A stretch of 64,000 nt of DNA from Candidatus Gastranaerophilales bacterium. GTDB taxonomy: Bacteria > Cyanobacteriota > Vampirovibrionia > Gastranaerophilales > Gastranaerophilaceae. The notes beneath the pieces are model-generated. The model ran no database searches. It was given only the letters and a program-made list of their open reading frames with translations, and had not been told where the DNA came from. The stretch spans positions 1-64,000 of the forward strand of contig CALUTO010000005.1 of assembly GCA_944323735.1 (NCBI GenBank), given 5' to 3'. Positions within the stretch are counted from its first letter, which is position 1; every line of letters starts with the position of its first letter. Below, piece by piece: positions 1 to 64,000 of the stretch. The translations under genes were made by a program, and so were the position numbers.

Positions 1-63
1 ATTCAGGATTTAATACAAAAAGGCGGATTAATAAATTACACAAAAGCAAAACTGGGTGTGTAA
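1..63 (+). CDS. C-terminal fragment, LeuD-like (3-isopropylmalate dehydratase small subunit)
   Basis: Only the last 20 codons and the TAA stop of a gene entering from the left edge are present. The peptide contains the stretch KGGLINYTKAKLG. It resembles the end of LeuD/HacB small subunits of the aconitase superfamily, which typically close with an AGGL-x-x-Y-x-K pattern. LeuD joins LeuC to isomerise isopropylmalate in leucine synthesis. The call rests on this short tail alone; the rest of the gene, outside the window, would settle it. It ends 25 bases before the end of the convergent oppA-like gene. Confidence 0.5.
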   Translation: MQDLIQKGGLINYTKAKLGV

Positions 64-88
64 TATAATTGCTTTGCACAAAAACATT

Positions 89-1939
89 TCATTTTTTAAT
101 ATAGATTTCTTCTATATTATGCATGACTCCGCCAATTTCAGTCGGGTGGAGATTGCCGAATTTGTTGCGGACTGCATATATCATTAAAGGAGAATACAGG
201 TATATCAGCGGTTTTTCTTCATAAATAAGCTGCTGATATTCTTCATACAGCTTTTTGCGTTTCGCAAAATCCAATTCAAGTGCTGCGGCATCAAAAATCT
301 CATCCAGCCGTTTTTCCCACGGCAATAAAACAGCCTTTTCACCTTCTGTACGCATATTGAACATGTGAAGTGTTCCGTTTGAATACCAGACATTTTTTCC
401 GCCGTATGGCTCAAGCGGACTTCCGGTAAACCCCAGAATAACCATATCCCAGTCCTTTGTATTCGTAAGCTTGTTCACCAGTGTGTTAAATTCAACAGGT
501 TTGAAATTCACGCTCATTCCCAAATCTTCTAAATCCTGTTTTATCATAACCCCGATTGATTCACGTTCTGTGTTGCCTGCATTTGTGTACAGGTCGAACT
601 CAACTTTGTTTCCGTTTTTGTCTCTTAATTTTCCGTCTCTGCCTTTTTTAAAACCGGATTGTTCAAGAAGTTTAGCCGCATACTCCATATCACGCAGATG
701 ACCTTTCGCAACCTGTTCATTCAAATATATAGAAGATAAAGGTTCGGGTGTGAACAAAGGTGCACCGACTCCGCTCGCAATATTAAAAACTATATTTTCC
801 CTGTCAATTGCATAGTCCACAGCTTTTCTGAAATTCAGGTCATTAAACCATTTTTGTTTTACCGGATTTACGTAATATTTTCCTGCGGAATTTTTTCTGT
901 CATTTAGATTAAATCCGAGATACAAGGTACCTGAATTCGGGCCGAGATTGAAAATTTTGTAATCCGAACGGGCTTCATTTTCTTTAAAAATTGAAACATT
1001 TGTGCCTCTGAGTCCGACAAAATCAAGCTCTTTTGATTTGAATTTCAAAAGCTCATTGTTCAAATCACCGACTATCAGCATTATATATTTATCTATGTAA
1101 GGCAATTTCTGCCCTTTTTCATCGATTATATAATAGTCAGGATTTCTCTCATATACTATACGCTGCGCAGGCACGTATTCCTTAAGCCTGAAAGCACCGC
1201 TGGTCACAAGTTCTGACGGATTTACATTAGAGCTCCAGAAGGACTCAAACTCTCTTTTTCCTTTGTCTGTAACTTTTTTAAGAACATGTTCAGGAGCTAT
1301 CGGAACGGCAATCTGTCTCAAAAAAGGTGAAAACGGTTTCGGAGTAACGAATTTTACTGTGTATTTGTCTATTTTACTGACCGCAGGAAGCTCTCCGTCA
1401 ATATACATTGCATCTCTTGTGCTTGTGTTGCCATAGCCGCCGAATATGATTGTATTCCATGTATACACAACATCATCAGCTGTTATTTCTTTTCCGTCAG
1501 ACCATTTCAGCCCTTTCCTGAGTTCGATTATATATGTTTTTTTATCAGGAAGGGTTTTAACAGACTTTGCCAGTTTAGGAATAACCTCTCCGGTATAGGC
1601 ATCTGTCGTCACCAGAGAGTCGAACATAATCTCGCTTGCTGCAGAAGAAGTATTGTCTTTTGAGTTCCAGGGATTGAATGTCTTTGGACCTTCGCCGATT
1701 GTACTTACTACAACATCTCCCCCGTATACACCGGCCGGCTTTCTCGACAAAAGATAATCCACTCCGTTTATCGTCTTTGTTATTCGGGGAAAAACAATCT
1801 CTTCTTTTTGTTCAGTACTCTTTATGTGTTTTTTCAGAGACTCATCTTCCGGTCTGTCCACCCTTATACAGGCAGCCAGAATGAATATAAAGAAAAGAAT
1901 AAGAGATAATAAATATATTCTGCCCTTTGTTATTTTCAT
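89..1939 (-). CDS. Peptide ABC transporter substrate-binding lipoprotein (OppA/DppA family)
   Basis: A 616-residue extracytoplasmic solute-binding protein, family 5 (SBP_bac_5). The N-terminus is a lipoprotein signal: a Lys/Arg start, a hydrophobic core, then a LAAC lipobox with Cys24 as the acylated residue. The mature part has the family hallmarks: 'GPKTFNPWN' near residue 85, 'LAKSVKTLPDKKTYIIELRKG' followed by 'WSDGKEITADDV', and later 'FRKAVDYAIDRENI'. It should bind oligopeptides or a related ligand and deliver them to an ABC permease. No permease or ATPase gene is adjacent, so it is an orphan here. No Shine-Dalgarno lies before the ATG. A TGC-TAAATT extended -10-like box ends 6 bases upstream, so the mRNA may be leaderless. 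Confidence 0.9.
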   Translation of the reverse strand: MKITKGRIYLLSLILFFIFILAACIRVDRPEDESLKKHIKSTEQKEEIVFPRITKTINGVDYLLSRKPAGVYGGDVVVSTIGEGPKTFNPWNSKDNTSSAASEIMFDSLVTTDAYTGEVIPKLAKSVKTLPDKKTYIIELRKGLKWSDGKEITADDVVYTWNTIIFGGYGNTSTRDAMYIDGELPAVSKIDKYTVKFVTPKPFSPFLRQIAVPIAPEHVLKKVTDKGKREFESFWSSNVNPSELVTSGAFRLKEYVPAQRIVYERNPDYYIIDEKGQKLPYIDKYIMLIVGDLNNELLKFKSKELDFVGLRGTNVSIFKENEARSDYKIFNLGPNSGTLYLGFNLNDRKNSAGKYYVNPVKQKWFNDLNFRKAVDYAIDRENIVFNIASGVGAPLFTPEPLSSIYLNEQVAKGHLRDMEYAAKLLEQSGFKKGRDGKLRDKNGNKVEFDLYTNAGNTERESIGVMIKQDLEDLGMSVNFKPVEFNTLVNKLTNTKDWDMVILGFTGSPLEPYGGKNVWYSNGTLHMFNMRTEGEKAVLLPWEKRLDEIFDAAALELDFAKRKKLYEEYQQLIYEEKPLIYLYSPLMIYAVRNKFGNLHPTEIGGVMHNIEEIYIKK

Positions 1940-1941
1940 TT

Positions 1942-1955
1942 TTTTAATTTAGCAC
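1942..1955 (-). promoter_or_regulatory. Candidate extended -10 for the oppA-like gene
   Basis: Read on the minus strand, TGC-TAAATT is followed by six A residues and then the ATG. I see no good -35 and no ribosome-binding site. The spacing matches the leaderless pattern seen at yidD and the PPC gene. The region is very AT-rich, so chance is a real alternative. Confidence 0.35.
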
Positions 1956-2003
1956 AAATTTAAAAATAATTCATACCGCCCGGATGAACAATCCACGGCA
2001 ATA

Positions 2004-2039
2004 AAAATAAAAAAACCGCATCTTATTGATGCGGTTTTT
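2004..2039 (-). terminator. Rho-independent terminator after rubrerythrin
   Basis: A perfect 11-bp stem (AAAAACCGCAT with its complement at 2029-2039) encloses a 7-base loop. On the minus strand it ends in a T-rich tract. It lies 20 bases past the rubrerythrin stop and separates it from the oppA-like gene. Confidence 0.85.
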
Positions 2040-2058
2040 TACAACAGGGCTGAAACAC

Positions 2059-2607
2059 CTAGTTAAAATATCTTTTCAAAAGACCTTCAAAAGCTTTTCC
2101 ATGGCGTGCTTCATCTTTGCACATTTCATGAACCGTATCATGGATTGCATCGAGATTGAGTTCTTTTGCTCTTTTTGCAATAGCAAGTTTTGCTGCACAA
2201 GCACCGTTTTCTGCATCAACACGCATTTGAAGATTTTTCTTTGTAGAGTCTGTCACTACTTCGCCGAGAAGTTCTGCAAATTTTGCAGCATGCTCTGCTT
2301 CTTCAAAAGCTATTCTTTTGTAAGCTTCTGCAACCTCAGGATATCCTTCTCTGTCAGCCTGTCTGCTCATTGCAAGATACATACCGACTTCTGTGCATTC
2401 TCCCATAAAGTGTTCTTTTAATCCCTGCAATACTTCAGCATCAACACCTGCAGCAACGCCTATTCTGTGTTCATCAGCATAAGCCATGCCGGCAGAAGCA
2501 TCTACTTTATTAAATTTAGCAGCGGGAGCACCGCAAAGAGGGCATTTTTCCGGAGGATTTTCGCCTTCATAAGTGTATCCGCATACTGAACATACAAATT
2601 TTGCCAT
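2059..2607 (-). CDS. Rubrerythrin, reverse type (N-terminal rubredoxin-like domain)
   Basis: A 182-residue non-haem iron protein. Residues 1-35 form a rubredoxin-like Fe(Cys)4 site: CSVCGY near residues 6-9 and CPLCG near residues 22-25. The rest is a ferritin-like four-helix domain with the ExxH pairs expected for a di-iron centre ('EEAEHAAKF', 'DEARHGKAF'). Classical rubrerythrins carry the rubredoxin at the C-terminus. The reversed order matches the clostridial reverse rubrerythrin/NADH peroxidase group, which reduces H2O2 in anaerobes. An AGAGG ribosome-binding site lies 7 bases before the ATG. It is monocistronic, with its own terminator and a strong promoter carrying a 37-bp palindrome (see those entries), so it is very likely repressed in normal growth. 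Confidence 0.93.
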
Positions 2608-2641
2608 AATAAACCTCTTTCATTTCCTGTTACTTATTTTT

Positions 2642-2678
2642 AATATTCTTATTAAGAATAATTCTTAATAAGAATATT
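2642..2678. promoter_or_regulatory. 37-bp perfect palindrome, probable Fur/PerR-type operator
   Basis: Two 18-base arms (AATATTCTTATTAAGAAT and its exact complement) flank one central A. The arms contain three overlapping 7-1-7 inverted repeats built from TAAGAAT/ATTCTTA, centred at 2652, 2660 and 2668. That layout is typical of dimer sites for Fur-family repressors such as PerR, Fur or Zur. It overlaps the rubrerythrin -10 box and the predicted transcription start, so a bound protein would block initiation. Confidence 0.75.
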
Positions 2679-2704
2679 ATACACATGTATTTTATAATTT
2701 GCAA
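2676..2704 (-). promoter_or_regulatory. Sigma-70-type promoter for rubrerythrin
   Basis: On the minus strand a TTGCAA -35 (2704-2699), a 17-base spacer ending in TGTG and a perfect TATAAT -10 (2681-2676) are present. Transcription should start near 2669, inside the palindrome. The untranslated leader would be about 60 bases. Confidence 0.8.
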
Positions 2705-2752
2705 GCATTTTTTAAAACCTGCAAATTACAAAGAGTTCAGGTGGAAAAAAAT

Positions 2753-3652
2753 TTAGAGCCTGTACAAATCCGGATATTTTTCTTTATAGAAATTCTCTAC
2801 TTTGCGAAAAGTATTGTCCAGACGTTTGTCTATATTTGCAAAATCCCTGTCCATTGCAGTAAGGTGATCCTCGAGGATTTGCCTTTCTCTGCTGAGTGTG
2901 TTATATTCATGACCGCTTTTTTCGTGCAAGATTCTTTCTATATCTGATTTTCTTAGATGAATTCTTTTTTGTTCGTCAATCATAGACTGTTTTTCGCCGC
3001 CTATTCCATCAAGCTCGCACAAAAGTTCAAAACGCTGATTTGCAAGATTTCTTTTCTTTTCTATATTTTTAATCAGCTCCTGCTTTTCTGCTGTTTTTTT
3101 ATCAAAACGCCGGAGACGTGCAGGAATACACTCTGTTACCAGTTTTTCGAAATCATCCGGACGTTTTAATTTGCATTGTTCGTGCATTTCAATAAATTTA
3201 GATTTATTTTTATTTATCAACTCAATTTCTTTTTCTTCTGCTTTTATTTTATCCCCGAAATAATTCATTTCACGATATGCATTGTTCGCAAAATTTTTAT
3301 ATCCGTTCTTGTAATTATCTCTTATCCAGCTGAATGGCATTTCCGTATGTATTGTGCACACAGTAAGGTCAATCGCCGACTGCGGAATATCCTCATCTTT
3401 TTCACCGGGGTCAGCTATATATGAATAACATATATAATCAAAGCCTTTGGGATTTCTTGTATATTCATAATCCATAATACGGCCGTCTATTATAAGTTTT
3501 TTATTGTTCATTCCGGCATACTGTGACATTTCATGGAAATAGCCCTTGAAGGAAGGAGCCGTATTTGTAGTGCGGACGGTATTATTATTTTGTTTTTTGT
3601 TAGTTTTGTTTTTTGAAGAAACAGGAAATGTGTTAATTCTTTGTATTTTCAT
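2753..3652 (-). CDS. Hypothetical coiled-coil protein with N-terminal SFKG leader
   Basis: Unrecognised, about 299 residues. It begins MKIQRI, runs through a Lys/Asn/Thr-rich disordered leader, and reaches the motif PSFKG near residue 36. This is the same design as several other proteins in the window. A globular part follows, with 'IDGRIMDYEYTRNPKGFDYICY'-like beta-rich sequence. The second half is charged and helical (many K, E, R, L), predicting coiled coil from about residue 130 to the end. I placed the start at the inner ATG because AGAAGGG sits 9 bases before it; the ATG three codons upstream abuts that site. It lies 73 bases downstream of the AAA+ gene on the same strand and may be co-transcribed with it. 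Confidence 0.7.
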   Translation of the reverse strand: MKIQRINTFPVSSKNKTNKKQNNNTVRTTNTAPSFKGYFHEMSQYAGMNNKKLIIDGRIMDYEYTRNPKGFDYICYSYIADPGEKDEDIPQSAIDLTVCTIHTEMPFSWIRDNYKNGYKNFANNAYREMNYFGDKIKAEEKEIELINKNKSKFIEMHEQCKLKRPDDFEKLVTECIPARLRRFDKKTAEKQELIKNIEKKRNLANQRFELLCELDGIGGEKQSMIDEQKRIHLRKSDIERILHEKSGHEYNTLSRERQILEDHLTAMDRDFANIDKRLDNTFRKVENFYKEKYPDLYRL

Positions 3653-3725
3653 ATTTAACATCCCTTCTGGTTGTATAAAAAATTTTCAGGAGAAGCAGAC
3701 CGGCGGCATTTTGATTTTTCATTTT

Positions 3726-4979
3726 TTATTCCATCATTGCCATATTTTTACCTATTTTCATGCCTATAAGCCGCTCTTCTTCGTCAGGAGTATAATTATA
3801 GCTTTTATTCACCTGATTTTCCTGCCCGTCATTTTCTTCCTGCCGCTTAAGACGTTTTATAACAGCAAGCACATTATCCGTTTCAACAGGAGCGACAAAC
3901 TCGGCACCGTTATTAAAAGTCTTATCCATAGGTTTCAGGTCTTTGCATACCAGTTCAGACACTTTCATAAAGTAGGGCGGGTACAGATTTACACCGTTCA
4001 GTTTACAGAAATTGATAATCTGATCATGGTTTGATTTGTCGTATCTGCCGGCTTTTGCCCAGAAATAGCTCATGACCGCAGACATTTCATTGTCCGCAAT
4101 GTCTCTTACCGGTTTTGCAATGCTTAATCTTGACGGATTAAACACCCAGTCAGGGAGTTCTGCGCCTTTATTGCTCACAGCCATCCACGTAATTCCTCTT
4201 TCGTTGGCGGCAGTCATTTGCAGAGCGAGTTCGGCAAGAACATTGTCGCTGCAATTGTCTACATAATCATCAAAAGATTTTATGTAAATAACTGTATGTT
4301 TGGTGCCGTCCCAGCACTCTGCATTTTCAAAGGTTTCTCTGATATAATTTATCATCTCCTCATCATCTACGGAGTCTGCCGGCTTATTCATTTCTATGGT
4401 ATTGATTTTGAGTTTTTTCTGGCTGGCAACTTCCTGAAAATGCTCATAGAAACATTCGGCCATAAAATTCTTTCCTGAACCGCCGGGGCCGTAGAACAGA
4501 ATGCCTTTCGGAATATTTTTCAGATATGCCTCAACATCTTTACTTTCAGATCTGTCTTTTAGCATTAAAACAATCGGAGAAACAGCATCCTTTATCAAAT
4601 CCAGTTTCTCAAGCGAATACCCGACCACTTTATTCAAACCGGCTTCATTTCCGTCTTTTTTAGCAGGTATACCGCCAAGTTCGACATATTTGTCATATCG
4701 TTCTCTTGCATCACGAAAAGTTATCCCCAGCCTGTCGGACACCATTGCAACATCGCTCGTTACTTTTACCCAGACCTGCTTTATCTGATCTTTGCGCATT
4801 TCTTCTCTGCCGTCATTAAGCCTTTTTTGGAAATATGTAAACATTTCATCAACAAGTGAGCCCTTAAATGACTGTTTGCTAAAATTTATTCCGTCACCGG
4901 AAATATTTTTTGCGGGGATATTTTTATGATTCTGTTTCGAATTATTTGTACTATAAGAAAATACAGGAGAAATTTTCAT
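3726..4979 (-). CDS. AAA+ ATPase with N-terminal SFKG leader
   Basis: A 417-residue protein. Residues 1-40 are a disordered Asn/Lys/Ser-rich leader ending in SFKG (37-40). The AAA+ module follows: Walker A GPGGSGKN near 164-171, a degenerate Walker B (VIYIKSFDD, near 230-238) with Asp-Asp where most members have Asp-Glu, a sensor-1-like SN near 269, and NPSRL near 282, where FtsH/Cdc48-type proteins have the arginine-bearing RPGRF. It should bind ATP and remodel or move a protein substrate; the target is unknown. The start is the ATG with AAGGAG 8 bases before it. A TTG two codons further upstream is less likely. The neighbouring coiled-coil gene carries the same leader. Confidence 0.8.
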   Translation of the reverse strand: MKISPVFSYSTNNSKQNHKNIPAKNISGDGINFSKQSFKGSLVDEMFTYFQKRLNDGREEMRKDQIKQVWVKVTSDVAMVSDRLGITFRDARERYDKYVELGGIPAKKDGNEAGLNKVVGYSLEKLDLIKDAVSPIVLMLKDRSESKDVEAYLKNIPKGILFYGPGGSGKNFMAECFYEHFQEVASQKKLKINTIEMNKPADSVDDEEMINYIRETFENAECWDGTKHTVIYIKSFDDYVDNCSDNVLAELALQMTAANERGITWMAVSNKGAELPDWVFNPSRLSIAKPVRDIADNEMSAVMSYFWAKAGRYDKSNHDQIINFCKLNGVNLYPPYFMKVSELVCKDLKPMDKTFNNGAEFVAPVETDNVLAVIKRLKRQEENDGQENQVNKSYNYTPDEEERLIGMKIGKNMAMME

Positions 4980-5092
4980 ACACAATACTCCTTTTTACAC
5001 ACATATTTTTGTTTATATTAGAACATATTAAAAAATAATAAAAGTTATAATTAGACATACGGGCTAAAATTTTTACAAACTTTAACAGATTT

Positions 5093-5806
5093 CTATAAGT
5101 GTAGCAGTTGCAAAATTCCGTCACACAGAACAAAACGCCCCAGAAGAACAAGTTCACAGTATTTATTCAGGGATTCAACAAAACATTTATTTTCGCAAAA
5201 GCCGCCGGACAGATAAATTTTTTCAGCTCTTCTGGCAAAATTCCACGTATTAAAAGCAATTCCGTGAATAAATTTCGAAACAGCGGCTGCTGAACTTTCA
5301 CCCCGTGCAATATCATCCATAATGCGTTCCAGCCCGAAAATACCGCACGTTATGCTGTACTTTTCCTCCGCAGCCGACAGGTTTTCAGGTTTCAGGTTAT
5401 AAAATTTCATAAGCATTTCTATAGTTGCACCGGTAGAGCTTGCGCAAGCAGTGTTCCAGTCCAAATCTTTAAACTTCCCGTCAACAAACCTGACCCATTT
5501 TGCGTCTCTGCTTCCTAAATCCAGAATGATAGAATTTTCCTCAATATTTTTTACTCCAGAAGAAAGCGCAATAATCTCATTCACATAACTGTCTTTATTA
5601 TCCACAAATTTTTCGGACATGTGCCCTGTCATAGCATCGAATTTCAAATCACAAGTTTTCAAAACAGCGGACGGAAGTATGTAATAATTTTTATTCTCCT
5701 TGCTATATCTCAAATAGTCAGAAAAAATTTGTTTAAGTTCATCTGTATTGTATTCTATTATTTTTGACCAGGTGGTACCTGCGTCTAATACGGTTTTTTT
5801 GTTCAT
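5093..5806 (-). CDS. BadF/HgdC-type ATPase (acyl-CoA dehydratase activase-like)
   Basis: A 237-residue ASKHA-fold ATPase. The phosphate-1 motif is VLDAGTTWSK (6-15). The phosphate-2 region IILDLGSRDAK (93-103) leads to NTACASSTGA (118-127). The adenosine motif IYLSGGF lies near 195. Cys121 and Cys154 occupy the positions of the [4Fe-4S] ligands that bridge the activase dimer in HgdC/BadF proteins. Such proteins spend ATP to push an electron into a partner enzyme. No dehydratase subunits are next to it. Its only partner is the gene it overlaps by ATGA (5803-5806), so the two are translationally coupled. The true substrate is unknown. Confidence 0.75.
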   Translation of the reverse strand: MNKKTVLDAGTTWSKIIEYNTDELKQIFSDYLRYSKENKNYYILPSAVLKTCDLKFDAMTGHMSEKFVDNKDSYVNEIIALSSGVKNIEENSIILDLGSRDAKWVRFVDGKFKDLDWNTACASSTGATIEMLMKFYNLKPENLSAAEEKYSITCGIFGLERIMDDIARGESSAAAVSKFIHGIAFNTWNFARRAEKIYLSGGFCENKCFVESLNKYCELVLLGRFVLCDGILQLLHL

Positions 5807-6519
5807 CTTAGTTTTAAAAAAGCCTCAATTTTTGCTATTGTGGATTTTGTAGCATAATCATCTACATCGATATAAAGCCCGTTATACTTGTCAGCAAGAT
5901 ATTTTGCCAGCTGGGTTTTTGAACAGAAAGACTGTGCGTAAAAAACAGTGGGGACACCGGCATCGACACACATCTCCAGCTCAAGATTAGCAGGACATCC
6001 GGCTTCCACACACCTTGTCCAGCCGTATACATGCGTGTCATCAGGAAACATCTCAAGAATAGAAAGATCATTCGGAGGGACTCCCCAGAAGCCGAAACGT
6101 GGCGGAACTTTTCCGGCTTCTATAGTGCTGCATTTAACAATTCCATCTGTAATCAGTTCAAATTTTTTTCTCAGCGGAAGGTTTGATATGCTTATTTTAA
6201 GCTCATTTTTTACGGATAAATCCTCATATATTGACGTTTGAACCCTAAAGCCGCTATCCTTTAAAACAGCCGCCGCAAACCAGCCGGAATCGCATTTGTC
6301 CTTTCCTATCGGTGCAACAATCATATGCAGCCGGTCTTTTAAATAAAAAGCATTATCTATAATGTTTTTTATGATTTTACAGTATGACTCCGGAAGAATA
6401 TCGGTTTTCGGATAGCCGAAATCAACGTCCAAATCAACAAAATCAAAGCCCTGTTCTTTATATTTTTTTATAATTTCCGGTTCCGGATATCCCCAGAAGC
6501 CTACAATATCCTTAATCAT
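5803..6519 (-). CDS. Unknown GFWG-repeat protein, partner of the activase
   Basis: A 238-residue soluble protein that I do not recognise. The motif GFWG occurs twice, at 7-10 (GFWGYPEPE) and 143-146 (GFWGVPPND), which suggests an internal duplication or two similar binding loops. Cysteines cluster around 170-200 (WTRC, AGCPAN, EMCVD, SFCSK), possible metal or Fe-S ligands. It has no signal peptide or membrane segment. It is the first gene of a two-gene operon, and its stop overlaps the activase start. A strong promoter sits just upstream and there is no ribosome-binding site. It could be the enzyme served by the activase; that is inference from linkage only. Confidence 0.65.
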   Translation of the reverse strand: MIKDIVGFWGYPEPEIIKKYKEQGFDFVDLDVDFGYPKTDILPESYCKIIKNIIDNAFYLKDRLHMIVAPIGKDKCDSGWFAAAVLKDSGFRVQTSIYEDLSVKNELKISISNLPLRKKFELITDGIVKCSTIEAGKVPPRFGFWGVPPNDLSILEMFPDDTHVYGWTRCVEAGCPANLELEMCVDAGVPTVFYAQSFCSKTQLAKYLADKYNGLYIDVDDYATKSTIAKIEAFLKLR

Positions 6520-6528
6520 AAAAAAATT

Positions 6529-6556
6529 ATATTATAAAAATTTTTTATATTGTCAA
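6529..6556 (-). promoter_or_regulatory. Promoter of the GFWG/activase operon, leaderless type
   Basis: Minus strand: a perfect TTGACA -35 (6556-6551), a 16-base spacer and TAATAT -10 (6534-6529). Only 9 bases separate the -10 from the ATG at 6519, so transcription should begin within a few bases of the start codon. Confidence 0.65.
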
Positions 6557-6606
6557 CTAATCCGGACAAGTTATTGAACATATGCATTAGTCAGCCACAA
6601 TCAATA

Positions 6607-6622
6607 TATTCTCCGGAGAATA
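6607..6622. repeat. 16-bp perfect palindrome TATTCTCCGGAGAATA
   Basis: It lies in the 157-base gap between two minus-strand genes, about 55 bases past the stop of the 6677-7387 gene and 51 bases upstream of the TTGACA of the next operon. It has no T-tract, so it is not an obvious terminator. It could be an operator for the GFWG/activase operon. Confidence 0.5.
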
Positions 6623-6676
6623 CCCTGCTGTGCGCAGTATACTCTGTGTCACTACTGAGCCTGATAACCGGTCATT

Positions 6677-7387
6677 CTAAGCAAGAACTTCTCTGTTTGC
6701 ATAAAATTCATCGTCATTTACCTTCAAGGCTTCATCCGCAAATTTTTGCAGGGAATTTGTTTTTTTATTCTTTGTCTCAATTTCAGCTTTAATCTTGTCA
6801 ATATCGTATTCTTTGCACAACTTTTGTTCTTCATCATAAAGTGCTTCACCGATTTTGTAACCTGTTGTGCTTGCAGCAATCGAGCCAATTACGAATAAAA
6901 CACCTTCAAGAATTGAGATGCCGGCTTTGACGTACTTATTGTTAATATTATTCTTTAAATTCATCATAGCTTTTGATTTAAACCCTTCACGCATTAAATG
7001 TTCAACTCCAAACATAGTTCCCATACCACAAAGTTCTTTTTTGACAGCTTTTTCTTTGTTTTCAGCCGTCAAAACACGGTAAGCTGCTGCACCGCAAAGA
7101 AGTACATTTACATTTTCGCTTCCGAATTTTACTACCTTTGCAGCAGTCTCTAATGCCTTGCCGGAATTTGATACGGTTTTCATTGCGCTAACAGCACTTT
7201 GTGCGCCCTTTCCCAGTGAATTGTGTAATTTTGTTGCGCTTTCAAGTGCGTTCTTGCCTGCATTAAAAAGCTGAAATGTTGCAGCTGCACATCTTCCGGT
7301 GTCACCGTTTTGCACCTTGTCTACATTTCTTACTCCAAATAATGCTGATCTAACCATTGCATCAATCATAGCATGCATAACCTTCAC
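6677..7387 (-). CDS. Hypothetical protein with a hydrophobic segment
   Basis: Unrecognised, 236 residues. The first 130 residues are Ala/Gly/Ser/Lys-rich amphipathic helix with repeated small residues (for example 'SLGKGAQSAVSAMKTVSNSG'). A hydrophobic stretch near 165-185 (AGISILEGVLFVIGSIAAS) looks like one membrane helix. The C-terminus is charged. GTG is the likely start because AAGGA lies 7 bases before it; an in-frame ATG lies three codons downstream. It appears monocistronic and has no informative neighbour. Confidence 0.65.
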   Translation of the reverse strand: MKVMHAMIDAMVRSALFGVRNVDKVQNGDTGRCAAATFQLFNAGKNALESATKLHNSLGKGAQSAVSAMKTVSNSGKALETAAKVVKFGSENVNVLLCGAAAYRVLTAENKEKAVKKELCGMGTMFGVEHLMREGFKSKAMMNLKNNINNKYVKAGISILEGVLFVIGSIAASTTGYKIGEALYDEEQKLCKEYDIDKIKAEIETKNKKTNSLQKFADEALKVNDDEFYANREVLA

Positions 7388-7438
7388 ATTTGCTTCCTTA
7401 CTTATAAAAACGTTTTTCGGAGTTCAAAATTGCTATGT

Positions 7439-7468
7439 TTGAAAAAATTTTTACAATTGTAATATAAT
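7439..7468 (+). promoter_or_regulatory. Promoter of yidD, leaderless type
   Basis: TTGAAA (7439-7444), an 18-base spacer and a perfect TATAAT (7463-7468), followed by only 6 bases before the ATG at 7475. No ribosome-binding site fits, so the transcript should start at or next to the ATG. Confidence 0.7.
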
Positions 7469-7474
7469 ACTCCT

Positions 7475-7681
7475 ATGAAAAATTTTCTGGTAAAACTAAT
7501 AAATCTGTACCAAAAGATTTCAGCTTTAACTCCGCCAACATGCCGTTTTTACCCGACCTGTTCACAGTACACAAAAGAGGCAGTAATAAAATACGGCACG
7601 CTAAAAGGACTCTATCTCGGCACAAAACGCATACTGAAATGCCACCCGCTTCATCCGGGAGGATATGACCCGTTGAAATAG
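7475..7681 (+). CDS. yidD: Membrane protein insertion efficiency factor YidD
   Basis: A 68-residue YidD family member (DUF37). The signature is intact: YQKISAL, then [14 protein letters not shown] (23-36), '[23 protein letters not shown]' near the end, with all three conserved Cys. YidD assists YidC and Sec in inserting inner-membrane proteins and associates with the membrane through an amphipathic N-terminus. It usually sits in the rpmH-rnpA-yidD-yidC cluster. Here it stands alone, between a hypothetical gene and a convergent flippase gene 2 bases away. It is apparently expressed as a leaderless mRNA. Confidence 0.93.
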
Positions 7682-7683
7682 GA

Positions 7684-9165
7684 TTACCACAGCTTTAGCC
7701 TGTCCGGTTTTATTGTCTGGACAAATGAATAACCCAGATAATACGTGAGTGCAAGCAGAGCAATCTGCATACCGTAATGAAGCCCTGTTTTCTTAAATAT
7801 AAAATACAAGAATGCCACCGGCACAAAACAGATAACAATTTTAAGAATTTTTTCAAATGGTATTTTCCACTCAAGCCCGGGTACGACAATAAATACACTC
7901 AGTAAAAAATACAGAACATTTCCAGCCAGCGTAGCAATACCCAGTCCAACCAACCCCATTTTCTTTATTAAAATAATATTTAAAATTATTCCGGCAATAC
8001 CTGACACAAGACGGATAACAGTATCTATATATGTCTTTTTTATCAAATGATACTGAAGAGTAGTATACTCGGCAAAGCTAAGAAAAAATGCAGAAAATGC
8101 AAGATAGGGAACAAGCACATAAGCACCTGAAAAATTTTTATTCGCAAGCAGTGCAACCAGCTCCTTTGAATACAGAGACATCAGTATAATAACAGGCAAT
8201 CCTATGAGCATAAAATATCCGGTAAGCGTTGACACAACAGGTCTAACATCACGACCGTCCTCATACATATTAATAATCCTCGGAACAGCCGCTATCGGTA
8301 TCACTGCAAACAGCGTCATTAATATAGAAAATGTCATACTGTATGCTACTCCGACATAGCCGACTTCTATGTACCCGTTTAAATGCTGGAGAATAAATTT
8401 ATTGCTCTGGGTAATAAACCATAAACTTATTGATGTAAGAGCCAGCGGTATACCGTATTTATACAACGAAGAAAAAATACTAAACTGAAGTTTTTCTAAT
8501 TTTAAATAAGAAAATATATTACACTGAAACATCAGAACAATATCTATAAGACTTATTGATATTCCCATTGCAAGAAGAACTGACAGTGCTCCGAGATTAT
8601 AGAATTTTATTATAAATACGGCAAGACAAATCGTCAGTATCTGGTTTACAATAGTCGAAACAGTAAAAGCAACCGGTTTTATCTGTGCTCTTAATATCTG
8701 AAACAGAAGTGCCCTGAAAGCAACTGGTATAATTAATACCAGAATTGCAACAAAAACTTTTCCCGGAATTTTAAAAAATTCATAGAAATTGTGCCGGCAA
8801 ATAAATGCTATAAAAAACATCAATGTTATATTTGTAACAAGCAGAATAATAAGTGCAGACAAATATTTCGGCACATCATCTTTTATTTCATAGCGGCGAA
8901 AAAATCTCAAACCGCTTAACCCTACCCAGTCTGAAAAAATTATACATAAAAAAGACAACACGGCAATGGATAACGTATATAGCCCGTACTGCTCCGGTGT
9001 CAGAAGATTGGTATACACAGGTATCAAAACAGTATTACCGATTATACCGGATACCTTTGACGGTGAATATTTCAGTACATCAAGAAAAATTTGTTTCACA
9101 GGTATTGCTACATTATTTAAATAATCCGATTTTTCCATAAACGCTATTCCATCCAATATTTTCAT
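7684..9165 (-). CDS. Polysaccharide/oligosaccharide flippase (Wzx-like, MOP superfamily)
   Basis: A 493-residue integral membrane protein with about 14 hydrophobic helices, the length and layout of the polysaccharide-synthesis (Wzx/RfbX) branch of the MOP exporters. The early segment 'GNTVLIPVYTNLLTPEQYGLYTL' is the typical family opening. It should flip lipid-linked glycans across the inner membrane for O-antigen, capsule or related polymers. No glycosyltransferases are adjacent. The start is uncertain: the outer ATG lacks a ribosome-binding site, while an ATG ten codons downstream (MEKSDY) has GGA about 9 bases upstream. Confidence 0.85.
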   Translation of the reverse strand: MKILDGIAFMEKSDYLNNVAIPVKQIFLDVLKYSPSKVSGIIGNTVLIPVYTNLLTPEQYGLYTLSIAVLSFLCIIFSDWVGLSGLRFFRRYEIKDDVPKYLSALIILLVTNITLMFFIAFICRHNFYEFFKIPGKVFVAILVLIIPVAFRALLFQILRAQIKPVAFTVSTIVNQILTICLAVFIIKFYNLGALSVLLAMGISISLIDIVLMFQCNIFSYLKLEKLQFSIFSSLYKYGIPLALTSISLWFITQSNKFILQHLNGYIEVGYVGVAYSMTFSILMTLFAVIPIAAVPRIINMYEDGRDVRPVVSTLTGYFMLIGLPVIILMSLYSKELVALLANKNFSGAYVLVPYLAFSAFFLSFAEYTTLQYHLIKKTYIDTVIRLVSGIAGIILNIILIKKMGLVGLGIATLAGNVLYFLLSVFIVVPGLEWKIPFEKILKIVICFVPVAFLYFIFKKTGLHYGMQIALLALTYYLGYSFVQTIKPDRLKLW

Positions 9166-9241
9166 TTTCGGAAAATATTTGCCATGCTAAAATTGAATAT
9201 ACAACAGTAATAAAATATACTTTATAATAATATCATAATAA

Positions 9242-9260
9242 TTGTTCATTGAAAGAACAA
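9242..9260. promoter_or_regulatory. Inverted repeat TTGTTC-N7-GAACAA, possible operator
   Basis: Perfect 6-bp arms with a 7-base spacer lie in the divergent gap between the flippase and the XRE regulator, 154 bases before the regulator's ATG. The rest of this 248-base gap shows only AT-rich sequence and a TATAAT at 9389-9394, a likely -10 for the regulator. An autoregulatory site is plausible but untested. Confidence 0.35.
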
Positions 9261-9413
9261 ACGGAATCAACAAACCGGAGAGAAGAAAATCCGTGTATAT
9301 CAAACCTCTTGGACTTTAGACGTCATTTATCAATGTGTCATTATTACTTGACGCTGTTTCGCTACCTTAAAATCTTTTGCCAAGAATGTATAATATACTA
9401 AACGGGAGTAGCT

Positions 9414-10076
9414 ATGAAAGAATTTAGAGAAGCATTCGGCAGACGAATAAAACTATTAAGAAAAAACAGACGTATGACTCAGGAGAAACTGGCAGAAATT
9501 GTCGGTTTAAATCCGAGACAACTCACCAGAATAGAAACAGGGGAGAATTTCCCCTCCTCTGACACACTTGTAAAACTCAGTATGGCACTTGATTTAGAAG
9601 TGAAATACATGTTTGATTTTGACTGGGATCCGGAAATCGCTATGCTTGCAACAGGAACTGACGCAAAACCGGTATTACGGCTTGTGCAAAATAACGAGGT
9701 AGTCACAATAAAATCTTACTCACCCGTTATCGCAGATGAAGTAAAAAAGTCAAAACATTTTCCTGTTACACAGTCAGAAGAATCGATGAAAAAAATAGCA
9801 AAACAGATTAACAAACCTCTGACAGTTGAATACTTTGTAAACAAAACCAGAGCAAATATAAAAACCTACTATCCCAACGGAAAAGTAGAGGATTTGCTGA
9901 CAGAAATAGATATACGTGAAAATGAAGAATACAAAGAGCTATGCGCTCAATTAAAGAAATTTTCAAAATCACCTGCTAAGCTGGAATTTTTTAAACTCGC
10001 ACTTCAGGTCTTTGACAATAAAGACGCAGCCGAAAAGCTAAAGCTCATGCTCAAAGGTATGGATTTAAACAATTAG
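9414..10076 (+). CDS. XRE-family helix-turn-helix regulator
   Basis: A 220-residue protein. Residues 5-62 form a Cro/CI-type helix-turn-helix: 'RIKLLRKNRRMTQEKLAEIVGL' followed by NPRQLTRIETGENFPS and the closing helix 'DTLVKLSMALDLE'. The remaining 150 residues have no enzymatic motif that I recognise; they are charged and may dimerise or sense a signal. GGGAG lies 6 bases before the ATG. TATAAT at 9389-9394 is a likely -10. It is monocistronic with its own terminator. Its target is unknown; the nearby inverted repeat at 9242 could be a self-binding site. Confidence 0.85.
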   Translation: MKEFREAFGRRIKLLRKNRRMTQEKLAEIVGLNPRQLTRIETGENFPSSDTLVKLSMALDLEVKYMFDFDWDPEIAMLATGTDAKPVLRLVQNNEVVTIKSYSPVIADEVKKSKHFPVTQSEESMKKIAKQINKPLTVEYFVNKTRANIKTYYPNGKVEDLLTEIDIRENEEYKELCAQLKKFSKSPAKLEFFKLALQVFDNKDAAEKLKLMLKGMDLNN

Positions 10077-10078
10077 AA

Positions 10079-10106
10079 AAACCCGCTTAACAAGCGGTTT
10101 TTTTTA
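10079..10106 (+). terminator. Terminator of the XRE gene
   Basis: A short hairpin with core CCGCTT/AAGCGG is followed by eight or more T residues, starting three bases after the stop codon. Confidence 0.75.
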
Positions 10107-10324
10107 TATTGAATATTTCTTACCGGCAATGTTAAGAAATGTTACAAAAGTATATACTAAAATAAAAAATTTTTTTTGTTAATATAGTTGACTTTTAGAC
10201 AAAAAAGGACTAAAATTTAAAAAATTTGTATATATTTTTTTCGGATTACTAGCAAAAAAATTCTGCTTCGTGTTTTAAAGCATGAAACGAAACATAATAA
10301 CAAATAAAGAAAATGGAGAGACAT

Positions 10325-10693
10325 ATGGCAGATATGAACAATATAAATAACATAGGCGGAAATTTGCATACAAACTTCCAGCCCCAGATAAAAAAAGAAG
10401 AACCACCTAAAAATGAGCCTGTTTCTGACGAAACACCCAAAAAAACAGATGCTACCGGTTTGGAGCATGCAGAAGTTATCGGCCGCTCGGTTGTCGAAAT
10501 GAAAAGACCTGCTTTTGCTTCTAAGGTAGATGAAGACCTCGAACTATTTCAAAAAAATCCGGAATTTGTTTCCATGGCGATGAATAAATCATTCGACACA
10601 GACTACGAGCTTTTGCTCAATGACGGTGCAAAGCATCCTTATGAACAGGCATGTGCTGAAATATGCAATGCTGTTGAAGAACGATTAAACTAA
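10325..10693 (+). CDS. Small hypothetical protein with a proline/glutamate-rich N-terminus
   Basis: Unrecognised, 122 residues. The first 50 residues are disordered (Asn-rich, then 'KKEEPPKNEPVSDETPKK'). The remainder is helical and acidic, ending 'YEQACAEICNAVEERLN'. I chose the ATG at 10325 because GGAGAG lies just upstream. The ATG four codons earlier would place that site inside the gene. It is followed at once by a terminator, so it is a single-gene transcript. There is no signal peptide. Confidence 0.65.
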   Translation: MADMNNINNIGGNLHTNFQPQIKKEEPPKNEPVSDETPKKTDATGLEHAEVIGRSVVEMKRPAFASKVDEDLELFQKNPEFVSMAMNKSFDTDYELLLNDGAKHPYEQACAEICNAVEERLN

Positions 10694-10719
10694 TAATTAA
10701 AACAATTAAAAATACATAA

Positions 10720-10747
10720 AAGCTGCATTCCGTGCAGCTTTTTGTTT
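10720..10747 (+). terminator. Terminator
   Basis: A perfect stem AAGCTGCA/TGCAGCTT with a 5-base loop is followed by TTTGTTT. It ends the gene at 10325-10693. Confidence 0.8.
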
Positions 10748-10777
10748 ATTATAATAAGGCAGAATTTTTCATGTTAT

Positions 10778-11008
10778 TCAGCTTTGTTTTTTTCTCCGCC
10801 ACGCAAGCAGCCTGACTCCTTCAGTGTTCGGTGAAGCAGTATTATAAACAACAAATTCACTTTGCGGTCTTGCATACTGCTTGATAAACTCTGCATTCGT
10901 TATGTCTTGAATATAAGTGTCACAGCCGAATTCATCTTTTATTATGGACGCAAAAAATTGCTGATCTTCAGATAAGTTTAAATCTTTTAAATTTTTTAAG
11001 ATACGCAT
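10778..11008 (-). CDS. Small hypothetical protein
   Basis: Unrecognised, 76 residues, charged and soluble ('LSEDQQFFASIIKDEFG', 'FIKQYARPQSEFVVYNT', then a basic tail WRRKKQS). The composition and regular alternation look like a folded protein. No clear ribosome-binding site precedes the ATG, and no larger homologue is recognised. Its upstream region (11009-11262) contains AT-rich sequence with a weak hairpin. Confidence 0.5.
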   Translation of the reverse strand: MRILKNLKDLNLSEDQQFFASIIKDEFGCDTYIQDITNAEFIKQYARPQSEFVVYNTASPNTEGVRLLAWRRKKQS

Positions 11009-11106
11009 ATTTGTATTTTAACTCTTTTTTTAAATAATAGACACAATTCACATACAAAAGATATAAAACAGATACATTTCGTTACAAATCGCAAATAAAA
11101 AGACGA

Positions 11107-11140
11107 CAAACATCACTGCTTATCGTCATGATACATCTTT
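11107..11140 (-). terminator. Weak candidate terminator
   Basis: On the minus strand GACGA and TCGTC can pair around a long loop and are followed by TTTTT. The stem is only 5 bp. It could end the 11263-11580 gene, which finishes about 120 bases upstream. Confidence 0.3.
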
Positions 11141-11262
11141 TTAATAACATAAAAAAATGTTTTTAATTCCCATAAAAAACAATAATATTATACACAAAAC
11201 AGAACAATACGTCAAGCGCAAGACTTAACAAATCAGGACAAATTTCGTCGTTTTGCAATATA

Positions 11263-11580
11263 TCAAGCTTTTTCGGAAAGTCTTTTATTTCTGTTACGGT
11301 TACTGCTCATATTTCTTATCATTTCAGCGGCTTCCATAGAACGCAGAATTCTGTATATCTTCATAAATTGTTCATAAGTTCCGGAAGAAAAATCAGCTGA
11401 ATATTCTGCAGTTTTTTTCCCGTTTTTTTTCAATACAAAAGTATCTCTGCCGCCATCAACACCTTTATATAAAACAACTTCATGATTTTTGTCATTCTCT
11501 GTTTTTAGCTCGATAAATTCTTTGAGATAAACCAACTCCGGCGGGAATCCTGTTATTCCGGCCTTAAACGATAGAGACAT
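11263..11580 (-). CDS. Small hypothetical protein beginning MSLSFKAG
   Basis: Unrecognised, 105 residues. It opens MSLSFKAGITGFP, so the S-F-K-A motif seen in other proteins of this window lies right at its start without the long leader. A compact alpha/beta region follows ('VVLYKGVDGGRDTFVLKKNG'), with a basic Arg/Asn-rich tail. The ATG at 11580 is chosen because AAAGGAG sits 7 bases before it; the alternative eight codons upstream has no such site. Confidence 0.65.
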   Translation of the reverse strand: MSLSFKAGITGFPPELVYLKEFIELKTENDKNHEVVLYKGVDGGRDTFVLKKNGKKTAEYSADFSSGTYEQFMKIYRILRSMEAAEMIRNMSSNRNRNKRLSEKA

Positions 11581-11679
11581 GCACGCTCCTTTACATATAC
11601 ACACTGATTTTTATAAAATTACAAAAATAAAACAAAAAAAATATTGCTATTAATAAAAAAAATAGAAATAAAACGTAAT

Positions 11680-11710
11680 AAAAAAACGCCCCTGTAAAAA
11701 GCAGGGACGT
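11680..11710 (-). terminator. Terminator of hppA
   Basis: A 9-bp stem with one mismatch (ACGTCCCTG/CAGGGGCGT on the minus strand) is followed by six T residues, 22 bases after the hppA stop. Confidence 0.85.
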
Positions 11711-11731
11711 CTCAATATTCAGATTAAGAAA

Positions 11732-14152
11732 TTAATCTTCTTTTTTCTGAGGAATTCTCATTGCATAGAATGATCTCCATACGAATATCAATGCAATCAC
11801 GAGGAAAATCCATCCGGCAATCGGAGCGATTTGTCTGAATGATTCATTGATAGAGATTTCCATAGCCAGCAAACCGAACAGTGTGGTGAATTTGATAATC
11901 GGGTTCATAGCTACCGATGAAGTATCTTTGAACGGGTCGCCAACTGTGTCGCCGACTACTGTAGCATCGTGAAGCGGAGTTCCTTTTTCGCAAAGGTCGC
12001 ATTCAACGATTTTCTTAGCGTTATCCCAGCAGCCGCCTGCGTTAGCCATAAATACAGCCTGGAACAGACCGAATACGGCAATCGCAATCAGGTAGCTTAC
12101 AAAGAATGCTACAGGCGCAACAGTTTTGCAAGCCGGAGCTGACAGGCAAGCAAACGCAAGAGCAAATGCAAACAGTGCGATGAAGATGTTTATCATACCT
12201 TTTTGAGCGTACTGGGTACAAATTTTAACAACTTCTTTTGAGTTTGCAACGTTTGCTGTTTTTACGTTTTCATCGTCTAATTTGATGTGGTTTTTGATGT
12301 ATTCAACTGCCCTGTATGCACCTGTTGTAACAGCCTGCATTGAAGCACCCGAGAACCAGTAAATAACAGCACCGCCTGCGAGCAATCCGAGGATTGTGTA
12401 AGGGTTGAGCATGTTAAGAACCTGTTCCGGCTGAATACCAAGTGTGTTTTTGATAACCAGAATCAATGAGAAAATCATTGTGGTTGCACCGACTACAGCA
12501 GTACCGATAAGAACCGGTTTTGATGTAGCTTTGAAGGTGTTGCCGGCACCGTCGTTTTCTTCGAGCTGTGCTTTTGCAACTTCAAAGTTTGGTTTGAAAC
12601 CAAAGTCTTTTTCGATTTCACCAGCAATTCCTTCACGTTCTTCAATCAGTGAAAGTTCGTATACTGATTGGGCGTTGTCGGTAACAGGGCCGTAGCTGTC
12701 AACAGCGATTGTAACAGGGCCCATACCGAGGAAGCCGAATGCAACAAGACCGAATGCAAATACTGATGCGTAAATCATCACGCTTTCAGGAATCTGGAGG
12801 CTGAATACGTAAGCAAGTCCCATCAGGAACACGATTACCATACCAATCCAGAAGCCTGAGAAATTACCTGAAACAATACCCGAGAGGATTGTTAAAGATG
12901 AACCGCCTTCACGTGAAGCTGTAACAACTTCTTTTGTGTGAGTAGCGTTCGGACTTGTGAATATTTTTGTAAATTCAGGAATCAATGCAGCTCCTAAAGT
13001 ACCGCAAGAAATTATACCTGCGAGCACCCACCAGAGGCTTTCTCCCATATCTGCAAGCAGCCAGTGGCTTACGCAGAATGTCATGATAATGGATAGTACG
13101 GAAGTTATCCATACGAGGTTAGTTAAAGGTTTTTCAAAGTCGAGTTTTTCAGCCTTGCCGAAGAACAACTGTGTCAAACCTGTGTTAATCCAGTATGCAA
13201 CAACAGATGTCACAATCATTAAGAATCTCATTGTGAATATCCATGTTAACAGCTTTATCTGGTATTCAGGGAATACCCCGAGAAGAATAAATGAAACGAG
13301 AGCAACACCGGTTACGCCGTAAGTTTCAAAACCGTCAGCTGTAGGTCCGATGGAGTCGCCTGCGTTGTCACCTGTACAGTCAGCAATAACGCCGGGGTTT
13401 CTCGGGTCATCTTCTTTAATTTTGAATTGAATTTTCATCAGGTCAGAACCGATATCGGCAATTTTTGTGAAGATACCGCCGGCAACACGAAGTGCGGAAG
13501 CACCTAAAGATTCACCGATAGCAAAACCGATAAAGCATGCGCCTGCAAGATGTCCCGGTACGAACAAAAGGATGACAAGCATCATGATAAGTTCAACGCT
13601 GACAAGCAGCACGCCGATGCTCATACCTGCTTTTAACGGAATGTTCAAAACTTTTAAAGGATTGCCTTCAAGTGAGGCAAAAGCTGTTCTTGCGTTAGCT
13701 AATGTGTTCATTCTGATACCGAACCATGCAACACCGTAAGAACCAAGAATACCGATTACCGACCATGCCAGAATAATCAGTACACCTTTTAAGCCCATGT
13801 GCTGCAGTCCGCCAAAATAGAACGCAATACACAGACCAATCAGGATTTCCAAACCTAATAAGAATTTACCCTGCTGGATAAGGTAAGTTTTGCAGGTTTC
13901 GAAAATAGTATTTCCGATATTTGCCATACATTCATGGACTTTGTAGTTTTTGACTTTGATAAACTCAATAAGTCCAAAAACAAGGCCAAGAACGGAAATA
14001 CCGATACCTACAAGCAGAAGATTAAAGCTGTTTGGGTCTGCAGCCAGATTAGGCACGACCAGATCAGCTTCTCCTGCGAAAGCAGCATTAGATGCAAAAA
14101 GCGCAGCAAAAGTTGCAAGCATGCTCAAAGCACCTTTTTTTGAGTAAGCCAT
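11732..14152 (-). CDS. hppA: Membrane-bound ion-translocating pyrophosphatase
   Basis: About 806 residues with 16 or more membrane helices. It hydrolyses PPi and pumps Na+ and/or H+. Visible motifs: 'DCTGDNAGDSIGPTADGFETYG' in split form, PVTDNAQSVYE, and near the end VVGDTVGDPFKDTS, all carrying the Mg-PPi-binding Asp residues. The DPRNPGVIADCTGDNAGDS form resembles Bacteroides enzymes. The GNTFKA segment has Lys at the position that is Lys in K+-independent and Ala in K+-dependent enzymes. The first 27 residues look like a cleavable signal (…SNAAFA|GEAD). The start has AAGGAG 7 bases upstream. The gene is divergent from rex. Confidence 0.95.
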   Translation of the reverse strand: MAYSKKGALSMLATFAALFASNAAFAGEADLVVPNLAADPNSFNLLLVGIGISVLGLVFGLIEFIKVKNYKVHECMANIGNTIFETCKTYLIQQGKFLLGLEILIGLCIAFYFGGLQHMGLKGVLIILAWSVIGILGSYGVAWFGIRMNTLANARTAFASLEGNPLKVLNIPLKAGMSIGVLLVSVELIMMLVILLFVPGHLAGACFIGFAIGESLGASALRVAGGIFTKIADIGSDLMKIQFKIKEDDPRNPGVIADCTGDNAGDSIGPTADGFETYGVTGVALVSFILLGVFPEYQIKLLTWIFTMRFLMIVTSVVAYWINTGLTQLFFGKAEKLDFEKPLTNLVWITSVLSIIMTFCVSHWLLADMGESLWWVLAGIISCGTLGAALIPEFTKIFTSPNATHTKEVVTASREGGSSLTILSGIVSGNFSGFWIGMVIVFLMGLAYVFSLQIPESVMIYASVFAFGLVAFGFLGMGPVTIAVDSYGPVTDNAQSVYELSLIEEREGIAGEIEKDFGFKPNFEVAKAQLEENDGAGNTFKATSKPVLIGTAVVGATTMIFSLILVIKNTLGIQPEQVLNMLNPYTILGLLAGGAVIYWFSGASMQAVTTGAYRAVEYIKNHIKLDDENVKTANVANSKEVVKICTQYAQKGMINIFIALFAFALAFACLSAPACKTVAPVAFFVSYLIAIAVFGLFQAVFMANAGGCWDNAKKIVECDLCEKGTPLHDATVVGDTVGDPFKDTSSVAMNPIIKFTTLFGLLAMEISINESFRQIAPIAGWIFLVIALIFVWRSFYAMRIPQKKED

Positions 14153-14438
14153 TTCTCTTCTCCTTCTAAACACTATTGTAGTAAAACTCCTTTTACTAAC
14201 CACTCCTCTATTTTACCTTAAAAATGAGTTTTAGCAAGAACTTTACACTAAAAAACAAAGTTGAACATTTTTATACATAAAAATATATTAAAAACCTGCA
14301 GCAGCTCATGAAAATCTGTTCACATGAAGACGGTAACAAAAAAATTTCAACAGTTTAGATTTTTGAAACAAATTAGTGAATTTAAATCGTGATTTTTTTC
14401 TTTATTTGTTTTATACTCAAAATACAAGAGAGGATTTT

Positions 14439-15062
14439 ATGAGCAAAAATATACCCGAAAAAGTTTCAAACCGACTGACATTGTATCACAGCATACTCGC
14501 CGAATATATGGAAGCCGGCATTGAATCAATATCCAGCCCCCAGATAGCACAGAGACTCGGGATTGACGATTCACAGGTCAGAAAAGATTTTAAATTGCTG
14601 AATAATGCAGGAAAATGCAGAGTAGGCTACCATGTGAAAGAACTTAAAGATTCTATTGAAAAGACTCTCGGTTTTGCCACAGTCAAAGATGCCTTTATTG
14701 TCGGAGCAGGCCACCTCGGTCTTGCGCTTGCAAAATATGACAACTTCAACAGCTACGGACTGAACATTCTTGCTCTTTTTGACAACGACCCGCACAAAAT
14801 AGATATACAGGTTAACAACAAGCAAATTTTTCACATATCCAAACTTCCAAACCTTGCACAGAGACTAAATGTGGAAATCGCAATATTAACAGTACCCAGA
14901 CAGTTTGCACAGCAGGTGGCAGACTACATTATTCAATCCTCGCAAATAAAATATATCTGGAATTTCACTCCTGCAGTTCTTAAAGTTCCTTCACATATAA
15001 AAGTCTGGAACGAAAACCTTATTGCGAGCTTTGTACAGTTTGCGTGCAAAGATTTTGAATAA
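14439..15062 (+). CDS. rex: Redox-sensing transcriptional repressor Rex
   Basis: A 207-residue Rex protein. Residues 1-78 are the winged helix ('SSPQIAQRLGIDDSQVRKDF', 'GKCRVGYHVKEL'). Then comes a Rossmann domain with GAGHLG near residue 89 and 'NILALFDNDPHKI' ending the second strand. Residues at the C-terminus form the swapped helix (IASFVQFACKDF). Rex senses the NADH/NAD+ ratio and releases DNA when NADH rises, controlling fermentative genes. GAGAGG lies 5 bases before this ATG; an upstream in-frame ATG lacks such a site. I could not find a convincing Rex box (TTGTGAA-N4-TTCACAA type) in the hppA-rex gap. Confidence 0.93.
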   Translation: MSKNIPEKVSNRLTLYHSILAEYMEAGIESISSPQIAQRLGIDDSQVRKDFKLLNNAGKCRVGYHVKELKDSIEKTLGFATVKDAFIVGAGHLGLALAKYDNFNSYGLNILALFDNDPHKIDIQVNNKQIFHISKLPNLAQRLNVEIAILTVPRQFAQQVADYIIQSSQIKYIWNFTPAVLKVPSHIKVWNENLIASFVQFACKDFE

Positions 15063-15126
15063 AAAAAGACGTATTTGTGCTATACTAAACAAAATTAACC
15101 GTACAATTTAAGGAAACAGAGTAAAA

Positions 15127-15795
15127 ATGAATAAACGACTCATAACTCTCGGTATAATAATTCTTGCACTTTCAATCATAACGAAACTACTTTATGCAGG
15201 ACTGAAAAATCTGGAAATAGATGATTTCAAACCTGCTGCCGTTATGTTCGTAGTCGATTCCTCCGCCTCTAATCAGGAGGAACTGACCGAACAGAAAAAA
15301 TATTTAAGGCAGCTTTGTTCACTGCTGGATCCCGAGGATAAAATAAAAATACTAAAAGTATCAGAAGATTCTTATCTCATATATGAAGGAACACCGCATA
15401 ACAACAGCGGCATACAAAAAGCAATGGAAGCATTTACGCAGTATGACACGGATGAATACGGAACAGCATACGGAGAGACAATAAAAAAAGCTTTTTCACA
15501 CTGTCTTACTATGAAAAAAGAAGGATATACTCCTGCAGTTGTTGTTATAGGCGACCTGGAAAACGAGGGCAGCGTAGAAAAACAGATAAACTGGGAGACA
15601 TTGCCGCAAAATGTTTCAGCGGTCAAAAAATATGTGCCTGATATTGCTATGATGTTTGTGTATGCTCATCCTGAGAAACTGGATATGGTAAAAGAAAAAC
15701 TCACCCCTGTGCTCGGCGAGAAAAAACTTATTGTCTCACCCGCACAGAATGCAGACAGAGCTTCAAGAGAATTTTTAAAAGCTATCGGCAGATAA
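15127..15795 (+). CDS. Membrane-anchored von Willebrand factor A-like protein
   Basis: A 222-residue protein with an N-terminal membrane anchor (residues 4-26) and a vWA-like domain facing outward. 'AAVMFVVDSSASNQ' (38-51) carries the MIDAS signature DxSxS at 44-48. A Thr in GTAYGET near 117 and the Asp in VVVIGDLEN near 142 can supply the other metal ligands. vWA domains bind protein ligands through Mg2+. It is followed 12 bases later by an FHA-like multi-membrane protein, so the two likely form one operon and perhaps one complex. Aerotolerance (Bat) and MoxR systems combine vWA proteins with other membrane parts, but no MoxR ATPase is here. Confidence 0.65.
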   Translation: MNKRLITLGIIILALSIITKLLYAGLKNLEIDDFKPAAVMFVVDSSASNQEELTEQKKYLRQLCSLLDPEDKIKILKVSEDSYLIYEGTPHNNSGIQKAMEAFTQYDTDEYGTAYGETIKKAFSHCLTMKKEGYTPAVVVIGDLENEGSVEKQINWETLPQNVSAVKKYVPDIAMMFVYAHPEKLDMVKEKLTPVLGEKKLIVSPAQNADRASREFLKAIGR

Positions 15796-15807
15796 GAAAG
15801 GATTAAT

Positions 15808-17409
15808 ATGCCTGTTATAATTACATCTTCAAACAATGAAAAACTTTTTCAGGAAAAAGAAGTCATAAATATAGGCTCCGCACAAAATTGCGATTTTAAG
15901 CTGAATTTAGATTTTGAATTGCTGCTTACACTCGAATACAATGCAGCCGAAAACACCTGTACTCTTGTGAATATATTTGCAAATAAAAGAGTATTGTTCA
16001 AAGGAGAGCCTGTTCAAAAACTTAAAATAGAAAAGGTCTGCAAACTTTTAATAGACGGCACGGACGAATTTGTCAGTATAAAACTTGTTTCCGCAGCTGA
16101 AACAGCAAGGCAGACTGCAGTCGAAAATTATCAGCAAATCAATACGGAACTAAAATACACGGGTAATCAAAATTCCGGAATAAAAACAAATCTGGAAAAA
16201 AGAAAAGCAGAAATTGAAAAAACAAGAGTATCCATAATAAAACAGGTCGGATATGTAATTAATGACTTAAAAAACAAAATTTCAATGAACTCAAAAACAA
16301 CAGTATTTTTACATATTGCAATGCTGCTGGGTTCAATTATATGCGCCTTCGGAGTATCAAATTATTTAACAGGTCTTTCTATAGTAGACGCAAAAAATTA
16401 TCTCCGGCTTCCGACGAACATAAAAGCACTTGTTATTTTTTCTATTCTCGTTTTCGGTATATGCCTGATGCTGAAACAGGGTGTTTTTATATACTTACAG
16501 AACAAACTTAACAAAAACACTCCCAAAACCTCCTTCATTGCGGAAAAGTTTATGCTCGTTACCTCCGGTATTTTTATTATCGCATTTTTCGTTATTAACC
16601 TTATTTATTACACAGGCATGAACAAAATGCCGCTCTTTGCTGCACTGGTTTCTTTTATGTTCACCGGTGTTATGTCAGTACTGGCAGCCGCATGCGGCTA
16701 TTTTAAAAGCAGCAGCACGGAAATGACAAAAGAATTGAACAAATACGAATACAGAGAAGATTTTGAAGCAATAATAAAACAATACCAGCACTGGATAGAG
16801 CAGTATATAAATTCACTGAGCAATACAAAAATCAGCTATATAAAAGATAAAATATTCAACTTACAGCTAAAGTCAACCGGTGAAACAATTATAGGAATAC
16901 TCACCGCACCGTTTCTTGCATACGGAGTCTCAAACACACTTGCTATGTGTTTTCCCGAAGCGGCAGGCTGGATAAGAATATCAGGGTTACGTCTAAGCCC
17001 TGTTTTCCTCGTACTCGCAACATTTCTGATTATTTTTGCGTTTTTCTCTTTTGTCAACGCTTTTCTTTGCAGCAAAAAACTACAGGCTTCGCAGGTAATA
17101 AAAAATGACGGTTTCAGCGACTATATGCATCACGGCGTGACAATATACGGACTTCAGGGAGCACGAAAACTCGATATAGAAAAAAACCGCTCGCTGATTA
17201 TTGCTATATGTATCATTTTCATAGAGTTTTCAATGAATATCTCGTATTTTATGACAGAAATAGGCGGAGATTTACAGGGGCTGTTTCTCAGCTTTGTTGC
17301 AGCTCTGGTGCCTACAGCCCTGCTGATTGCAGAAACATACATGCTTAGCCAGACAAAATTTGAAATTCATGTAATGGATGAAATTAACTCAAAACTGGAT
17401 AAGGACTAA
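15808..17409 (+). CDS. FHA-like, multi-membrane-spanning hypothetical protein
   Basis: A 533-residue protein. Residues 1-95 resemble a forkhead-associated fold: 'KEVINIGSAQNCDFKLN' takes the place of the FHA I-G-R/S-x-x-x-C/N-D pattern, and beta strands follow. A helical linker (100-160) precedes eight hydrophobic segments, in two clusters (about 168-310 and 365-525) split by a charged loop. I do not recognise the family. FHA domains bind phosphothreonine, which would make this a membrane receptor for a phosphorylated partner, but the fit is only partial. It is preceded by the vWA gene and followed 54 bases later by a zinc-ribbon protein. Confidence 0.55.
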   Translation: MPVIITSSNNEKLFQEKEVINIGSAQNCDFKLNLDFELLLTLEYNAAENTCTLVNIFANKRVLFKGEPVQKLKIEKVCKLLIDGTDEFVSIKLVSAAETARQTAVENYQQINTELKYTGNQNSGIKTNLEKRKAEIEKTRVSIIKQVGYVINDLKNKISMNSKTTVFLHIAMLLGSIICAFGVSNYLTGLSIVDAKNYLRLPTNIKALVIFSILVFGICLMLKQGVFIYLQNKLNKNTPKTSFIAEKFMLVTSGIFIIAFFVINLIYYTGMNKMPLFAALVSFMFTGVMSVLAAACGYFKSSSTEMTKELNKYEYREDFEAIIKQYQHWIEQYINSLSNTKISYIKDKIFNLQLKSTGETIIGILTAPFLAYGVSNTLAMCFPEAAGWIRISGLRLSPVFLVLATFLIIFAFFSFVNAFLCSKKLQASQVIKNDGFSDYMHHGVTIYGLQGARKLDIEKNRSLIIAICIIFIEFSMNISYFMTEIGGDLQGLFLSFVAALVPTALLIAETYMLSQTKFEIHVMDEINSKLDKD

Positions 17410-17463
17410 TCCTGACATAATCGTATAAAAACCGTTAAAGTAAAAACAAAAGAAGAGGCAAGA

Positions 17464-17661
17464 ATGTTTAAGTGCAAAGAATGCGGAAAAATATTCCACA
17501 CCAGTCCGGATTATTGTGATTGCGGGAACAATAATTTTTCTGAAATTCCGGATGACAGCTCGGTTAAAAATCCGGCTGCAGACAAAAAAGGCCGGTTAAT
17601 TTCCATTTTTATTTTCATCTTATGCATTATTTTTTCATTACTAATCTGGCTTTTTGATTGA
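17464..17661 (+). CDS. Small zinc-ribbon protein with C-terminal membrane anchor
   Basis: A 65-residue protein. MFKCKECGKIF (Cys4, Cys7) and YCDCGNNNF (Cys18, Cys20) form a probable zinc ribbon. A polar linker follows, then one hydrophobic helix (45-63, 'LISIFIFILCIIFSLLIWLF'), giving a tail-anchored topology. AGAGG lies before the ATG. It is likely the third gene after the vWA and FHA-like genes, all on the plus strand. Similar small ribbon-plus-helix proteins are common bacterial hypotheticals of unknown function. Confidence 0.6.
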   Translation: MFKCKECGKIFHTSPDYCDCGNNNFSEIPDDSSVKNPAADKKGRLISIFIFILCIIFSLLIWLFD

Positions 17662-17924
17662 AGCTAAGAACAGACAAAGATTTTCCCCGCAGGCAATCAC
17701 ACTGTCTACAAAAAGCAAAGCCCGGGTATATCGATACAATCCGGAATGATACAGCACCAAAATTTAAAAAATAAATCTTCTTCTGCTGCCTGACAAAATA
17801 GAATATTTATTTTTAAGAATTGTAAACATATTTTTAAAAAACAAAATTTATAGTCAATTATCTCTTATCAACATACTTCATATATATATAAATGTATTAT
17901 GGAGAAAAAGAAAGAGAGAGAATT

Positions 17925-20039
17925 ATGGGACTAACTGATTTAAACATCACAAAAGGCAAGTACAATCTTAATCGGGTTTCCGGGAACCCGATTTATAAAA
18001 GCAGCATTGTAAAAGAAAATAAAAAGAATGCTGAAAAATATGAAGCGATGTTTAACAAATTTGACCGTGATGGAAACGGATATCTTAATACATCAGAACA
18101 GGTCGAATTAACAAAATTTTTCAAGACCTTTGACTCGGACGGAAACGGCAAACTCTCAAAAGATGAATTTAACGCATATGAAGACGGCAAAGTAATCCGC
18201 AAATTCTTCAAAAAAATAATGAAAACAATGAACAAAAGCGAAGCCATACCTGTAGAAGAGGTCGAAGCAAATAACAAGAAACCACAGGCAGCACTTGCGG
18301 CAGATGTCGGCCCTGTTGTTGAAATTACAGACGAAGAGTATGAAGCAGCAGTTAAGAAACAAAATGCGACAACAACAAATAATGACCTGCACAAATACGT
18401 TGTACAGATGGACGAAAGCCTGACAACAGTCGTCAAAAAATCGCTTGCGGCACAGGGAATAACCGACCCGACACCTGAACAGTTGAAAGAAGCAAAAGAA
18501 CAATTCAAACAGGATAACCCGAATGCTGTTAAAACAAACAAAAAGGGCTATGAATTTCTTCTTGTCGGAGCAGAAGTCAAACTGAGAGGCGAAGTTGCAT
18601 ACGAAAAAGACTCAAAAGGAGCAATCGCTGACTGGTGTGAGAAATATCCGCACCTTGTTCTTCATCCGCAGGAAAAACCCTCTGCAGAAGCTCCGGTAAC
18701 AGAAGAACCGGCAGCAGACGCATCAACAACAGAATCTCCGGCAGCTGAGGCACCTGAAGCACCGGCTGTTGAGCAAAAAACACCGGAGGAACGTGCAAAA
18801 GAAGCAGAGGAAAATCTGAAATCAATTCAGCCAGATTTAACACCGGAGCACAAGATAGACGAAGACTTACAATCAAATGCACAAACAATAAACGAAACCA
18901 TAGACAAAGCAAAGACACATAAAGAAGCTCTGGATGAACTTCTTACACATGACTGGCTGGGTGCACCCAATGTTTCAAAAGAACTTGAAAGAATAGACGA
19001 AAACATGGTGGCATACGTCGCAGATGAAACAATCGCAGACCGTATTGACAATGTTTTTGGGCTGGATAAAGACGATGTAAAAACCGGAATTCTGGACAAA
19101 CTGAAATCAAAAGCCGAAAAATGCGGACTTTTAACAGATGATGAAAAAGCTGCACTTGATAAAGACATGTCTCTTGAAGAAATGCAGGGCTGGATAAATT
19201 CACTAAAAGAACGCATTATTGCAGATGATGCAGCTACATTACAGGCAGCGGCAGACAACAAAGCCGAAGTTGAAAAAGAACAAAACGCACTCAAAGAACT
19301 CAATGACAACAAAGCTCTGATTGATGAATCACTGCAATCTGTTGTGCGCACAGTTGATATGGCACAAAACGAGCCGGACAATGTTGAAAGAGAAACTGTC
19401 GAACTTGAAAACAACGAAACACTGGAAAGAATAAAAATAAAAGCAGACGGAACAACAATAGCAGTAACAAGAGATGCAGAAGGCAATATCACAAGCATTG
19501 CGGTAATGAATCCTAATGGCCCTGATGCAAATCCTGATATAATATTCGAGAACGACAGTGTATGGGTTGACCCTGACAAAACACAGAAAGGAACCCAAAA
19601 TTCTGACGAAAAAGAAATAAACACACTGAACTTCATCAACTTTGAAAACCTGAAAGCACTTATTGAAAAAATCTCACAAAAACCGGAAGCAGCAGAGACT
19701 GAAGCGACAGAAGAAGTTGCAGAAGAAGAAGCTGCTGAAGAAGCAGCAGCAGAAGAAGTGGCCGAAGCAGCAGCAGAAGAAGTGGCCGAAGCAGCAGCAG
19801 AAGAAGTTGCTGAAGAAGAAGCAGAAGAAGCTGTTGAAGAAGCTGCCGAAGAAGAAGCAGCAGAAGAAGAAGTTGCTGAAGAAGCAGCAGAAGAAGTGGC
19901 CGAAGAAACAGCAGAAGAAGTGGCCGAAGAAACAGCAGAAGAAGTGGCCGAAGAAACAGCAGAAGAAGTGGCCGAAGAAACAGCAGAAGAAGCTGCCGAA
20001 GAAGCTGATGACAAAGACAAAGAAGAACTCAAACAGTAA
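17925..20039 (+). CDS. EF-hand calcium-binding protein with Glu/Ala repeat tail
   Basis: A 704-residue acidic protein. Two canonical EF-hand loops are present: 47-58 (DRDGNGYLNTSE) and 70-81 (DSDGNGKLSKDE). A helical, Glu/Lys-rich middle with disordered Pro/Ala/Glu linkers (about 245-285) follows. A region near 505-560 contains beta-like sequence ('TIAVTRDAEGNITSIAVMN'). The last 110 residues are a low-complexity Glu/Ala/Val/Thr tail, including four perfect EEVAEETA copies. There is no signal peptide or membrane segment. AGAGAG precedes the ATG; an ATG 11 codons earlier is less likely. It is monocistronic with its own terminator. Function unknown; calcium-dependent assembly is plausible. Confidence 0.75.
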   Translation: MGLTDLNITKGKYNLNRVSGNPIYKSSIVKENKKNAEKYEAMFNKFDRDGNGYLNTSEQVELTKFFKTFDSDGNGKLSKDEFNAYEDGKVIRKFFKKIMKTMNKSEAIPVEEVEANNKKPQAALAADVGPVVEITDEEYEAAVKKQNATTTNNDLHKYVVQMDESLTTVVKKSLAAQGITDPTPEQLKEAKEQFKQDNPNAVKTNKKGYEFLLVGAEVKLRGEVAYEKDSKGAIADWCEKYPHLVLHPQEKPSAEAPVTEEPAADASTTESPAAEAPEAPAVEQKTPEERAKEAEENLKSIQPDLTPEHKIDEDLQSNAQTINETIDKAKTHKEALDELLTHDWLGAPNVSKELERIDENMVAYVADETIADRIDNVFGLDKDDVKTGILDKLKSKAEKCGLLTDDEKAALDKDMSLEEMQGWINSLKERIIADDAATLQAAADNKAEVEKEQNALKELNDNKALIDESLQSVVRTVDMAQNEPDNVERETVELENNETLERIKIKADGTTIAVTRDAEGNITSIAVMNPNGPDANPDIIFENDSVWVDPDKTQKGTQNSDEKEINTLNFINFENLKALIEKISQKPEAAETEATEEVAEEEAAEEAAAEEVAEAAAEEVAEAAAEEVAEEEAEEAVEEAAEEEAAEEEVAEEAAEEVAEETAEEVAEETAEEVAEETAEEVAEETAEEAAEEADDKDKEELKQ
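19890..19985 (+). repeat. Four perfect 24-bp tandem repeats inside the EF-hand gene
   Basis: The unit GAAGAAGTGGCCGAAGAAAC plus AGCA is repeated without change at 19890, 19914, 19938 and 19962, each coding EEVAEETA. Related 24-bp units (EEVAEAAA) lie at about 19739-19807. Because the unit is a multiple of three, copy-number changes keep the frame, so the tail length may vary between strains. Confidence 0.9.
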
Positions 20040-20064
20040 AACCATTAAAGAAAAACATAATCTA

Positions 20065-20100
20065 AAAAAACCTCCTCAAATAAAATCGGGGAGGTTTTTT
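20065..20100 (+). terminator. Terminator of the EF-hand gene
   Basis: An 11-bp perfect stem (AAAAAACCTCC/GGAGGTTTTTT) with a 14-base loop, 25 bases past the stop. Confidence 0.85.
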
Positions 20101-20249
20101 CCGTTGTTATTTTTACTTTTGATTGGTTATAGTTTTTTACCCTGTACAATTCAATTTCCAAATATACTCTTTCACTGTATTGCACTACTGTAGTCTGTTA
20201 TTGTAATATGAATAAAGAATAATCAAAAATAAAGAAACAGAGGCCGAAC

Positions 20250-22532
20250 ATGATTACAAAAGAAGCATCCTGCACGCTGGAGAGAGAACTTTTCAGTGCA
20301 GTGGAAGAAAAAACACCGGATTACATTAAAAAACACAAACTAATTGACCTTAATAACAAAAATGAATTTGTTTTTACTCTGAAAAGGGAACACCTGCAAA
20401 AGTACGATGAAAAGAACAATCCTGAAGGACTCGGGCTAAATGACTGGCTCGAAGCGTATGCAAAAGAAGCAGCAGTATCCACAGCAGGTATAAGAGGACC
20501 GCAGAATATTCTTTATCCTCATGATACACGATTTCCTATTAATATGATAGGCATAATGCTTGCAACAGAAGCAAAAGCACTTGTTGCAAAAGATTTGTAC
20601 GGAGACAAAGAAATAATAAAACTTGCCGGTAGAGAAGTAAGATACAACTCTGTAGAATTCCTTGACCTGATTGCGAGAGTTCAGGCTGCACACGGGATAA
20701 CAACACTCGTTCCCGGGGGAAGAAAAACAATCCCCATCTGGATGGCATCTTTTCTTGCTTTTAAGCTTGACTTGCTCGGTGGCGAATACATTACCTCCAG
20801 CCACGGTATATCTGTTAAAAACGCCACTAAAGATTTGAATTCACAGGGAAGCCAGTATCTGCCGGAAGAATCCATGCTTTTTGTCAACAAAATCAGGTGG
20901 ATATTTGACGAAGTAAATAAAAACGGCAGCTATGATATAAAAATTTCAGCTGACAACAATCCGCTTATTACCGAAGATATTATGAAAAAGCTCAATGACG
21001 GTGTGAAATTGTATGTTAAATACCTTAAAGACGGAGTTGCAAAAGATACAAACCTGAATCTTATAAAAGATTTGAAAGAAAAAATTGTAATAGAAAATGT
21101 CGGAGGTTCTGCGTACAGAACACTAAGCAGAATATTAAAAGAGCTTGGAACAGACACGAAATATGACTGGTTCAATACGGAGGAAGACCCGTTTTTCCAC
21201 TCTATAGGCAAATACGACACAGACCCCAAAGGAAACAAAACATTTTATGACTATTCCGTGGATGCTACTGTTATTTCAAAAGACAGAGAAGGAAATGCCT
21301 GTTTCCCTGTCATTAAATCACTGCATTACGAAGAAAAGCTTAAAAATTATCCGTCAGGCACAATCGTTTTGATTACAGACCCTGACCACGACAGACTGAC
21401 AGTATGCCAGATTGAAAACAGGTCAAATCTGGACAGAATTAAAAAGCTCGGACTTGATTACACAGCTCTCGACGGAGAACGCATTCTCACTGTCTACACG
21501 GCTAATCAATCTTTTCTTATGATTATGGATTTCAGAGCAAACCAGCTTAAAAAAGAAGGACTGTTCGAAAAACATCCCAGGTTTATTATAAAAACAACCG
21601 CTTCTGCACGTTCGTGGGATGAATGGGCTAAGAACAACGGGGTTAAGGTCGTTAATGTACCTGTTGGATTTAAAGAAATTGCTAATATAATGAAGAAAGT
21701 CGAAAAGCAAATTCAAAAGACTCCGGACAAAGACGTCATAATTACCGACATATTTAACAGAGATATAAATCTCGGCATTAATCCAAAACTTATTTTCGCA
21801 GGAGAAGAGTCAGGCGGTATGATTATCGGTTCAGAAAGTCTTATAAAATCACAGGCTGGCAGAATTGCCGTAGCTATGAGGGAAAAAAGTGCGACAGAAG
21901 CTATTGTTGTCGCTTCGGCACTTGCTTCTTATCTTGAAAAAGAAAACAAACTCCTGTCTGACTATCTTTCAGAAGTTTTTGAGAAAAACGGAATTGTATC
22001 CAGATTTGATATAAGAGAAGATATCTCATACTACAATGAAAGCGAACCGGATATAGAAAAACTCAAAGCTGACAAAAAAGCAGGAGAAGCAAAAAGGACG
22101 AAAAACGATTTGTTCTACCTGACACTGGCTGTTGCCAAAGAAGAAGGAAAGATTACACTTCATCAAATAAAAGAAATACTTTCCTCAACATTTAAAGAGC
22201 TTGATTTCAGCAATTTAACAGACGTAAAATTTGTAGGAGACGGTACATATATGGAATTTGAAGATAAATTTATCGAAATCCGCCCCTCCGGTACTGACGC
22301 AAAAACAAAATCTTACGGTGCAGGTGCTGATAAAAATAACATAAAAGAATACGCACGTATTATGGGTAATTATTCAGGCGAACTAAACGACTGCTATCTG
22401 AAATATATTGATATGCAGCTTTATAACACTGCTAAAGAAAAATCTCTGAAATCCTATGCAGTATTTACAAATAAAGATGCAAACAATACAACATTTGAAA
22501 TTCCTGATTACAAAAAAACACTGAATTTTTAA
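20250..22532 (+). CDS. Alpha-D-phosphohexomutase family protein (phosphoglucomutase/phosphomannomutase-like)
   Basis: A 760-residue enzyme with all four family motifs: the opening TAGIRG (78-83), the phosphoserine loop ITSSHG (181-186; most members have TASHNP), the Mg loop DPDHDR (377-382), the sugar-binding GEESGGM (518-524) and the phosphate-binding RPSGTD (679-684). It should interconvert hexose 1- and 6-phosphates through a phosphoserine. It is longer than the usual 450-580 residues because of extra sequence before the first motif and between later domains. Gly-Ile in place of Asn-Pro after the catalytic Ser-His is unusual. The preferred sugar cannot be told from sequence. It appears monocistronic. 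Confidence 0.85.
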   Translation: MITKEASCTLERELFSAVEEKTPDYIKKHKLIDLNNKNEFVFTLKREHLQKYDEKNNPEGLGLNDWLEAYAKEAAVSTAGIRGPQNILYPHDTRFPINMIGIMLATEAKALVAKDLYGDKEIIKLAGREVRYNSVEFLDLIARVQAAHGITTLVPGGRKTIPIWMASFLAFKLDLLGGEYITSSHGISVKNATKDLNSQGSQYLPEESMLFVNKIRWIFDEVNKNGSYDIKISADNNPLITEDIMKKLNDGVKLYVKYLKDGVAKDTNLNLIKDLKEKIVIENVGGSAYRTLSRILKELGTDTKYDWFNTEEDPFFHSIGKYDTDPKGNKTFYDYSVDATVISKDREGNACFPVIKSLHYEEKLKNYPSGTIVLITDPDHDRLTVCQIENRSNLDRIKKLGLDYTALDGERILTVYTANQSFLMIMDFRANQLKKEGLFEKHPRFIIKTTASARSWDEWAKNNGVKVVNVPVGFKEIANIMKKVEKQIQKTPDKDVIITDIFNRDINLGINPKLIFAGEESGGMIIGSESLIKSQAGRIAVAMREKSATEAIVVASALASYLEKENKLLSDYLSEVFEKNGIVSRFDIREDISYYNESEPDIEKLKADKKAGEAKRTKNDLFYLTLAVAKEEGKITLHQIKEILSSTFKELDFSNLTDVKFVGDGTYMEFEDKFIEIRPSGTDAKTKSYGAGADKNNIKEYARIMGNYSGELNDCYLKYIDMQLYNTAKEKSLKSYAVFTNKDANNTTFEIPDYKKTLNF

Positions 22533-22559
22533 ACGCTAGTTATATTCTTGCAGAACTTT

Positions 22560-22594
22560 AATAAAGCAGGTGTTAAGCATCTGCTTTATTTATA
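22560..22594. terminator. Bidirectional terminator
   Basis: A perfect 10-bp stem AATAAAGCAG/CTGCTTTATT with an 11-base loop lies between the convergent phosphohexomutase and secreted-protein genes. It is AT-rich at the base on both sides. The T-tract is short. Confidence 0.6.
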
Positions 22595-22620
22595 TATAAC
22601 AGGAATTTTCCGGCAAATAT

Positions 22621-22929
22621 TCAGTTCACAATCTGTATTCCCGGTGTTATATAAATACTTCTGCCTCTGTAATAAGGTTCATAACAGCTGTACTGTTTTA
22701 CCGTATAACCGTTTTTGTTACTTATATAAAAGGAGGTACAATTAGAATACGGTCGGTAAAATCCGTGCATGCCGTGCATACCATGCACAGGACGCATTGG
22801 TTTTATATGAGTCATCCGTGGTGTGTGTTTTACCGCAACGGGAGTTGATGAGGAAAAGCCTGCAACGCTTCCATAAACAGGTGCATTCATAAAAAACGCC
22901 AACAAAAGCAAATACGCTGTTTTCCTCAT
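22621..22929 (-). CDS. Small secreted hypothetical protein
   Basis: A 102-residue protein. A Lys/Arg start and hydrophobic core ('YLLLLAFFMNAPVYG') form a signal peptide, cleaved near residue 20. The mature part is basic and aromatic with a short HGMHGMHGF repeat, several Tyr, and two Cys that could pair in the periplasm (C63, C81). GAGG lies 7 bases before the ATG. There are no recognised relatives. The His-Gly-Met run could bind metal, which is speculation. Confidence 0.6.
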   Translation of the reverse strand: MRKTAYLLLLAFFMNAPVYGSVAGFSSSTPVAVKHTPRMTHIKPMRPVHGMHGMHGFYRPYSNCTSFYISNKNGYTVKQYSCYEPYYRGRSIYITPGIQIVN

Positions 22930-23092
22930 CTTTTGACCTCACACTTACCGTTACATTAATAGTAACGAAAAATCTTTAAAATTGTTCAAAAATAAAAAAT
23001 ACAAATTATGAATTGTAAAGCTTTATGACAAACATGCTGATAAAGAACAAAAAATTTTATTTATGATATTTTATACGTTGCCGGAGAAAAAA

Positions 23093-25432
23093 ATGAAAAT
23101 TACAAATAATAAAACACAAATTTATAAATCAAACAACTATATACAAACCAAAAACACTTCCAAAAAGCAGAACCCGAAGACAATGACTGCTGAAAAAAAA
23201 GCGATGCCTGTTCCTGTTGTGTCTTTTAAGGCAATTAACGGTATAAAAGAAAAGAAAATAGATACTGAAGCAGAAAAAAACAGACTGCTCAAACAGTTTA
23301 ATGAAATTCTGGCATCAGATATGAGCATAGAGGATTTGCTTCATTTGTACGAAAGACAGGTTGTTTCACAGTTTGCACAAAGAGCACAAAGAGCGGACGA
23401 ATTAATAAAACAAACTGATGTGATAATGAATTCACATAATATGACAGACCAGAAAAAAGCAGAACTTCTGATTTCACTAAAAAAGGAGTTTAAGACACTG
23501 CAAAAAAATATGTTCAAGGTAAAACCTTTTATTCCGCCTAAGCCTCCTGAAAAAAATATGGATACGGCTTTGATAAATAAATTTAAAACAGCACTGCTTG
23601 AAGATAATTTTAATCTTGATAAAGTAAACAAAGATTATTACAGCGGGCTGAATAATATTACAACAATTGAAGATTTAACAAAGAAATACCCGAAAATCAG
23701 TATACCGGAAAATCCAGAATATGTAATAGCCGACAAACTGGCTTCTGCTCTTACCCGTGATTTTTACGAAGAGCTGGACAGACTTTTCCATAAACAGGAC
23801 AAAAAAGGAATATATAATCTCTGTGAAGGAAAAATCCGGGAGCTTCTTCAACAAAGCGTAAAAAATCCGTCTGAAATTTATGAGAAAGTGGCTGAAACAA
23901 CTGTTGTTTTTCTTCTTATGCGTTATGATAAATTAAGAAAGACAGACTCTTTTTCTTCCGTACCACAGTTTAGAAAAAATGCACCGGTAAAAATCAGTGA
24001 AAATGATTTAAAGCTTTTATCGGTTGATTTTGATGATTTTGTACTGTCAGTGTTGAAAAAACAATACCTCGAAAACAAAAAACCTAACGAAATAGTCTAT
24101 TCAAACAGTGATGTGACTATTCCCGTAAGCTCTTTAAAAGAAAATGTGTACAAATTCGAAAAAATACCTGAAAAAATAAAATCATTTATACAAACTGCAA
24201 AAACTATTCAATCAGCAATGCGTGATTATGAACATTTTGACGATAAAAAACTAAAAGAACGTTTGCATTATTACGCAGGTCAGGCAATCGGAAATAACGA
24301 AACTGTTTTTGACCGCATAGTTGAGTTTGATGCGGCAGATATAAGCGGCGAAAACAGAGACCTGCTTATAAAATTTTTAAAAGTATTTGATGATTTTAAA
24401 GACAGAGAAAAAACAATATACGAGGTTCTTGATATCATTGAAGAAGAGGATTTGCGCCCGAAAGCACCTGCCGGAGGAGAAGATATTGATGAGACAGAAA
24501 GACAAAAAGCTATAGAAGCTTTAAAAAGGCAGCAGAAAATGGCTTTTGAACTAGACAGCTTAAAATCAGAATTTGACAACGCAATGAATACCCTTTATGC
24601 AAACAATCTGAGCAGCACTGCAGCAATTTGTTCAAAATACCGTCCGTCTAATCTGGATTATACCGTTACCGAAAATGCAGAATTTATTATCAATCAGGCA
24701 AAATCTCTTGATAAATCAGATAAAAATATGGTTAAAAGCAAAATTAAAAACTTTGACACCTACAACTATTACAAAAACAACGATTACAAAAATCCCGTTT
24801 TTGCAGATGCCCTGAAATATGCTGAAAACGATGACGGAAAAACAGATATAGACAAAGCGGGCAGATATCTTGCAAACTCGGAAATTGTTATGAATGCACC
24901 CCAAAGTCTTGAATATCTGAAAAATAAAGACTTTCTTGAAAATGTAATTAACCGCTCGCCGGATAAAAATGCTGCAGTGAAATATTTGTGCAAGTATGAT
25001 GAATACAATGAAATGAGCACTAAAGAAAAATCACATCTTCTCTCTTTTGTTGACAAATTTAATTTGAAAGACAGTATTGACAAACTTATACTGAAAAATA
25101 TCATTGAAAATGATTACATAAACACAGATACAGTGTCTCTGTCAGGAACAAACGACAGTGACAGGGTAGAAGCAACTATCAGTGCAAATGCAAAACAGCA
25201 GATTATACACAAATATATGTACCCACGGTGCCTTGAATTCTTTACAGGGTTTGAAGAAGCACTGAAACAGTTTGCCACAGACAGAGGCACCTCCGGTATA
25301 AAAAAAACCGGAACAAAAAACAAAGCACTTGATTATAAGCTCGAGCTTAAACTCATGGGGCATGATGACAGGCTGTTCTCCGTAGAAAACAACTATTACT
25401 TTGATATTTTCTCTGACAAAGGGCTGCACTGA
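23093..25432 (+). CDS. Large hypothetical protein with SFKA leader
   Basis: Unrecognised, 779 residues, soluble and almost entirely helical and charged. It starts MKITNNKTQIYKSNN, continues as a Lys/Asn/Thr-rich disordered leader, and reaches VVSFKA near residue 45. Later parts contain repeated short helices ('LIKFLKVFDDFKDREKTIY', 'AIEALKRQQKMAFELDSLKS') typical of scaffolds or effectors rather than enzymes. I found no catalytic motif. GGAG lies 6 bases before this ATG; the earlier in-frame ATG has none. It shares its design with the proteins at 2753, 3726, 45706 and 54416. Confidence 0.7.
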   Translation: MKITNNKTQIYKSNNYIQTKNTSKKQNPKTMTAEKKAMPVPVVSFKAINGIKEKKIDTEAEKNRLLKQFNEILASDMSIEDLLHLYERQVVSQFAQRAQRADELIKQTDVIMNSHNMTDQKKAELLISLKKEFKTLQKNMFKVKPFIPPKPPEKNMDTALINKFKTALLEDNFNLDKVNKDYYSGLNNITTIEDLTKKYPKISIPENPEYVIADKLASALTRDFYEELDRLFHKQDKKGIYNLCEGKIRELLQQSVKNPSEIYEKVAETTVVFLLMRYDKLRKTDSFSSVPQFRKNAPVKISENDLKLLSVDFDDFVLSVLKKQYLENKKPNEIVYSNSDVTIPVSSLKENVYKFEKIPEKIKSFIQTAKTIQSAMRDYEHFDDKKLKERLHYYAGQAIGNNETVFDRIVEFDAADISGENRDLLIKFLKVFDDFKDREKTIYEVLDIIEEEDLRPKAPAGGEDIDETERQKAIEALKRQQKMAFELDSLKSEFDNAMNTLYANNLSSTAAICSKYRPSNLDYTVTENAEFIINQAKSLDKSDKNMVKSKIKNFDTYNYYKNNDYKNPVFADALKYAENDDGKTDIDKAGRYLANSEIVMNAPQSLEYLKNKDFLENVINRSPDKNAAVKYLCKYDEYNEMSTKEKSHLLSFVDKFNLKDSIDKLILKNIIENDYINTDTVSLSGTNDSDRVEATISANAKQQIIHKYMYPRCLEFFTGFEEALKQFATDRGTSGIKKTGTKNKALDYKLELKLMGHDDRLFSVENNYYFDIFSDKGLH

Positions 25433-25522
25433 TTGTGTATTTTTGTAAAAAAAATGAAAATTTTTGCATATTGCAGACCATAAAAAAACTTTATATAATT
25501 ATAAGTATCGGAGAAAAGAGTT

Positions 25523-25774
25523 ATGTTTCCAATAGCATCTACATTAGGAATATCTAATTCTGCATACGGTATAATGCAGGGCACTAATCGTGCATCCAAT
25601 CTGGCTTTTCAGGGCGGAGGAAAGAATATTTCTTCACTTCACAGTGCAGAAAAACAGAATATGCTCGGTCTTATACAGGATAGAACGATGTATAATATGC
25701 AGGATGTCGCTTACGAGTCTGACAAAGCTCTTCAGGAAAAAAATATCAAACGGACTTTTTCCTGCTTTGCATAA
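25523..25774 (+). CDS. Small hypothetical protein
   Basis: Unrecognised, 83 residues: MFPIASTLGISNSAYGIMQG, then LAFQGGGKN near 28-36, which is a loose match to the F-K-G motif of its upstream neighbour, then an amphipathic helix. GGAG and AAAGAG precede the ATG. It follows the 779-residue SFKA gene by 90 bases on the same strand and could share its transcript. Confidence 0.55.
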   Translation: MFPIASTLGISNSAYGIMQGTNRASNLAFQGGGKNISSLHSAEKQNMLGLIQDRTMYNMQDVAYESDKALQEKNIKRTFSCFA

Positions 25775-25837
25775 GCCGGACTTTTATAGCAAATTCCACT
25801 AATAATGGCTAAAATTGTCACATGTACTTTTTGACTG

Positions 25838-25868
25838 TTTTGTTCTAAATCCCTGATTTCGAACAAAA
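25838..25868. other. Strong hairpin (13-bp arms, one mismatch)
   Basis: TTTTGTTCTAAAT pairs with ATTTCGAACAAAA around a CCCTG loop. It lies in the 210-base gap after the 83-residue gene. It may act as a terminator, although the T-tract after it is poor, or as an operator before the PPC gene promoter. Confidence 0.5.
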
Positions 25869-25948
25869 TGTCCTGTTTTCCACAGAGACTTGCCGCCGGT
25901 AAGTTTTTCTTTTAATAATATTTTGCGGAAACTCCCGCATAAGCTGAC

Positions 25949-25978
25949 TTGACTTTTTGTGTACAAACATAATATATT
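25949..25978 (+). promoter_or_regulatory. Promoter of the PPC-domain gene, leaderless type
   Basis: TTGACT (25949-25954), an 18-base spacer and TATATT (25973-25978), then 6 bases to the ATG at 25985. This matches the yidD arrangement and supports the upstream start codon and therefore the signal peptide. Confidence 0.65.
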
Positions 25979-25984
25979 CTTTTT

Positions 25985-26545
25985 ATGAAAAGGTATATTT
26001 GTTTAATATTATGTTGTCTGGGTCTTGTTGCAGGAAGTGCGAAATTGCCTTCAATTGCATCGGATATGGGTGAATCTTTTGTAGAAGTCAGCGAAAGCGG
26101 CGGGGTGATTATGGAAAAAGAAGGTTACAGATATAAACAGCTCGGAAATAAATATTTTGTACGTGCAGACAAAAATACAGAAATTGTTTCGGCACTGAAA
26201 GAAATATGTAAAGAAAACAGAATTACTGCGGGCACTGTTTCCGGACTCGGTGCGGTAAAATCCGTTACCTTCGGTTTTTTTAATCCTGAAACAAAAGAAT
26301 ATAAAGAAAAAACCTTTAACGAATACATGGAAATCACAAGCCTGCTTGGAAATGTTTCTCAAAAAGACGGGGAAGTTTATCTTCATCTTCACATGAATGC
26401 GTCCGGCAAAGACTATAAAGTCATAGGCGGACATCTTGTGAAAGCTGTTGTCAGCGCAACATCAGAGATAATAATTGATGCACAAGAGGGCACAATCGGC
26501 AGAAAATTCAGCGAGGACATCGGATTAAATTTGTTTGAATTTTAG
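25985..26545 (+). CDS. PPC/DUF296-domain protein with N-terminal signal peptide
   Basis: A 186-residue protein. Residues 43-186 are a PPC domain (DUF296): 'YRYKQLGNKYFVRADKN', GTVSGLGAVKSVTFGFF, then LHLHMNAS and GGHLVKA with the His residues that can bind a metal in bacterial homologues. Bacterial PPC proteins are trimeric, and the name comes from plant DNA-binding proteins. Residues 1-20 (MKRYICLILCCLGLVAGSAK) look like a secretion signal, which does not fit DNA binding. An internal ATG at 26111, with GGGG upstream, would give the bare domain. The promoter position favours the long form. Ligand unknown. Confidence 0.75.
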   Translation: MKRYICLILCCLGLVAGSAKLPSIASDMGESFVEVSESGGVIMEKEGYRYKQLGNKYFVRADKNTEIVSALKEICKENRITAGTVSGLGAVKSVTFGFFNPETKEYKEKTFNEYMEITSLLGNVSQKDGEVYLHLHMNASGKDYKVIGGHLVKAVVSATSEIIIDAQEGTIGRKFSEDIGLNLFEF

Positions 26546-26555
26546 CAAATTTTAT

Positions 26556-27863
26556 TTAATCGCATTTTTCTTCACTGCATTTTTCCACAAGCAGTTTTTT
26601 AATTCTTCTGCCTTTTAACTCGACTACTTTCAACCTGTATCCGTCTATCAATACTTCATCATTCATCTTCGCAAGCCGGCCCAGCAGCTTTTGCACAAGT
26701 CCGCATATAGTCTCGACTTCATCCTCCTGCTGATGTATTGAAAAGTATTCAAAAAATTCATCTATGCGTAAAAGTCCGTTTACAATATATTTTTCATCAG
26801 CAACTTTTTTTATATCTTTTTCTTCCTCATCAAATTCATCCTGCACATCTCCGAAAATTTCCTCAAGCACGTCCTCCAGCGAAATAATACCGGACATTCC
26901 CCCAAATTCATCGATGACTATAGCTATTTCAGTCTTGTTATTTTTAAAATTTTTCAAAAGAGAATCTGTTGTCATTGTTTCCGTAACAAACAAAGGTTTT
27001 CTTAATATATCGGATATAGAAAATTCTTCGTCTTTCATTTTTTTAGAATACAAATCTTTAACATGCAAAATTCCTGTTATATTGTCTATGCTTCCGTCAT
27101 ACACAGGATATCTCGTATACTGGTTTTCCAGAATAATTTCCTTAAGCTCTTCAACCGGTATATCAACACTAATGGACACAACATCACATCTGGGCACCAT
27201 TATCTGCTTTGCGGTCAAATCAGTAAACTTCAAAGTATTTTTTAATAAAAAGCTTTCTGTTTCATTAAGCACCCCGCCTTTGTAGCTTGCATCAATAATC
27301 ATATCCAGCTCTTCTTCTGTATGCACAGAATGCAGCTGTGAGGCGGGCGGAATTTTTAAAAGCTTCAACAACAAATTTCCAAAGCCGTTAAGCAAAAATA
27401 TGAACGGTGTAAAAAGTTTTGCAACAAAAACAAGAGGTCTTGTGACAAAAAGAGTGGTTTTTTCCGGAAACTGAAGTGCTACGGATTTGGGCATAAGTTC
27501 GCCTATTACAACATGCATAAACGTAATGAGGACAAAAGCCAGTGCTACAGCGACTGTATGTGTGGCAATAGTGTTTGAAACATAAGGCAGAAAGTCAAAC
27601 AACGGATGTATAAGCCTTGCAAGCGTAGCTTCTCCGACCCAGCCGAGACCTATACTTGCTATTGTTATGCCGAGCTGTGTTGCCGCAATGTATTTGTCCA
27701 GCTCTTTTAGCGCATATGATGTTAGTTTTGCAGTAGAATTGCCCTCATTCGCAAGCTGGTTTATTCTCGTATGCCTGACACTCACAAGAGCAAATTCCGA
27801 TGCAACAAAAAAACCGTTTGCAAGCAGTAAAAAAACTATTAAAAATAAATTAAATAAAATCAT
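26556..27863 (-). CDS. CNNM/CorB-type transporter (hemolysin family, HlyC/CorC)
   Basis: A 435-residue protein. Residues 1-195 form the DUF21/CNNM membrane domain with about four helices ('ATQLGITIASIGLGWVGEAT', 'VVIGELMPKSVALQFPE'). Two CBS domains follow ('IMVPRCDVVSI'…, then 'TEIAIVIDEFGGMSGIISLE'). A C-terminal CorC_HlyC domain (about 350-430) ends it. Family members export or exchange Mg2+ or Co2+ and are gated by nucleotide at the CBS pair. The hemolysin name is historical. GAGG lies 4 bases before the ATG. It is convergent with the PPC gene. Confidence 0.9.
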   Translation of the reverse strand: MILFNLFLIVFLLLANGFFVASEFALVSVRHTRINQLANEGNSTAKLTSYALKELDKYIAATQLGITIASIGLGWVGEATLARLIHPLFDFLPYVSNTIATHTVAVALAFVLITFMHVVIGELMPKSVALQFPEKTTLFVTRPLVFVAKLFTPFIFLLNGFGNLLLKLLKIPPASQLHSVHTEEELDMIIDASYKGGVLNETESFLLKNTLKFTDLTAKQIMVPRCDVVSISVDIPVEELKEIILENQYTRYPVYDGSIDNITGILHVKDLYSKKMKDEEFSISDILRKPLFVTETMTTDSLLKNFKNNKTEIAIVIDEFGGMSGIISLEDVLEEIFGDVQDEFDEEEKDIKKVADEKYIVNGLLRIDEFFEYFSIHQQEDEVETICGLVQKLLGRLAKMNDEVLIDGYRLKVVELKGRRIKKLLVEKCSEEKCD

Positions 27864-27941
27864 ATTACCTCATTCGTAAACTCTTGTGCGAATATTTTTC
27901 TATTATACAGGTTGTATGGCTGTTTTCAAAATTTTTTATAT

Positions 27942-28304
27942 TTAGGATTTCTTTTTAAGTTTATTTTTTATTTTACAATACTGTTTGTAATCCGTACCCC
28001 ACTGCGCCATTGCGTCAAGCACGGGTGCAATTGAGTATCCGATGTCTGTTAGTGTATATTCCACTTTTGGAGGAACCTGTGCAAACACCTTTCGTTCAAT
28101 AAGCCCGTCCTGCTCCATTTCTCTGAGCTTTCCGGTGAGAACTTTCTGTGTACAGCCTGTAGATTTTTTTATTGCATTAAAACGCTTTGTGCCGCATAGA
28201 AGATCTCTTATTATAAATATTTTCCATTTGCAGCCAATCAGGTCTAAAACAACCTCAATCGGACACTCCGGCAGCTTTTTATCCGTTTCTGCTGTTTCGG
28301 GCAT
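27942..28304 (-). CDS. HxlR-family winged-helix regulator
   Basis: A 120-residue HxlR/DUF24 protein: 'CPIEVVLDLIGCKWKIFIIRDL' with the single conserved Cys near the N-terminus, recognition helix region TQKVLTGKLREME, and the wing 'VEYTLTDIGYSIAPVL'. Members sense electrophiles, disulfide stress or aromatic ligands. The start at 28304 has GGAGG 9 bases upstream. The gap to the divergent transglycosylase gene holds repeated TGTCAATAG units bounded by TACTG/CAGTA, a likely self-operator. No oxidoreductase gene is adjacent, so the regulated target is unclear. Confidence 0.88.
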   Translation of the reverse strand: MPETAETDKKLPECPIEVVLDLIGCKWKIFIIRDLLCGTKRFNAIKKSTGCTQKVLTGKLREMEQDGLIERKVFAQVPPKVEYTLTDIGYSIAPVLDAMAQWGTDYKQYCKIKNKLKKKS

Positions 28305-28318
28305 TCTATTAATCCTCC

Positions 28319-28350
28319 GTACTGTCAATAGTGTCAATAGTGTCATCAGT
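28319..28350. promoter_or_regulatory. Candidate HxlR operator: TACTG…CAGTA around direct repeats
   Basis: A 32-base block begins TACTG and ends CAGTA, and holds two TGTCAATAG direct repeats followed by TGTCATCAG, that is, three units spaced 9 bases apart. DUF24 regulators such as YodB bind TACT-N-AGTA-type sites. It lies directly upstream of the HxlR ribosome-binding site. Confidence 0.45.
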
Positions 28351-28482
28351 ATACTATCTTTATTTTAATTTCACAACAGAAAATAGAAATTTTACCGGCT
28401 AAATGGCAATTTTTACAGCTTTTTTGTTTTTATATATATAAGCAATATAAAACAAAAAACAAAAGAAAGAGAGAAGAAAAAT

Positions 28483-29118
28483 ATGCCTTTATTTGGAGTG
28501 CAAAACGGGATTTACAATAATACAGTATATGCAAATAGCGCAATACATCCTGAAAACAACGGTCATAACATTCCCAAGATTGCAAATGTTTTTCCGGGTG
28601 AAACGGAAAAGTATGAATATAAGAATCAGAACGAAGACCGTCTAAAAGTTCTGTCTGTAATTTATGATGACAAAAACTGCCCGAAAGATGTGAACAAAGA
28701 AAAAATGGCGGAAACAATAATAAAAGTTGCTGCTGAATTTGATATGGATCCGGTGGTTCTGGCATGCATAATCCGTAAAGAAACAAATTTCAGACAAATA
28801 AACGGAGCAAACGGACAGGGGCTTATGCAGCTAACAAGGATTTCTATAGAGGACATGTTTCTGAGACCTAAAGTCTACGATAAAAAGCTTGAAGAGATAA
28901 AGAAGAAATACCCCACAGCTGAAGCACTTTACAAGGCGATACAAAAAGATCCGGAGCTCAATATGAGGGTCGGAGTAATACTCTTTAAAACAAAAAGTAA
29001 AGCAGTAAAAAACAATCTGTCAAAAGCACTTGAAAATTATAACGGTCATCCGAAATACAAGAAAAGTTATTCAAGAATTATCATGAATATGATAAAAGAG
29101 TATGACAATGCTGCTTAA
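28483..29118 (+). CDS. Lytic transglycosylase-like protein (SLT domain), no signal peptide
   Basis: A 211-residue protein. Residues 75-205 match the soluble lytic transglycosylase fold: catalytic Glu100 in IIRKETNFR, then NGANGQGLMQLT (108-118), and a C-terminal 'LENYNGHPKYKKSY' resembling the N-Y-N-G substrate loop. Such enzymes cleave peptidoglycan between MurNAc and GlcNAc. The first 70 residues are polar and Asn-rich with no signal peptide, so export would need another route. That echoes the unusual N-termini of other proteins here. AAGAGAGAAG precedes the ATG. Confidence 0.8.
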   Translation: MPLFGVQNGIYNNTVYANSAIHPENNGHNIPKIANVFPGETEKYEYKNQNEDRLKVLSVIYDDKNCPKDVNKEKMAETIIKVAAEFDMDPVVLACIIRKETNFRQINGANGQGLMQLTRISIEDMFLRPKVYDKKLEEIKKKYPTAEALYKAIQKDPELNMRVGVILFKTKSKAVKNNLSKALENYNGHPKYKKSYSRIIMNMIKEYDNAA

Positions 29119-29122
29119 TAAA

Positions 29123-29989
29123 CTATTTTATTTTGTTTATTTTGGCAATATTTTTATTGTAGACCTGTGAATTGATTTCACCGCCTATGAGCATTATAAG
29201 AGATGTGTAATACAGCCAGACCATAAGCATTGCGAATGCACCGATAGATCCGTATACACGGTTATAGGTGTGAAGATTGTTTATGTATAAAGAAAAAAGC
29301 CACGAGCCGGCGAGCCAGCATACACAAAAGAAAAGAGTTCCGGGAAGTGCGCTTTTTCCCTTGAACTTGTCGTTGCCTTCCCATGCCGGCAAAATATAAT
29401 AGTTCAAAAACGCCATTATATATAATGCAAGAAATGTAACAGGCCATCTTGTAATCAGAACTATATTCACAAAATTTGTTGAAAAATTTATAAAATTCAA
29501 AAGAAATGCGAATATTACTTTGCCGAAAATTATCATGTTTACGCTTAAAAACAGAATAAATGCATTAACAAAAACCATAGAAACAGACAGTGCACGTGTT
29601 GTGAGCAGATTTCTCCTCTCCTCGATACCGAGTGCTCTGTTCAAACCTTTTATAATAACGAATATCGCATTCGATGCCAGAGCAACGGTAACAAAAAAGC
29701 CTATTACAGCTATCATTCCGCCGTTTTGAAAAATCATTACTTCTTCAAGCACTTCTTTTATCAAATTAACAGACTCGGTCGGTGCAACAGTATCCAGAAA
29801 ATGCAAAATAGGCATCATTAGAGATTTTTTTCCCAGCCACCCGAACATAGCCATCAAAAAAAGCATAAAAGGGAAAATGCCTATAGCAAACCAGAACCCC
29901 ATCTCTGCAGCCATTCCGAGAAAATCATCTATAATAATACGATTAACCAGATTAACCATATATTTTTTTATTGTCTCTAATATTTTCAT
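29123..29989 (-). CDS. YihY/BrkB family membrane protein
   Basis: A 288-residue protein with about six membrane helices, the UPF0761/YihY fold ('FLGMAAEMGFWFAIGIFPFMLFL', later 'YGSIGAFAMLMVWLYYTSLIMLIGGEIN'). It is sometimes annotated ribonuclease BN in error. The true role is unknown; some members are proposed transporters. Its ATG overlaps the nrnA stop by 4 bases (29986-29989), so the pair is translationally coupled. Confidence 0.88.
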   Translation of the reverse strand: MKILETIKKYMVNLVNRIIIDDFLGMAAEMGFWFAIGIFPFMLFLMAMFGWLGKKSLMMPILHFLDTVAPTESVNLIKEVLEEVMIFQNGGMIAVIGFFVTVALASNAIFVIIKGLNRALGIEERRNLLTTRALSVSMVFVNAFILFLSVNMIIFGKVIFAFLLNFINFSTNFVNIVLITRWPVTFLALYIMAFLNYYILPAWEGNDKFKGKSALPGTLFFCVCWLAGSWLFSLYINNLHTYNRVYGSIGAFAMLMVWLYYTSLIMLIGGEINSQVYNKNIAKINKIK

Positions 29990-30948
29990 ATATGTTTTTT
30001 TATTTCTTCTATCAGTTTATCACGGGCAATATTTAAAGGTTTTTGAATAGTACAGCCGGCAGCAAATGCATGACCGCCTCCGTCAAATGCCGCTGCAATT
30101 TTGCTGCAGTCCACATTTTTGCTCCTGAGACTGACTTTTGTACTCTGTTTTGTCACTTCCTTCAGCACAGCAGCAACTTCAGTTGTTTTTATTTGCCGGA
30201 GTGCGCCTACTATTCCTTCTGTATAATCCTCTTTTGCGTTGAATTTTTCCATATCTTTTTGAGAGATACATGTATACGCAATTTTCTGGTTTTCCAAAAA
30301 TTCTGCATTTATGAGCGCATTAGCCTGCAGAAGCACCATTGCTTTCGGTTTTGACTCAAAGCAGTATCTGGCTATTGTACCGGGTTTTGTACCGTATTTT
30401 ACGAGTTTTGAAGCAATTTCAAAGGTCTTTGCCGATGTATTTTCAAATCTGAATCCGCCTGTGTCCGTGAGAATAGATGTATAAAGTGCATCAGCGGTAT
30501 TTTTGTCTATTTTAAGCCCATGCTCCTCAAACAAATCAAAAAGAATCTCACCTGCTGAACAAGCATCGGGTTTTATCAAAGTATAATCGCCGTATCCGTT
30601 ATTTGTTTTGTGATGATCAATATTCATCCTGACTTTTGCATTTTCAAAAAAGGGCAGCCCCATTCCCATTCTGTCTTTCGCAGCTATATCAATAGCAACT
30701 GCGAGATCAAAAACCCTGTCTTTTTCTATTTTATCAAAAGTCACAGCTTTTTCTATATCAGGCAAAAATTCATATATTTCAGGCAATTCTCCTGCTATAA
30801 CCATTGTCGGAATTTTTTGAAAATTGTTTTTTATGACATTATAAAGAGCAGTCATGCTGCCCAGCGTATCCCCGTCAGGGTTAACATGGGAGAATATTAT
30901 TATATCATCCGCTTTAATGATATTTTCGCTAAAGTCTTGATAGTTCAT
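29986..30948 (-). CDS. nrnA: DHH-family phosphoesterase, NrnA-like (oligoribonuclease/pAp phosphatase)
   Basis: A 320-residue protein. The DHH domain has HVNPDGDTLGS (near 20-30), a DIAAKDR segment and the IDHHK signature near 113. The DHHA1 domain ends with GGGHAFAAGC near 295. NrnA degrades nanoRNAs of 2-5 nucleotides and dephosphorylates 3'-phosphoadenosine 5'-phosphate, using Mn2+. It heads a two-gene operon with the YihY protein. No clear ribosome-binding site is seen before the ATG. Confidence 0.88.
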   Translation of the reverse strand: MNYQDFSENIIKADDIIIFSHVNPDGDTLGSMTALYNVIKNNFQKIPTMVIAGELPEIYEFLPDIEKAVTFDKIEKDRVFDLAVAIDIAAKDRMGMGLPFFENAKVRMNIDHHKTNNGYGDYTLIKPDACSAGEILFDLFEEHGLKIDKNTADALYTSILTDTGGFRFENTSAKTFEIASKLVKYGTKPGTIARYCFESKPKAMVLLQANALINAEFLENQKIAYTCISQKDMEKFNAKEDYTEGIVGALRQIKTTEVAAVLKEVTKQSTKVSLRSKNVDCSKIAAAFDGGGHAFAAGCTIQKPLNIARDKLIEEIKKHI

Positions 30949-31026
30949 ATATTTTAGTCTTTAATTTAACTTATTGGTATATTATAAATCAAATAAAAGA
31001 AAAATATAAAAAAGAAAGAAGGAAAA

Positions 31027-32085
31027 ATGGAACAAATTTTACATTTATTTCTGACAATCCTGAACTTACTTCTGATTGTGGGTTGTTGCGTAGTATTTAC
31101 AAACGCTGTAGAACACTTGGGAAAAGCTTACAAATTAAATGAAGGAGCTGTCGGAAGTATTCTTGCTGCAGTGGGCACAGCCCTGCCTGAGACAATAGTT
31201 CCGCTTGTAGCAATTATAGGAGCGTATGTAGCAGGCACAGATGTTGAGGCAGGCAAAGAAATCGGCATTGGCGCAATTCTCGGAGCACCGTTTTTACTTT
31301 CAACGCTTGCTATGTTTGTGACAGGTGCAGCTGTCATTGTATTTTCAAAGATGAAAAAAAGACAACCCGAAATGAATGCAAATTACACCGTTATGTTCAG
31401 GGATTTGAAGTTCTTTTTCGTAAGCTATACACTTGCGATTGTTGCGGCATTTATTCCTGTTCAGCCTGTGAGATACATTATTGCAGCAGGTTTAATCTGT
31501 TATTATTTATTCTATGTTTTCAGAACAATAAACTGTTCGCATGCAGCCAGCTGTGAACATTCAGAGATTGACGATTTGCTTTGTTCAAGAATTTTCAACT
31601 GCTACAATATTTTTGTAATATGGTTTCAGGCAATTATCTCAATAGCTGCACTTATAGTGTTTTCACATTTCTTTGTTGAGCAGATTAAATTCTTTGCATA
31701 CGTACTGTCAATTAACCCGCTGATTTTGAGTTTAATACTTGCGCCTATCGCAACTGAACTACCTGAAAAATTCAACAGCGTTCTGTGGGTCAGTCAGTCA
31801 AAAGACACTCTCGCTCTCGGAAATATTACCGGTGCTATGGTGTTTCAAAGCTGCATACCAACCGCAATCGGCATACTTCTGACTCCATGGATTTTTGGCG
31901 AAGAGTCTCTTGTGAACATAGGGCTTGTTTATATTTCTACTATTATAATTTTCTTAGACCTGTATAAAGATAAAAAGTTCTGCCCAAAAATGCTTCTGTA
32001 TTGCGGTGCATTTTATCTTGTGTACATTGTCTATATCGTGTCTGATATTATTGCAAATACCGTTAAACCAATTGGTATAGGTTAG
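31027..32085 (+). CDS. Na+/Ca2+ exchanger family membrane protein (CaCA)
   Basis: A 352-residue protein with about ten membrane helices and two alpha repeats in opposite orientation: AAVGTALPETIVPL (near 45-60) and LAPIATELPEKFNSVLW (near 238-255). Each carries the acidic residue that binds the cation. The first is followed by 'IGIGAILGAPFLLSTLAM' and the second by 'ALGNITGAMVFQSCIPTA', the usual G-x-x-x-G-A/N-x-F pattern. It should exchange Na+ or H+ for Ca2+ at the inner membrane. AAGGAAAAATG gives the start. A terminator follows. Confidence 0.88.
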   Translation: MEQILHLFLTILNLLLIVGCCVVFTNAVEHLGKAYKLNEGAVGSILAAVGTALPETIVPLVAIIGAYVAGTDVEAGKEIGIGAILGAPFLLSTLAMFVTGAAVIVFSKMKKRQPEMNANYTVMFRDLKFFFVSYTLAIVAAFIPVQPVRYIIAAGLICYYLFYVFRTINCSHAASCEHSEIDDLLCSRIFNCYNIFVIWFQAIISIAALIVFSHFFVEQIKFFAYVLSINPLILSLILAPIATELPEKFNSVLWVSQSKDTLALGNITGAMVFQSCIPTAIGILLTPWIFGEESLVNIGLVYISTIIIFLDLYKDKKFCPKMLLYCGAFYLVYIVYIVSDIIANTVKPIGIG

Positions 32086-32110
32086 TTTAAAGGTAAAAAT
32101 TATGCAATAA

Positions 32111-32142
32111 AAAGACCGTCTGTTTTGACGGTCTTTTTTTTA
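32111..32142 (+). terminator. Terminator of the exchanger gene
   Basis: A 10-bp perfect stem AAAGACCGTC/GACGGTCTTT with a 6-base loop and eight or more T residues. Confidence 0.9.
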
Positions 32143-32212
32143 ATAATTCGGCTAATTTTTATATAATGAGCCGCTTATTTCTCTCTAATTTGTGAAAACT
32201 GAAATAATTTTA

Positions 32213-32506
32213 TTATGCAGCTTTGCGTTCTGCTTTAATTTCAGAAATGAGATATCTTGCAACCCATTCAAAATCTTTGTTCTGTTGCGCAACTTTTTTC
32301 AGGCATTCTACAGAAGGTTCGCCTATTCTGATAAGACTCATTGCGACAACGCCTCTAACCGCACCTTTAACACACTGAAGCTCTTCAACGAGAACCGGTA
32401 CAGCTGCTGAACCAATATTTACGAGAATATTTTCAATTTCATTTTTGCTCTTATTGTCTGCATTTTCAAGTTGTGTTAAAAAGTGTTTGATTGCGTCTGC
32501 GTGCAT
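32213..32506 (-). CDS. Small HEAT-repeat-like protein
   Basis: A 97-residue all-helical protein. The pattern 'NILVNIGSAAVPVLVEELQ' followed by 'GVVAMSLIRIGEPSVECLKK' is typical of two HEAT repeats (…IG-x-x-A/S-V-x-x-L…). It probably serves as a protein-interaction module. The start at 32506 has GGAG 8 bases upstream; a longer form starting 12 codons earlier is less likely. No partner is evident. Confidence 0.65.
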   Translation of the reverse strand: MHADAIKHFLTQLENADNKSKNEIENILVNIGSAAVPVLVEELQCVKGAVRGVVAMSLIRIGEPSVECLKKVAQQNKDFEWVARYLISEIKAERKAA

Positions 32507-32701
32507 GTTTTTATCTCCATACTTTATTATCGATGTATACATTATAATCTGAATATTTTTCGAAACCTGATTTCCTTATAAAATCTTTATATCCATGTAA
32601 AGATGCAATGTTTATACCGGTTTTCGCCGGTCTATGATATAAAAAAATATTAGTAGTATGATTGATATTAGCCACATCACCATGAGGAAAAAGATAAAAG
32701 C

Positions 32702-33883
32702 ATGTACGAAAACTATAAAAATATTCTTCAAAAATTAAAAGAAGAGACACTTCACAGAAATATAAATCCGATAAAAAAACATGGTAAATATATAGATATA
32801 GACAGCAATACTTATCTCAATCTGTCATCAAATGACTATCTCGGACTTGCAGAAAACAGAGCGGTTATAAACGGTTTTTTAAAAAATTGCGGTTTTTCGC
32901 TCGGCTCTGCTTCATCAAGGCTTTTGACTGGAAACTCTTTTGTTTATCATGAACTGGAGTCACTGCTTGCAAAACTGTATAAAAAAGACAGGGCTCTTCT
33001 TTTTAACAGCGGATATCATGCAAATGTAGGAATAATGTCATCGTTAGCGGGGAAAAAAGATGCGGTATTCTCTGACAAACTTAACCATGCCAGTATCATA
33101 GACGGGATAAAACTCTCGGAAGCAAAAATGTTCAGATTCAAACACCTGGACTATGACCATCTTGAAAAGCTGCTGAAAGAGCACAGGCATGAATATGAAA
33201 ATGCAATAATTGTAACCGAGTCTTTATTCAGCATGGATGGTGATTTTTGTGATTTTTCAAAATTGATAAAACTAAAAGAAGAATATAATGCACTGCTTGT
33301 CGCAGATGAAGCGCATGCTGTCGGAGTTTACGGCGAGAACGGACTCGGTGCGGCTGAAGCAGCAGGTGCAACTTCCAAAATAGACCTGATTATCGGTACG
33401 TTCGGGAAAGCTTTTGCTTCAATGGGTGCATTTTGTGCAGGAAATGAAATTCTTATTGATTTTTTGATTAACAAATCCCGTTCTTTGATATTTTCAACAG
33501 CACTGCCCGAAATAAATGTTGCCTTTTCTTATTATATAATAACGGAGGTGCTGCCCAATATGGAGTGCAGCAGAGCCGGACTGGTAAAACTATCCGGGGA
33601 TTTCAGAAATTTATTAAAGGAATACAATATTCCCGTTACCGGAAACAGCCATATTGTGCCTGTTATACTCGGTTCAAATGAAAATACAATGAATTGTGCA
33701 AACAAACTAACCGGCTGCGGATACTACCTTCTTCCTATACGCCATCCGACCGTTGCTCTAAATTCATCACGAATTAGAATTTCATTAAGAGCAGATATTA
33801 ATTTTGAAGAAATAAAAAATATTCCGGAAATTATAAAAGAATATGTTGATATTTCCCAAAATGACATTAAACTTGCCATGTAA
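32702..33883 (+). CDS. bioF: Alpha-oxoamine synthase, probably 8-amino-7-oxononanoate synthase
   Basis: A 393-residue PLP enzyme. Motifs: LSSNDYLGL (41-49), GSASSRLLTGN, FNSGYHANVG, DKLNHASIIDG, VADEAHAVGVYG, the PLP-lysine loop GTFGKAFASMGAF near 237-249, and IRHPTVALNSSRIRISL. It condenses an amino acid with an acyl-CoA or acyl-ACP. The set fits BioF (alanine plus pimeloyl thioester) best, though Kbl or another alpha-oxoamine synthase cannot be ruled out. No other biotin gene or BirA box is near. The dnaJ-like gene follows after 12 bases. Confidence 0.75.
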   Translation: MYENYKNILQKLKEETLHRNINPIKKHGKYIDIDSNTYLNLSSNDYLGLAENRAVINGFLKNCGFSLGSASSRLLTGNSFVYHELESLLAKLYKKDRALLFNSGYHANVGIMSSLAGKKDAVFSDKLNHASIIDGIKLSEAKMFRFKHLDYDHLEKLLKEHRHEYENAIIVTESLFSMDGDFCDFSKLIKLKEEYNALLVADEAHAVGVYGENGLGAAEAAGATSKIDLIIGTFGKAFASMGAFCAGNEILIDFLINKSRSLIFSTALPEINVAFSYYIITEVLPNMECSRAGLVKLSGDFRNLLKEYNIPVTGNSHIVPVILGSNENTMNCANKLTGCGYYLLPIRHPTVALNSSRIRISLRADINFEEIKNIPEIIKEYVDISQNDIKLAM

Positions 33884-33895
33884 GGATTATTAAAA

Positions 33896-34954
33896 TTGAA
33901 AGAATATTTGAACAAAGATTTATATGAAATTTTAGGTATCACCCCTGAGGCAGATGAGGGGCAGATAAAATCTGCATACAGAAAAATGGCGAGAAAATAT
34001 CACCCCGATGTTAATAACAATACAGCAGAAAGTATTCAAAAATTTAAAGAAATTACACAAGCCTATGAAATACTCCTCGATGTTTCAAAAAGACGGGAAT
34101 ATGATATTTTAAGAGGATATACAAGAAGAAAAGCAGACAGCACCGAAACAGCAAGAACACGTGCAAAAAAAGCTTATTCAAACACAGAAACCACTGAACC
34201 GCCAAAAACGGGAGCCGGTGAATCTTCTTTTTCAAAAGTTTTTAATACAATTCTTGACGGGCTGTTTCAGCATGAACAAACCGTAAAACAAAAATCAAAA
34301 CCGAAACAGACCGCAAAAAAGCAAAAACCCGAAAACGGCAGGAATATAAATCTTAGTGTAAGTATAAAAATATCAGAAGCAATAAACGGAACAACAAGAA
34401 CCGTGAACGTACTGCACACGGAAAAATGTCCGAAATGCGAAGGCAGACGTTTTATTAACGGCGCAAAGTGTCCTATGTGCAAGGGCAGCGGAGAAATTTC
34501 CATACACAAGCGTCTGAATGTAAAAATTCCTGCAGGTGTTAAAAAAGGCGCAAGAATAAGGATTGCAAACGAAGGAGACAAAGGCTATTACGGCGGAAAA
34601 AACGGGGATTTATTTCTCACGGTTGATATAGAAGAAGATACCCTGTTTAAATATGACGGCTTGAATGTAATGTGTGAAATTCCTGTTACCCCCTATGAAG
34701 CCGCTCTCGGCGCAAATATCGATGTTCCCTCCGTAAACGGCTCTATCTCTATGAAAATTCCGCCGCTCACCACCTCGGGACAGAAATTCCGTATTTCCGG
34801 ACAGGGGATTAAAGATGAAAAGAAAAACACGGCAGGAGACCAGATAGTCACGGTAAAAATAGAAATGCCGAAAGAATTGTCTGCAAAAGAAAAGGAACTT
34901 TATGAAGAACTCAAAAAATATTCTACACAGAAAATCAGGGAGAATTTAAAATGA
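33896..34954 (+). CDS. DnaJ-family co-chaperone with half zinc finger
   Basis: A 352-residue Hsp40. The J domain is residues 7-72, with HPD at 36-38. A disordered basic linker (75-148) replaces the Gly/Phe region. The C-terminal substrate domains begin near 150. Only two CxxCxG-like units occur (C178, C181, C192, C195), against four in standard DnaJ, so one zinc rather than two should bind. It should stimulate DnaK. The start codon is TTG with AAGGA 9 bases upstream. It overlaps queE by ATGA and follows bioF by 12 bases, so the three genes appear to form one operon. Confidence 0.85.
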   Translation: MKEYLNKDLYEILGITPEADEGQIKSAYRKMARKYHPDVNNNTAESIQKFKEITQAYEILLDVSKRREYDILRGYTRRKADSTETARTRAKKAYSNTETTEPPKTGAGESSFSKVFNTILDGLFQHEQTVKQKSKPKQTAKKQKPENGRNINLSVSIKISEAINGTTRTVNVLHTEKCPKCEGRRFINGAKCPMCKGSGEISIHKRLNVKIPAGVKKGARIRIANEGDKGYYGGKNGDLFLTVDIEEDTLFKYDGLNVMCEIPVTPYEAALGANIDVPSVNGSISMKIPPLTTSGQKFRISGQGIKDEKKNTAGDQIVTVKIEMPKELSAKEKELYEELKKYSTQKIRENLK

Positions 34955-35622
34955 AAACCGCAAAAATAAATGAAATCTTTGACTCAATACAGGGAGAAGG
35001 CCCATATATAGGATACAGACAGATTTTTATACGTTTTTGCGGATGCAACATGGATTGCGCATACTGCGATACGGATTTCAAAACCGGAGCAGACTATACG
35101 CCGGAACAGCTTGTAAAAAAATTGGACACATTTGATTTGAATGCGATACACAGTATCAGTCTCACAGGCGGAGAACCGCTTATTCATCTCGAATTTTTAA
35201 AAGATTTTCTTCCTCTTGTTGATAAAAAAATATACCTTGAAACAAACGGCACAATGCCTCATGCTCTGAAAGAAATTTCAGGATATACAGATATAATCGC
35301 AATGGATTTAAAAATCGACTCTGCAGCGAAAATAGGAGACCTTTTCAGCAAACATGAAGAGTTCATTAAAACTGCAAAAGAGACCAACAAAGAAATTTTT
35401 GCAAAAATAGTTTTTGATGAAAAAATACGTGAATTTGAAATAAATGAATGCACAAGACTGGCAAAAAAATATAACCTGCCGCTGATTCTGCAGCCGAGAA
35501 TGGAAGGAAACAGAATTACAGTGTCAACAGATTTTATCGAACATACTGTAAAAGCCTTCACCTCCCGTTATCCGGACACAAGACTCATAGGACAGGTTCA
35601 TAAATTTTTTGATATAAGATAA
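34951..35622 (+). CDS. queE: 7-carboxy-7-deazaguanine synthase QueE
   Basis: A 223-residue radical-SAM enzyme. The opening IFDSIQGEGPYIGYRQIFIR is the QueE signature. It is followed by the Cx3CxxC cluster motif CNMDCAYC, with Cys at 31, 35 and 38 approximately, and the SAM-binding TGGEPL. It converts carboxytetrahydropterin to CDG in queuosine synthesis. Its ATG overlaps the dnaJ-like stop. Other que genes are not in the window. Confidence 0.92.
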   Translation: MKTAKINEIFDSIQGEGPYIGYRQIFIRFCGCNMDCAYCDTDFKTGADYTPEQLVKKLDTFDLNAIHSISLTGGEPLIHLEFLKDFLPLVDKKIYLETNGTMPHALKEISGYTDIIAMDLKIDSAAKIGDLFSKHEEFIKTAKETNKEIFAKIVFDEKIREFEINECTRLAKKYNLPLILQPRMEGNRITVSTDFIEHTVKAFTSRYPDTRLIGQVHKFFDIR

Positions 35623-36198
35623 TCAGTCTTTTATCTTGTTAATAAGCTGCGCAACATTTTTACCGAAGCGTTTTATCGTTTCTATGCCTTCTTTGTCCTC
35701 TTTAACAGCACCTATTTCTCTTCCGAAAGCAATGTTCCAGTAGTTCGAGCCCGGAACTATCATTTCGTTTATAAAATAGAACATAAGCATTTCCTGAATT
35801 GCCGCAGTATGTCCGCCTCTTCTTCCGACAGTAAGCGGCCCGCCCACTTTGTGCGCAAGATAATTTTCGCCGCTTCTTGCTGAAACATAGCCTATTCTCT
35901 GGATTGCAGACATAATATCGCCTCTTGCAGTGCCGTAGTAGACAGGTGCCCCGATAATAAAACCGTCAGCTGATTTCAGCTTCTCAATAACTTCGTTTAC
36001 TCCGTCATCATCAAAAACACATCGCTTAAGTTCAACACATTTTAAGCATTCTATACAAGAGTGGACATTTTTTCCGGCAAGCTGGATAATTTCCGCTTCG
36101 ACTCCGTTTTCTTCAATAGATTTTTTACATTCTTCAAGAAGGTAATTCGTATTTCCGTTTTTTCTCGGGCTTCCGTTTAATAAAATTACTTTTTTCAT
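35623..36198 (-). CDS. Iron-sulfur flavoprotein / NAD(P)H-dependent FMN reductase family
   Basis: A 191-residue flavodoxin-fold protein: 'VILLNGSPRKNGNTNYLLEE' (4-23) is the FMN phosphate loop. Cys48, Cys51, Cys54 and Cys60 form the compact CxxCxxC-x5-C motif of archaeal-type iron-sulfur flavoproteins, which holds a [4Fe-4S] cluster beside FMN. IIGAPVYYGTARG near 80-92 is the usual second FMN loop. It is the last gene of a five-gene operon, and its start overlaps the upstream membrane-protein stop by 4 bases. It likely passes electrons for a reductive step of that operon. Confidence 0.85.
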   Translation of the reverse strand: MKKVILLNGSPRKNGNTNYLLEECKKSIEENGVEAEIIQLAGKNVHSCIECLKCVELKRCVFDDDGVNEVIEKLKSADGFIIGAPVYYGTARGDIMSAIQRIGYVSARSGENYLAHKVGGPLTVGRRGGHTAAIQEMLMFYFINEMIVPGSNYWNIAFGREIGAVKEDKEGIETIKRFGKNVAQLINKIKD

Positions 36199-36581
36199 AG
36201 ACTCAGTCCTTTCTGTATATAGCCTGTTATAAACAATAAGCTCAAAATAAGGGTAAAAATTTGTATGACCGTATACCTGTTAACTTTTTCATAAGAAGCA
36301 AAATAACCGATAACAAAAGGTGATGCCGGAAATGTAAGAGAAATTACTCCTGCAGTAAATTTTCCCGTCAGAATGCTTTCAGCTGCAAACACAAAAAATC
36401 CGGCAATGTATAACAGCATCAGAAAAGACATAATTACCGAAAAAATTGCAAAAAATTTTATTGCATTTTCGTTTTTTCTAAGCACTATGTTCCCGCACAA
36501 AAACCCCGGTATCAACAGCGAATTTGATACTAAAATCATTAACAGAGACAGGATTTCAATATTTTTTATCACAGACATCAT
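36195..36581 (-). CDS. Small four-helix membrane protein
   Basis: A 128-residue protein with four hydrophobic segments (about 8-28, 42-70, 78-98 and 105-125). I recognise no family. It overlaps both neighbours by 4 bases (the hydrolase upstream and the flavoprotein downstream), so it is firmly part of the operon. It could anchor or transport the product of the pathway. Confidence 0.7.
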   Translation of the reverse strand: MMSVIKNIEILSLLMILVSNSLLIPGFLCGNIVLRKNENAIKFFAIFSVIMSFLMLLYIAGFFVFAAESILTGKFTAGVISLTFPASPFVIGYFASYEKVNRYTVIQIFTLILSLLFITGYIQKGLSL

Positions 36582-37408
36582 GCACTCTGCTCCGTTTTCA
36601 GGTTTTTTGTGTATTTTGATAAACAGTTTAAAAACTCTATTGATTTTTCAAATACAAAATCTCTTTCATTGTCCATAACTATTAAATGATAACTGTTTTC
36701 AAGTTTAATATACTCTTTTATTTTTGATGAAATATGATTGTAAACAAAATCAGCACTTCTTGTACCTGTCAAATCATCCTCTCTTGCATGCATAATAAGC
36801 ACAGGAGACGTGACTTTTCTCATATTTTGTCTTGCAAAGCGTGACATTTTGAGCAGCTCATATATGCAGGACATCGGATAATTATCGAGTGCAACAGTAT
36901 TTTTTCGCTGCAAAGCTGCAATTTTTTTTCTCAAAACTTCATTTTTCAGTCCGTAAGGCTCTCTTTCCGGAAAGGAATAATAGTATCTGAGTATGGTATG
37001 TACGCCGAGTGGCATAAGAAAATTATACCACGGTATTGTTGTACCGTCTAAATACAGTGTTGTGGAAAGTGCGAGCACTCCGTTAACTTCAGAGTATTTT
37101 GCAGCTATACAAAGAGCAATAACCGCACCCAGACAGAGTCCGCCTGTGTACACCTCGTCATAAGAATTTTTTAATTCTATATAGCGGGTCATAGAATCTT
37201 CATACCAGTCTGTCCACTTTACTTCTTTTATATTGACAGGACTGGTTCCATGCCCGGGCAGACAGCTGCAATATACGTCAAAATCAGCATTATACAGTGC
37301 CCTGCCTAACTTTTTCATCTCAAACGGACTTCCGGTCATTCCGTGAAACAGAAGCACCGCTCTTTTGCAGTTTTCATGTTTGAATTTAAAATCCAGCTCC
37401 CGACTCAA
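36578..37408 (-). CDS. Alpha/beta hydrolase with cysteine nucleophile
   Basis: A 276-residue monoglyceride-lipase/Est30-like hydrolase. HGMTGSP (22-28) forms the oxyanion loop. The nucleophile elbow reads G-L-C-L-G (90-94), so Cys92 replaces the usual Ser. Asp211 or Asp212 (HAREDDLTG) and His241 (NSYHLIV) complete the triad. A Cys nucleophile is normal in dienelactone hydrolase (GYCLGG) but rare in this lipase branch. It may make or accept thioesters, or be impaired. The start is TTG with GAGG 8 bases upstream, overlapping the aminotransferase stop (TTGA). Confidence 0.82.
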   Translation of the reverse strand: MSRELDFKFKHENCKRAVLLFHGMTGSPFEMKKLGRALYNADFDVYCSCLPGHGTSPVNIKEVKWTDWYEDSMTRYIELKNSYDEVYTGGLCLGAVIALCIAAKYSEVNGVLALSTTLYLDGTTIPWYNFLMPLGVHTILRYYYSFPEREPYGLKNEVLRKKIAALQRKNTVALDNYPMSCIYELLKMSRFARQNMRKVTSPVLIMHAREDDLTGTRSADFVYNHISSKIKEYIKLENSYHLIVMDNERDFVFEKSIEFLNCLSKYTKNLKTEQSA

Positions 37409-38796
37409 TTTGTAAACCTCAAAAACAACATATCAATAAGCTCCAGAGCCATATCTATCTCATCATCCGTTATATAAAGCTGCGGCACAATTGTTATTAT
37501 ATTTTTATAATAACCGCCGTTATTAAGAATTAGACCGCATTTTTTGCCACGGTAAGTCAAATTTCCTCTCAGACCGGCTTCTATAATATCATCACAAAGC
37601 TTCTTAGCCGGTGTAAATCCATCAGCCTCCGTTACTTCAATACTCAGCGCAAACCCGAGACCGTTTACAGTACCAATGTTTTTGTACCTTTTTTCCAGTA
37701 TTCTTAATCCGTCCAGAAATTTTTTACCTTTTCGTGCAATTTCTTTTTCCAGTTCTTCTTTCTGTTCATCAAAAATACACATGACTTCGTAACCGGCTCG
37801 TGTGCCTATCGGATTTGCCGCATAGGTAGAATGTGTTCGTCCGGCAGGGAACACTTTAGGATTTATCAGTTCTTCTTTTGCCCACATTCCGGCGAGCGGG
37901 TTCATACCGTTTGTTATAGACTTTGCAAAAGTCATTGCATCCGGTTTTACTCCGAAATGCTCCATAGCCCAGAGTTTTCCTGTTCTGAAACAACCCATTT
38001 GTACTTCATCCGCCATGAAAAGTATATTGAATTCATCGAGTACTTTTTTAAGCTCTTTAAAATAGTTTTCCGGAGGTATAATATAACCGCCTGTTCCGAG
38101 CACCGGCTCTGCAATAAAGCCGCCGAACTCGCAGTCGCCTGTCGCAGGGTCATAAACTCCGTGGTATTCGCTTTCAAAAAGCTTTGCAAATTGTTTTACA
38201 CAATAAAGATTGCAGCTTTCGCATTTTTTTCCGTACGGGCATCTGAAACAGTAAGGGAAAGGAACAAAATGCGCCGTATCCGCAATATGACCGAAATGCT
38301 CTCTGTAGCGATAGCTTGATGTGACAGCAGTTGTACCGATTGTTCTACCATGATATCCACCCATAAATGCAAACATTCTCGGCTTTTTCGTATAGTTTCT
38401 GATTAGCTTGAGCATATCTTCATTGGCCTGTGCACCGCCGACATTAAACTGTACCCGCCCTTTTATTCCGTACCGCTTAAGGTTTGCTTTTGCTATTTTT
38501 TCAGCAAGCAGTGCTTTGTAGTCATAAACAAATCGTGATGATATCTGAGGCATTGTGTGATACTGGTCGATAACCGCATCAAGAATACGTTTGTTTTTAT
38601 ATCCGAGATTGCAGCTTGAATACCACATCTGCAAATCCAGATATGGAGTGTCCTCACTGTCATACATATAAGAACCTTCGCAATTTCTGAATATGGTCTG
38701 CTCTTCGTGATAGTGAACCGTATCTCCCCAGGAGCAGTATTCTTTATCCAGTTCTTTTATCTCATTATCAGATAACAAAAGTTTTGTATCAGGCAT
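37405..38796 (-). CDS. Class III (omega) aminotransferase with Cys-rich insert
   Basis: A 463-residue PLP enzyme, fold type I, subgroup II. 'GRVQFNVGGAQANEDMLKL' binds the cofactor phosphate. Asp263 (ADEVQMG) contacts the pyridine nitrogen, and Lys292 (TFAKSITNG) forms the Schiff base. A cysteine cluster, C183-x2-C186-x5-C192-x2-C195-x3-C199, sits in the loop where GABA-transaminase-like enzymes carry a CxxC (Fe-S or structural). The family includes ornithine, GABA and diaminobutyrate transaminases, and the substrate cannot be told. AAGGAG precedes the ATG. It is the second gene of the five-gene operon. Confidence 0.85.
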   Translation of the reverse strand: MPDTKLLLSDNEIKELDKEYCSWGDTVHYHEEQTIFRNCEGSYMYDSEDTPYLDLQMWYSSCNLGYKNKRILDAVIDQYHTMPQISSRFVYDYKALLAEKIAKANLKRYGIKGRVQFNVGGAQANEDMLKLIRNYTKKPRMFAFMGGYHGRTIGTTAVTSSYRYREHFGHIADTAHFVPFPYCFRCPYGKKCESCNLYCVKQFAKLFESEYHGVYDPATGDCEFGGFIAEPVLGTGGYIIPPENYFKELKKVLDEFNILFMADEVQMGCFRTGKLWAMEHFGVKPDAMTFAKSITNGMNPLAGMWAKEELINPKVFPAGRTHSTYAANPIGTRAGYEVMCIFDEQKEELEKEIARKGKKFLDGLRILEKRYKNIGTVNGLGFALSIEVTEADGFTPAKKLCDDIIEAGLRGNLTYRGKKCGLILNNGGYYKNIITIVPQLYITDDEIDMALELIDMLFLRFTN

Positions 38797-38806
38797 TTTT
38801 TTCTCC

Positions 38807-39481
38807 TTAATACCGGTCAGAATAAATTTTTATTGAACCGGTAATATCACTAAAATTTTCAAAATCCATCAGATTACAAAATTTATACATACTTTTATTC
38901 TCTTTACAATACTCCAACAGACTCCCCTTTGCAAATAATAAACCTGCATATTTTGATGCACAAATATCAGAGATACCATCTCCAATATACACGATTATAT
39001 TCTTTTCTTTTTTGTTCTGTTTTACAACATTACACTTGCATACACCCGCAGAAGCTTTGCATCCGGAAAAAGAATAAGGAAAATCAACCGCAAAAGTTGA
39101 GGGATTAAAATGATTGGCAAAGATTTTTATTCCGGATATATTCTTACTCTCCAGTATGTTTCTTATAAAATAATCAAATCCATCACTCACTATACAAAAA
39201 TCAATATCGTTTTCTTTTATAAATTCAAGAAATTCAGGGAAATATTCGTCAATTTCTATATTTTTCAAAAATTTATCCACTGTATCAGTATCAATATCTC
39301 TGAGGAGCTGCATTTGTTTTATGATACATTCTGCGGAGCCGATTTTTCCGTTTCTCCAGTCCGCTTCTACCTCCAGCCATTTTGTATCCGCATATGTTCT
39401 GAAAAAAGAATTCAGCGTATCTTTTTTTGTTATTGTTCCGTCAAAATCGCAAAATATTTGTAATTTCCGCTTTTTATCCAT
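38807..39481 (-). CDS. MtnX-like HAD phosphatase
   Basis: A 224-residue HAD-superfamily IB phosphatase. Motif I is FCDFDGTITKKD (near 10-21) with nucleophile Asp12 and acid Asp14. Motif II is CIVSDGFD. Motif III/IV is IVYIGDGISDICAS. The closest pattern is MtnX (methionine salvage) and phosphoserine-phosphatase-like enzymes. No other methionine-salvage gene is present. It leads the five-gene operon and ends 10 bases before the aminotransferase ATG, so it likely removes a phosphate from an intermediate of that pathway. Confidence 0.82.
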   Translation of the reverse strand: MDKKRKLQIFCDFDGTITKKDTLNSFFRTYADTKWLEVEADWRNGKIGSAECIIKQMQLLRDIDTDTVDKFLKNIEIDEYFPEFLEFIKENDIDFCIVSDGFDYFIRNILESKNISGIKIFANHFNPSTFAVDFPYSFSGCKASAGVCKCNVVKQNKKEKNIIVYIGDGISDICASKYAGLLFAKGSLLEYCKENKSMYKFCNLMDFENFSDITGSIKIYSDRY

Positions 39482-39532
39482 ATTAAATTCTCATCATTCC
39501 GTCTAAATCTATTTTAATACTATGTCTTTTGA

Positions 39533-39566
39533 AAATAAAGCCTTTCGGGCTAGCCGTTTCCGGCGA
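39533..39566 (+). other. Two tandem mini-hairpins upstream of the small ferritin
   Basis: AGCC-TTTC-GGGCT is followed after one base by GCCG-TTTC-CGGC: two small GC stems with the same TTTC loop, in an otherwise AT-rich leader, about 65 bases before the ferritin gene. They could be a structured 5' leader or a weak terminator-like element. No known riboswitch consensus fits. Confidence 0.4.
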
Positions 39567-39630
39567 TTTAAATACAAATACAGACTGCTAAACTTTAATT
39601 GTTAATAAAATAAAGGACAAAGGAGCAGAT

Positions 39631-39930
39631 ATGCCAAAATTCGGAACACCGTATAATGTTCTAAAATCTGACAAAAAATTAACAAACGAAGAACTTGTGC
39701 GTTCCATAAGATTTAATATTGCAGCAGAATATGAAGCAATACAGTTCTATGAAGAAGTTATTGAATGTACTGACAATGAGCTTGTGAAAACAGTTTTGAA
39801 AGATATCTCCGATGAAGAACGTGTTCATGCCGGAGAACTTCTGAAACTGCTGGTTACATTAGATCCGGAAGAAAAAAAATATTATGCAGACGGTGCAAAA
39901 GAAGTCGAAGAAATGATGAAAGAAATTTAG
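39631..39930 (+). CDS. Small ferritin-like protein (EncFtn/rubrerythrin-related)
   Basis: A 99-residue half-ferritin with two helices. E33 and E35 (AEYEAIQFYEE) and the E63-x-x-H66 pair (EERVHAGE) match the spacing of the encapsulated ferritin EncFtn (E32, E62, H65), which forms a di-iron site across two subunits. EncFtn oxidises and stores iron within encapsulin shells. The C-terminus (EVEEMMKEI) lacks an encapsulin cargo tag, and no encapsulin gene is in the window. GGAG lies before the ATG. A Cys-rich gene follows after 14 bases and is probably co-transcribed. Confidence 0.75.
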   Translation: MPKFGTPYNVLKSDKKLTNEELVRSIRFNIAAEYEAIQFYEEVIECTDNELVKTVLKDISDEERVHAGELLKLLVTLDPEEKKYYADGAKEVEEMMKEI

Positions 39931-39944
39931 TAAGGAGCTGAAAA

Positions 39945-40226
39945 ATGAGTATAGTAGATAGAACAAAAGAAAACCTTGAACATTGCAAATGCTTGAGCTG
40001 TCCGTCATATACAACAAGCTGCAAAATCAAAGAAATGCCGCACAATGTTATAGATATGATGAAAGGAATAGAAAATATTGATGATTTAGAAGGAATGTTC
40101 TGCGCCTACAGCACAAGCCGCTGCATAGATGACGACAAAGGCTGTCTGTGCTCGGAATGCGAAGTGCATGAAAAATATGACCTTGAAAACCAGAGCTACT
40201 GTCTGTATGAAGGCGGAACATATTAA
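39945..40226 (+). CDS. Cys-rich protein, DUF2769-like
   Basis: A 93-residue soluble protein with nine Cys in two groups: CKCLSCPSYTTSC (14-26) and a C-terminal set MFCAYSTSRC, GCLCSECEV and SYCLYEG. The pattern (CPxCP…C…C…GCxCxxCxV…) matches what I recall of DUF2769. It probably binds zinc or Fe-S. It sits 14 bases after the small ferritin with its own AAGGAG, so it may serve as an electron donor or assembly partner. A terminator follows. Confidence 0.65.
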   Translation: MSIVDRTKENLEHCKCLSCPSYTTSCKIKEMPHNVIDMMKGIENIDDLEGMFCAYSTSRCIDDDKGCLCSECEVHEKYDLENQSYCLYEGGTY

Positions 40227-40242
40227 AAATATTTGATATAAA

Positions 40243-40272
40243 CGTGCCCCGTTTTCCGGGGCGCATTTATTA
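40243..40272 (+). terminator. Terminator of the ferritin/DUF2769 operon
   Basis: A GC-rich stem GTGCCCCG/CGGGGCGC with a short T-rich loop lies 18 bases past the stop, followed by a weak ATTTATTAT tract. Confidence 0.65.
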
Positions 40273-40309
40273 TGTTGCCAACAATATCATGTTGGTGTAA
40301 GTTTATTAA

Positions 40310-40810
40310 ATGAATCCGAACAAATACAGATTGCTAAATTCTTGCAAATACATTTGCGCAAACCCCTTGAATTTTGATACAGAGGATAGTTTTTTGGACG
40401 CTGCAGCCGCTGAACTGGACAACGGTGCAGATATATTTGAACTAAATGTGACAACCTGCACTCCTAAAAAAATAATACAGTACGGAAAAAAGCTGAGAGA
40501 ACTCTGCTCAATATATAATACAATGTTCTTTTTAAACAGCAGGGCAGATATTGGCCACATTTTGAATGCTGACGGACTCCGCCTCGAGCCTGACGACATT
40601 GATGTGCATCCGGCAAGACATCTGCTCGGTGAGCACAGTATTATCGGGTGCAGTGTATACAATGATGAGGATATTAAAACGGCATTAGAAAAAAAAGCCG
40701 ATTTTATTGTTGTTTTATCAGAAGACCTAAATAAAAATACACAGTTTCAGCTTGTGTCCTTCTTACCTGAAAACACCGGAAATAAACGATATATCAGATT
40801 TATAAAATGA
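40310..40810 (+). CDS. Degenerate thiamine-phosphate synthase-like (ThiE/TenI fold) protein
   Basis: A 166-residue TIM-barrel fragment resembling ThiE. FFLNSRADI (73-81) replaces the usual L-V-N-D-R-x-D. ADGLRLEPDDI (87-97) replaces D-G-V-H-L-G-Q-x-D. ARHLLG (102-107) and IIGCSVYN (111-118) match ARxLLG…IIG-x-S-x-H. The early Q-L-R position reads E-L-N. Thus the Arg, Asp and His residues that bind substrate are lost, and the C-terminal phosphate loop is missing. Catalysis is unlikely; a binding or regulatory role, or decay, is possible. Only a weak GGTG precedes the ATG. Confidence 0.6.
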   Translation: MNPNKYRLLNSCKYICANPLNFDTEDSFLDAAAAELDNGADIFELNVTTCTPKKIIQYGKKLRELCSIYNTMFFLNSRADIGHILNADGLRLEPDDIDVHPARHLLGEHSIIGCSVYNDEDIKTALEKKADFIVVLSEDLNKNTQFQLVSFLPENTGNKRYIRFIK

Positions 40811-41002
40811 TTAAAAAAAATTTTTTTATTACCCGTCCGGGGGATATACATAATCCGATTTTCAACTGACCGGATAAACAGCAGCTGTGTAATATATCTT
40901 AACAAATAGCCGGTAAGGCAATATACTTTTTCATCATAAAATATTACAAGTGTATTAATAACATTTATAACGCATCCTAAAAAACAGCATAAGGAGAAGA
41001 CT

Positions 41003-41356
41003 ATGGAATCAAAAAGTTCATTTCAAAGGCTATGTAAAATAGCCGGAGTGTGTTACAGAAAATGTTTAAGAACCGCCGGAGTTATACACAACAGCAGATT
41101 TTCATCACAGGAAAAATCAGGTTTAAAATACTCTCACAAAATCTATACTGATATTTCCGACTATTATATGAGCAAACCGGCAGCTTCTATATTCAGAGCA
41201 CTCGAGAATGATTACGGAACAGAAGAAATTTCAAAAATTCAAAATTTAATTAATGCACTGAGCCTGAAAAGCGGAGCAAAAAGCGGAATAAAAGAAAATA
41301 ATATTTTTGATAACATGCAAAATTACATTGCAAAAACAAAATACACTCCAAGATAA
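41003..41356 (+). CDS. Small hypothetical protein
   Basis: Unrecognised, 117 residues, basic and helical (MESKSSFQRLCKIAGVCYRK, then 'ASIFRALENDYGTEEISKIQ'). It has no signal peptide or membrane segment. AAGGAGAAG lies 6 bases before the ATG, which supports a real gene. The 192 bases before it contain AT-rich sequence and no clear element. Confidence 0.6.
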   Translation: MESKSSFQRLCKIAGVCYRKCLRTAGVIHNSRFSSQEKSGLKYSHKIYTDISDYYMSKPAASIFRALENDYGTEEISKIQNLINALSLKSGAKSGIKENNIFDNMQNYIAKTKYTPR

Positions 41357-41390
41357 AATTTAAAAATAAAAAACAAAGCAGCATTTACAA

Positions 41391-41600
41391 ATGGAAAAAA
41401 AAAGAATACCCTGCAAACAAATAAATATATCAATAAAAAATTATTTTCAAAAAATCAGCAAAATAGAAAATTTTGTAAATACGATTGCTGCTGAAAAGAT
41501 AAACAGTCCCTGCAGACTAAACTCTTCAGTCCCGATACTGCACAAAAAACTCTTTGTTCACCTGTACGATGCATATAAGAATAATATCTCACAATTTTAA
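41391..41600 (+). CDS. Possible small basic protein
   Basis: A 69-residue Lys/Ile/Asn-rich protein, unrecognised. It follows the 41003-41356 gene by 34 bases on the same strand. No good ribosome-binding site precedes the ATG, and the composition follows the local AT-rich sequence, so it may not be expressed. The 142 bases after it hold nothing obvious. Confidence 0.3.
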   Translation: MEKKRIPCKQINISIKNYFQKISKIENFVNTIAAEKINSPCRLNSSVPILHKKLFVHLYDAYKNNISQF

Positions 41601-41742
41601 TTATTCCGGTCTTGCACTTCACACAAAAAAACACAATTACAATATATTTTCCCGCATATCCATAATTAGAGAGAAATTTTTCATAATACTAACAGTCCGT
41701 AAATTCGTCTGTTTTTTTAGAATTTTAAAAATTCAACGAAGT

Positions 41743-43125
41743 CTAATTTCTTGTTTTTTCTTTAATTGAATTAGTTACAATTACTGAAAGTATTAAAACA
41801 ACAGCCCCTACTAAAAAAGCATATTCCCAGTGGTAATTCATTCCTTCAGGAGATTCGATTACGCACCTTGAAATAAACCATGCGAGCAATGTGCAAACAA
41901 GCACCTGCGGACCAGCAATAAATATATTAAATATACCCATTACAGAGCCTTCCGAGCCTTTTTTGATATATTCAGTCAGCATTGCAAACGGCAAAGCAAG
42001 AATACTAGCCCAGCCTATGCCCGCCAATGCCATAAAAAGCATAATCAGTTTAGGATTATTTGTAAATACCATCATAATATATGATAAGGCCATGATTGCC
42101 AGTGCGGCCATATGAACTTTTTTATTTCCGAATTTTGTTGACAGAATACCGATTGGCAGAGAGACAAGAAAACAGACAAGGTTGAATATGGCAAAGCATA
42201 TTGATGAGAAATTTGTTGCAATAGCAATTGTTGATGCATAATATGTCTGTATTTCATCAGGAACATTCGTCAAATCAGGAACAGCATAAACAGTATGCAC
42301 CGAAAACTGGGTAAAAAATATGAACATACTCATTACGCCAATCCACGTGAAGAACTGCACCAGACATATTTTTGAGACCTCCGGTGATGAGCTGAAAAAT
42401 TCTTTGAAATTTTCTATAAAAGTCTGCTCTTTTTCCTGTTTTTTCTCTTCTTCTGTTTTTTGAACAGCGTTTTCTTTAAAGGTTACACATGTCCATATCA
42501 TACCGAGAAGAAAAGCGAGAGCTGCCATAACAAACTGTGCATTTACAGACATTTGATAATCAAATGCCCAGTTCAAAAACGGAGCAGTACCGGCAGCAAT
42601 AACAGAACCCAGACCGATTGCAAAACTCAGATAAGAATTTGCAATAGCATGCTGTTCAGGAACAATGTTGTCGGGAATGAGTGCTCGATACGGGCCCTGT
42701 GCTGCATTTACACAGGCATCTATAATCCATATCATAACAGCAGCCACCAGCAGACCTGCGATTGCAGGGGCTGGAACATGGAGCCTGTCTGCTATAAATT
42801 GTGCTATCGGCTCAGAGTTAGGAAATGCCCAGAGTGCTATTGCGGCAAGAACAGCACCGAGCAAAAGAAATGGCCGTCTCCGTCCGAATTTTGTATATGT
42901 ATGGTCGCTCAATGCACCTATTATCGGCTGGACAACCATACCCGTAACCGGGCCTGCCAGCCATATTAAACCGAATATAAAAGGAGATGCCCCGAGTTCT
43001 TCCGTAACAGGCCCGGAGAGAATGATTCTCATCTGCCATGCGAACTGAAGTCCGAAAAATCCGAGACAAAAATTTAAAAGCTGGACAGAAGTTAATCGCC
43101 GCAACCCGTTAACACTATCTCCCAT
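41743..43125 (-). CDS. MFS transporter, SLC45/sucrose-transporter-like
   Basis: A 460-residue protein with 12 membrane helices. The loop after helix 2 reads 'GALSDHTYTKFGRRRPFLLLG', the GxxxD-x-x-x-x-x-x-G-R-R-R/K motif A of SUT/SLC45 and GPH-type porters. 'FGLQFAWQMRIILSGPVTEELG' at the N-terminus also fits SLC45. A charged central loop (KTEEEKKQEKEQ) divides the halves. It probably moves sugars or related solutes with a cation. GAGG lies before the ATG. A 13-bp hairpin lies 87 bases upstream. Confidence 0.82.
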   Translation of the reverse strand: MGDSVNGLRRLTSVQLLNFCLGFFGLQFAWQMRIILSGPVTEELGASPFIFGLIWLAGPVTGMVVQPIIGALSDHTYTKFGRRRPFLLLGAVLAAIALWAFPNSEPIAQFIADRLHVPAPAIAGLLVAAVMIWIIDACVNAAQGPYRALIPDNIVPEQHAIANSYLSFAIGLGSVIAAGTAPFLNWAFDYQMSVNAQFVMAALAFLLGMIWTCVTFKENAVQKTEEEKKQEKEQTFIENFKEFFSSSPEVSKICLVQFFTWIGVMSMFIFFTQFSVHTVYAVPDLTNVPDEIQTYYASTIAIATNFSSICFAIFNLVCFLVSLPIGILSTKFGNKKVHMAALAIMALSYIMMVFTNNPKLIMLFMALAGIGWASILALPFAMLTEYIKKGSEGSVMGIFNIFIAGPQVLVCTLLAWFISRCVIESPEGMNYHWEYAFLVGAVVLILSVIVTNSIKEKTRN

Positions 43126-43211
43126 ATTACCTCACATATACTGCTACACTATTATATTTTACTGTTTATTCAGGTGGTTATCTTTTGTAAGACCCGACAC
43201 CTTTTCATCAG

Positions 43212-43247
43212 GTTCGTTGAAATTCTACATGCCAAATTTCAGCGAAC
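43212..43247. promoter_or_regulatory. 13-bp inverted repeat upstream of the MFS gene
   Basis: GTTCGTTGAAATT pairs with AATTTCAGCGAAC; the one non-match is G-U in plus-strand RNA. The loop is 10 bases. It lies between rph (ends at 43304) and the MFS gene (starts at 43125), both on the minus strand, without a T-tract, so it is more likely an operator or leader structure than a terminator. Confidence 0.45.
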
Positions 43248-43303
43248 ACTTTAATTATAGAATAAAAATTAAAGTTTTGTAAAATCTTTAATAAAAAATT
43301 TAT

Positions 43304-44005
43304 TTAATACATTTCAATAATCTCTTTTATTGCTTTTTCTGCCGTATTCAGTATTTCGTAAAGCTGTTCTTTGTTGAAGGGATTACCCTCTGCTGTTGTT
43401 TGAAATTCAATTATTTTTCCGCTTTTTGTCATAACAACATTTGCGTCAACCTGTGCATGAGAATCTTCCGAGTAGTCCAAATCGAGCTTTATTTCACCGT
43501 CAATAATTCCGGCTGAGACAGCGGCAATTTCTTCAAGTACCGGATTTTCATTAAGCTCGCCTCTCTCCATAAGTTTTTTAACAGCATCTTCCACTGCAAT
43601 GTAAGCTCCGCATATACTTGCGCATCTTGTACCGCCGTCTGCCTGAATAACATCAGCGTCTATAGTGATTGTTTTGTCGGTAATTTTTTCAAGGTCAACA
43701 CAGGAACGTATGCTTCTGCCTATGAGTCTCTGGATTTCCTGTGTTCTTCCCGAAATTTTTGAACGTTCTCTCTGGCAGCGTGTGTGGGTTGAGGTTGGAA
43801 GAAGCGAGTATTCTGCAGTTATCCAGCCGCGTTTGTCATCTTTTTCCATCCATTTTGGTTTGCCGTCTTCAACGGTTGCCGTCACAATAACTTTTGTGTC
43901 GCCAAACTCAACAAGCACCGAACTCAGCGCATGTTTTGTATAATCCTTTGTGAATTTTATTTTTCTTAACTCTTTATTTCCTCTTGAATTTAAACGTTCT
44001 GACAT
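43304..44005 (-). CDS. rph: Ribonuclease PH
   Basis: A 233-residue phosphorolytic 3'-5' exoribonuclease that trims tRNA 3' ends. The opening 'KFTKDYTKHALSSVLVEFGDTKV', GWITAEYSLLP with RxxxERxxxSGRTQEIQRLIGRSIR (in parts), and 'TIDADVIQADGGTRCASICGAY' are the family signature, including the phosphate-binding Arg and catalytic Asp residues. The length is normal. AAGGAG lies 10 bases before the ATG. It is divergent from metG with a 64-base gap. Confidence 0.95.
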   Translation of the reverse strand: MSERLNSRGNKELRKIKFTKDYTKHALSSVLVEFGDTKVIVTATVEDGKPKWMEKDDKRGWITAEYSLLPTSTHTRCQRERSKISGRTQEIQRLIGRSIRSCVDLEKITDKTITIDADVIQADGGTRCASICGAYIAVEDAVKKLMERGELNENPVLEEIAAVSAGIIDGEIKLDLDYSEDSHAQVDANVVMTKSGKIIEFQTTAEGNPFNKEQLYEILNTAEKAIKEIIEMY

Positions 44006-44069
44006 ATTTATAATTCTCCTTATTTATGATAATTTATATTTATAATAACAGAATACACGGGATAAGAGT

Positions 44070-45644
44070 ATGAAAAAATATTACTTAACAACAGCTATTG
44101 ATTATGCAAACGGTGCTCCGCATATCGGGCATGCTTATGAAAAAATACAGACGGATGTTCTTGCACGTCATTTCCGCCAGAGATGTGATGATGTGTATTT
44201 TTTGACAGGCACGGACGAGCACGGTATAAAAATCCAAAAAACTGCTGCAGCGCAGGGCATGACGCCTAAAGAACTCTGTGATATGAATGCCGGAAAGTTC
44301 AGAGAATGCTGGGACGGGCTTGATATTTCATACAATCAGTTTATCAGAACCACGGACGAACAGCATGAAGCTATTGTTCAAAAAATATTTAAAAAGCTGC
44401 AGGATAACGGTGATATCTATAAACATTCATACACCGGATTATATTGCTCGGGCTGCGAGTCATTTCTTAACCCCCGTGATTTAACTGAAGACGGTCTTTG
44501 CCCCGACCATCAGAAAAAACCGGAAGAAGTTAAGGAAGAAAACTACTTTTTTAAACTCTCAAAATATAAAGACAAAATTATTGAACACATAAAAAACAAC
44601 CCTGAATTTATTCAGCCGGAATTCAGGGCAAATGAAGTGTTGAACCAGCTTGAACATATTGAAGATATTTCGGTTTCCCGTTCAAAAGAATCTGTAAGCT
44701 GGGGGATACCGGTTTTGGGTGATGACAGCCAGATAATTTACGTATGGATAGATGCTCTGTCTAACTACATTACGGCACTCGGCTTCGACCCTGAAAACCC
44801 TTCTGAGAAATTCAATAAATACTGGCCTGCGGATGTTCAGGTTATAGGTAAAGATATACTGAAATTTCATGCAATTTACTGGCCTGCATTTTTGATGGCA
44901 CTTGATATTCCGCTGCCGAAAACTATTTTTGCGCATGGCTGGATTACCATAGACCAGACGAAAATGAGTAAATCAATCGGGAATGTTATTGCACCGAAAG
45001 ATGTTATGGAGGCTTTTGAGCTTTCTCATCCGGATGCTTTCAGATATTTCATGATGGTTACAGCTCCTGCCGGACGGGACGGAAACTATTCGGATTTGGA
45101 TTTTAAAGAGAGAGTAAACGCCGACCTTGCAAACAATATCGGAAACCTCCTGAACAGAACGCTCAATATGCAGGTTAAATACTTTGACGGCGAGATAAAG
45201 CCTGAATTTGTTACATCATCTGACGATGAGATAGCTAAAGAGGCACTAAAAACCGTTGAAGCTGTGAAAGCGAGATTTGACAAATTTGAAGTGGCGGAAG
45301 CTGCTCAGGAGATTGTTAATTTCTCAAATGTCGTAAACAAATACGTAAACGACACAGCACCGTGGAGTCTTGCAAAAGAAGAAAAAATGGAGGAATGCGC
45401 GAAAGTTCTGTATAATGTGCTCGAGTCGATGAGATTTATCGGTGCACTTCTTGCGCCTTATACTCCTAATATTTCACAGGATATTTACGAACAGTTGAAC
45501 AGAGAAGAAAAAGCCTGTGAAGTAAAGCTCGATGATTTGAAATGGGGCGGAATTCCAGCCGGTGTAATCACTGAAAAATCGAAAATAAAACCTGTTTTTC
45601 TGAGACTTGATTCAGAAATTGCCGGTGCTGCAAAAAAAGGATAA
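44070..45644 (+). CDS. metG: Methionine-tRNA ligase
   Basis: A 524-residue class I synthetase charging tRNA-Met. The HIGH box is APHIGHAYEK (near 17-26). The GTDEHG motif is present. A single zinc knuckle (YCSGCESF…CPDHQ) lies near 128-150. The KMSKS loop is KMSKSIGN near 299-306. The anticodon domain follows. It ends without the C-terminal dimerisation (EMAP/Trbp111-like) domain found in longer forms, so it is probably monomeric. An SFKA-type gene starts 61 bases downstream. Confidence 0.95.
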   Translation: MKKYYLTTAIDYANGAPHIGHAYEKIQTDVLARHFRQRCDDVYFLTGTDEHGIKIQKTAAAQGMTPKELCDMNAGKFRECWDGLDISYNQFIRTTDEQHEAIVQKIFKKLQDNGDIYKHSYTGLYCSGCESFLNPRDLTEDGLCPDHQKKPEEVKEENYFFKLSKYKDKIIEHIKNNPEFIQPEFRANEVLNQLEHIEDISVSRSKESVSWGIPVLGDDSQIIYVWIDALSNYITALGFDPENPSEKFNKYWPADVQVIGKDILKFHAIYWPAFLMALDIPLPKTIFAHGWITIDQTKMSKSIGNVIAPKDVMEAFELSHPDAFRYFMMVTAPAGRDGNYSDLDFKERVNADLANNIGNLLNRTLNMQVKYFDGEIKPEFVTSSDDEIAKEALKTVEAVKARFDKFEVAEAAQEIVNFSNVVNKYVNDTAPWSLAKEEKMEECAKVLYNVLESMRFIGALLAPYTPNISQDIYEQLNREEKACEVKLDDLKWGGIPAGVITEKSKIKPVFLRLDSEIAGAAKKG

Positions 45645-45705
45645 AAAACGCAAAAAAATTTATGTGCGGTTTTTCTATAAATGTGAAAATAAGAAGGGCG
45701 GGAAT

Positions 45706-46302
45706 ATGCACATAAATTTTTTCAACAACTCTAACACCAAATCAAAACAGACTTTTAAAGCGAGATTGTTCGACCAAAACGGACAGCAGATTAAAGCTTT
45801 TGATTTGCAAAGCTGTCTTAAAAACATTGATGTTATGTCAAAAAGAGGCGGAAAGAAAACTGATATTTTTGTTAAAGAATTTATCAGTGAAGATGCAGGC
45901 TATGCCGGATATGACAATTATGTAAGACTTACTCTCTCAAATCCGTTGTTTGGCGAACAGAGCTTTGTACAGAACCTGCATCACACAACTAACAATCCCG
46001 TAAAAGGTGATACAGGCAATGAATTGTATCACATGGATTTACTTACGGGAATACAAACTAATAATTGTAAAAATTTAGAAAATAAAGCATTCAGAATGTC
46101 TTTACTCAAAAAAATACAAAAAGCTGCCGCACAAAAAGATACGGAAAATATGAATCCGGTAAATATTGTGAATAATATGCTCTCAAAAATTCCGCCGAAA
46201 GAACACGGATTTAGCGCAGAAAGACTCTCTGATTTCAGAACTGTTGCTCAGGATATGCTGGAGCAGATACTCTATAAAGGAATAGAACAAATAAAAAAAT
46301 AA
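45706..46302 (+). CDS. Hypothetical protein with TFKA leader
   Basis: Unrecognised, 198 residues. It starts MHINFFNNSNTKSKQTFKAR, a short Asn/Ser/Lys leader ending in T-F-K-A at 17-20, the same design as other leaders in this window. The rest is a mixed domain with 'VKEFISEDAGYAGYDNYVRL' and a helical C-terminus. AAGGGCGGG lies just before this ATG; an earlier in-frame start 33 codons up overlaps the region just after metG and lacks a site. Possibly in the metG transcript. Confidence 0.68.
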   Translation: MHINFFNNSNTKSKQTFKARLFDQNGQQIKAFDLQSCLKNIDVMSKRGGKKTDIFVKEFISEDAGYAGYDNYVRLTLSNPLFGEQSFVQNLHHTTNNPVKGDTGNELYHMDLLTGIQTNNCKNLENKAFRMSLLKKIQKAAAQKDTENMNPVNIVNNMLSKIPPKEHGFSAERLSDFRTVAQDMLEQILYKGIEQIKK

Positions 46303-46388
46303 ATTTTTTGTTCAACTTTCTATTTGCACAACGTGTATTTTTTGCTATTTTATAGAATATAAATAACAATCTTTGAATGATGGCAGTT

Positions 46389-47493
46389 ATGACAGATATT
46401 GAACAAAAACAAAAAATTGAAGAATTAAACAGTAAAGTGCTTAAAGCCAAGGAGTGTCTTTGACCTTCCTGCAGTCGAAAAGCGAATAGATGAACTTGAA
46501 GCTGAATTGCAGGCTCCTGATATTTGGAACAATCCCGACAAAGCTTCTAAACTTTCCCAAGAACTCACTGAAAATAAAAACACGGTAGCTGAAGTGACCG
46601 GCTGGGAAAGCAAAATTGCAGACTGTCTGCTGCTTTTGGAACTCTACGATGAATCGCAGGATGAATCTCTCTGGGAAGAACTGCAGAATGATTTAGAAAA
46701 ACTCGAGGCAGAGCTGACTCAGTGGGAAATAAAAAAGACCCTCTCCGGTGAATATGATGAGAACGGTGCAATTTTAACCGTGAATGCAGGTGCAGGCGGC
46801 ACTGACGCACAGGACTGGGCGCAGATGCTGCTCAGGATGTATATGCGCTGGGCAGAATCGAAAGGATGGAAAGTTGAGCTTCTGGACAAATCTGACGGAG
46901 ATGAAGCCGGTATAAAGTCTGCGACAATAAAGGTCGACGGAAAATATGCTTTCGGGCTTGCAAAGGCAGAAAGGGGCGTGCACAGACTTGTTAGAATATC
47001 TCCATTTAATGCAAACGGAAAAAGACAGACGAGTTTTGCAAGCCTTGAAGTCAGTCCGGTGATTGAGGATTTTGAAAAAGAAATTCATATTCCTCCCGAG
47101 GATTTGGAAGTGGATACTATGCGCTCGGGCGGTGCGGGCGGACAGAATGTAAATAAAGTTGAGACTGCAGTTCGTATTTTGCATAAACCGACCGGCATAG
47201 TCGTAAAATGCCAGCAGCAGCGTTCCCAGCTCCAGAACAAAGAAACAGCAATGCAAATGCTTGCCTCAAAACTTCTCGCTATAAAACAGGCAGAGCACGA
47301 CAAAAAACTTGCTGAGTTAAAGGGAGAAAATGTAGATATAAATTTCGGCTCGCAGATAAGGTCTTATGTTTTTCATCCCTATAAAATGGTTAAAGACCAC
47401 AGAACGAACTATGAAATGGGTAATGTGGACGCCGTTATGGACGGTGAAATTGATGGATTTATTGAAGCATACTTGAAACAAAATATAAAATAA
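46389..47493 (+). CDS. prfB: Peptide chain release factor 2, with programmed +1 frameshift
   Basis: RF2 recognises UGA and UAA. Frame 1 runs from the ATG at 46389 for 24 codons to an in-frame TGA at 46461-46463. The sequence before it, AAGGAG-TGT-CTT-TGA-C, is the classic RF2 frameshift signal: an internal Shine-Dalgarno and a slippery CTT. After a +1 shift the frame reads [16 protein letters not shown] and continues to 47493. The SPF anticodon-like tripeptide occurs in RISPFNANG, and the catalytic GGQ in [13 protein letters not shown]. Low RF2 lets ribosomes shift, so the protein controls its own supply. ATGs at 46377 and 46380 are possible earlier starts. Confidence 0.95.
46452..46464 (+). 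promoter_or_regulatory. RF2 programmed frameshift site
   Basis: AGGAGTGTCTTTGAC: an AGGAG element three bases before CTT-TGA-C. The spacing matches known prfB sites. The zero frame stops here, and the +1 frame carries the rest of RF2. Confidence 0.93.
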
Positions 47494-47503
47494 CGGAGAA
47501 ATA

Positions 47504-48475
47504 ATGACAAAGGATAGAAAACAAAAAAAAGGGTTTATAAAAAAGTTTACATGCTTGATGCTGTTTGCAGTGTGTATATTTGCGGGTTTAAAAACTTTTT
47601 CTTATCCCGACACCCTGAAGTTTGTTCAGATATCCGATGTACACCTGTCTGACAGAAAAGAAAACACAACCTATAAAATGCTTGCACAATCAAAAGCCCT
47701 TTTTAAAGATGAATTATCGCAAATAAATGCTATATCCGGTGTAGATTTTGTGATTGTGACGGGCGATATGACAGACCGCCCCGAAAAAGAATTAATCACT
47801 GAATTTTTAACAGGCATGAACAGCTTAAATGCGCCGTGGTATTCATCTTTTGGAAATCATGATTTAGTGTTCGGCAGCGATATATCAAGAGAAGAGTATG
47901 TAAAACTGTTAAAACAGAACAACAAAAGCTATAAATTCGACAAATCTTATTATTCTTTTACCCCGAAAAATGGATACAGGATAATCGTTCTTGACTGTAT
48001 AAACAATACAAAACTTACGGCAAACGGAAAGATTCCCGAGGAACAGCTAACATGGCTTGATGAAGAACTTTCAACTGCACAAAAAAACGGTGAAGTTCCT
48101 ATGCTGTTTATGCATTGTCCCCTGCATGAACCGTTTTCCAGTTATCATCACAGAATGGTTAACACCGATGAGATATACACTGTTTTAAACAAACACAAAA
48201 TTCCCATGGCTGTTTTCAGCGGTCACTACCACGCAACAAAAATTTATAAAGAAGGAAATATCCTGCACGTGAGCACACCGTCTCTCGTTTCATATCCCAA
48301 CGCTTTCAGGGTTGTAACCGTAAATAATTTACCTGAAAAAGTTGTATTTAAGTTTGAATTTAAAGAGACAGGACTGAAAGAAATTCAGAAAAAAGCTAAA
48401 CTGCTTGTCTTTTCCTCAAAAATTTATTACGGCGAAGAAACAGACAGGCAGGGAACATATATTCTGGACAAATAG
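47504..48475 (+). CDS. Exported calcineurin-like metallophosphoesterase
   Basis: A 323-residue protein. Residues 12-33 are a membrane anchor or uncleaved signal. The metal-binding motifs are complete: ISDVHLSD (near 43-50), VTGDMTDRPE, FGNHDLVFG, MHCPLHE and SGHYHATK. It should hydrolyse phosphomono- or diesters with two metal ions outside the cytoplasm. Substrate unknown. It starts 10 bases after prfB with GGAG upstream, and may be read from the prfB promoter. Confidence 0.85.
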   Translation: MTKDRKQKKGFIKKFTCLMLFAVCIFAGLKTFSYPDTLKFVQISDVHLSDRKENTTYKMLAQSKALFKDELSQINAISGVDFVIVTGDMTDRPEKELITEFLTGMNSLNAPWYSSFGNHDLVFGSDISREEYVKLLKQNNKSYKFDKSYYSFTPKNGYRIIVLDCINNTKLTANGKIPEEQLTWLDEELSTAQKNGEVPMLFMHCPLHEPFSSYHHRMVNTDEIYTVLNKHKIPMAVFSGHYHATKIYKEGNILHVSTPSLVSYPNAFRVVTVNNLPEKVVFKFEFKETGLKEIQKKAKLLVFSSKIYYGEETDRQGTYILDK

Positions 48476-48508
48476 CATAAAATAACATAATATTTAGATA
48501 ACTAATTG

Positions 48509-49459
48509 ATGGATAACGGTTATATGCAAGATTCGAAAAATAAATTCAGTGTAAAATTCCGTGGTGTAAGAGGAAGTTATCCCACACCGGATTTGAGTTT
48601 TATGAAATACGGCGGAAATACAGCCTGTGTTGAGGTTAATGTCAACAATCATCTTATCTTTCTCGATGCGGGGACAGGAATTATCAATGCCGGTAATGAT
48701 ATGCTGAAAGACTATATATCGTCCTCCCACAATGAAGATATGACTGCCACTGTGCTTCTTAGCCATCTTCATCAGGATCATATACAGGGAATTCCGTTTT
48801 TTAAACCGGTATTTGTACGATCCTCTCTGATAAATCTTGTCAGCAATGTAGAATACGGAAAACAGCTGGATGAAACTATTTCAGAACTTTTGTTTGATGA
48901 AACATTCCCGTTAGATTTGGCAGATATTTCAGCGGATATAAACTTTTTTAATATAAATGACAACTACATCCTTGTATTTCAGGAGGATGCAGATGTTCCT
49001 GAAATTATAAAAGTTGACACTGATGACGATTACCTTCCGCAGGAAGGGGAAGTTGTGATTAGCTGCCTGAAACTAAACTGCCATCCTAAACGTGGTGTTA
49101 TGGTATACAAAATCGCCTATCAGGATAAATCTATTGTTTATGCAACCGACAAAGAGGGTTATGTCGGCGGAGACAGAAAACTCTCTATGTTCGCAAGAAA
49201 TACAGATTTACTGATACACGATGCACAGTATACTACGGATGAATATCTTAGTGCCTGCATTTCAAAACAGGGCTACGGACATTCGACATTCGATATGGCA
49301 TTAGAGGCATACAGCCAGTCACACGCAAAATCACTTGCATTTTTCCATCTTGATCCGAATTATACTGATGAAATGTTGATTGAAATAGAAAATCATTATA
49401 CTAAAACATGTAATAATGTATTTATACCCAAAGAAGGTCAGGAAATCACAATCTTATGA
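48509..49459 (+). CDS. MBL-fold metallo-hydrolase
   Basis: A 316-residue metallo-beta-lactamase-fold protein. 'KFRGVRGSYPTPDLSFMKYG' then GGNTACVEV and IFLDAGTGI open the fold. The metal motif is SHLHQDHIQGIP (HxHxDH). 'YATDKEGY', LLIHDAQYT and GYGHSTFDMALE supply the later ligands. The pattern resembles the cyclic-phosphodiesterase/RNase Z side of the family. The start is uncertain between ATG 48509 and ATG 48524; neither has a strong site. It overlaps the TPR gene by 4 bases. Confidence 0.85.
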   Translation: MDNGYMQDSKNKFSVKFRGVRGSYPTPDLSFMKYGGNTACVEVNVNNHLIFLDAGTGIINAGNDMLKDYISSSHNEDMTATVLLSHLHQDHIQGIPFFKPVFVRSSLINLVSNVEYGKQLDETISELLFDETFPLDLADISADINFFNINDNYILVFQEDADVPEIIKVDTDDDYLPQEGEVVISCLKLNCHPKRGVMVYKIAYQDKSIVYATDKEGYVGGDRKLSMFARNTDLLIHDAQYTTDEYLSACISKQGYGHSTFDMALEAYSQSHAKSLAFFHLDPNYTDEMLIEIENHYTKTCNNVFIPKEGQEITIL

Positions 49460-50013
49460 AAAAACTGCTTATAGTGTTATGTCTTTTCTTGTGTCCGTTG
49501 TGTTATGCAAAAGAGCCGTTTTTAAAATTCGAAATAGACGCAGAAAAAAACGCAAACAGCCACAACAACATGGGTATATTATATGTTCAGGACAAATACT
49601 ATGCTGCGGCAATAAAGGAATTTCAGACCGCAATACTTCTCTGTCCCGACAAACAGTCCTCCGCTGTTTATTACACAAACCTTGCAAATGTCTATATGAA
49701 AATAGGCTACCCCTCACTGGCTCAGGACACGCTTGAGAGAGCACTCAAACTTTATCCAATGAATTTTGCATATTATCAGGATGTTGTACAAACATACAAA
49801 ATGCAGGGACTTCTTGATACAAAACTCAAACAGTATGAAAATGACATGAAAAATCCGATGTCGGAAGTTATGACCGGTTTAATTCTCATAGAACTCGGAA
49901 GAGTGGAAGAGGGGTTGAATAAATTGCATCAGTTCTGCCTGATTGAACCGGATTTGATTATCTCTAAAGGTGTTATGAAATACATAAAAGAAAACAGCAA
50001 TGTAAAATTATGA
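49456..50013 (+). CDS. Exported tetratricopeptide-repeat protein
   Basis: A 185-residue protein with signal peptide 1-18 (MKKLLIVLCLFLCPLCYA). About three TPR units follow: 'NNMGILYVQDKYYAAAIKEF', 'TNLANVYMKIGYPSLAQDTL', and a later 'TGLILIELGRVEEGLNKLHQ'. It likely scaffolds proteins in the periplasm. Its ATG overlaps the MBL stop (ATGA), so the two are co-expressed. Confidence 0.8.
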   Translation: MKKLLIVLCLFLCPLCYAKEPFLKFEIDAEKNANSHNNMGILYVQDKYYAAAIKEFQTAILLCPDKQSSAVYYTNLANVYMKIGYPSLAQDTLERALKLYPMNFAYYQDVVQTYKMQGLLDTKLKQYENDMKNPMSEVMTGLILIELGRVEEGLNKLHQFCLIEPDLIISKGVMKYIKENSNVKL

Positions 50014-50055
50014 AAACCAAAAAAGTAAAAATATATAAAGAGAATATTTATAATG

Positions 50056-50083
50056 TTGAAAAATTTTGATTTAATGATATTAT
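50056..50083 (+). promoter_or_regulatory. Promoter of the rimP-nusA operon
   Basis: TTGAAA (50056-50061), a 16-base spacer and TATTAT (50078-50083). The start would fall near 50090, immediately before the hairpin described next. Confidence 0.55.
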
Positions 50084-50093
50084 ATTAATGTAG

Positions 50094-50123
50094 AAAAGAA
50101 ACGGTTCCCCCGTTTCTTTTTTT
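50094..50123 (+). terminator. Leader hairpin with T-tract before rimP, probable attenuator
   Basis: A perfect 11-bp stem AAAAGAAACGG/CCGTTTCTTTT with a TTCCC loop runs into seven T residues, just 12 bases before the rimP ATG. It has the form of an intrinsic terminator but sits downstream of the likely promoter. Transcription would either stop in the leader or read through into rimP-nusA. Confidence 0.75.
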
Positions 50124-50135
50124 ATAAGGGATGTT

Positions 50136-50618
50136 ATGGAACACAAAAACATAAACAAATTTGAAATATTAGAAAAAATAAAACCGCTTGTTGAAAATAC
50201 TGCAATGAGATACGGTTTTGTGCCGATTGAAACAGATTTTTCAAAAGAGTCAGGCAGATGGTTTTTGAGAATCTATCTTTATTCAAAAGAAAAACCAGTA
50301 ACACTTGACGACTGCGAAAATATATCAAGAAGCCTGAGTGATTTTCTTGACCAGCTTATCCCTGTTAAATACAATCTCGAGGTCAGTTCTCCGGGACTGG
50401 ACAGAAAAATTAAATCCGATATGGAATATGTAATTTTTGAGGGCAAGCTTGTTAATGTAAAATTGAAAAAGCCGCTTGATGAAAACACACAGGAAAAACA
50501 TATCACGGGCAGAATTCTTGATTTCAGCGAGGCAGAAGGACTTACGCTGGAAACAGAAAACGGCAGGATAACAATCCCGAAAGAAAATATACAAAAATCT
50601 CAATTAGAAATTGAATAG
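50136..50618 (+). CDS. rimP: Ribosome maturation factor RimP
   Basis: A 160-residue RimP. The N-terminal alpha/beta domain has 'RYGFVPIETDFSKESGRWFLRIYL' and the motif LDDCENISRSLSDFLD, then 'YNLEVSSPGLDRKI', the family signature. An SH3-like C-terminal domain follows (about 85-160). It binds the small ribosomal subunit during assembly. AAGGGATGTT precedes the ATG. nusA follows after 13 bases, the classic rimP-nusA order. Confidence 0.95.
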   Translation: MEHKNINKFEILEKIKPLVENTAMRYGFVPIETDFSKESGRWFLRIYLYSKEKPVTLDDCENISRSLSDFLDQLIPVKYNLEVSSPGLDRKIKSDMEYVIFEGKLVNVKLKKPLDENTQEKHITGRILDFSEAEGLTLETENGRITIPKENIQKSQLEIE

Positions 50619-50631
50619 TTAGGAGACACGA

Positions 50632-51882
50632 ATGATTAAAATCGGAACAGCTCTGTTTGAAGCAACAGAACAGCTCGAAAGAGAAAAGGGTATTTCAAAA
50701 GACGTTATTATTTCTTCTCTCTGCGATGCACTTGTTGCTGCATACAAAAAACACATCAGAGCAAAAGAAGCACCAAATGTAGAAGCTATTCTTGATGAAT
50801 CCACAGGCGAAATCGGCGTTTTCAGAACAAAACTTGTTGTTGAAAATGTAGAAGATGAAAATCTTGAGATTTCTCTTGCTGATGCAAAAGAAATCAGCGA
50901 TGATGTTGAACTTGAAGATGAAGTAAAAATCGAAGTTACTCCTGAAAATTTCGGCAGAATTGCAGCACAGGCAGCAAAACAGGTTATCACCCAGCGTATA
51001 AGAGAAGCAGAAAGAAACCTTGTTCTTGCCGAATTTATGGACAAAAAAGGCACTCTGACAACAGGTATTATACAGAGAGTCGAAAACAGAAATGTTTATG
51101 TAAATATAGGCAAAACAGATGCAATCCTTCCCTTCAAAGAACAAATCCCCGGTGAATATTACAAACCGGGAAACCGCATCAGGGTTTTTGTTCTGAATGT
51201 AAAAGAAACGAACAGACTTCCGCAGGTTATTGTCTCACACGCTCATGCTGAAATCGTACGTGAGTTGTTTGAACTCGAGGTTCCAGAAATTGAGGACGGA
51301 ATTGTTGAAATAAAATCTATTGCAAGAGAAGCAGGCTACAGAACGAAACTCGCTGTTCACAGTAATGATCCCGATATTGATTCCGTCGGTGCATGCATAG
51401 GACCAAGAGGCAGCAGAATTCAGACAATCGTAAGCGAATTGAAAAACGAAAAAATCGATATAGTCAGATGGTCTGAAGATCCTGTTGAATATATAGTAAA
51501 TGCACTCTCACCTGCCAGAATTATTTCTGTTGACATACTTGCTGATGATGAAAATTCGCATGAAGCTCTCGTCGTTGTTCCAGATGACCAGCTCAGTCTG
51601 GCAATCGGCAGAGAAGGTCAAAACGTCAGACTGGCTCACAAACTCACCGGCTGGAAAATAGATATCAAAAACCAGACTCAGGCCGAACAGGCAGAAGCTG
51701 CTTACAGAGCACAGAGTGAAGAAGCTCCTGTTGAAGAAAAAACTGACAATTATGAAGAGGACATTCCCGTTGATGACTCTGATGAAGAAAATATTGTAGA
51801 AGAAGAATACGGTATTGACGAAGAAGATATGATACACGATGACTCTTCAGAAAGCTCTGAAACAGAAGAAGCTGCTGAATAA
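50632..51882 (+). CDS. nusA: Transcription termination/antitermination factor NusA
   Basis: A 416-residue NusA: N-terminal RNA-polymerase-binding domain (1-130), S1 domain ('TGIIQRVENRNVYVNIGKTDAI', about 140-205), then two KH domains with CIGPRGSRIQTI and LAIGREGQNVRLA. It ends in a long acidic tail (from about 360), rich in Glu/Asp, rather than the helix-hairpin repeats of E. coli NusA. GGAG lies 8 bases before the ATG. A terminator follows directly, so ylxR and infB, the usual next genes, are not in this operon. Confidence 0.95.
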   Translation: MIKIGTALFEATEQLEREKGISKDVIISSLCDALVAAYKKHIRAKEAPNVEAILDESTGEIGVFRTKLVVENVEDENLEISLADAKEISDDVELEDEVKIEVTPENFGRIAAQAAKQVITQRIREAERNLVLAEFMDKKGTLTTGIIQRVENRNVYVNIGKTDAILPFKEQIPGEYYKPGNRIRVFVLNVKETNRLPQVIVSHAHAEIVRELFELEVPEIEDGIVEIKSIAREAGYRTKLAVHSNDPDIDSVGACIGPRGSRIQTIVSELKNEKIDIVRWSEDPVEYIVNALSPARIISVDILADDENSHEALVVVPDDQLSLAIGREGQNVRLAHKLTGWKIDIKNQTQAEQAEAAYRAQSEEAPVEEKTDNYEEDIPVDDSDEENIVEEEYGIDEEDMIHDDSSESSETEEAAE

Positions 51883-51897
51883 ATAACAGAATACCCA

Positions 51898-51936
51898 AAA
51901 GACCGGCGTTTAGTATAAACGCCGGTCTTTTTTGTT
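51898..51936 (+). terminator. Terminator of rimP-nusA
   Basis: A long stem GACCGGCGTTT/AAACGCCGGTC with a short loop is followed by six T residues, 18 bases past the nusA stop. Confidence 0.93.
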
Positions 51937-51961
51937 ATATTTGCTTCTCTTTTGTAAACAT

Positions 51962-51999
51962 AAAAAAACAGCCTGACAGGAAATTTCATCAGGCTGTTT
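51962..51999 (-). terminator. Terminator of ahcY
   Basis: An 11-bp perfect stem (AAACAGCCTGA with its complement) with a 12-base loop. On the minus strand it ends in a run of seven T residues. Confidence 0.88.
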
Positions 52000-52020
52000 A
52001 ATAAAACTTATTCTTTTAAA

Positions 52021-53322
<1,302 letters not shown>

Positions 53323-53411
53323 TCATAATATTAGCACGAATACATTTTAATGAAATCTTTTACAAAATTTTATTAATAAATTATAATAATTATATTCACA
53401 AAGGAGTATAT

Positions 53412-54401
53412 ATGAAACTTACCGTACTGGGTGCAGGCTGCTGGGGACTCACGCTTGCATGGCTGTTAACAGAGAATTTTGAAAAAGTGACTGTATGGGG
53501 CAGGCATGTGGATTTGTCAGAGGAATTGCTGACAAAAAAATCTGTGACAAAACCGCTCCAAATTCAATTGAAAGATAAAGTGGAAATCACCTCTGACCTT
53601 GAGGCAGCAGTTAAAGACGCTGATATAATTCTTCTTGTAGTTGCAACATCCGGTATAAGAGAAGTTTCAAAAAATCTTGCAAAAACAGGACTCAGCTCCA
53701 ATCAAATACTCGTTAATACTTCTAAAGGTCTTGAACTACCTTCTCTTATGAGAATGAGCGAGGTAATAAAAGAAGAACTGCCGGATGTTAATCTTGCGGT
53801 ATTATCAGGGCCGACTCTGGCAAAAGAAGTTCTGGCAGGATGTCCGACCGCAGCTTCCGTGGCCTGTGAAAACATGGATATTGCACGCTGCATACAGGAA
53901 AAACTTACGGTTCCTTCAAAATTCAGGCTGTATACAAACGATGATATGATAGGAGTAGAGCTTGGCGGAAGTTTAAAAAATGTTATAGCAATTGCTTCGG
54001 GATTTGCGGGAGCACTAAATCTGGGCGACAATTGCAAAGGAGCTCTTCTCACCAGAGGCATGGCTGAAATTGTCAGAATCAGCACGGCACTGGGCGCAAA
54101 ACCCTCTACTTTATACGGACTTTCCGGAATGGGAGATTTGATTGCCACCTGCTCAAGCCCCTTATCCAGAAACTATACAGTCGGTTCTATGATAGGAAAA
54201 GGCAAAAAAATTGATGATATTTTAAAAGAACTCGGCTCGGTCGCAGAAGGCGTAAAAACATCTAAAGCGGTTTGCGGGCTTGCGAAAAAACTTAATCTTG
54301 AAGCCCCTATATCCACTGCAATTTACGAGGCAGTATACACGGATATCGCTCCGGCAGAAGTGCTGGAAAAACTTATGAACAGGAAGCTTAAACAGGAATA
54401 G
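53412..54401 (+). CDS. gpsA: NAD(P)-dependent glycerol-3-phosphate dehydrogenase
   Basis: A 329-residue GpsA. The Rossmann loop is LGAGCWGLTLA (5-15). NTSKGLE, LSGPTLAKEV and GGSLKNVIAIASGF with the catalytic Lys follow, then the C-terminal GLSGMGDLIATC and SRNYTVG. It makes glycerol-3-phosphate for phospholipids. AAGGAG lies 7 bases before the ATG and TATAAT at 53382-53387 is a likely -10. A coiled-coil hypothetical gene starts 14 bases downstream and probably shares the message. Confidence 0.95.
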   Translation: MKLTVLGAGCWGLTLAWLLTENFEKVTVWGRHVDLSEELLTKKSVTKPLQIQLKDKVEITSDLEAAVKDADIILLVVATSGIREVSKNLAKTGLSSNQILVNTSKGLELPSLMRMSEVIKEELPDVNLAVLSGPTLAKEVLAGCPTAASVACENMDIARCIQEKLTVPSKFRLYTNDDMIGVELGGSLKNVIAIASGFAGALNLGDNCKGALLTRGMAEIVRISTALGAKPSTLYGLSGMGDLIATCSSPLSRNYTVGSMIGKGKKIDDILKELGSVAEGVKTSKAVCGLAKKLNLEAPISTAIYEAVYTDIAPAEVLEKLMNRKLKQE

Positions 54402-54415
54402 AAAGTAAAAATTAT

Positions 54416-55525
54416 ATGAAAATTTTCTCCGTAAATACTCTTTCTCAAAATCCCTCAAGAATTAACAGCAATAAATTAAATAAAAACAATTCTGTGCTCA
54501 CGCCCTCTTTCCATGCTGACAGGTTTGATGGCGGCTCTATAGCAGATTATGCGCTGCAAAATTTAAACGATACAGTTAATGAAATTCTTGTTCCTTTTAT
54601 TAATAAACATAAAGAAAAATATCAAAAAGCAGGATATGCAGGAATTGAGCTTCAGGGCATAATTGATGAATACCAAAAACAGAACAGTGATTTTTTCACA
54701 ACCGGTCTGAATGAAAAGAAAAAGTATAAAATTTTTGATACTGTGGAAAAAGAAATACAAGATTACAATCAATACAGGAAAAATATAAGAGAGTTTGACG
54801 CATTAAGCAAAATGGCGGCGAATCCGCTGTACGGTTCTTCAGAAATACAGCAAAAAGTTCAAAAAATAAAACCGCTTTTCTCTGAAACATCCCTCACATT
54901 TGAAAACAAGAAAAAGCTCTGTGATTTTTACGAAAAAACATATGAAAAAGCAGAGGACGAAATCAGCAATATAAAATTAACAGACATGCCTGTTTATCCA
55001 AAAATTAAAAACGCACAGGAGCTGTATATGCAGGCCATTTCAGTTGTTGTGTCCCTGCCGGTGACAGAGGCTGTGAAAATTAAAACAGAAACAGATGCGC
55101 TGATGAAATCAAATGAAAAAAATTATGTAAAAATGCAAAAAGCTGAATATCTCGAAAACAGATTATATTCAGGAAATCTCATCAAAAGTATTGAAAACGC
55201 TGACAAAAATTCAGAAGAAACAGACGATTTTCTGAAAAAATACAATGAACTTAAGCCGGATGATAACCTGAAAGAAGAGATAAAACAGAGCTACAAATTG
55301 ATGAAGGAAAAGAGGAGCAATTCAGTAAAATCTGCTGCTGATTCTTTGAGTGATTATTACAAAAATGAATATAACCCTGTTTCAGACAAAAGCGAAATAA
55401 AACGTGTTTTGAATGCGCAGAAAAAAGCCAATGAAAGACTCTGGCAGATTATAGATGCAGCAAAAAAAGAATATATAGAAAAACAGAATGCACAATTTTT
55501 CAGTGGTTATAAAATAGATGAATAA
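54416..55525 (+). CDS. Hypothetical coiled-coil protein with SFHA leader
   Basis: Unrecognised, 369 residues. It starts MKIFSVNTLSQNPSRINSNK, an Asn/Ser/Lys-rich leader that reaches PSFHAD near 31-36, a variant of the S-F-K-G/A motif. The body is strongly helical and charged (for example 'EKEIQDYNQYRKNIREFDAL', 'EEIKQSYKLMKEKRSNSVKS') and predicts long coiled coils. It has no enzymatic motif. It lies 14 bases after gpsA and is probably in that operon. Confidence 0.7.
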   Translation: MKIFSVNTLSQNPSRINSNKLNKNNSVLTPSFHADRFDGGSIADYALQNLNDTVNEILVPFINKHKEKYQKAGYAGIELQGIIDEYQKQNSDFFTTGLNEKKKYKIFDTVEKEIQDYNQYRKNIREFDALSKMAANPLYGSSEIQQKVQKIKPLFSETSLTFENKKKLCDFYEKTYEKAEDEISNIKLTDMPVYPKIKNAQELYMQAISVVVSLPVTEAVKIKTETDALMKSNEKNYVKMQKAEYLENRLYSGNLIKSIENADKNSEETDDFLKKYNELKPDDNLKEEIKQSYKLMKEKRSNSVKSAADSLSDYYKNEYNPVSDKSEIKRVLNAQKKANERLWQIIDAAKKEYIEKQNAQFFSGYKIDE

Positions 55526-55570
55526 ATGCAGGTTTTCTGCAGTTTTGTCCCAAATTTTTGAATATTATTG

Positions 55571-56659
55571 TTAAAACAGACTTTTTTGTTCCGTGCGGGG
55601 TTTATATCCAAGATGCCTGAATCCTTCCGGAGAAACCTTTCTTCCCCGTGGTGTACGCTGAAGAAAACCTTCCTGAAGCAAGTATGGTTCATATACATCT
55701 TCAATTGTTTTCACATCTTCTCCGAGTGCTGCAGCAAGAGTCTCAATACCCACCGGCCCCCCGTCATACTTTTCAATAATAAGAGTCATCAAATCTCTGT
55801 CAGTTGTGTCAAGACCGCATTTGTCTATATGAAGGGTGTCAAGTGCGGCATTTGCTACTGTTTCGTCCACGCAGCCGCTGCCTTTTACAAGTGCATAGTC
55901 TCCGACTCTTTTTATCAAACGGTTTGCAATTCTGGGTGTTCCTCTGGAGCGGGCAGCTATAGCAAATGCACCGTCTTTTGTAATGTTTATATCAAGGAGT
56001 GCGGCTGTTCTTGAAACAACCATTGCCAGTTCTTCTTTTGTGTAAAACTGGAGCCTGTGTATAATGCCGAATCTGTCTCTGAGCGGCCCCGAGAGTGCAC
56101 CGGCTTTTGTTGTAGCACCGATTAGCGTAAATTTAGGAAGAGGAACTCTCAGTGTTTTTACAGTCTGTGCTTTGCCTGTTGTCATATCAAGAAAGAAATC
56201 CTCCATAGCCGGATAAAGTATCTCTTCCGCAACTTTATTCAGTCTGTGAATTTCATCTATGAACAGAATTTCGCTGTCCTTTAATGACATTAAAATTCCT
56301 ATAATGTCTCTCGGACGCTCAAGAGCGGGTGCGGACGTTATCCTGATTTTTGTATTCAGCTCATTTGCAATCACACCGGCAAGCGTGGTTTTTCCAAGCC
56401 CCGGGGGGCCGTAAAAAAGCAGATGGTCAAGCGGCTTGCCTCTTTTTTTAGCTGCTTCTATTGTAATTTTCAGTGTGCTTTTCAGTGCACTCTGTCCGAT
56501 ATATTCATCAAATTTTTTCGGTCGTATACCTGTTTCAAAAGATTTGTCGAAATCAGAAACAACAGGCTCTACATCTGCTGCTCTTGATTTTTCACGCACC
56601 GTTTTTTTTTCGTGCGTATGCTCATTTTGAAAATTATCATCATCCGAAATTATTGTCAT
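55571..56659 (-). CDS. ruvB: Holliday junction branch-migration helicase RuvB
   Basis: A 362-residue AAA+ helicase. The approach helix is [14 protein letters not shown]. Walker A is [11 protein letters not shown] and Walker [10 protein letters not shown]. Sensor 1 is [11 protein letters not shown], and the arginine-finger region is GPLRDRFG. The C-terminal winged helix ends [16 protein letters not shown]. With RuvA it drives branch migration during recombination. The N-terminus has an extra charged stretch of about 35 residues. AGGAGAATACAATG marks the start; ruvA and ruvC are not adjacent. Confidence 0.95.
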
Positions 56660-56765
56660 TGTATTCTCCTGCCTGATAAAAATTATAACATGTCTGAAAA
56701 AATTAGTGGATACCTGTTCTTTTTTTTGCAATAATTAACTCAAACAGAAACACGGAGTAAAAATT

Positions 56766-57494
56766 ATGTCAAAAACAGCAATAATAATTCCATCACGCTA
56801 TGCTTCAACAAGACTGCATGCAAAACCGCTAATCGAGGTAGAAGGCAAACCCATAATACAGTGGGTTTATGAAAAAGCCTCTGCGTCTAAACTTGCAGAT
56901 AAAGTTATTATTGCAACAGACCATGAAGCAATCTATAACTGCGCAAAATCTTTTAATGCAAATGTTGAAATGACCTCAACCGAACATAAAAGCGGCTCTG
57001 ACAGAATTGCGGAGGTGGCTGCAAAGTATAAAGAATTTGAATACATAATAAACTTACAGGGCGACGAACCGATGATTACTCCTGAAAGTATTGACAGTGT
57101 GATTTCTGTTTTACATAACAATGAAAATGCGGATATATCCACACTGATTAGAAAAATCAGTGCAAAAGAGGCTGAAAATCCAAACCTTGTAAAATGTGTT
57201 ACGGACAATAACGGCTATGCACTGTATTTTTCACGTGCAAAAATTCCATACGAACGTAATGAAAACGAAGCGGTATTCTACGGACATATAGGACTTTACG
57301 GATACAGAAGGGAGGCACTGTTTAAAATGACCTCACTTCCGCAATCAATGCTGGAAAAAACAGAAAGTCTGGAGCAGCTGAGGGCACTGCAGTCCGGTAT
57401 GAGGATAATAACGGCTGTTGCCGACTGTGCACCTATCGGAATCGACACACAGGAAGATATCGAAAACTTTAAAAAAGTTGCAGGTAAAATTTAA
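56766..57494 (+). CDS. kdsB: 3-deoxy-manno-octulosonate cytidylyltransferase
   Basis: A 242-residue KdsB. IIIPSRYASTRLHAKPL (6-22) is the nucleotide-binding signature. 'VIIATDHEAIYNCAKSFNAN', SGSDRIAEVAAKY and NLQGDEPMITPE follow, then 'YGHIGLYGYRREALFKM' and IGIDTQEDIE. It activates Kdo with CTP for lipid A core assembly, so the cell probably makes an LPS-type outer membrane. GGAG lies 9 bases before the ATG. Divergent from ruvB. Confidence 0.95.
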   Translation: MSKTAIIIPSRYASTRLHAKPLIEVEGKPIIQWVYEKASASKLADKVIIATDHEAIYNCAKSFNANVEMTSTEHKSGSDRIAEVAAKYKEFEYIINLQGDEPMITPESIDSVISVLHNNENADISTLIRKISAKEAENPNLVKCVTDNNGYALYFSRAKIPYERNENEAVFYGHIGLYGYRREALFKMTSLPQSMLEKTESLEQLRALQSGMRIITAVADCAPIGIDTQEDIENFKKVAGKI

Positions 57495-57506
57495 AAAAAT
57501 TGAATT

Positions 57507-58217
57507 CTAACCGGCAAAATGGCTGAACAGTTTGTAGAACAAAAATATTGAAAACAGCAACAGTATAAGACCGCTGAATTTTGTAAGCCATTCAGAAAAA
57601 CCGGCAAACGCTTTCAGGTTTTTTACAACAGAGGTAAACAATCCTGCCACAAGAATAATAACCCCCTGCCCGAGAGAAAAAAGAAAAAGCATAAGAGCAG
57701 AATATACGATATTGTCAGACATTGAGGCAGTGGCCATAATCCCTGCAAGTATCGGCGTTGAGCACGGGGATGTTGCGAGAGCAAATACGGCACCAAGAAT
57801 TACCGGATAAGTAATAAAGCTGTGTTTTGAATTTTCGGGAAATTTTTTAACAAGCACCGGAAAATTTATTTCAATAAGCCCGAGCAGGTTTAGACCGAAT
57901 ATCATAATAAGAGATGATAAAACAAGTACAAGATAAGGGTTCTGGGTTCCCCCGAAAACTTTACCGGTCAACGCACAAAAAATACCGACTACCGTTAATG
58001 TCAAAGATAAACCGAGAATGAAAAAAAGTATCTGTATAACAGTTTTTGCAGTAGGATTATCCGAATATCCACCGACATAACTGACTACTATAGGCAAAAC
58101 GCCTATGCCGCACGGCGAAAGACTGGCAATAATTCCTCCTAAAAAGCACAAAAGGAGAATGAGGAATGAAAATTCTCCTTTTACATTGGCTTGAAAAAAC
58201 TGAATAAGATTATCCAT
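57507..58217 (-). CDS. ccdA: Cytochrome c biogenesis/thiol transporter CcdA
   Basis: A 236-residue protein with six membrane helices. The two catalytic Cys lie in LSPCGIGVLPIV (helix 1) and ATSPCSTPILAGI (helix 4). CcdA passes reducing power from cytoplasmic thioredoxin across the membrane. It overlaps the thioredoxin-like gene by 8 bases; the two probably form a reducing pair. No cytochrome c genes are in the window, so the target may be other exported proteins. Confidence 0.92.
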   Translation of the reverse strand: MDNLIQFFQANVKGEFSFLILLLCFLGGIIASLSPCGIGVLPIVVSYVGGYSDNPTAKTVIQILFFILGLSLTLTVVGIFCALTGKVFGGTQNPYLVLVLSSLIMIFGLNLLGLIEINFPVLVKKFPENSKHSFITYPVILGAVFALATSPCSTPILAGIMATASMSDNIVYSALMLFLFSLGQGVIILVAGLFTSVVKNLKAFAGFSEWLTKFSGLILLLFSIFLFYKLFSHFAG

Positions 58218-58608
58218 TTATAATGCCTTTCAGATATTTTTCAAATTCTTCTTTGTCGTAAGCACCTTCTGTTTTTTTATAGACACTGCCGTCCTTGTTT
58301 AAAAAGATTACAGTCGGAACAACCGTCACATTATATTTTTTAATCATTGATTGTGTCTGTTTGTCGTTTGACTGGGAATCTATTTTTTCATAAACAACTT
58401 TATCGGCATAAAGAGGCATGACTTCACACATCATTGACTCCATTTTTTTGCAGTCAAGACACATTGCTGATGCAAATTTTATCACTGCAGGTTTGCCGGA
58501 CGCTGCCACCGCTTCAAAATTGCTTTTGTCTCCGTTAGTTTTGTCCAGTACAAAATATGTAACCAGAGGTAATATTAAAATCGCAAGCGCAATAATCCAG
58601 TTTTTCAT
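58210..58608 (-). CDS. Membrane-anchored thioredoxin-like protein
   Basis: A 132-residue protein with an N-terminal membrane helix (3-21) and a thioredoxin fold facing the periplasm. The active site is C-L-D-C (AMCLDCKKM), with a cis-Pro in VVPTVIF. The CLDC motif and extra Met/Cys nearby resemble the DsbD-gamma/ResA-like reductants. AAGGAG lies 8 bases before the ATG. It overlaps ccdA, which should keep it reduced. Confidence 0.85.
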   Translation of the reverse strand: MKNWIIALAILILPLVTYFVLDKTNGDKSNFEAVAASGKPAVIKFASAMCLDCKKMESMMCEVMPLYADKVVYEKIDSQSNDKQTQSMIKKYNVTVVPTVIFLNKDGSVYKKTEGAYDKEEFEKYLKGIING

Positions 58609-58803
58609 TTTTTATCTCCTTTTAAAAAATTTTTCCGTAACACAGAAATTTAGTTACGGTTAATCTCTTATTTCAAATATAGCATATAATAAATTTTCTG
58701 TATTAATATCGGATAAATGGTCAGTATGGATTGTTAGTTTTAAAAAGATAAAAATTAAACAGTCCTGCACAAGCTTTAAAATACACACTGTTTTTATGCA
58801 TAA

Positions 58804-58836
58804 AAAAATTCTGTTCTCTTCATGAACAGAATTTTT
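58804..58836 (-). terminator. Terminator of pepA
   Basis: A perfect 13-bp stem AAAAATTCTGTTC/GAACAGAATTTTT with a 7-base loop, 29 bases past the pepA stop on the minus strand, with T residues after it. The rest of this 256-base gap shows only AT-rich sequence. Confidence 0.85.
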
Positions 58837-58864
58837 TGTGTTTTAGCTGGATTTTGATATTTTT

Positions 58865-60346
58865 TTAACTCAAAATATAGTTTAACAGAGTTCTGACACC
58901 TGCACCGGTTGCACCTTTTTTAAGCTCATTTACAGGTTTATCCAGAAATGCAGTACCCGCAATATCTATATGTGCCCAGCGGGTTTTCTTGACAAAATTC
59001 TGGAGGAAAAGGGCTGCGGTTTGTGTTCCGGCATATCTTGAACCGGTATTTTTCATATCTGCAATATCACTTTTCAATGAGTCTTTGTATTCTTCATACA
59101 TAGGCATCTGCCAGAGCCGCTCACCGCCGGCAGCACCGCATTTTATTAATTTGTCGATAAGAGACTGGCTGTTGCCCATAATTCCGCTTGCAACATTTCC
59201 GAGTGCAACAACACAGGCTCCCGTTAAGGTAGCAAGATCCACAATCTCATCTACGTCTAAATCACATGCATAACAGAGTGCATCAGCAAGCGTCAATCTT
59301 CCTTCCGCATCTGTATTGTCAACCTCTATGGTTTTTCCGTTTTTGGCGGTCAGTATATCACCGGGTTTATATGCACTTGCACCGGGCATGTTTTCACAGG
59401 CCGCAATAAGTGCATGGATTTCCACATTCGGCTTTAATTCTTTTAATACGTTCATAACAGCCAGAACTGCCGCAGCTGCTGACATATCATCTTTCATATT
59501 AAGCATGGAAGAAGGCGGCTTCAGATCAAGACCGCCGCTGTCAAAGCATATACCTTTCCCGATTATAGCTATTTTTCTCAGCGGCTTTGAGGGTTTATAT
59601 CTCATGTGGATAAATTTAGGCGGCTGGCTGCTTCCTCTTGCAACACCGAGAAAAGCCCCCATACCCATTTTTTCGATTTCGTCTTTGTCGTATACTTTTA
59701 CATCAACATCTTTTATGGACTGGGCTGTTTTTGCAAGAAAAGCGGGAGTCGCAATCTGCGGTGCTTCGTTTGCAAGGTCTCTTGCATAATTTACCGCACC
59801 GGCGAAAATTTTACCCTTTTTTACACCGGCTTTAGCTTTTTTGCAGCTTTCTTCATTTATATCTATGATTGCAAATTCTTCTATCTTTTTGCCTTTTTTT
59901 TCTGATTTATATTTTTCAAAAGTGTAAGAGCCGATGATTGTTCCTTCGGCAATCATCTGTGCCGCAAGTGCCTCGTCAAAACCGCCTATACCTGCGCCGT
60001 GTAATATAGAGACAACTTTTTTTGCATTTGTCATTTTCATACATTTTTGGATGACTTTTGCCGCAAGTTCTCTCAGTTTCGGCAGGGTAAAATCTTTGTT
60101 TTTACCCAATCCGACAAGCAACACCTTGTCCGCAGGAATTTTCCCGTGAGTGGGCAGCACATACATCTGTCCGTATTTTCCGGTAAAACCTTCCTTCTGG
60201 ATTACAAAACTGCTGATTAAATTACCCAGTGCCATATCAACAGCACCGGTCGCCCCCCCGGGCATTTTCACACCTTCAAAAAGGTTCACGACAAGAACAT
60301 TTGCCGGCGTCTGCTCTAACAATCCTTTTGTTACCGTTAAATTCAT
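58865..60346 (-). CDS. pepA: Leucyl aminopeptidase (M17 family)
   Basis: A 493-residue M17 metallopeptidase. The N-terminal non-catalytic domain spans residues 1-165. Catalytic motifs are GKGICFDSGGLDLKP (the Lys and Asp that bind two metals), 'MKDDMSAAAAVLAVM' and the signature NTDAEGRLTLADAL. It forms hexamers and removes N-terminal residues from peptides. GAGGAAACGAATG gives the start. It is divergent from pgk and has its own terminator. Confidence 0.95.
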   Translation of the reverse strand: MNLTVTKGLLEQTPANVLVVNLFEGVKMPGGATGAVDMALGNLISSFVIQKEGFTGKYGQMYVLPTHGKIPADKVLLVGLGKNKDFTLPKLRELAAKVIQKCMKMTNAKKVVSILHGAGIGGFDEALAAQMIAEGTIIGSYTFEKYKSEKKGKKIEEFAIIDINEESCKKAKAGVKKGKIFAGAVNYARDLANEAPQIATPAFLAKTAQSIKDVDVKVYDKDEIEKMGMGAFLGVARGSSQPPKFIHMRYKPSKPLRKIAIIGKGICFDSGGLDLKPPSSMLNMKDDMSAAAAVLAVMNVLKELKPNVEIHALIAACENMPGASAYKPGDILTAKNGKTIEVDNTDAEGRLTLADALCYACDLDVDEIVDLATLTGACVVALGNVASGIMGNSQSLIDKLIKCGAAGGERLWQMPMYEEYKDSLKSDIADMKNTGSRYAGTQTAALFLQNFVKKTRWAHIDIAGTAFLDKPVNELKKGATGAGVRTLLNYILS

Positions 60347-60460
60347 TCGTTTCCTCTTTCAATTTCTACCTTGCCATGATTATACGCTATAAATTGATTT
60401 TAATAAATATTTTTTTGTTGTATTATAATTTCGTATGGAGAATACAAAAAGAGGTGTATT

Positions 60461-61663
60461 ATGAAAAAATCAATTCACGATTTAGGCGACATCAAAGGAA
60501 AAAGAGCACTCGTAAGAGTGGATGTTAACGTTCCTATGGATGAAAACAAAAATGTTACTGATGATACAAGAATCAGAGCTATTTTACCGACTTTACAGTT
60601 TTTAAAAGACAAAGGTGCAAAAATTATTCTTATGGCGCACCTCGGCAGACCTAAAGGCGAATGGAAAACCGAATTTTCACTCGAACCGGTTGCAAAATAT
60701 ATGTCTAAACTTCTCGGCGAAGACGTATTATTTGTAAAATCTCCGGTAGGTAAAGGCGCAGATAAAGAGCTCGAAGCACTTAAAGACGGTCAGGTCGCTT
60801 TACTTGAAAACATTCGTTTCTACAAAGAAGAAGAAGCAAAAGACGATGATATGACCTTTGCTCAGGAACTTGCAAAACTCGGCGACTTCTATGTAAACGA
60901 TGCATTCGGCGCAGCTCACAGAAAACACACATCAACAGCTAAAGTTGCTCACATTTTAAAACCTGCTGTTTCAGGATTATTGATGGAAAAAGAACTGAGA
61001 TGCCTGTCACAGGCTCTTGATAATCCCGTAAGACCTTTCACTGCTGTAGTCGGCGGAGCTAAAGTTTCTTCAAAAATCGGAGTTCTTGAAAACTTAATCG
61101 ACAAAGTAGACAATCTGATTATCGGCGGCGGTATGGCTTATACATTTGTAAAAGCTAACGGCGGAAAAATCGGCAACTCTATCTGTGAAGACGACCAGAT
61201 GGATGTGGCAAAAGCTATTGAAAAGAAAGCAGCTGACAAAGGCGTAAAAATCGTTATGGCTACAGATGTTCTCGCAACTGACGATTTCTCCGGCAACGGC
61301 ACAAACAAAATTGTTGACGTAAAAAATATCCCTGACGGTTTTGAAGGTGTGGATGCAGGCCCTGAGACACAGAAAGCTTTTGCAGAAGTTCTTAAAAATT
61401 CAAAAACTATTTTGATGAACGGGCCGGTCGGTGCATTTGAAAATCCGGCATTCGCAAACGGAACAAAAGCTGTATTGCAGGCAATCGTTGACGCTACGAA
61501 AAACGGTGCCGTGTCTGTTATCGGCGGCGGTGATTCAGTTTCTGCGGCAAAACAGTTCTTCAAAGCTGAAGACTTCACCCACGTTTCAACAGGCGGAGGA
61601 GCTTCTCTGGAATTTATCGAAGGAAAAGTTCTCCCCGGGGTTGCAGCTCTTGATGACAAGTAA
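60461..61663 (+). CDS. pgk: Phosphoglycerate kinase
   Basis: A 400-residue Pgk. RALVRVDVNVPMD (near 14-26) is the signature. MAHLGRPKG, LLENIRFYKEEE and 'DAFGAAHRKHTST' follow; the nucleotide domain has 'VVGGAKVSSKIGVLENL' and GGGDSVSA near the end. It transfers phosphate from 1,3-bisphosphoglycerate to ADP in glycolysis. AGAGG lies 8 bases before the ATG and TATAAT at 60424-60429 is a likely -10. It is monocistronic with a terminator. Confidence 0.96.
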   Translation: MKKSIHDLGDIKGKRALVRVDVNVPMDENKNVTDDTRIRAILPTLQFLKDKGAKIILMAHLGRPKGEWKTEFSLEPVAKYMSKLLGEDVLFVKSPVGKGADKELEALKDGQVALLENIRFYKEEEAKDDDMTFAQELAKLGDFYVNDAFGAAHRKHTSTAKVAHILKPAVSGLLMEKELRCLSQALDNPVRPFTAVVGGAKVSSKIGVLENLIDKVDNLIIGGGMAYTFVKANGGKIGNSICEDDQMDVAKAIEKKAADKGVKIVMATDVLATDDFSGNGTNKIVDVKNIPDGFEGVDAGPETQKAFAEVLKNSKTILMNGPVGAFENPAFANGTKAVLQAIVDATKNGAVSVIGGGDSVSAAKQFFKAEDFTHVSTGGGASLEFIEGKVLPGVAALDDK

Positions 61664-61689
61664 TCAGCAAAATTATCATGATAAAATTG

Positions 61690-61720
61690 AAAGCACCCGT
61701 TTATGCGGGTGCTTTTTTGT
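61690..61720 (+). terminator. Terminator of pgk
   Basis: A 9-bp perfect stem AAGCACCCG/CGGGTGCTT with a short loop and six T residues, 27 bases past the stop. Confidence 0.92.
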
Positions 61721-61833
61721 GCAAAATAAATTTTAGTGTATATATATTACAAATAAAAAATATTTCACATAAAAGACTTTATTTTTATTCAAAAAAATGT
61801 TACAATAGTAGTGTGTTTATTAAATAGGAGCAT

Positions 61834-62559
61834 GTGCCCGTGTGTGTAGATGTAAAGCATGCTTGTACATATATGCTGAAAGATTCCGGCTGGATTAAAA
61901 AAATCCTTCTGGGCGGTTTGCTTGTTGTGTTTCCGATGTTCGGTATTGCATTCCCCGGAATAAAGAGGATGTTTTCAGACCCCTATAACGCCTGTGCGTT
62001 ATTGTTTTTCAGTTTAGTATCAGTTGGCATATATCTTGCAATTGTCGGGTATTTTTTCAAAACCCTGCACTTAAAAATCCTCGGTACATCAGAAAACCTT
62101 CCGGAATGGAACGGATTTTTTGAACTTATTAAAATCGGCGCAAAAGCCTATATAGGAACGCTTTTGTTTTATCTGCCCATAGCACTTGTAATGGGACTTT
62201 GCTATATTTTCCTTATTCCGGTTGAACACACCATGCTTTATGCAGGATTATGCTTCTTTGCACATATATTCATTGCTGCATTATATATGCCGTTTATGAT
62301 GAGTTTTGCTGTTGATTTAAAAGTGACATCTTTTGTTAATGCAGACAGAGCATTTTTAATTGTTGCAGGTGATTTCAGAAACTTTTTGATACTTGTTATG
62401 TGTGTATTTGCAATAAGTTTCTGCTTCGGTTTTGTTGCGTCTATTCTGTCTTTGTCCGGTCTTTTGACCCTGTTTATTCCGTTTATTGCATTCTATGTGT
62501 ATGTAGTTATGGCTGATTTATTTGCACAGCTTACTATGAAGGAGGCACTGAGGTTATGA
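61834..62559 (+). CDS. DUF4013-type membrane protein
   Basis: A 241-residue protein with about six hydrophobic helices. The layout, with 'GGLLVVFPMFGIAFPGIKRM', NLPEWNGFFELIKIGAKAYI and long hydrophobic pairs, matches what I know of DUF4013, a family without known function. The start is GTG: 61834 is only 3 bases from GGAG, so GTG 61840 (9 bases away) may be the real one. It overlaps a 33-residue gene by 4 bases. Confidence 0.7.
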   Translation: MPVCVDVKHACTYMLKDSGWIKKILLGGLLVVFPMFGIAFPGIKRMFSDPYNACALLFFSLVSVGIYLAIVGYFFKTLHLKILGTSENLPEWNGFFELIKIGAKAYIGTLLFYLPIALVMGLCYIFLIPVEHTMLYAGLCFFAHIFIAALYMPFMMSFAVDLKVTSFVNADRAFLIVAGDFRNFLILVMCVFAISFCFGFVASILSLSGLLTLFIPFIAFYVYVVMADLFAQLTMKEALRL

Positions 62560-62657
62560 AGAATTTCTGGAGTTTTTTAAAGTACCTTAATCCTTTTTAT
62601 TATTTTGAAAGGAACAAAAATATTAATCTGAGCCTGCTTATTAGGAGCCTTACCTGA
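62556..62657 (+). CDS. Possible 33-residue aromatic-rich protein
   Basis: An ATG at 62556 overlaps the DUF4013 stop (ATGA), and GGAGG lies about 14 bases upstream, giving good coupling. The peptide starts MKNFWSFLKYLNPFYYFER, aromatic and amphipathic, and could sit on the membrane beside its neighbour. Its stop lies inside the hairpin that abuts thiL. It is too short to be certain; a conserved homologue would prove it. Confidence 0.4.
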   Translation: MKNFWSFLKYLNPFYYFERNKNINLSLLIRSLT

Positions 62658-62678
62658 TTTTGTGATAAAATCAGGTAA
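62650..62678 (+). promoter_or_regulatory. 12-bp perfect hairpin abutting the thiL start
   Basis: TTACCTGATTTT pairs exactly with AAAATCAGGTAA around GTGAT, and the last A is the first base of the thiL ATG. It has no T-tract on the plus strand, so it is not a usual terminator for the upstream pair. It would limit ribosome access to thiL. Confidence 0.55.
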
Positions 62679-63622
62679 TGAGAGAAACAGATTTTTTAAA
62701 TACAATTAACGAAAAATTGTCAGACAATAGTTATCTGGGTGATGATTGTGCATATCTTAGCGAGTTCGGTCTGTATGTAACACAGGACACACTTGTTGAA
62801 GATGTGCACTTTTCTATGAAAACTATCTCCGTACGTCAGCTCGGAATAAAATCTGCAGCTGTAAATCTTTCTGACTTAGCCGCATGCGGAGCTGAACCTC
62901 TGTATTTAACCGTTTCCCTTTCTATGCCGGAAAATATAAAGACGGATTTTGTAGAAGAGTTTTACGAAGGTTTGAATTCAATATGCGAAAATTATAATGT
63001 AAAGGTAATCGGCGGAGATTTGACCGGAGCAGATAAAATTTTTATATCAATATGTGCAATCGGCAAAAAAGTCTCTGAATACAATATCTCAAGGAAATAT
63101 GCAAAAGCCGGTGATGCGGTTGTTGTAACAGGAAATCACGGAGAAAGTGCGGCAGGCTTAAGACTTCTTTGCGAAAACAAAAAGCAGCCGGAAGCTTTTA
63201 TCAAAAAACATCTTGAACCCGTGGCAAGAATTGAATGCGGCATTAGTGCGGCCAGAGCAGCTGCACGGGATTTTGCAATGATGGACACATCAGACGGGCT
63301 GGGCGATGCATTATACAAGATTGCTAAAGCCAGCGGTGTACGTCTGGAGATAGATTTTGAAAAAATTCCGGTGACTCCGGATTTGAAAAAAACTTTTCCA
63401 CAGCAATATAAAAACCTGATTCTATGGGGCGGGGAGGACTACGAACTAACTGCAGTTATACCTGATGATATGTATAAAAAGCTTGATAAAAAGCAGTTTG
63501 TAAAAATAGGTGAGGCAAAGTCCGGCTCTGATGTTATAGTAAAAGACGGCGCAGAAAAATATATTATTGATACGGAAATGTTTAACAGAAAGAGTTTTCA
63601 GCATTTTAAGGAGCAGAAATGA
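62678..63622 (+). CDS. thiL: Thiamine-phosphate kinase
   Basis: A 314-residue ThiL making thiamine diphosphate from thiamine phosphate and ATP. GDDCAYL (near 21-27), TQDTLVEDVHF (35-45), 'GIKSAAVNLSDLAACGAEPL' and VIGGDLTGADKI carry the Mg-binding Asp residues. 'MMDTSDGLGDALYKIAKAS' and LWGGEDYELTAVIP close the active site. No good ribosome-binding site precedes the ATG, which sits at the foot of a hairpin. Its stop overlaps ispD by 4 bases. Confidence 0.93.
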   Translation: MRETDFLNTINEKLSDNSYLGDDCAYLSEFGLYVTQDTLVEDVHFSMKTISVRQLGIKSAAVNLSDLAACGAEPLYLTVSLSMPENIKTDFVEEFYEGLNSICENYNVKVIGGDLTGADKIFISICAIGKKVSEYNISRKYAKAGDAVVVTGNHGESAAGLRLLCENKKQPEAFIKKHLEPVARIECGISAARAAARDFAMMDTSDGLGDALYKIAKASGVRLEIDFEKIPVTPDLKKTFPQQYKNLILWGGEDYELTAVIPDDMYKKLDKKQFVKIGEAKSGSDVIVKDGAEKYIIDTEMFNRKSFQHFKEQK

Positions 63623-64000
63623 AATTATCGGTAATTATTACGGCAGGAGGTTCATCGCAAAGATTCGGAAAGGATAAGCTTCTTGAAAAAATAAAAGGCA
63701 AAGAGGTGATATTGCATTCTATTGAAGCATTTTTGCCCTTAATGCCGCAGGAGATAATCGTTTCCGCATCAGAAAAACTGGAGAAAATTATATCACCTCA
63801 GCTCGCTCATATTAAAAATCTTAAAATAGTCAGAGGCGGGAACACTAGACAGGCGTCTGTTTTTAATGCATTAAAGGTGTGCTCTGAGCCTGATTTTGTT
63901 TGCATCCACGATGCAGCAAGACCGCTTGTAAAACAGGAAAATATAAAGACATGTCTTGAAAAAGCACTTGAAAAAGGTGCGGCAATAACAGCCGTCAGAG
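63619..64000 (+). CDS. ispD: 2-C-methyl-D-erythritol 4-phosphate cytidylyltransferase (5' part)
   Basis: The first 127 codons are present; the gene runs off the right edge. 'IITAGGSSQRFGKDKLLEKI' is the CTP-binding loop, and RGGNTRQASVFNAL and IHDAARPLV are the family signatures. IspD is the third step of the MEP isoprenoid pathway. AAGGAG lies 6 bases before the ATG, which overlaps the thiL stop (ATGA). The two genes are translationally coupled though their pathways differ, both needing products of DXP. Confidence 0.93.
   Translation, partial: MKLSVIITAGGSSQRFGKDKLLEKIKGKEVILHSIEAFLPLMPQEIIVSASEKLEKIISPQLAHIKNLKIVRGGNTRQASVFNALKVCSEPDFVCIHDAARPLVKQENIKTCLEKALEKGAAITAVR

Follow-up and report, generated by a model that had tools for sequence, protein, structure and literature searches.

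Two overlapping genes of a gut bacterium encode an activase and a small dedicated partner that, judged from their sequences and predicted structures, probably form a minimal Fe-S reductase that is driven by ATP and lacks a CoA channel. The genes lie on contig C5 of a 2.06 Mb Candidatus Gastranaerophilales MAG, within a stretch of 64,000 nucleotides (hereafter the window). Gastranaerophilales are a non-photosynthetic gut lineage of the Cyanobacteriota. The activase gene (5093..5806, minus strand) codes for 237 aa of the BadF/HgdC type and the partner gene (5803..6519, minus strand) for 238 aa, a compact two-domain protein with a predicted HGD-D fold. The two ORFs share 4 nt, ATGA (5803-5806), and the partner has GFWG motifs at residues 7-10 and 143-146; both ORFs, their overlap and the presence of two such motifs had been described in an earlier note on this DNA. 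Homologues that are 45-82% identical and free of internal stops occur in several families of the order and in one genome of another class, so both genes are real. Our reading is supported by the computed fold of both proteins, the collinearity of three cysteines with known ligands, the near-obligate co-occurrence of the two genes and their overlap.

Fold of the activase and its partner

Sequence comparison and a predicted model (pLDDT 89.3) confirm the 237-aa protein as an activase of the BadF/HgdC type, with the ASKHA ATPase fold. It scores 57 bits against TIGR00241 (acyl-CoA dehydratase activase; cut-off 125) and 24 bits against PF01869 (cut-off 31.5), which the orthologue from a distant genome, G154, passes with 33.9 bits, and phmmer matches it to HgdC (1hux), DCCP-R (7yyl) and HadI. 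The best Foldseek match of the model is DCCP-R (E 1.2e-12); fold comparison gives Z 18.2-19.4 to known activases, with DCCP-R tied for best at 19.4, and Z <=16.7 to other proteins (pantothenate kinases 16.7). The nucleotide motifs DAGTT, GSRD and SGGF are conserved. Cys121 (codon 5444..5446, minus strand) and Cys154 (codon 5345..5347, minus strand), the predicted ligands of an intersubunit cluster, show no variation across an alignment of 40 sequences and line up with the cysteines of NDKC and SMCTVF, respectively, in E. coli YjiL. The earlier statement that the activase keeps both Fe-S cysteines and its nucleotide motifs is thus borne out.

The partner has no sequence match in Pfam, NCBIfam or the PDB. 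Its AlphaFold2 model, built from 55 aligned relatives (pLDDT 91.7, pTM 0.87), consists of two alpha/beta domains with four parallel strands each that span the whole chain (N-terminal, residues 1-105; C-terminal, 138-238), joined by a linker at about 106-137 that holds one helix. At E<=0.001, Foldseek returned BCR/HAD/DCCP chains with probability 1.00, the sole exception being a dehydrogenase with probability 0.38. In VIA-align the partner reaches Z 13.6 against DCCP (3.9 A, 230 residues aligned), 13.5 against BzdNO and 12.9 against both HAD and MbdNO, all four alignments falling at 3.5-3.9 A. Across subunits of DCCP, benzoyl-CoA reductase and 2-hydroxyacyl-CoA dehydratase the range is Z 10.8-13.6 over 228-231 of the 238 residues, and it drops to 6.5 for the next unrelated fold. 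N-terminal domain, linker and C-terminal domain measure ~105, ~33 and ~101 residues, compared with ~103, ~110 and ~147 in DCCP: the middle helical domain of ~110 residues, which in BzdNO helps to form the CoA channel (PMC11971306), is absent and the ~33-residue linker stands in its place. On the strength of this model, the partner belongs to the BCR/HAD/DCCP superfamily as a divergent member at the level of fold, and is a compact form of the subunits normally served by activases.

This changes the reading of the locus. The profile and structure searches proposed in the earlier note gave no sequence family for the partner and a fold that is that of BCR/HAD/DCCP, and the claim that the normal partners are missing does not survive: since the fold matches the subunits that activases serve, the normal partner is present in compact form, with the HgdB/BcrC/DCCP fold and its three cluster cysteines. 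An activase that, having lost the usual partners, recruited an unrelated protein to make a reductase of a new kind would fit the lack of a sequence-family match, but this is hardly credible, because the protein has the fold and cysteine pattern of those very partners. Matches of the partner to PF01202 (shikimate kinase) and to an alpha-amylase domain (E 0.006-0.2) are weak, short and contradicted by the fold, and we rejected them; no viral fold match was found.

Very strong sequence conservation, seen without metabolic context, could also mean that the partner is regulatory or non-catalytic, a degenerate HGD-D fold through which the pair senses redox state or oxygen. We consider this very improbable, because the nucleotide motifs and both cluster cysteines of the activase are invariant, as for a working ATPase, and two HGD-D domains account for the whole partner model, which contains no DNA-binding or signalling domain.

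Predicted cluster ligands of the partner

The clustered cysteines noted earlier in the partner are borne out in part. Four are conserved among the 55 aligned relatives: Cys47 (codon 6379..6381), Cys76 (6292..6294) and Cys199 (5923..5925) in 55/55 and Cys170 (6010..6012) in 54/55, all on the minus strand; the others, such as C174 and C184, vary. The predicted cluster ligands Cys47 (motif LPxxxC), Cys76 (CD motif) and Cys199 (QxFC) lie at the N-ends of helices 48-59, 77-88 and 201-211, respectively, as BzdN Cys73, Cys100 and Cys327 each lie at the N-end of a helix (PMC11971306). In the profile alignment, C47 falls on the cysteine of DCCP LPRNLC, C76 on that of TTCD and C199 on that of QFC, and together they match the cysteine triad that HGD-D proteins conserve and that ligates the cluster in BzdO as Cys95/128/380. 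Cys170, in VYGWTRC, lines up by eye with DCCP VVGEETC, where BzdN has Cys263 as one of its distal double-cubane ligands. At the positions of BzdN Cys36 and Cys293, the 55 aligned relatives have no conserved cysteine; with these two other distal positions vacant, we expect a single [4Fe-4S] cluster and consider [8Fe-9S] unlikely.

Sequence profiles point the same way when the halves of the protein are compared separately. The N half matches the N half of HGD-D with P=0.0017, C47 and C76 being in register, and the C half matches the C half with P=3.6e-5, C199 being in register; crossed halves are weaker (P>=0.018). Over its whole length the partner matches HGD-D marginally (hhalign E 0.03-0.08), so its homology to HGD-D rests on the predicted fold and the cysteine register. 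Global hhalign of the full partner matched nothing, PF06050 has no match in the partner of the window and matches in 3/55 relatives below the cut-off (best E 0.035), and DUF523 (TudS) is absent from the Pfam matches of the partner and its relatives.

Conservation and context of the pair

Among 146 relative genomes the partner occurs in 68, the activase in 68 and both in 67, so that 67/69 genomes with either gene carry both (Fisher p ~1e-39, a value without phylogenetic correction). In the two single-gene genomes (G091, G106) the gene sits at a contig end. Eight genomes have the genes on different contigs (G027, G041, G061, G068, G070, G075, G087, G102), possibly in G068 only because both lie at contig ends, and the co-occurrence is hence not only a matter of linkage. 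The conserved pairing that the earlier note proposed to look for is therefore found, and of the two outcomes it had named as fatal to its proposal, a partner from a known family unrelated to redox and a pairing that is not conserved, both were tested for and neither was observed. Within genera the pair is patchy, which suggests repeated joint loss or transfer. The best 80 of 178 sequence matches are all at Gastranaerophilales-level similarity, and no relatives of the pair were found in plasmids, phages or viral contigs. One record titled 'uncultured Acinetobacter sp.' (L138) holds a Gastranaerophilales-type locus and is probably a mislabelled MAG.

Outside the class, the pair was found in one of 18 genomes tested (G154), where the genes are adjacent and all four partner cysteines are present. 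This partner has an additional cysteine near a lost distal-ligand position (GFYGCPP). The copy (L145) lies near cysteine desulfurase (NifS) and IscU-type genes on a contig, C106, of 5.4 kb and 59% G+C, and given so short a contig, contamination or transfer is possible.

Upstream of the partner gene, a TATAAT -10 box (6526..6531, minus strand) lies 6 nt before the ATG, with a TTGACA box (6551-6556, minus strand) upstream of it in the promoter scan; a leader of 0 nt is expected from this spacing. The scan by itself was not above chance (12 found, 9.0 +/- 3.2 expected). Comparison among relatives is more telling: a TATAAT-like box precedes 41/78 partner genes, 40 times at exactly 6 nt and once at 7, against 2/48 window ORFs of >=200 aa, a comparison set that includes spurious ORFs. 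The leaderless-type promoter proposed earlier is accordingly credible. The recurrence of the box ahead of the partner gene in roughly half of these relatives (L065-L144; 6520-6535 in the window) implies leaderless transcripts in Gastranaerophilales.

At other loci the genome encodes a conventional activase of 333 aa, which scores 170 bits against PF01869, and a DUF2229/HGD-D protein of 353 aa (L166:1970-3031 on contig C16; L001:1273-2301 on contig C5, about 78 kb). Almost every Gastranaerophilales genome, with the mini pair or lacking it, encodes a ~340-aa activase and a DUF2229/HGD-D protein of ~350-400 aa (often two consecutive ones), and the mini pair is for this reason a second, separate system. 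The two share the activase superfamily, a distant HGD-D relationship and the same genome; the conventional proteins are full length and encoded at separate loci, unlike the overlapping mini pair. Elsewhere in the window, a 236-aa protein with no Pfam match (6677-7387) is conserved beside the pair within the genus, and an N-terminal signature ending in PSFKG, QSFKG or similar, a lineage-specific motif, occurs at 2753-3661 and 3726-4985 and also at L166:3343-4353.

Across 78 loci, no third conserved gene that would name a substrate or a second subunit was found beside the pair. A PF00375 dicarboxylate symporter is near it in 21/78 loci, yet it is nearly universal among the relatives, those lacking the pair included, and this link was rejected. 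The partner might instead act in electron relay or maturation: as a closed four-Cys [4Fe-4S] protein it would pass the electron of the activase to a third, unlinked metalloprotein. Cys170, which 54/55 relatives and the distant G154 copy share, could occupy the site that is left open in HAD and BzdO, and a cluster closed in this way would make the site electron-transferring rather than catalytic; a partner without a substrate-binding domain and a pair without a conserved metabolic neighbour also agree with such a role. However, known members of the superfamily react at the cluster itself (PMC11971306), and we regard a relay as unlikely. Hydrogenase maturation in particular is an unlikely destination for the electron, and a hydrogenase link was rejected, because PF02906, common in the order, was not detected in six pair-bearing genomes (G031, G049, G059, G061, G076, G087).

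Known relatives and a proposed mechanism

The preferred reading of the pair as a minimal reductase can be set against several characterised systems. DCCP/DCCP-R (Carboxydothermus hydrogenoformans 6ENO/7YYL; E. coli YjiM/YjiL) resembles it in combining an activase with an adjacent single-gene partner, in the fold of both proteins (Z 13.6 for the partner, 19.4 for the activase), in a short activase (243 aa in DCCP-R, 237 aa here) and in four of the six cluster-cysteine positions of DCCP, which the partner keeps. However, DCCP has ~380-420 aa including the middle helical domain, which is lacking in the 238-aa partner, and its six cluster cysteines include three distal-cubane ligands, of which the partner misses two, making an [8Fe-9S] cluster unlikely. 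We consequently rejected the partner as a DCCP, given four conserved cysteines where six are needed for [8Fe-9S].

The class I benzoyl-CoA reductases, with subunit BzdO, and the 2-hydroxyacyl-CoA dehydratases share with the partner two alpha/beta domains around one cluster, service by an activase and the three-Cys ligation motif LPxxxC, CD and FC. They differ in being made of two unlike subunits and in carrying a helical domain that binds CoA, where the pair has one subunit without such a domain and an extra Cys170. Since the middle domain is absent and each pair has a single partner gene, with no conserved gene for another subunit next to it, the partner was likewise rejected as a HAD or BCR.

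The 4-thio-UMP desulfidase TudS (DUF523) is also a reduced superfamily member built around a [4Fe-4S] cluster, such as is predicted in the partner; no activase is known for TudS, and its reaction is not known to need one. A partner that acted as a TudS-like sulfur enzyme, with an open cluster iron binding sulfide and the activase only repairing the redox state of the cluster, would have a precedent in TudS, a single-domain relative whose cluster is held by three cysteines (PMC10611767, PMC11971306) and in which the loss of accessory domains has already produced such a function once. We consider it improbable, since the TudS reaction is redox-neutral and redox-independent, the partner has two domains where TudS has one, and it is hardly ever found without the activase.

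In the mechanism that we propose for the minimal reductase, a dimer of the activase would hold one [4Fe-4S] cluster between its subunits through C121 and C154 of each. ATP would bind in the ASKHA fold, and its hydrolysis would deliver a low-potential electron to the partner, whose two four-stranded alpha/beta domains would hold one [4Fe-4S] cluster between them by C47, C76 and C199; C170 may serve as a fourth cluster ligand or as a substrate-facing residue. We infer the presence and type of the clusters, the ATP-gated electron transfer, the dimer state and the absence of CoA. Because the middle helical domain for the CoA channel is missing, a CoA ester is an improbable substrate, and the partner may act on a small compound or on a site of another protein instead. 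The proposal of a minimal ATP-driven reductase of a new kind thus stands in part: a true activase with a dedicated, conserved, Fe-S-like partner makes a reductase the best reading, and a new kind is not supported, since the fold is known.

In this superfamily, the enzymes whose catabolic role is defined depend on CoA esters as substrates, and for DCCP, the member that works without CoA, no physiological role is known (PMC11971306). A bolder and more tentative suggestion is that the pair may represent a new CoA-independent branch of the ATP-driven radical/reductase superfamily, which would use the smallest two-domain scaffold of the fold and a four-Cys cluster to carry out reactions at very low potential on a free small molecule, or to activate another metalloenzyme reductively. 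With two genes and 475 residues, the mini pair would be the simplest low-potential reductase of this type that runs on ATP, and a test case for the essential parts of the fold. The partner is invisible to current sequence families, and its function would be one carried by well over half of the sampled genomes of Gastranaerophilales, a gut lineage with few characterised enzymes.
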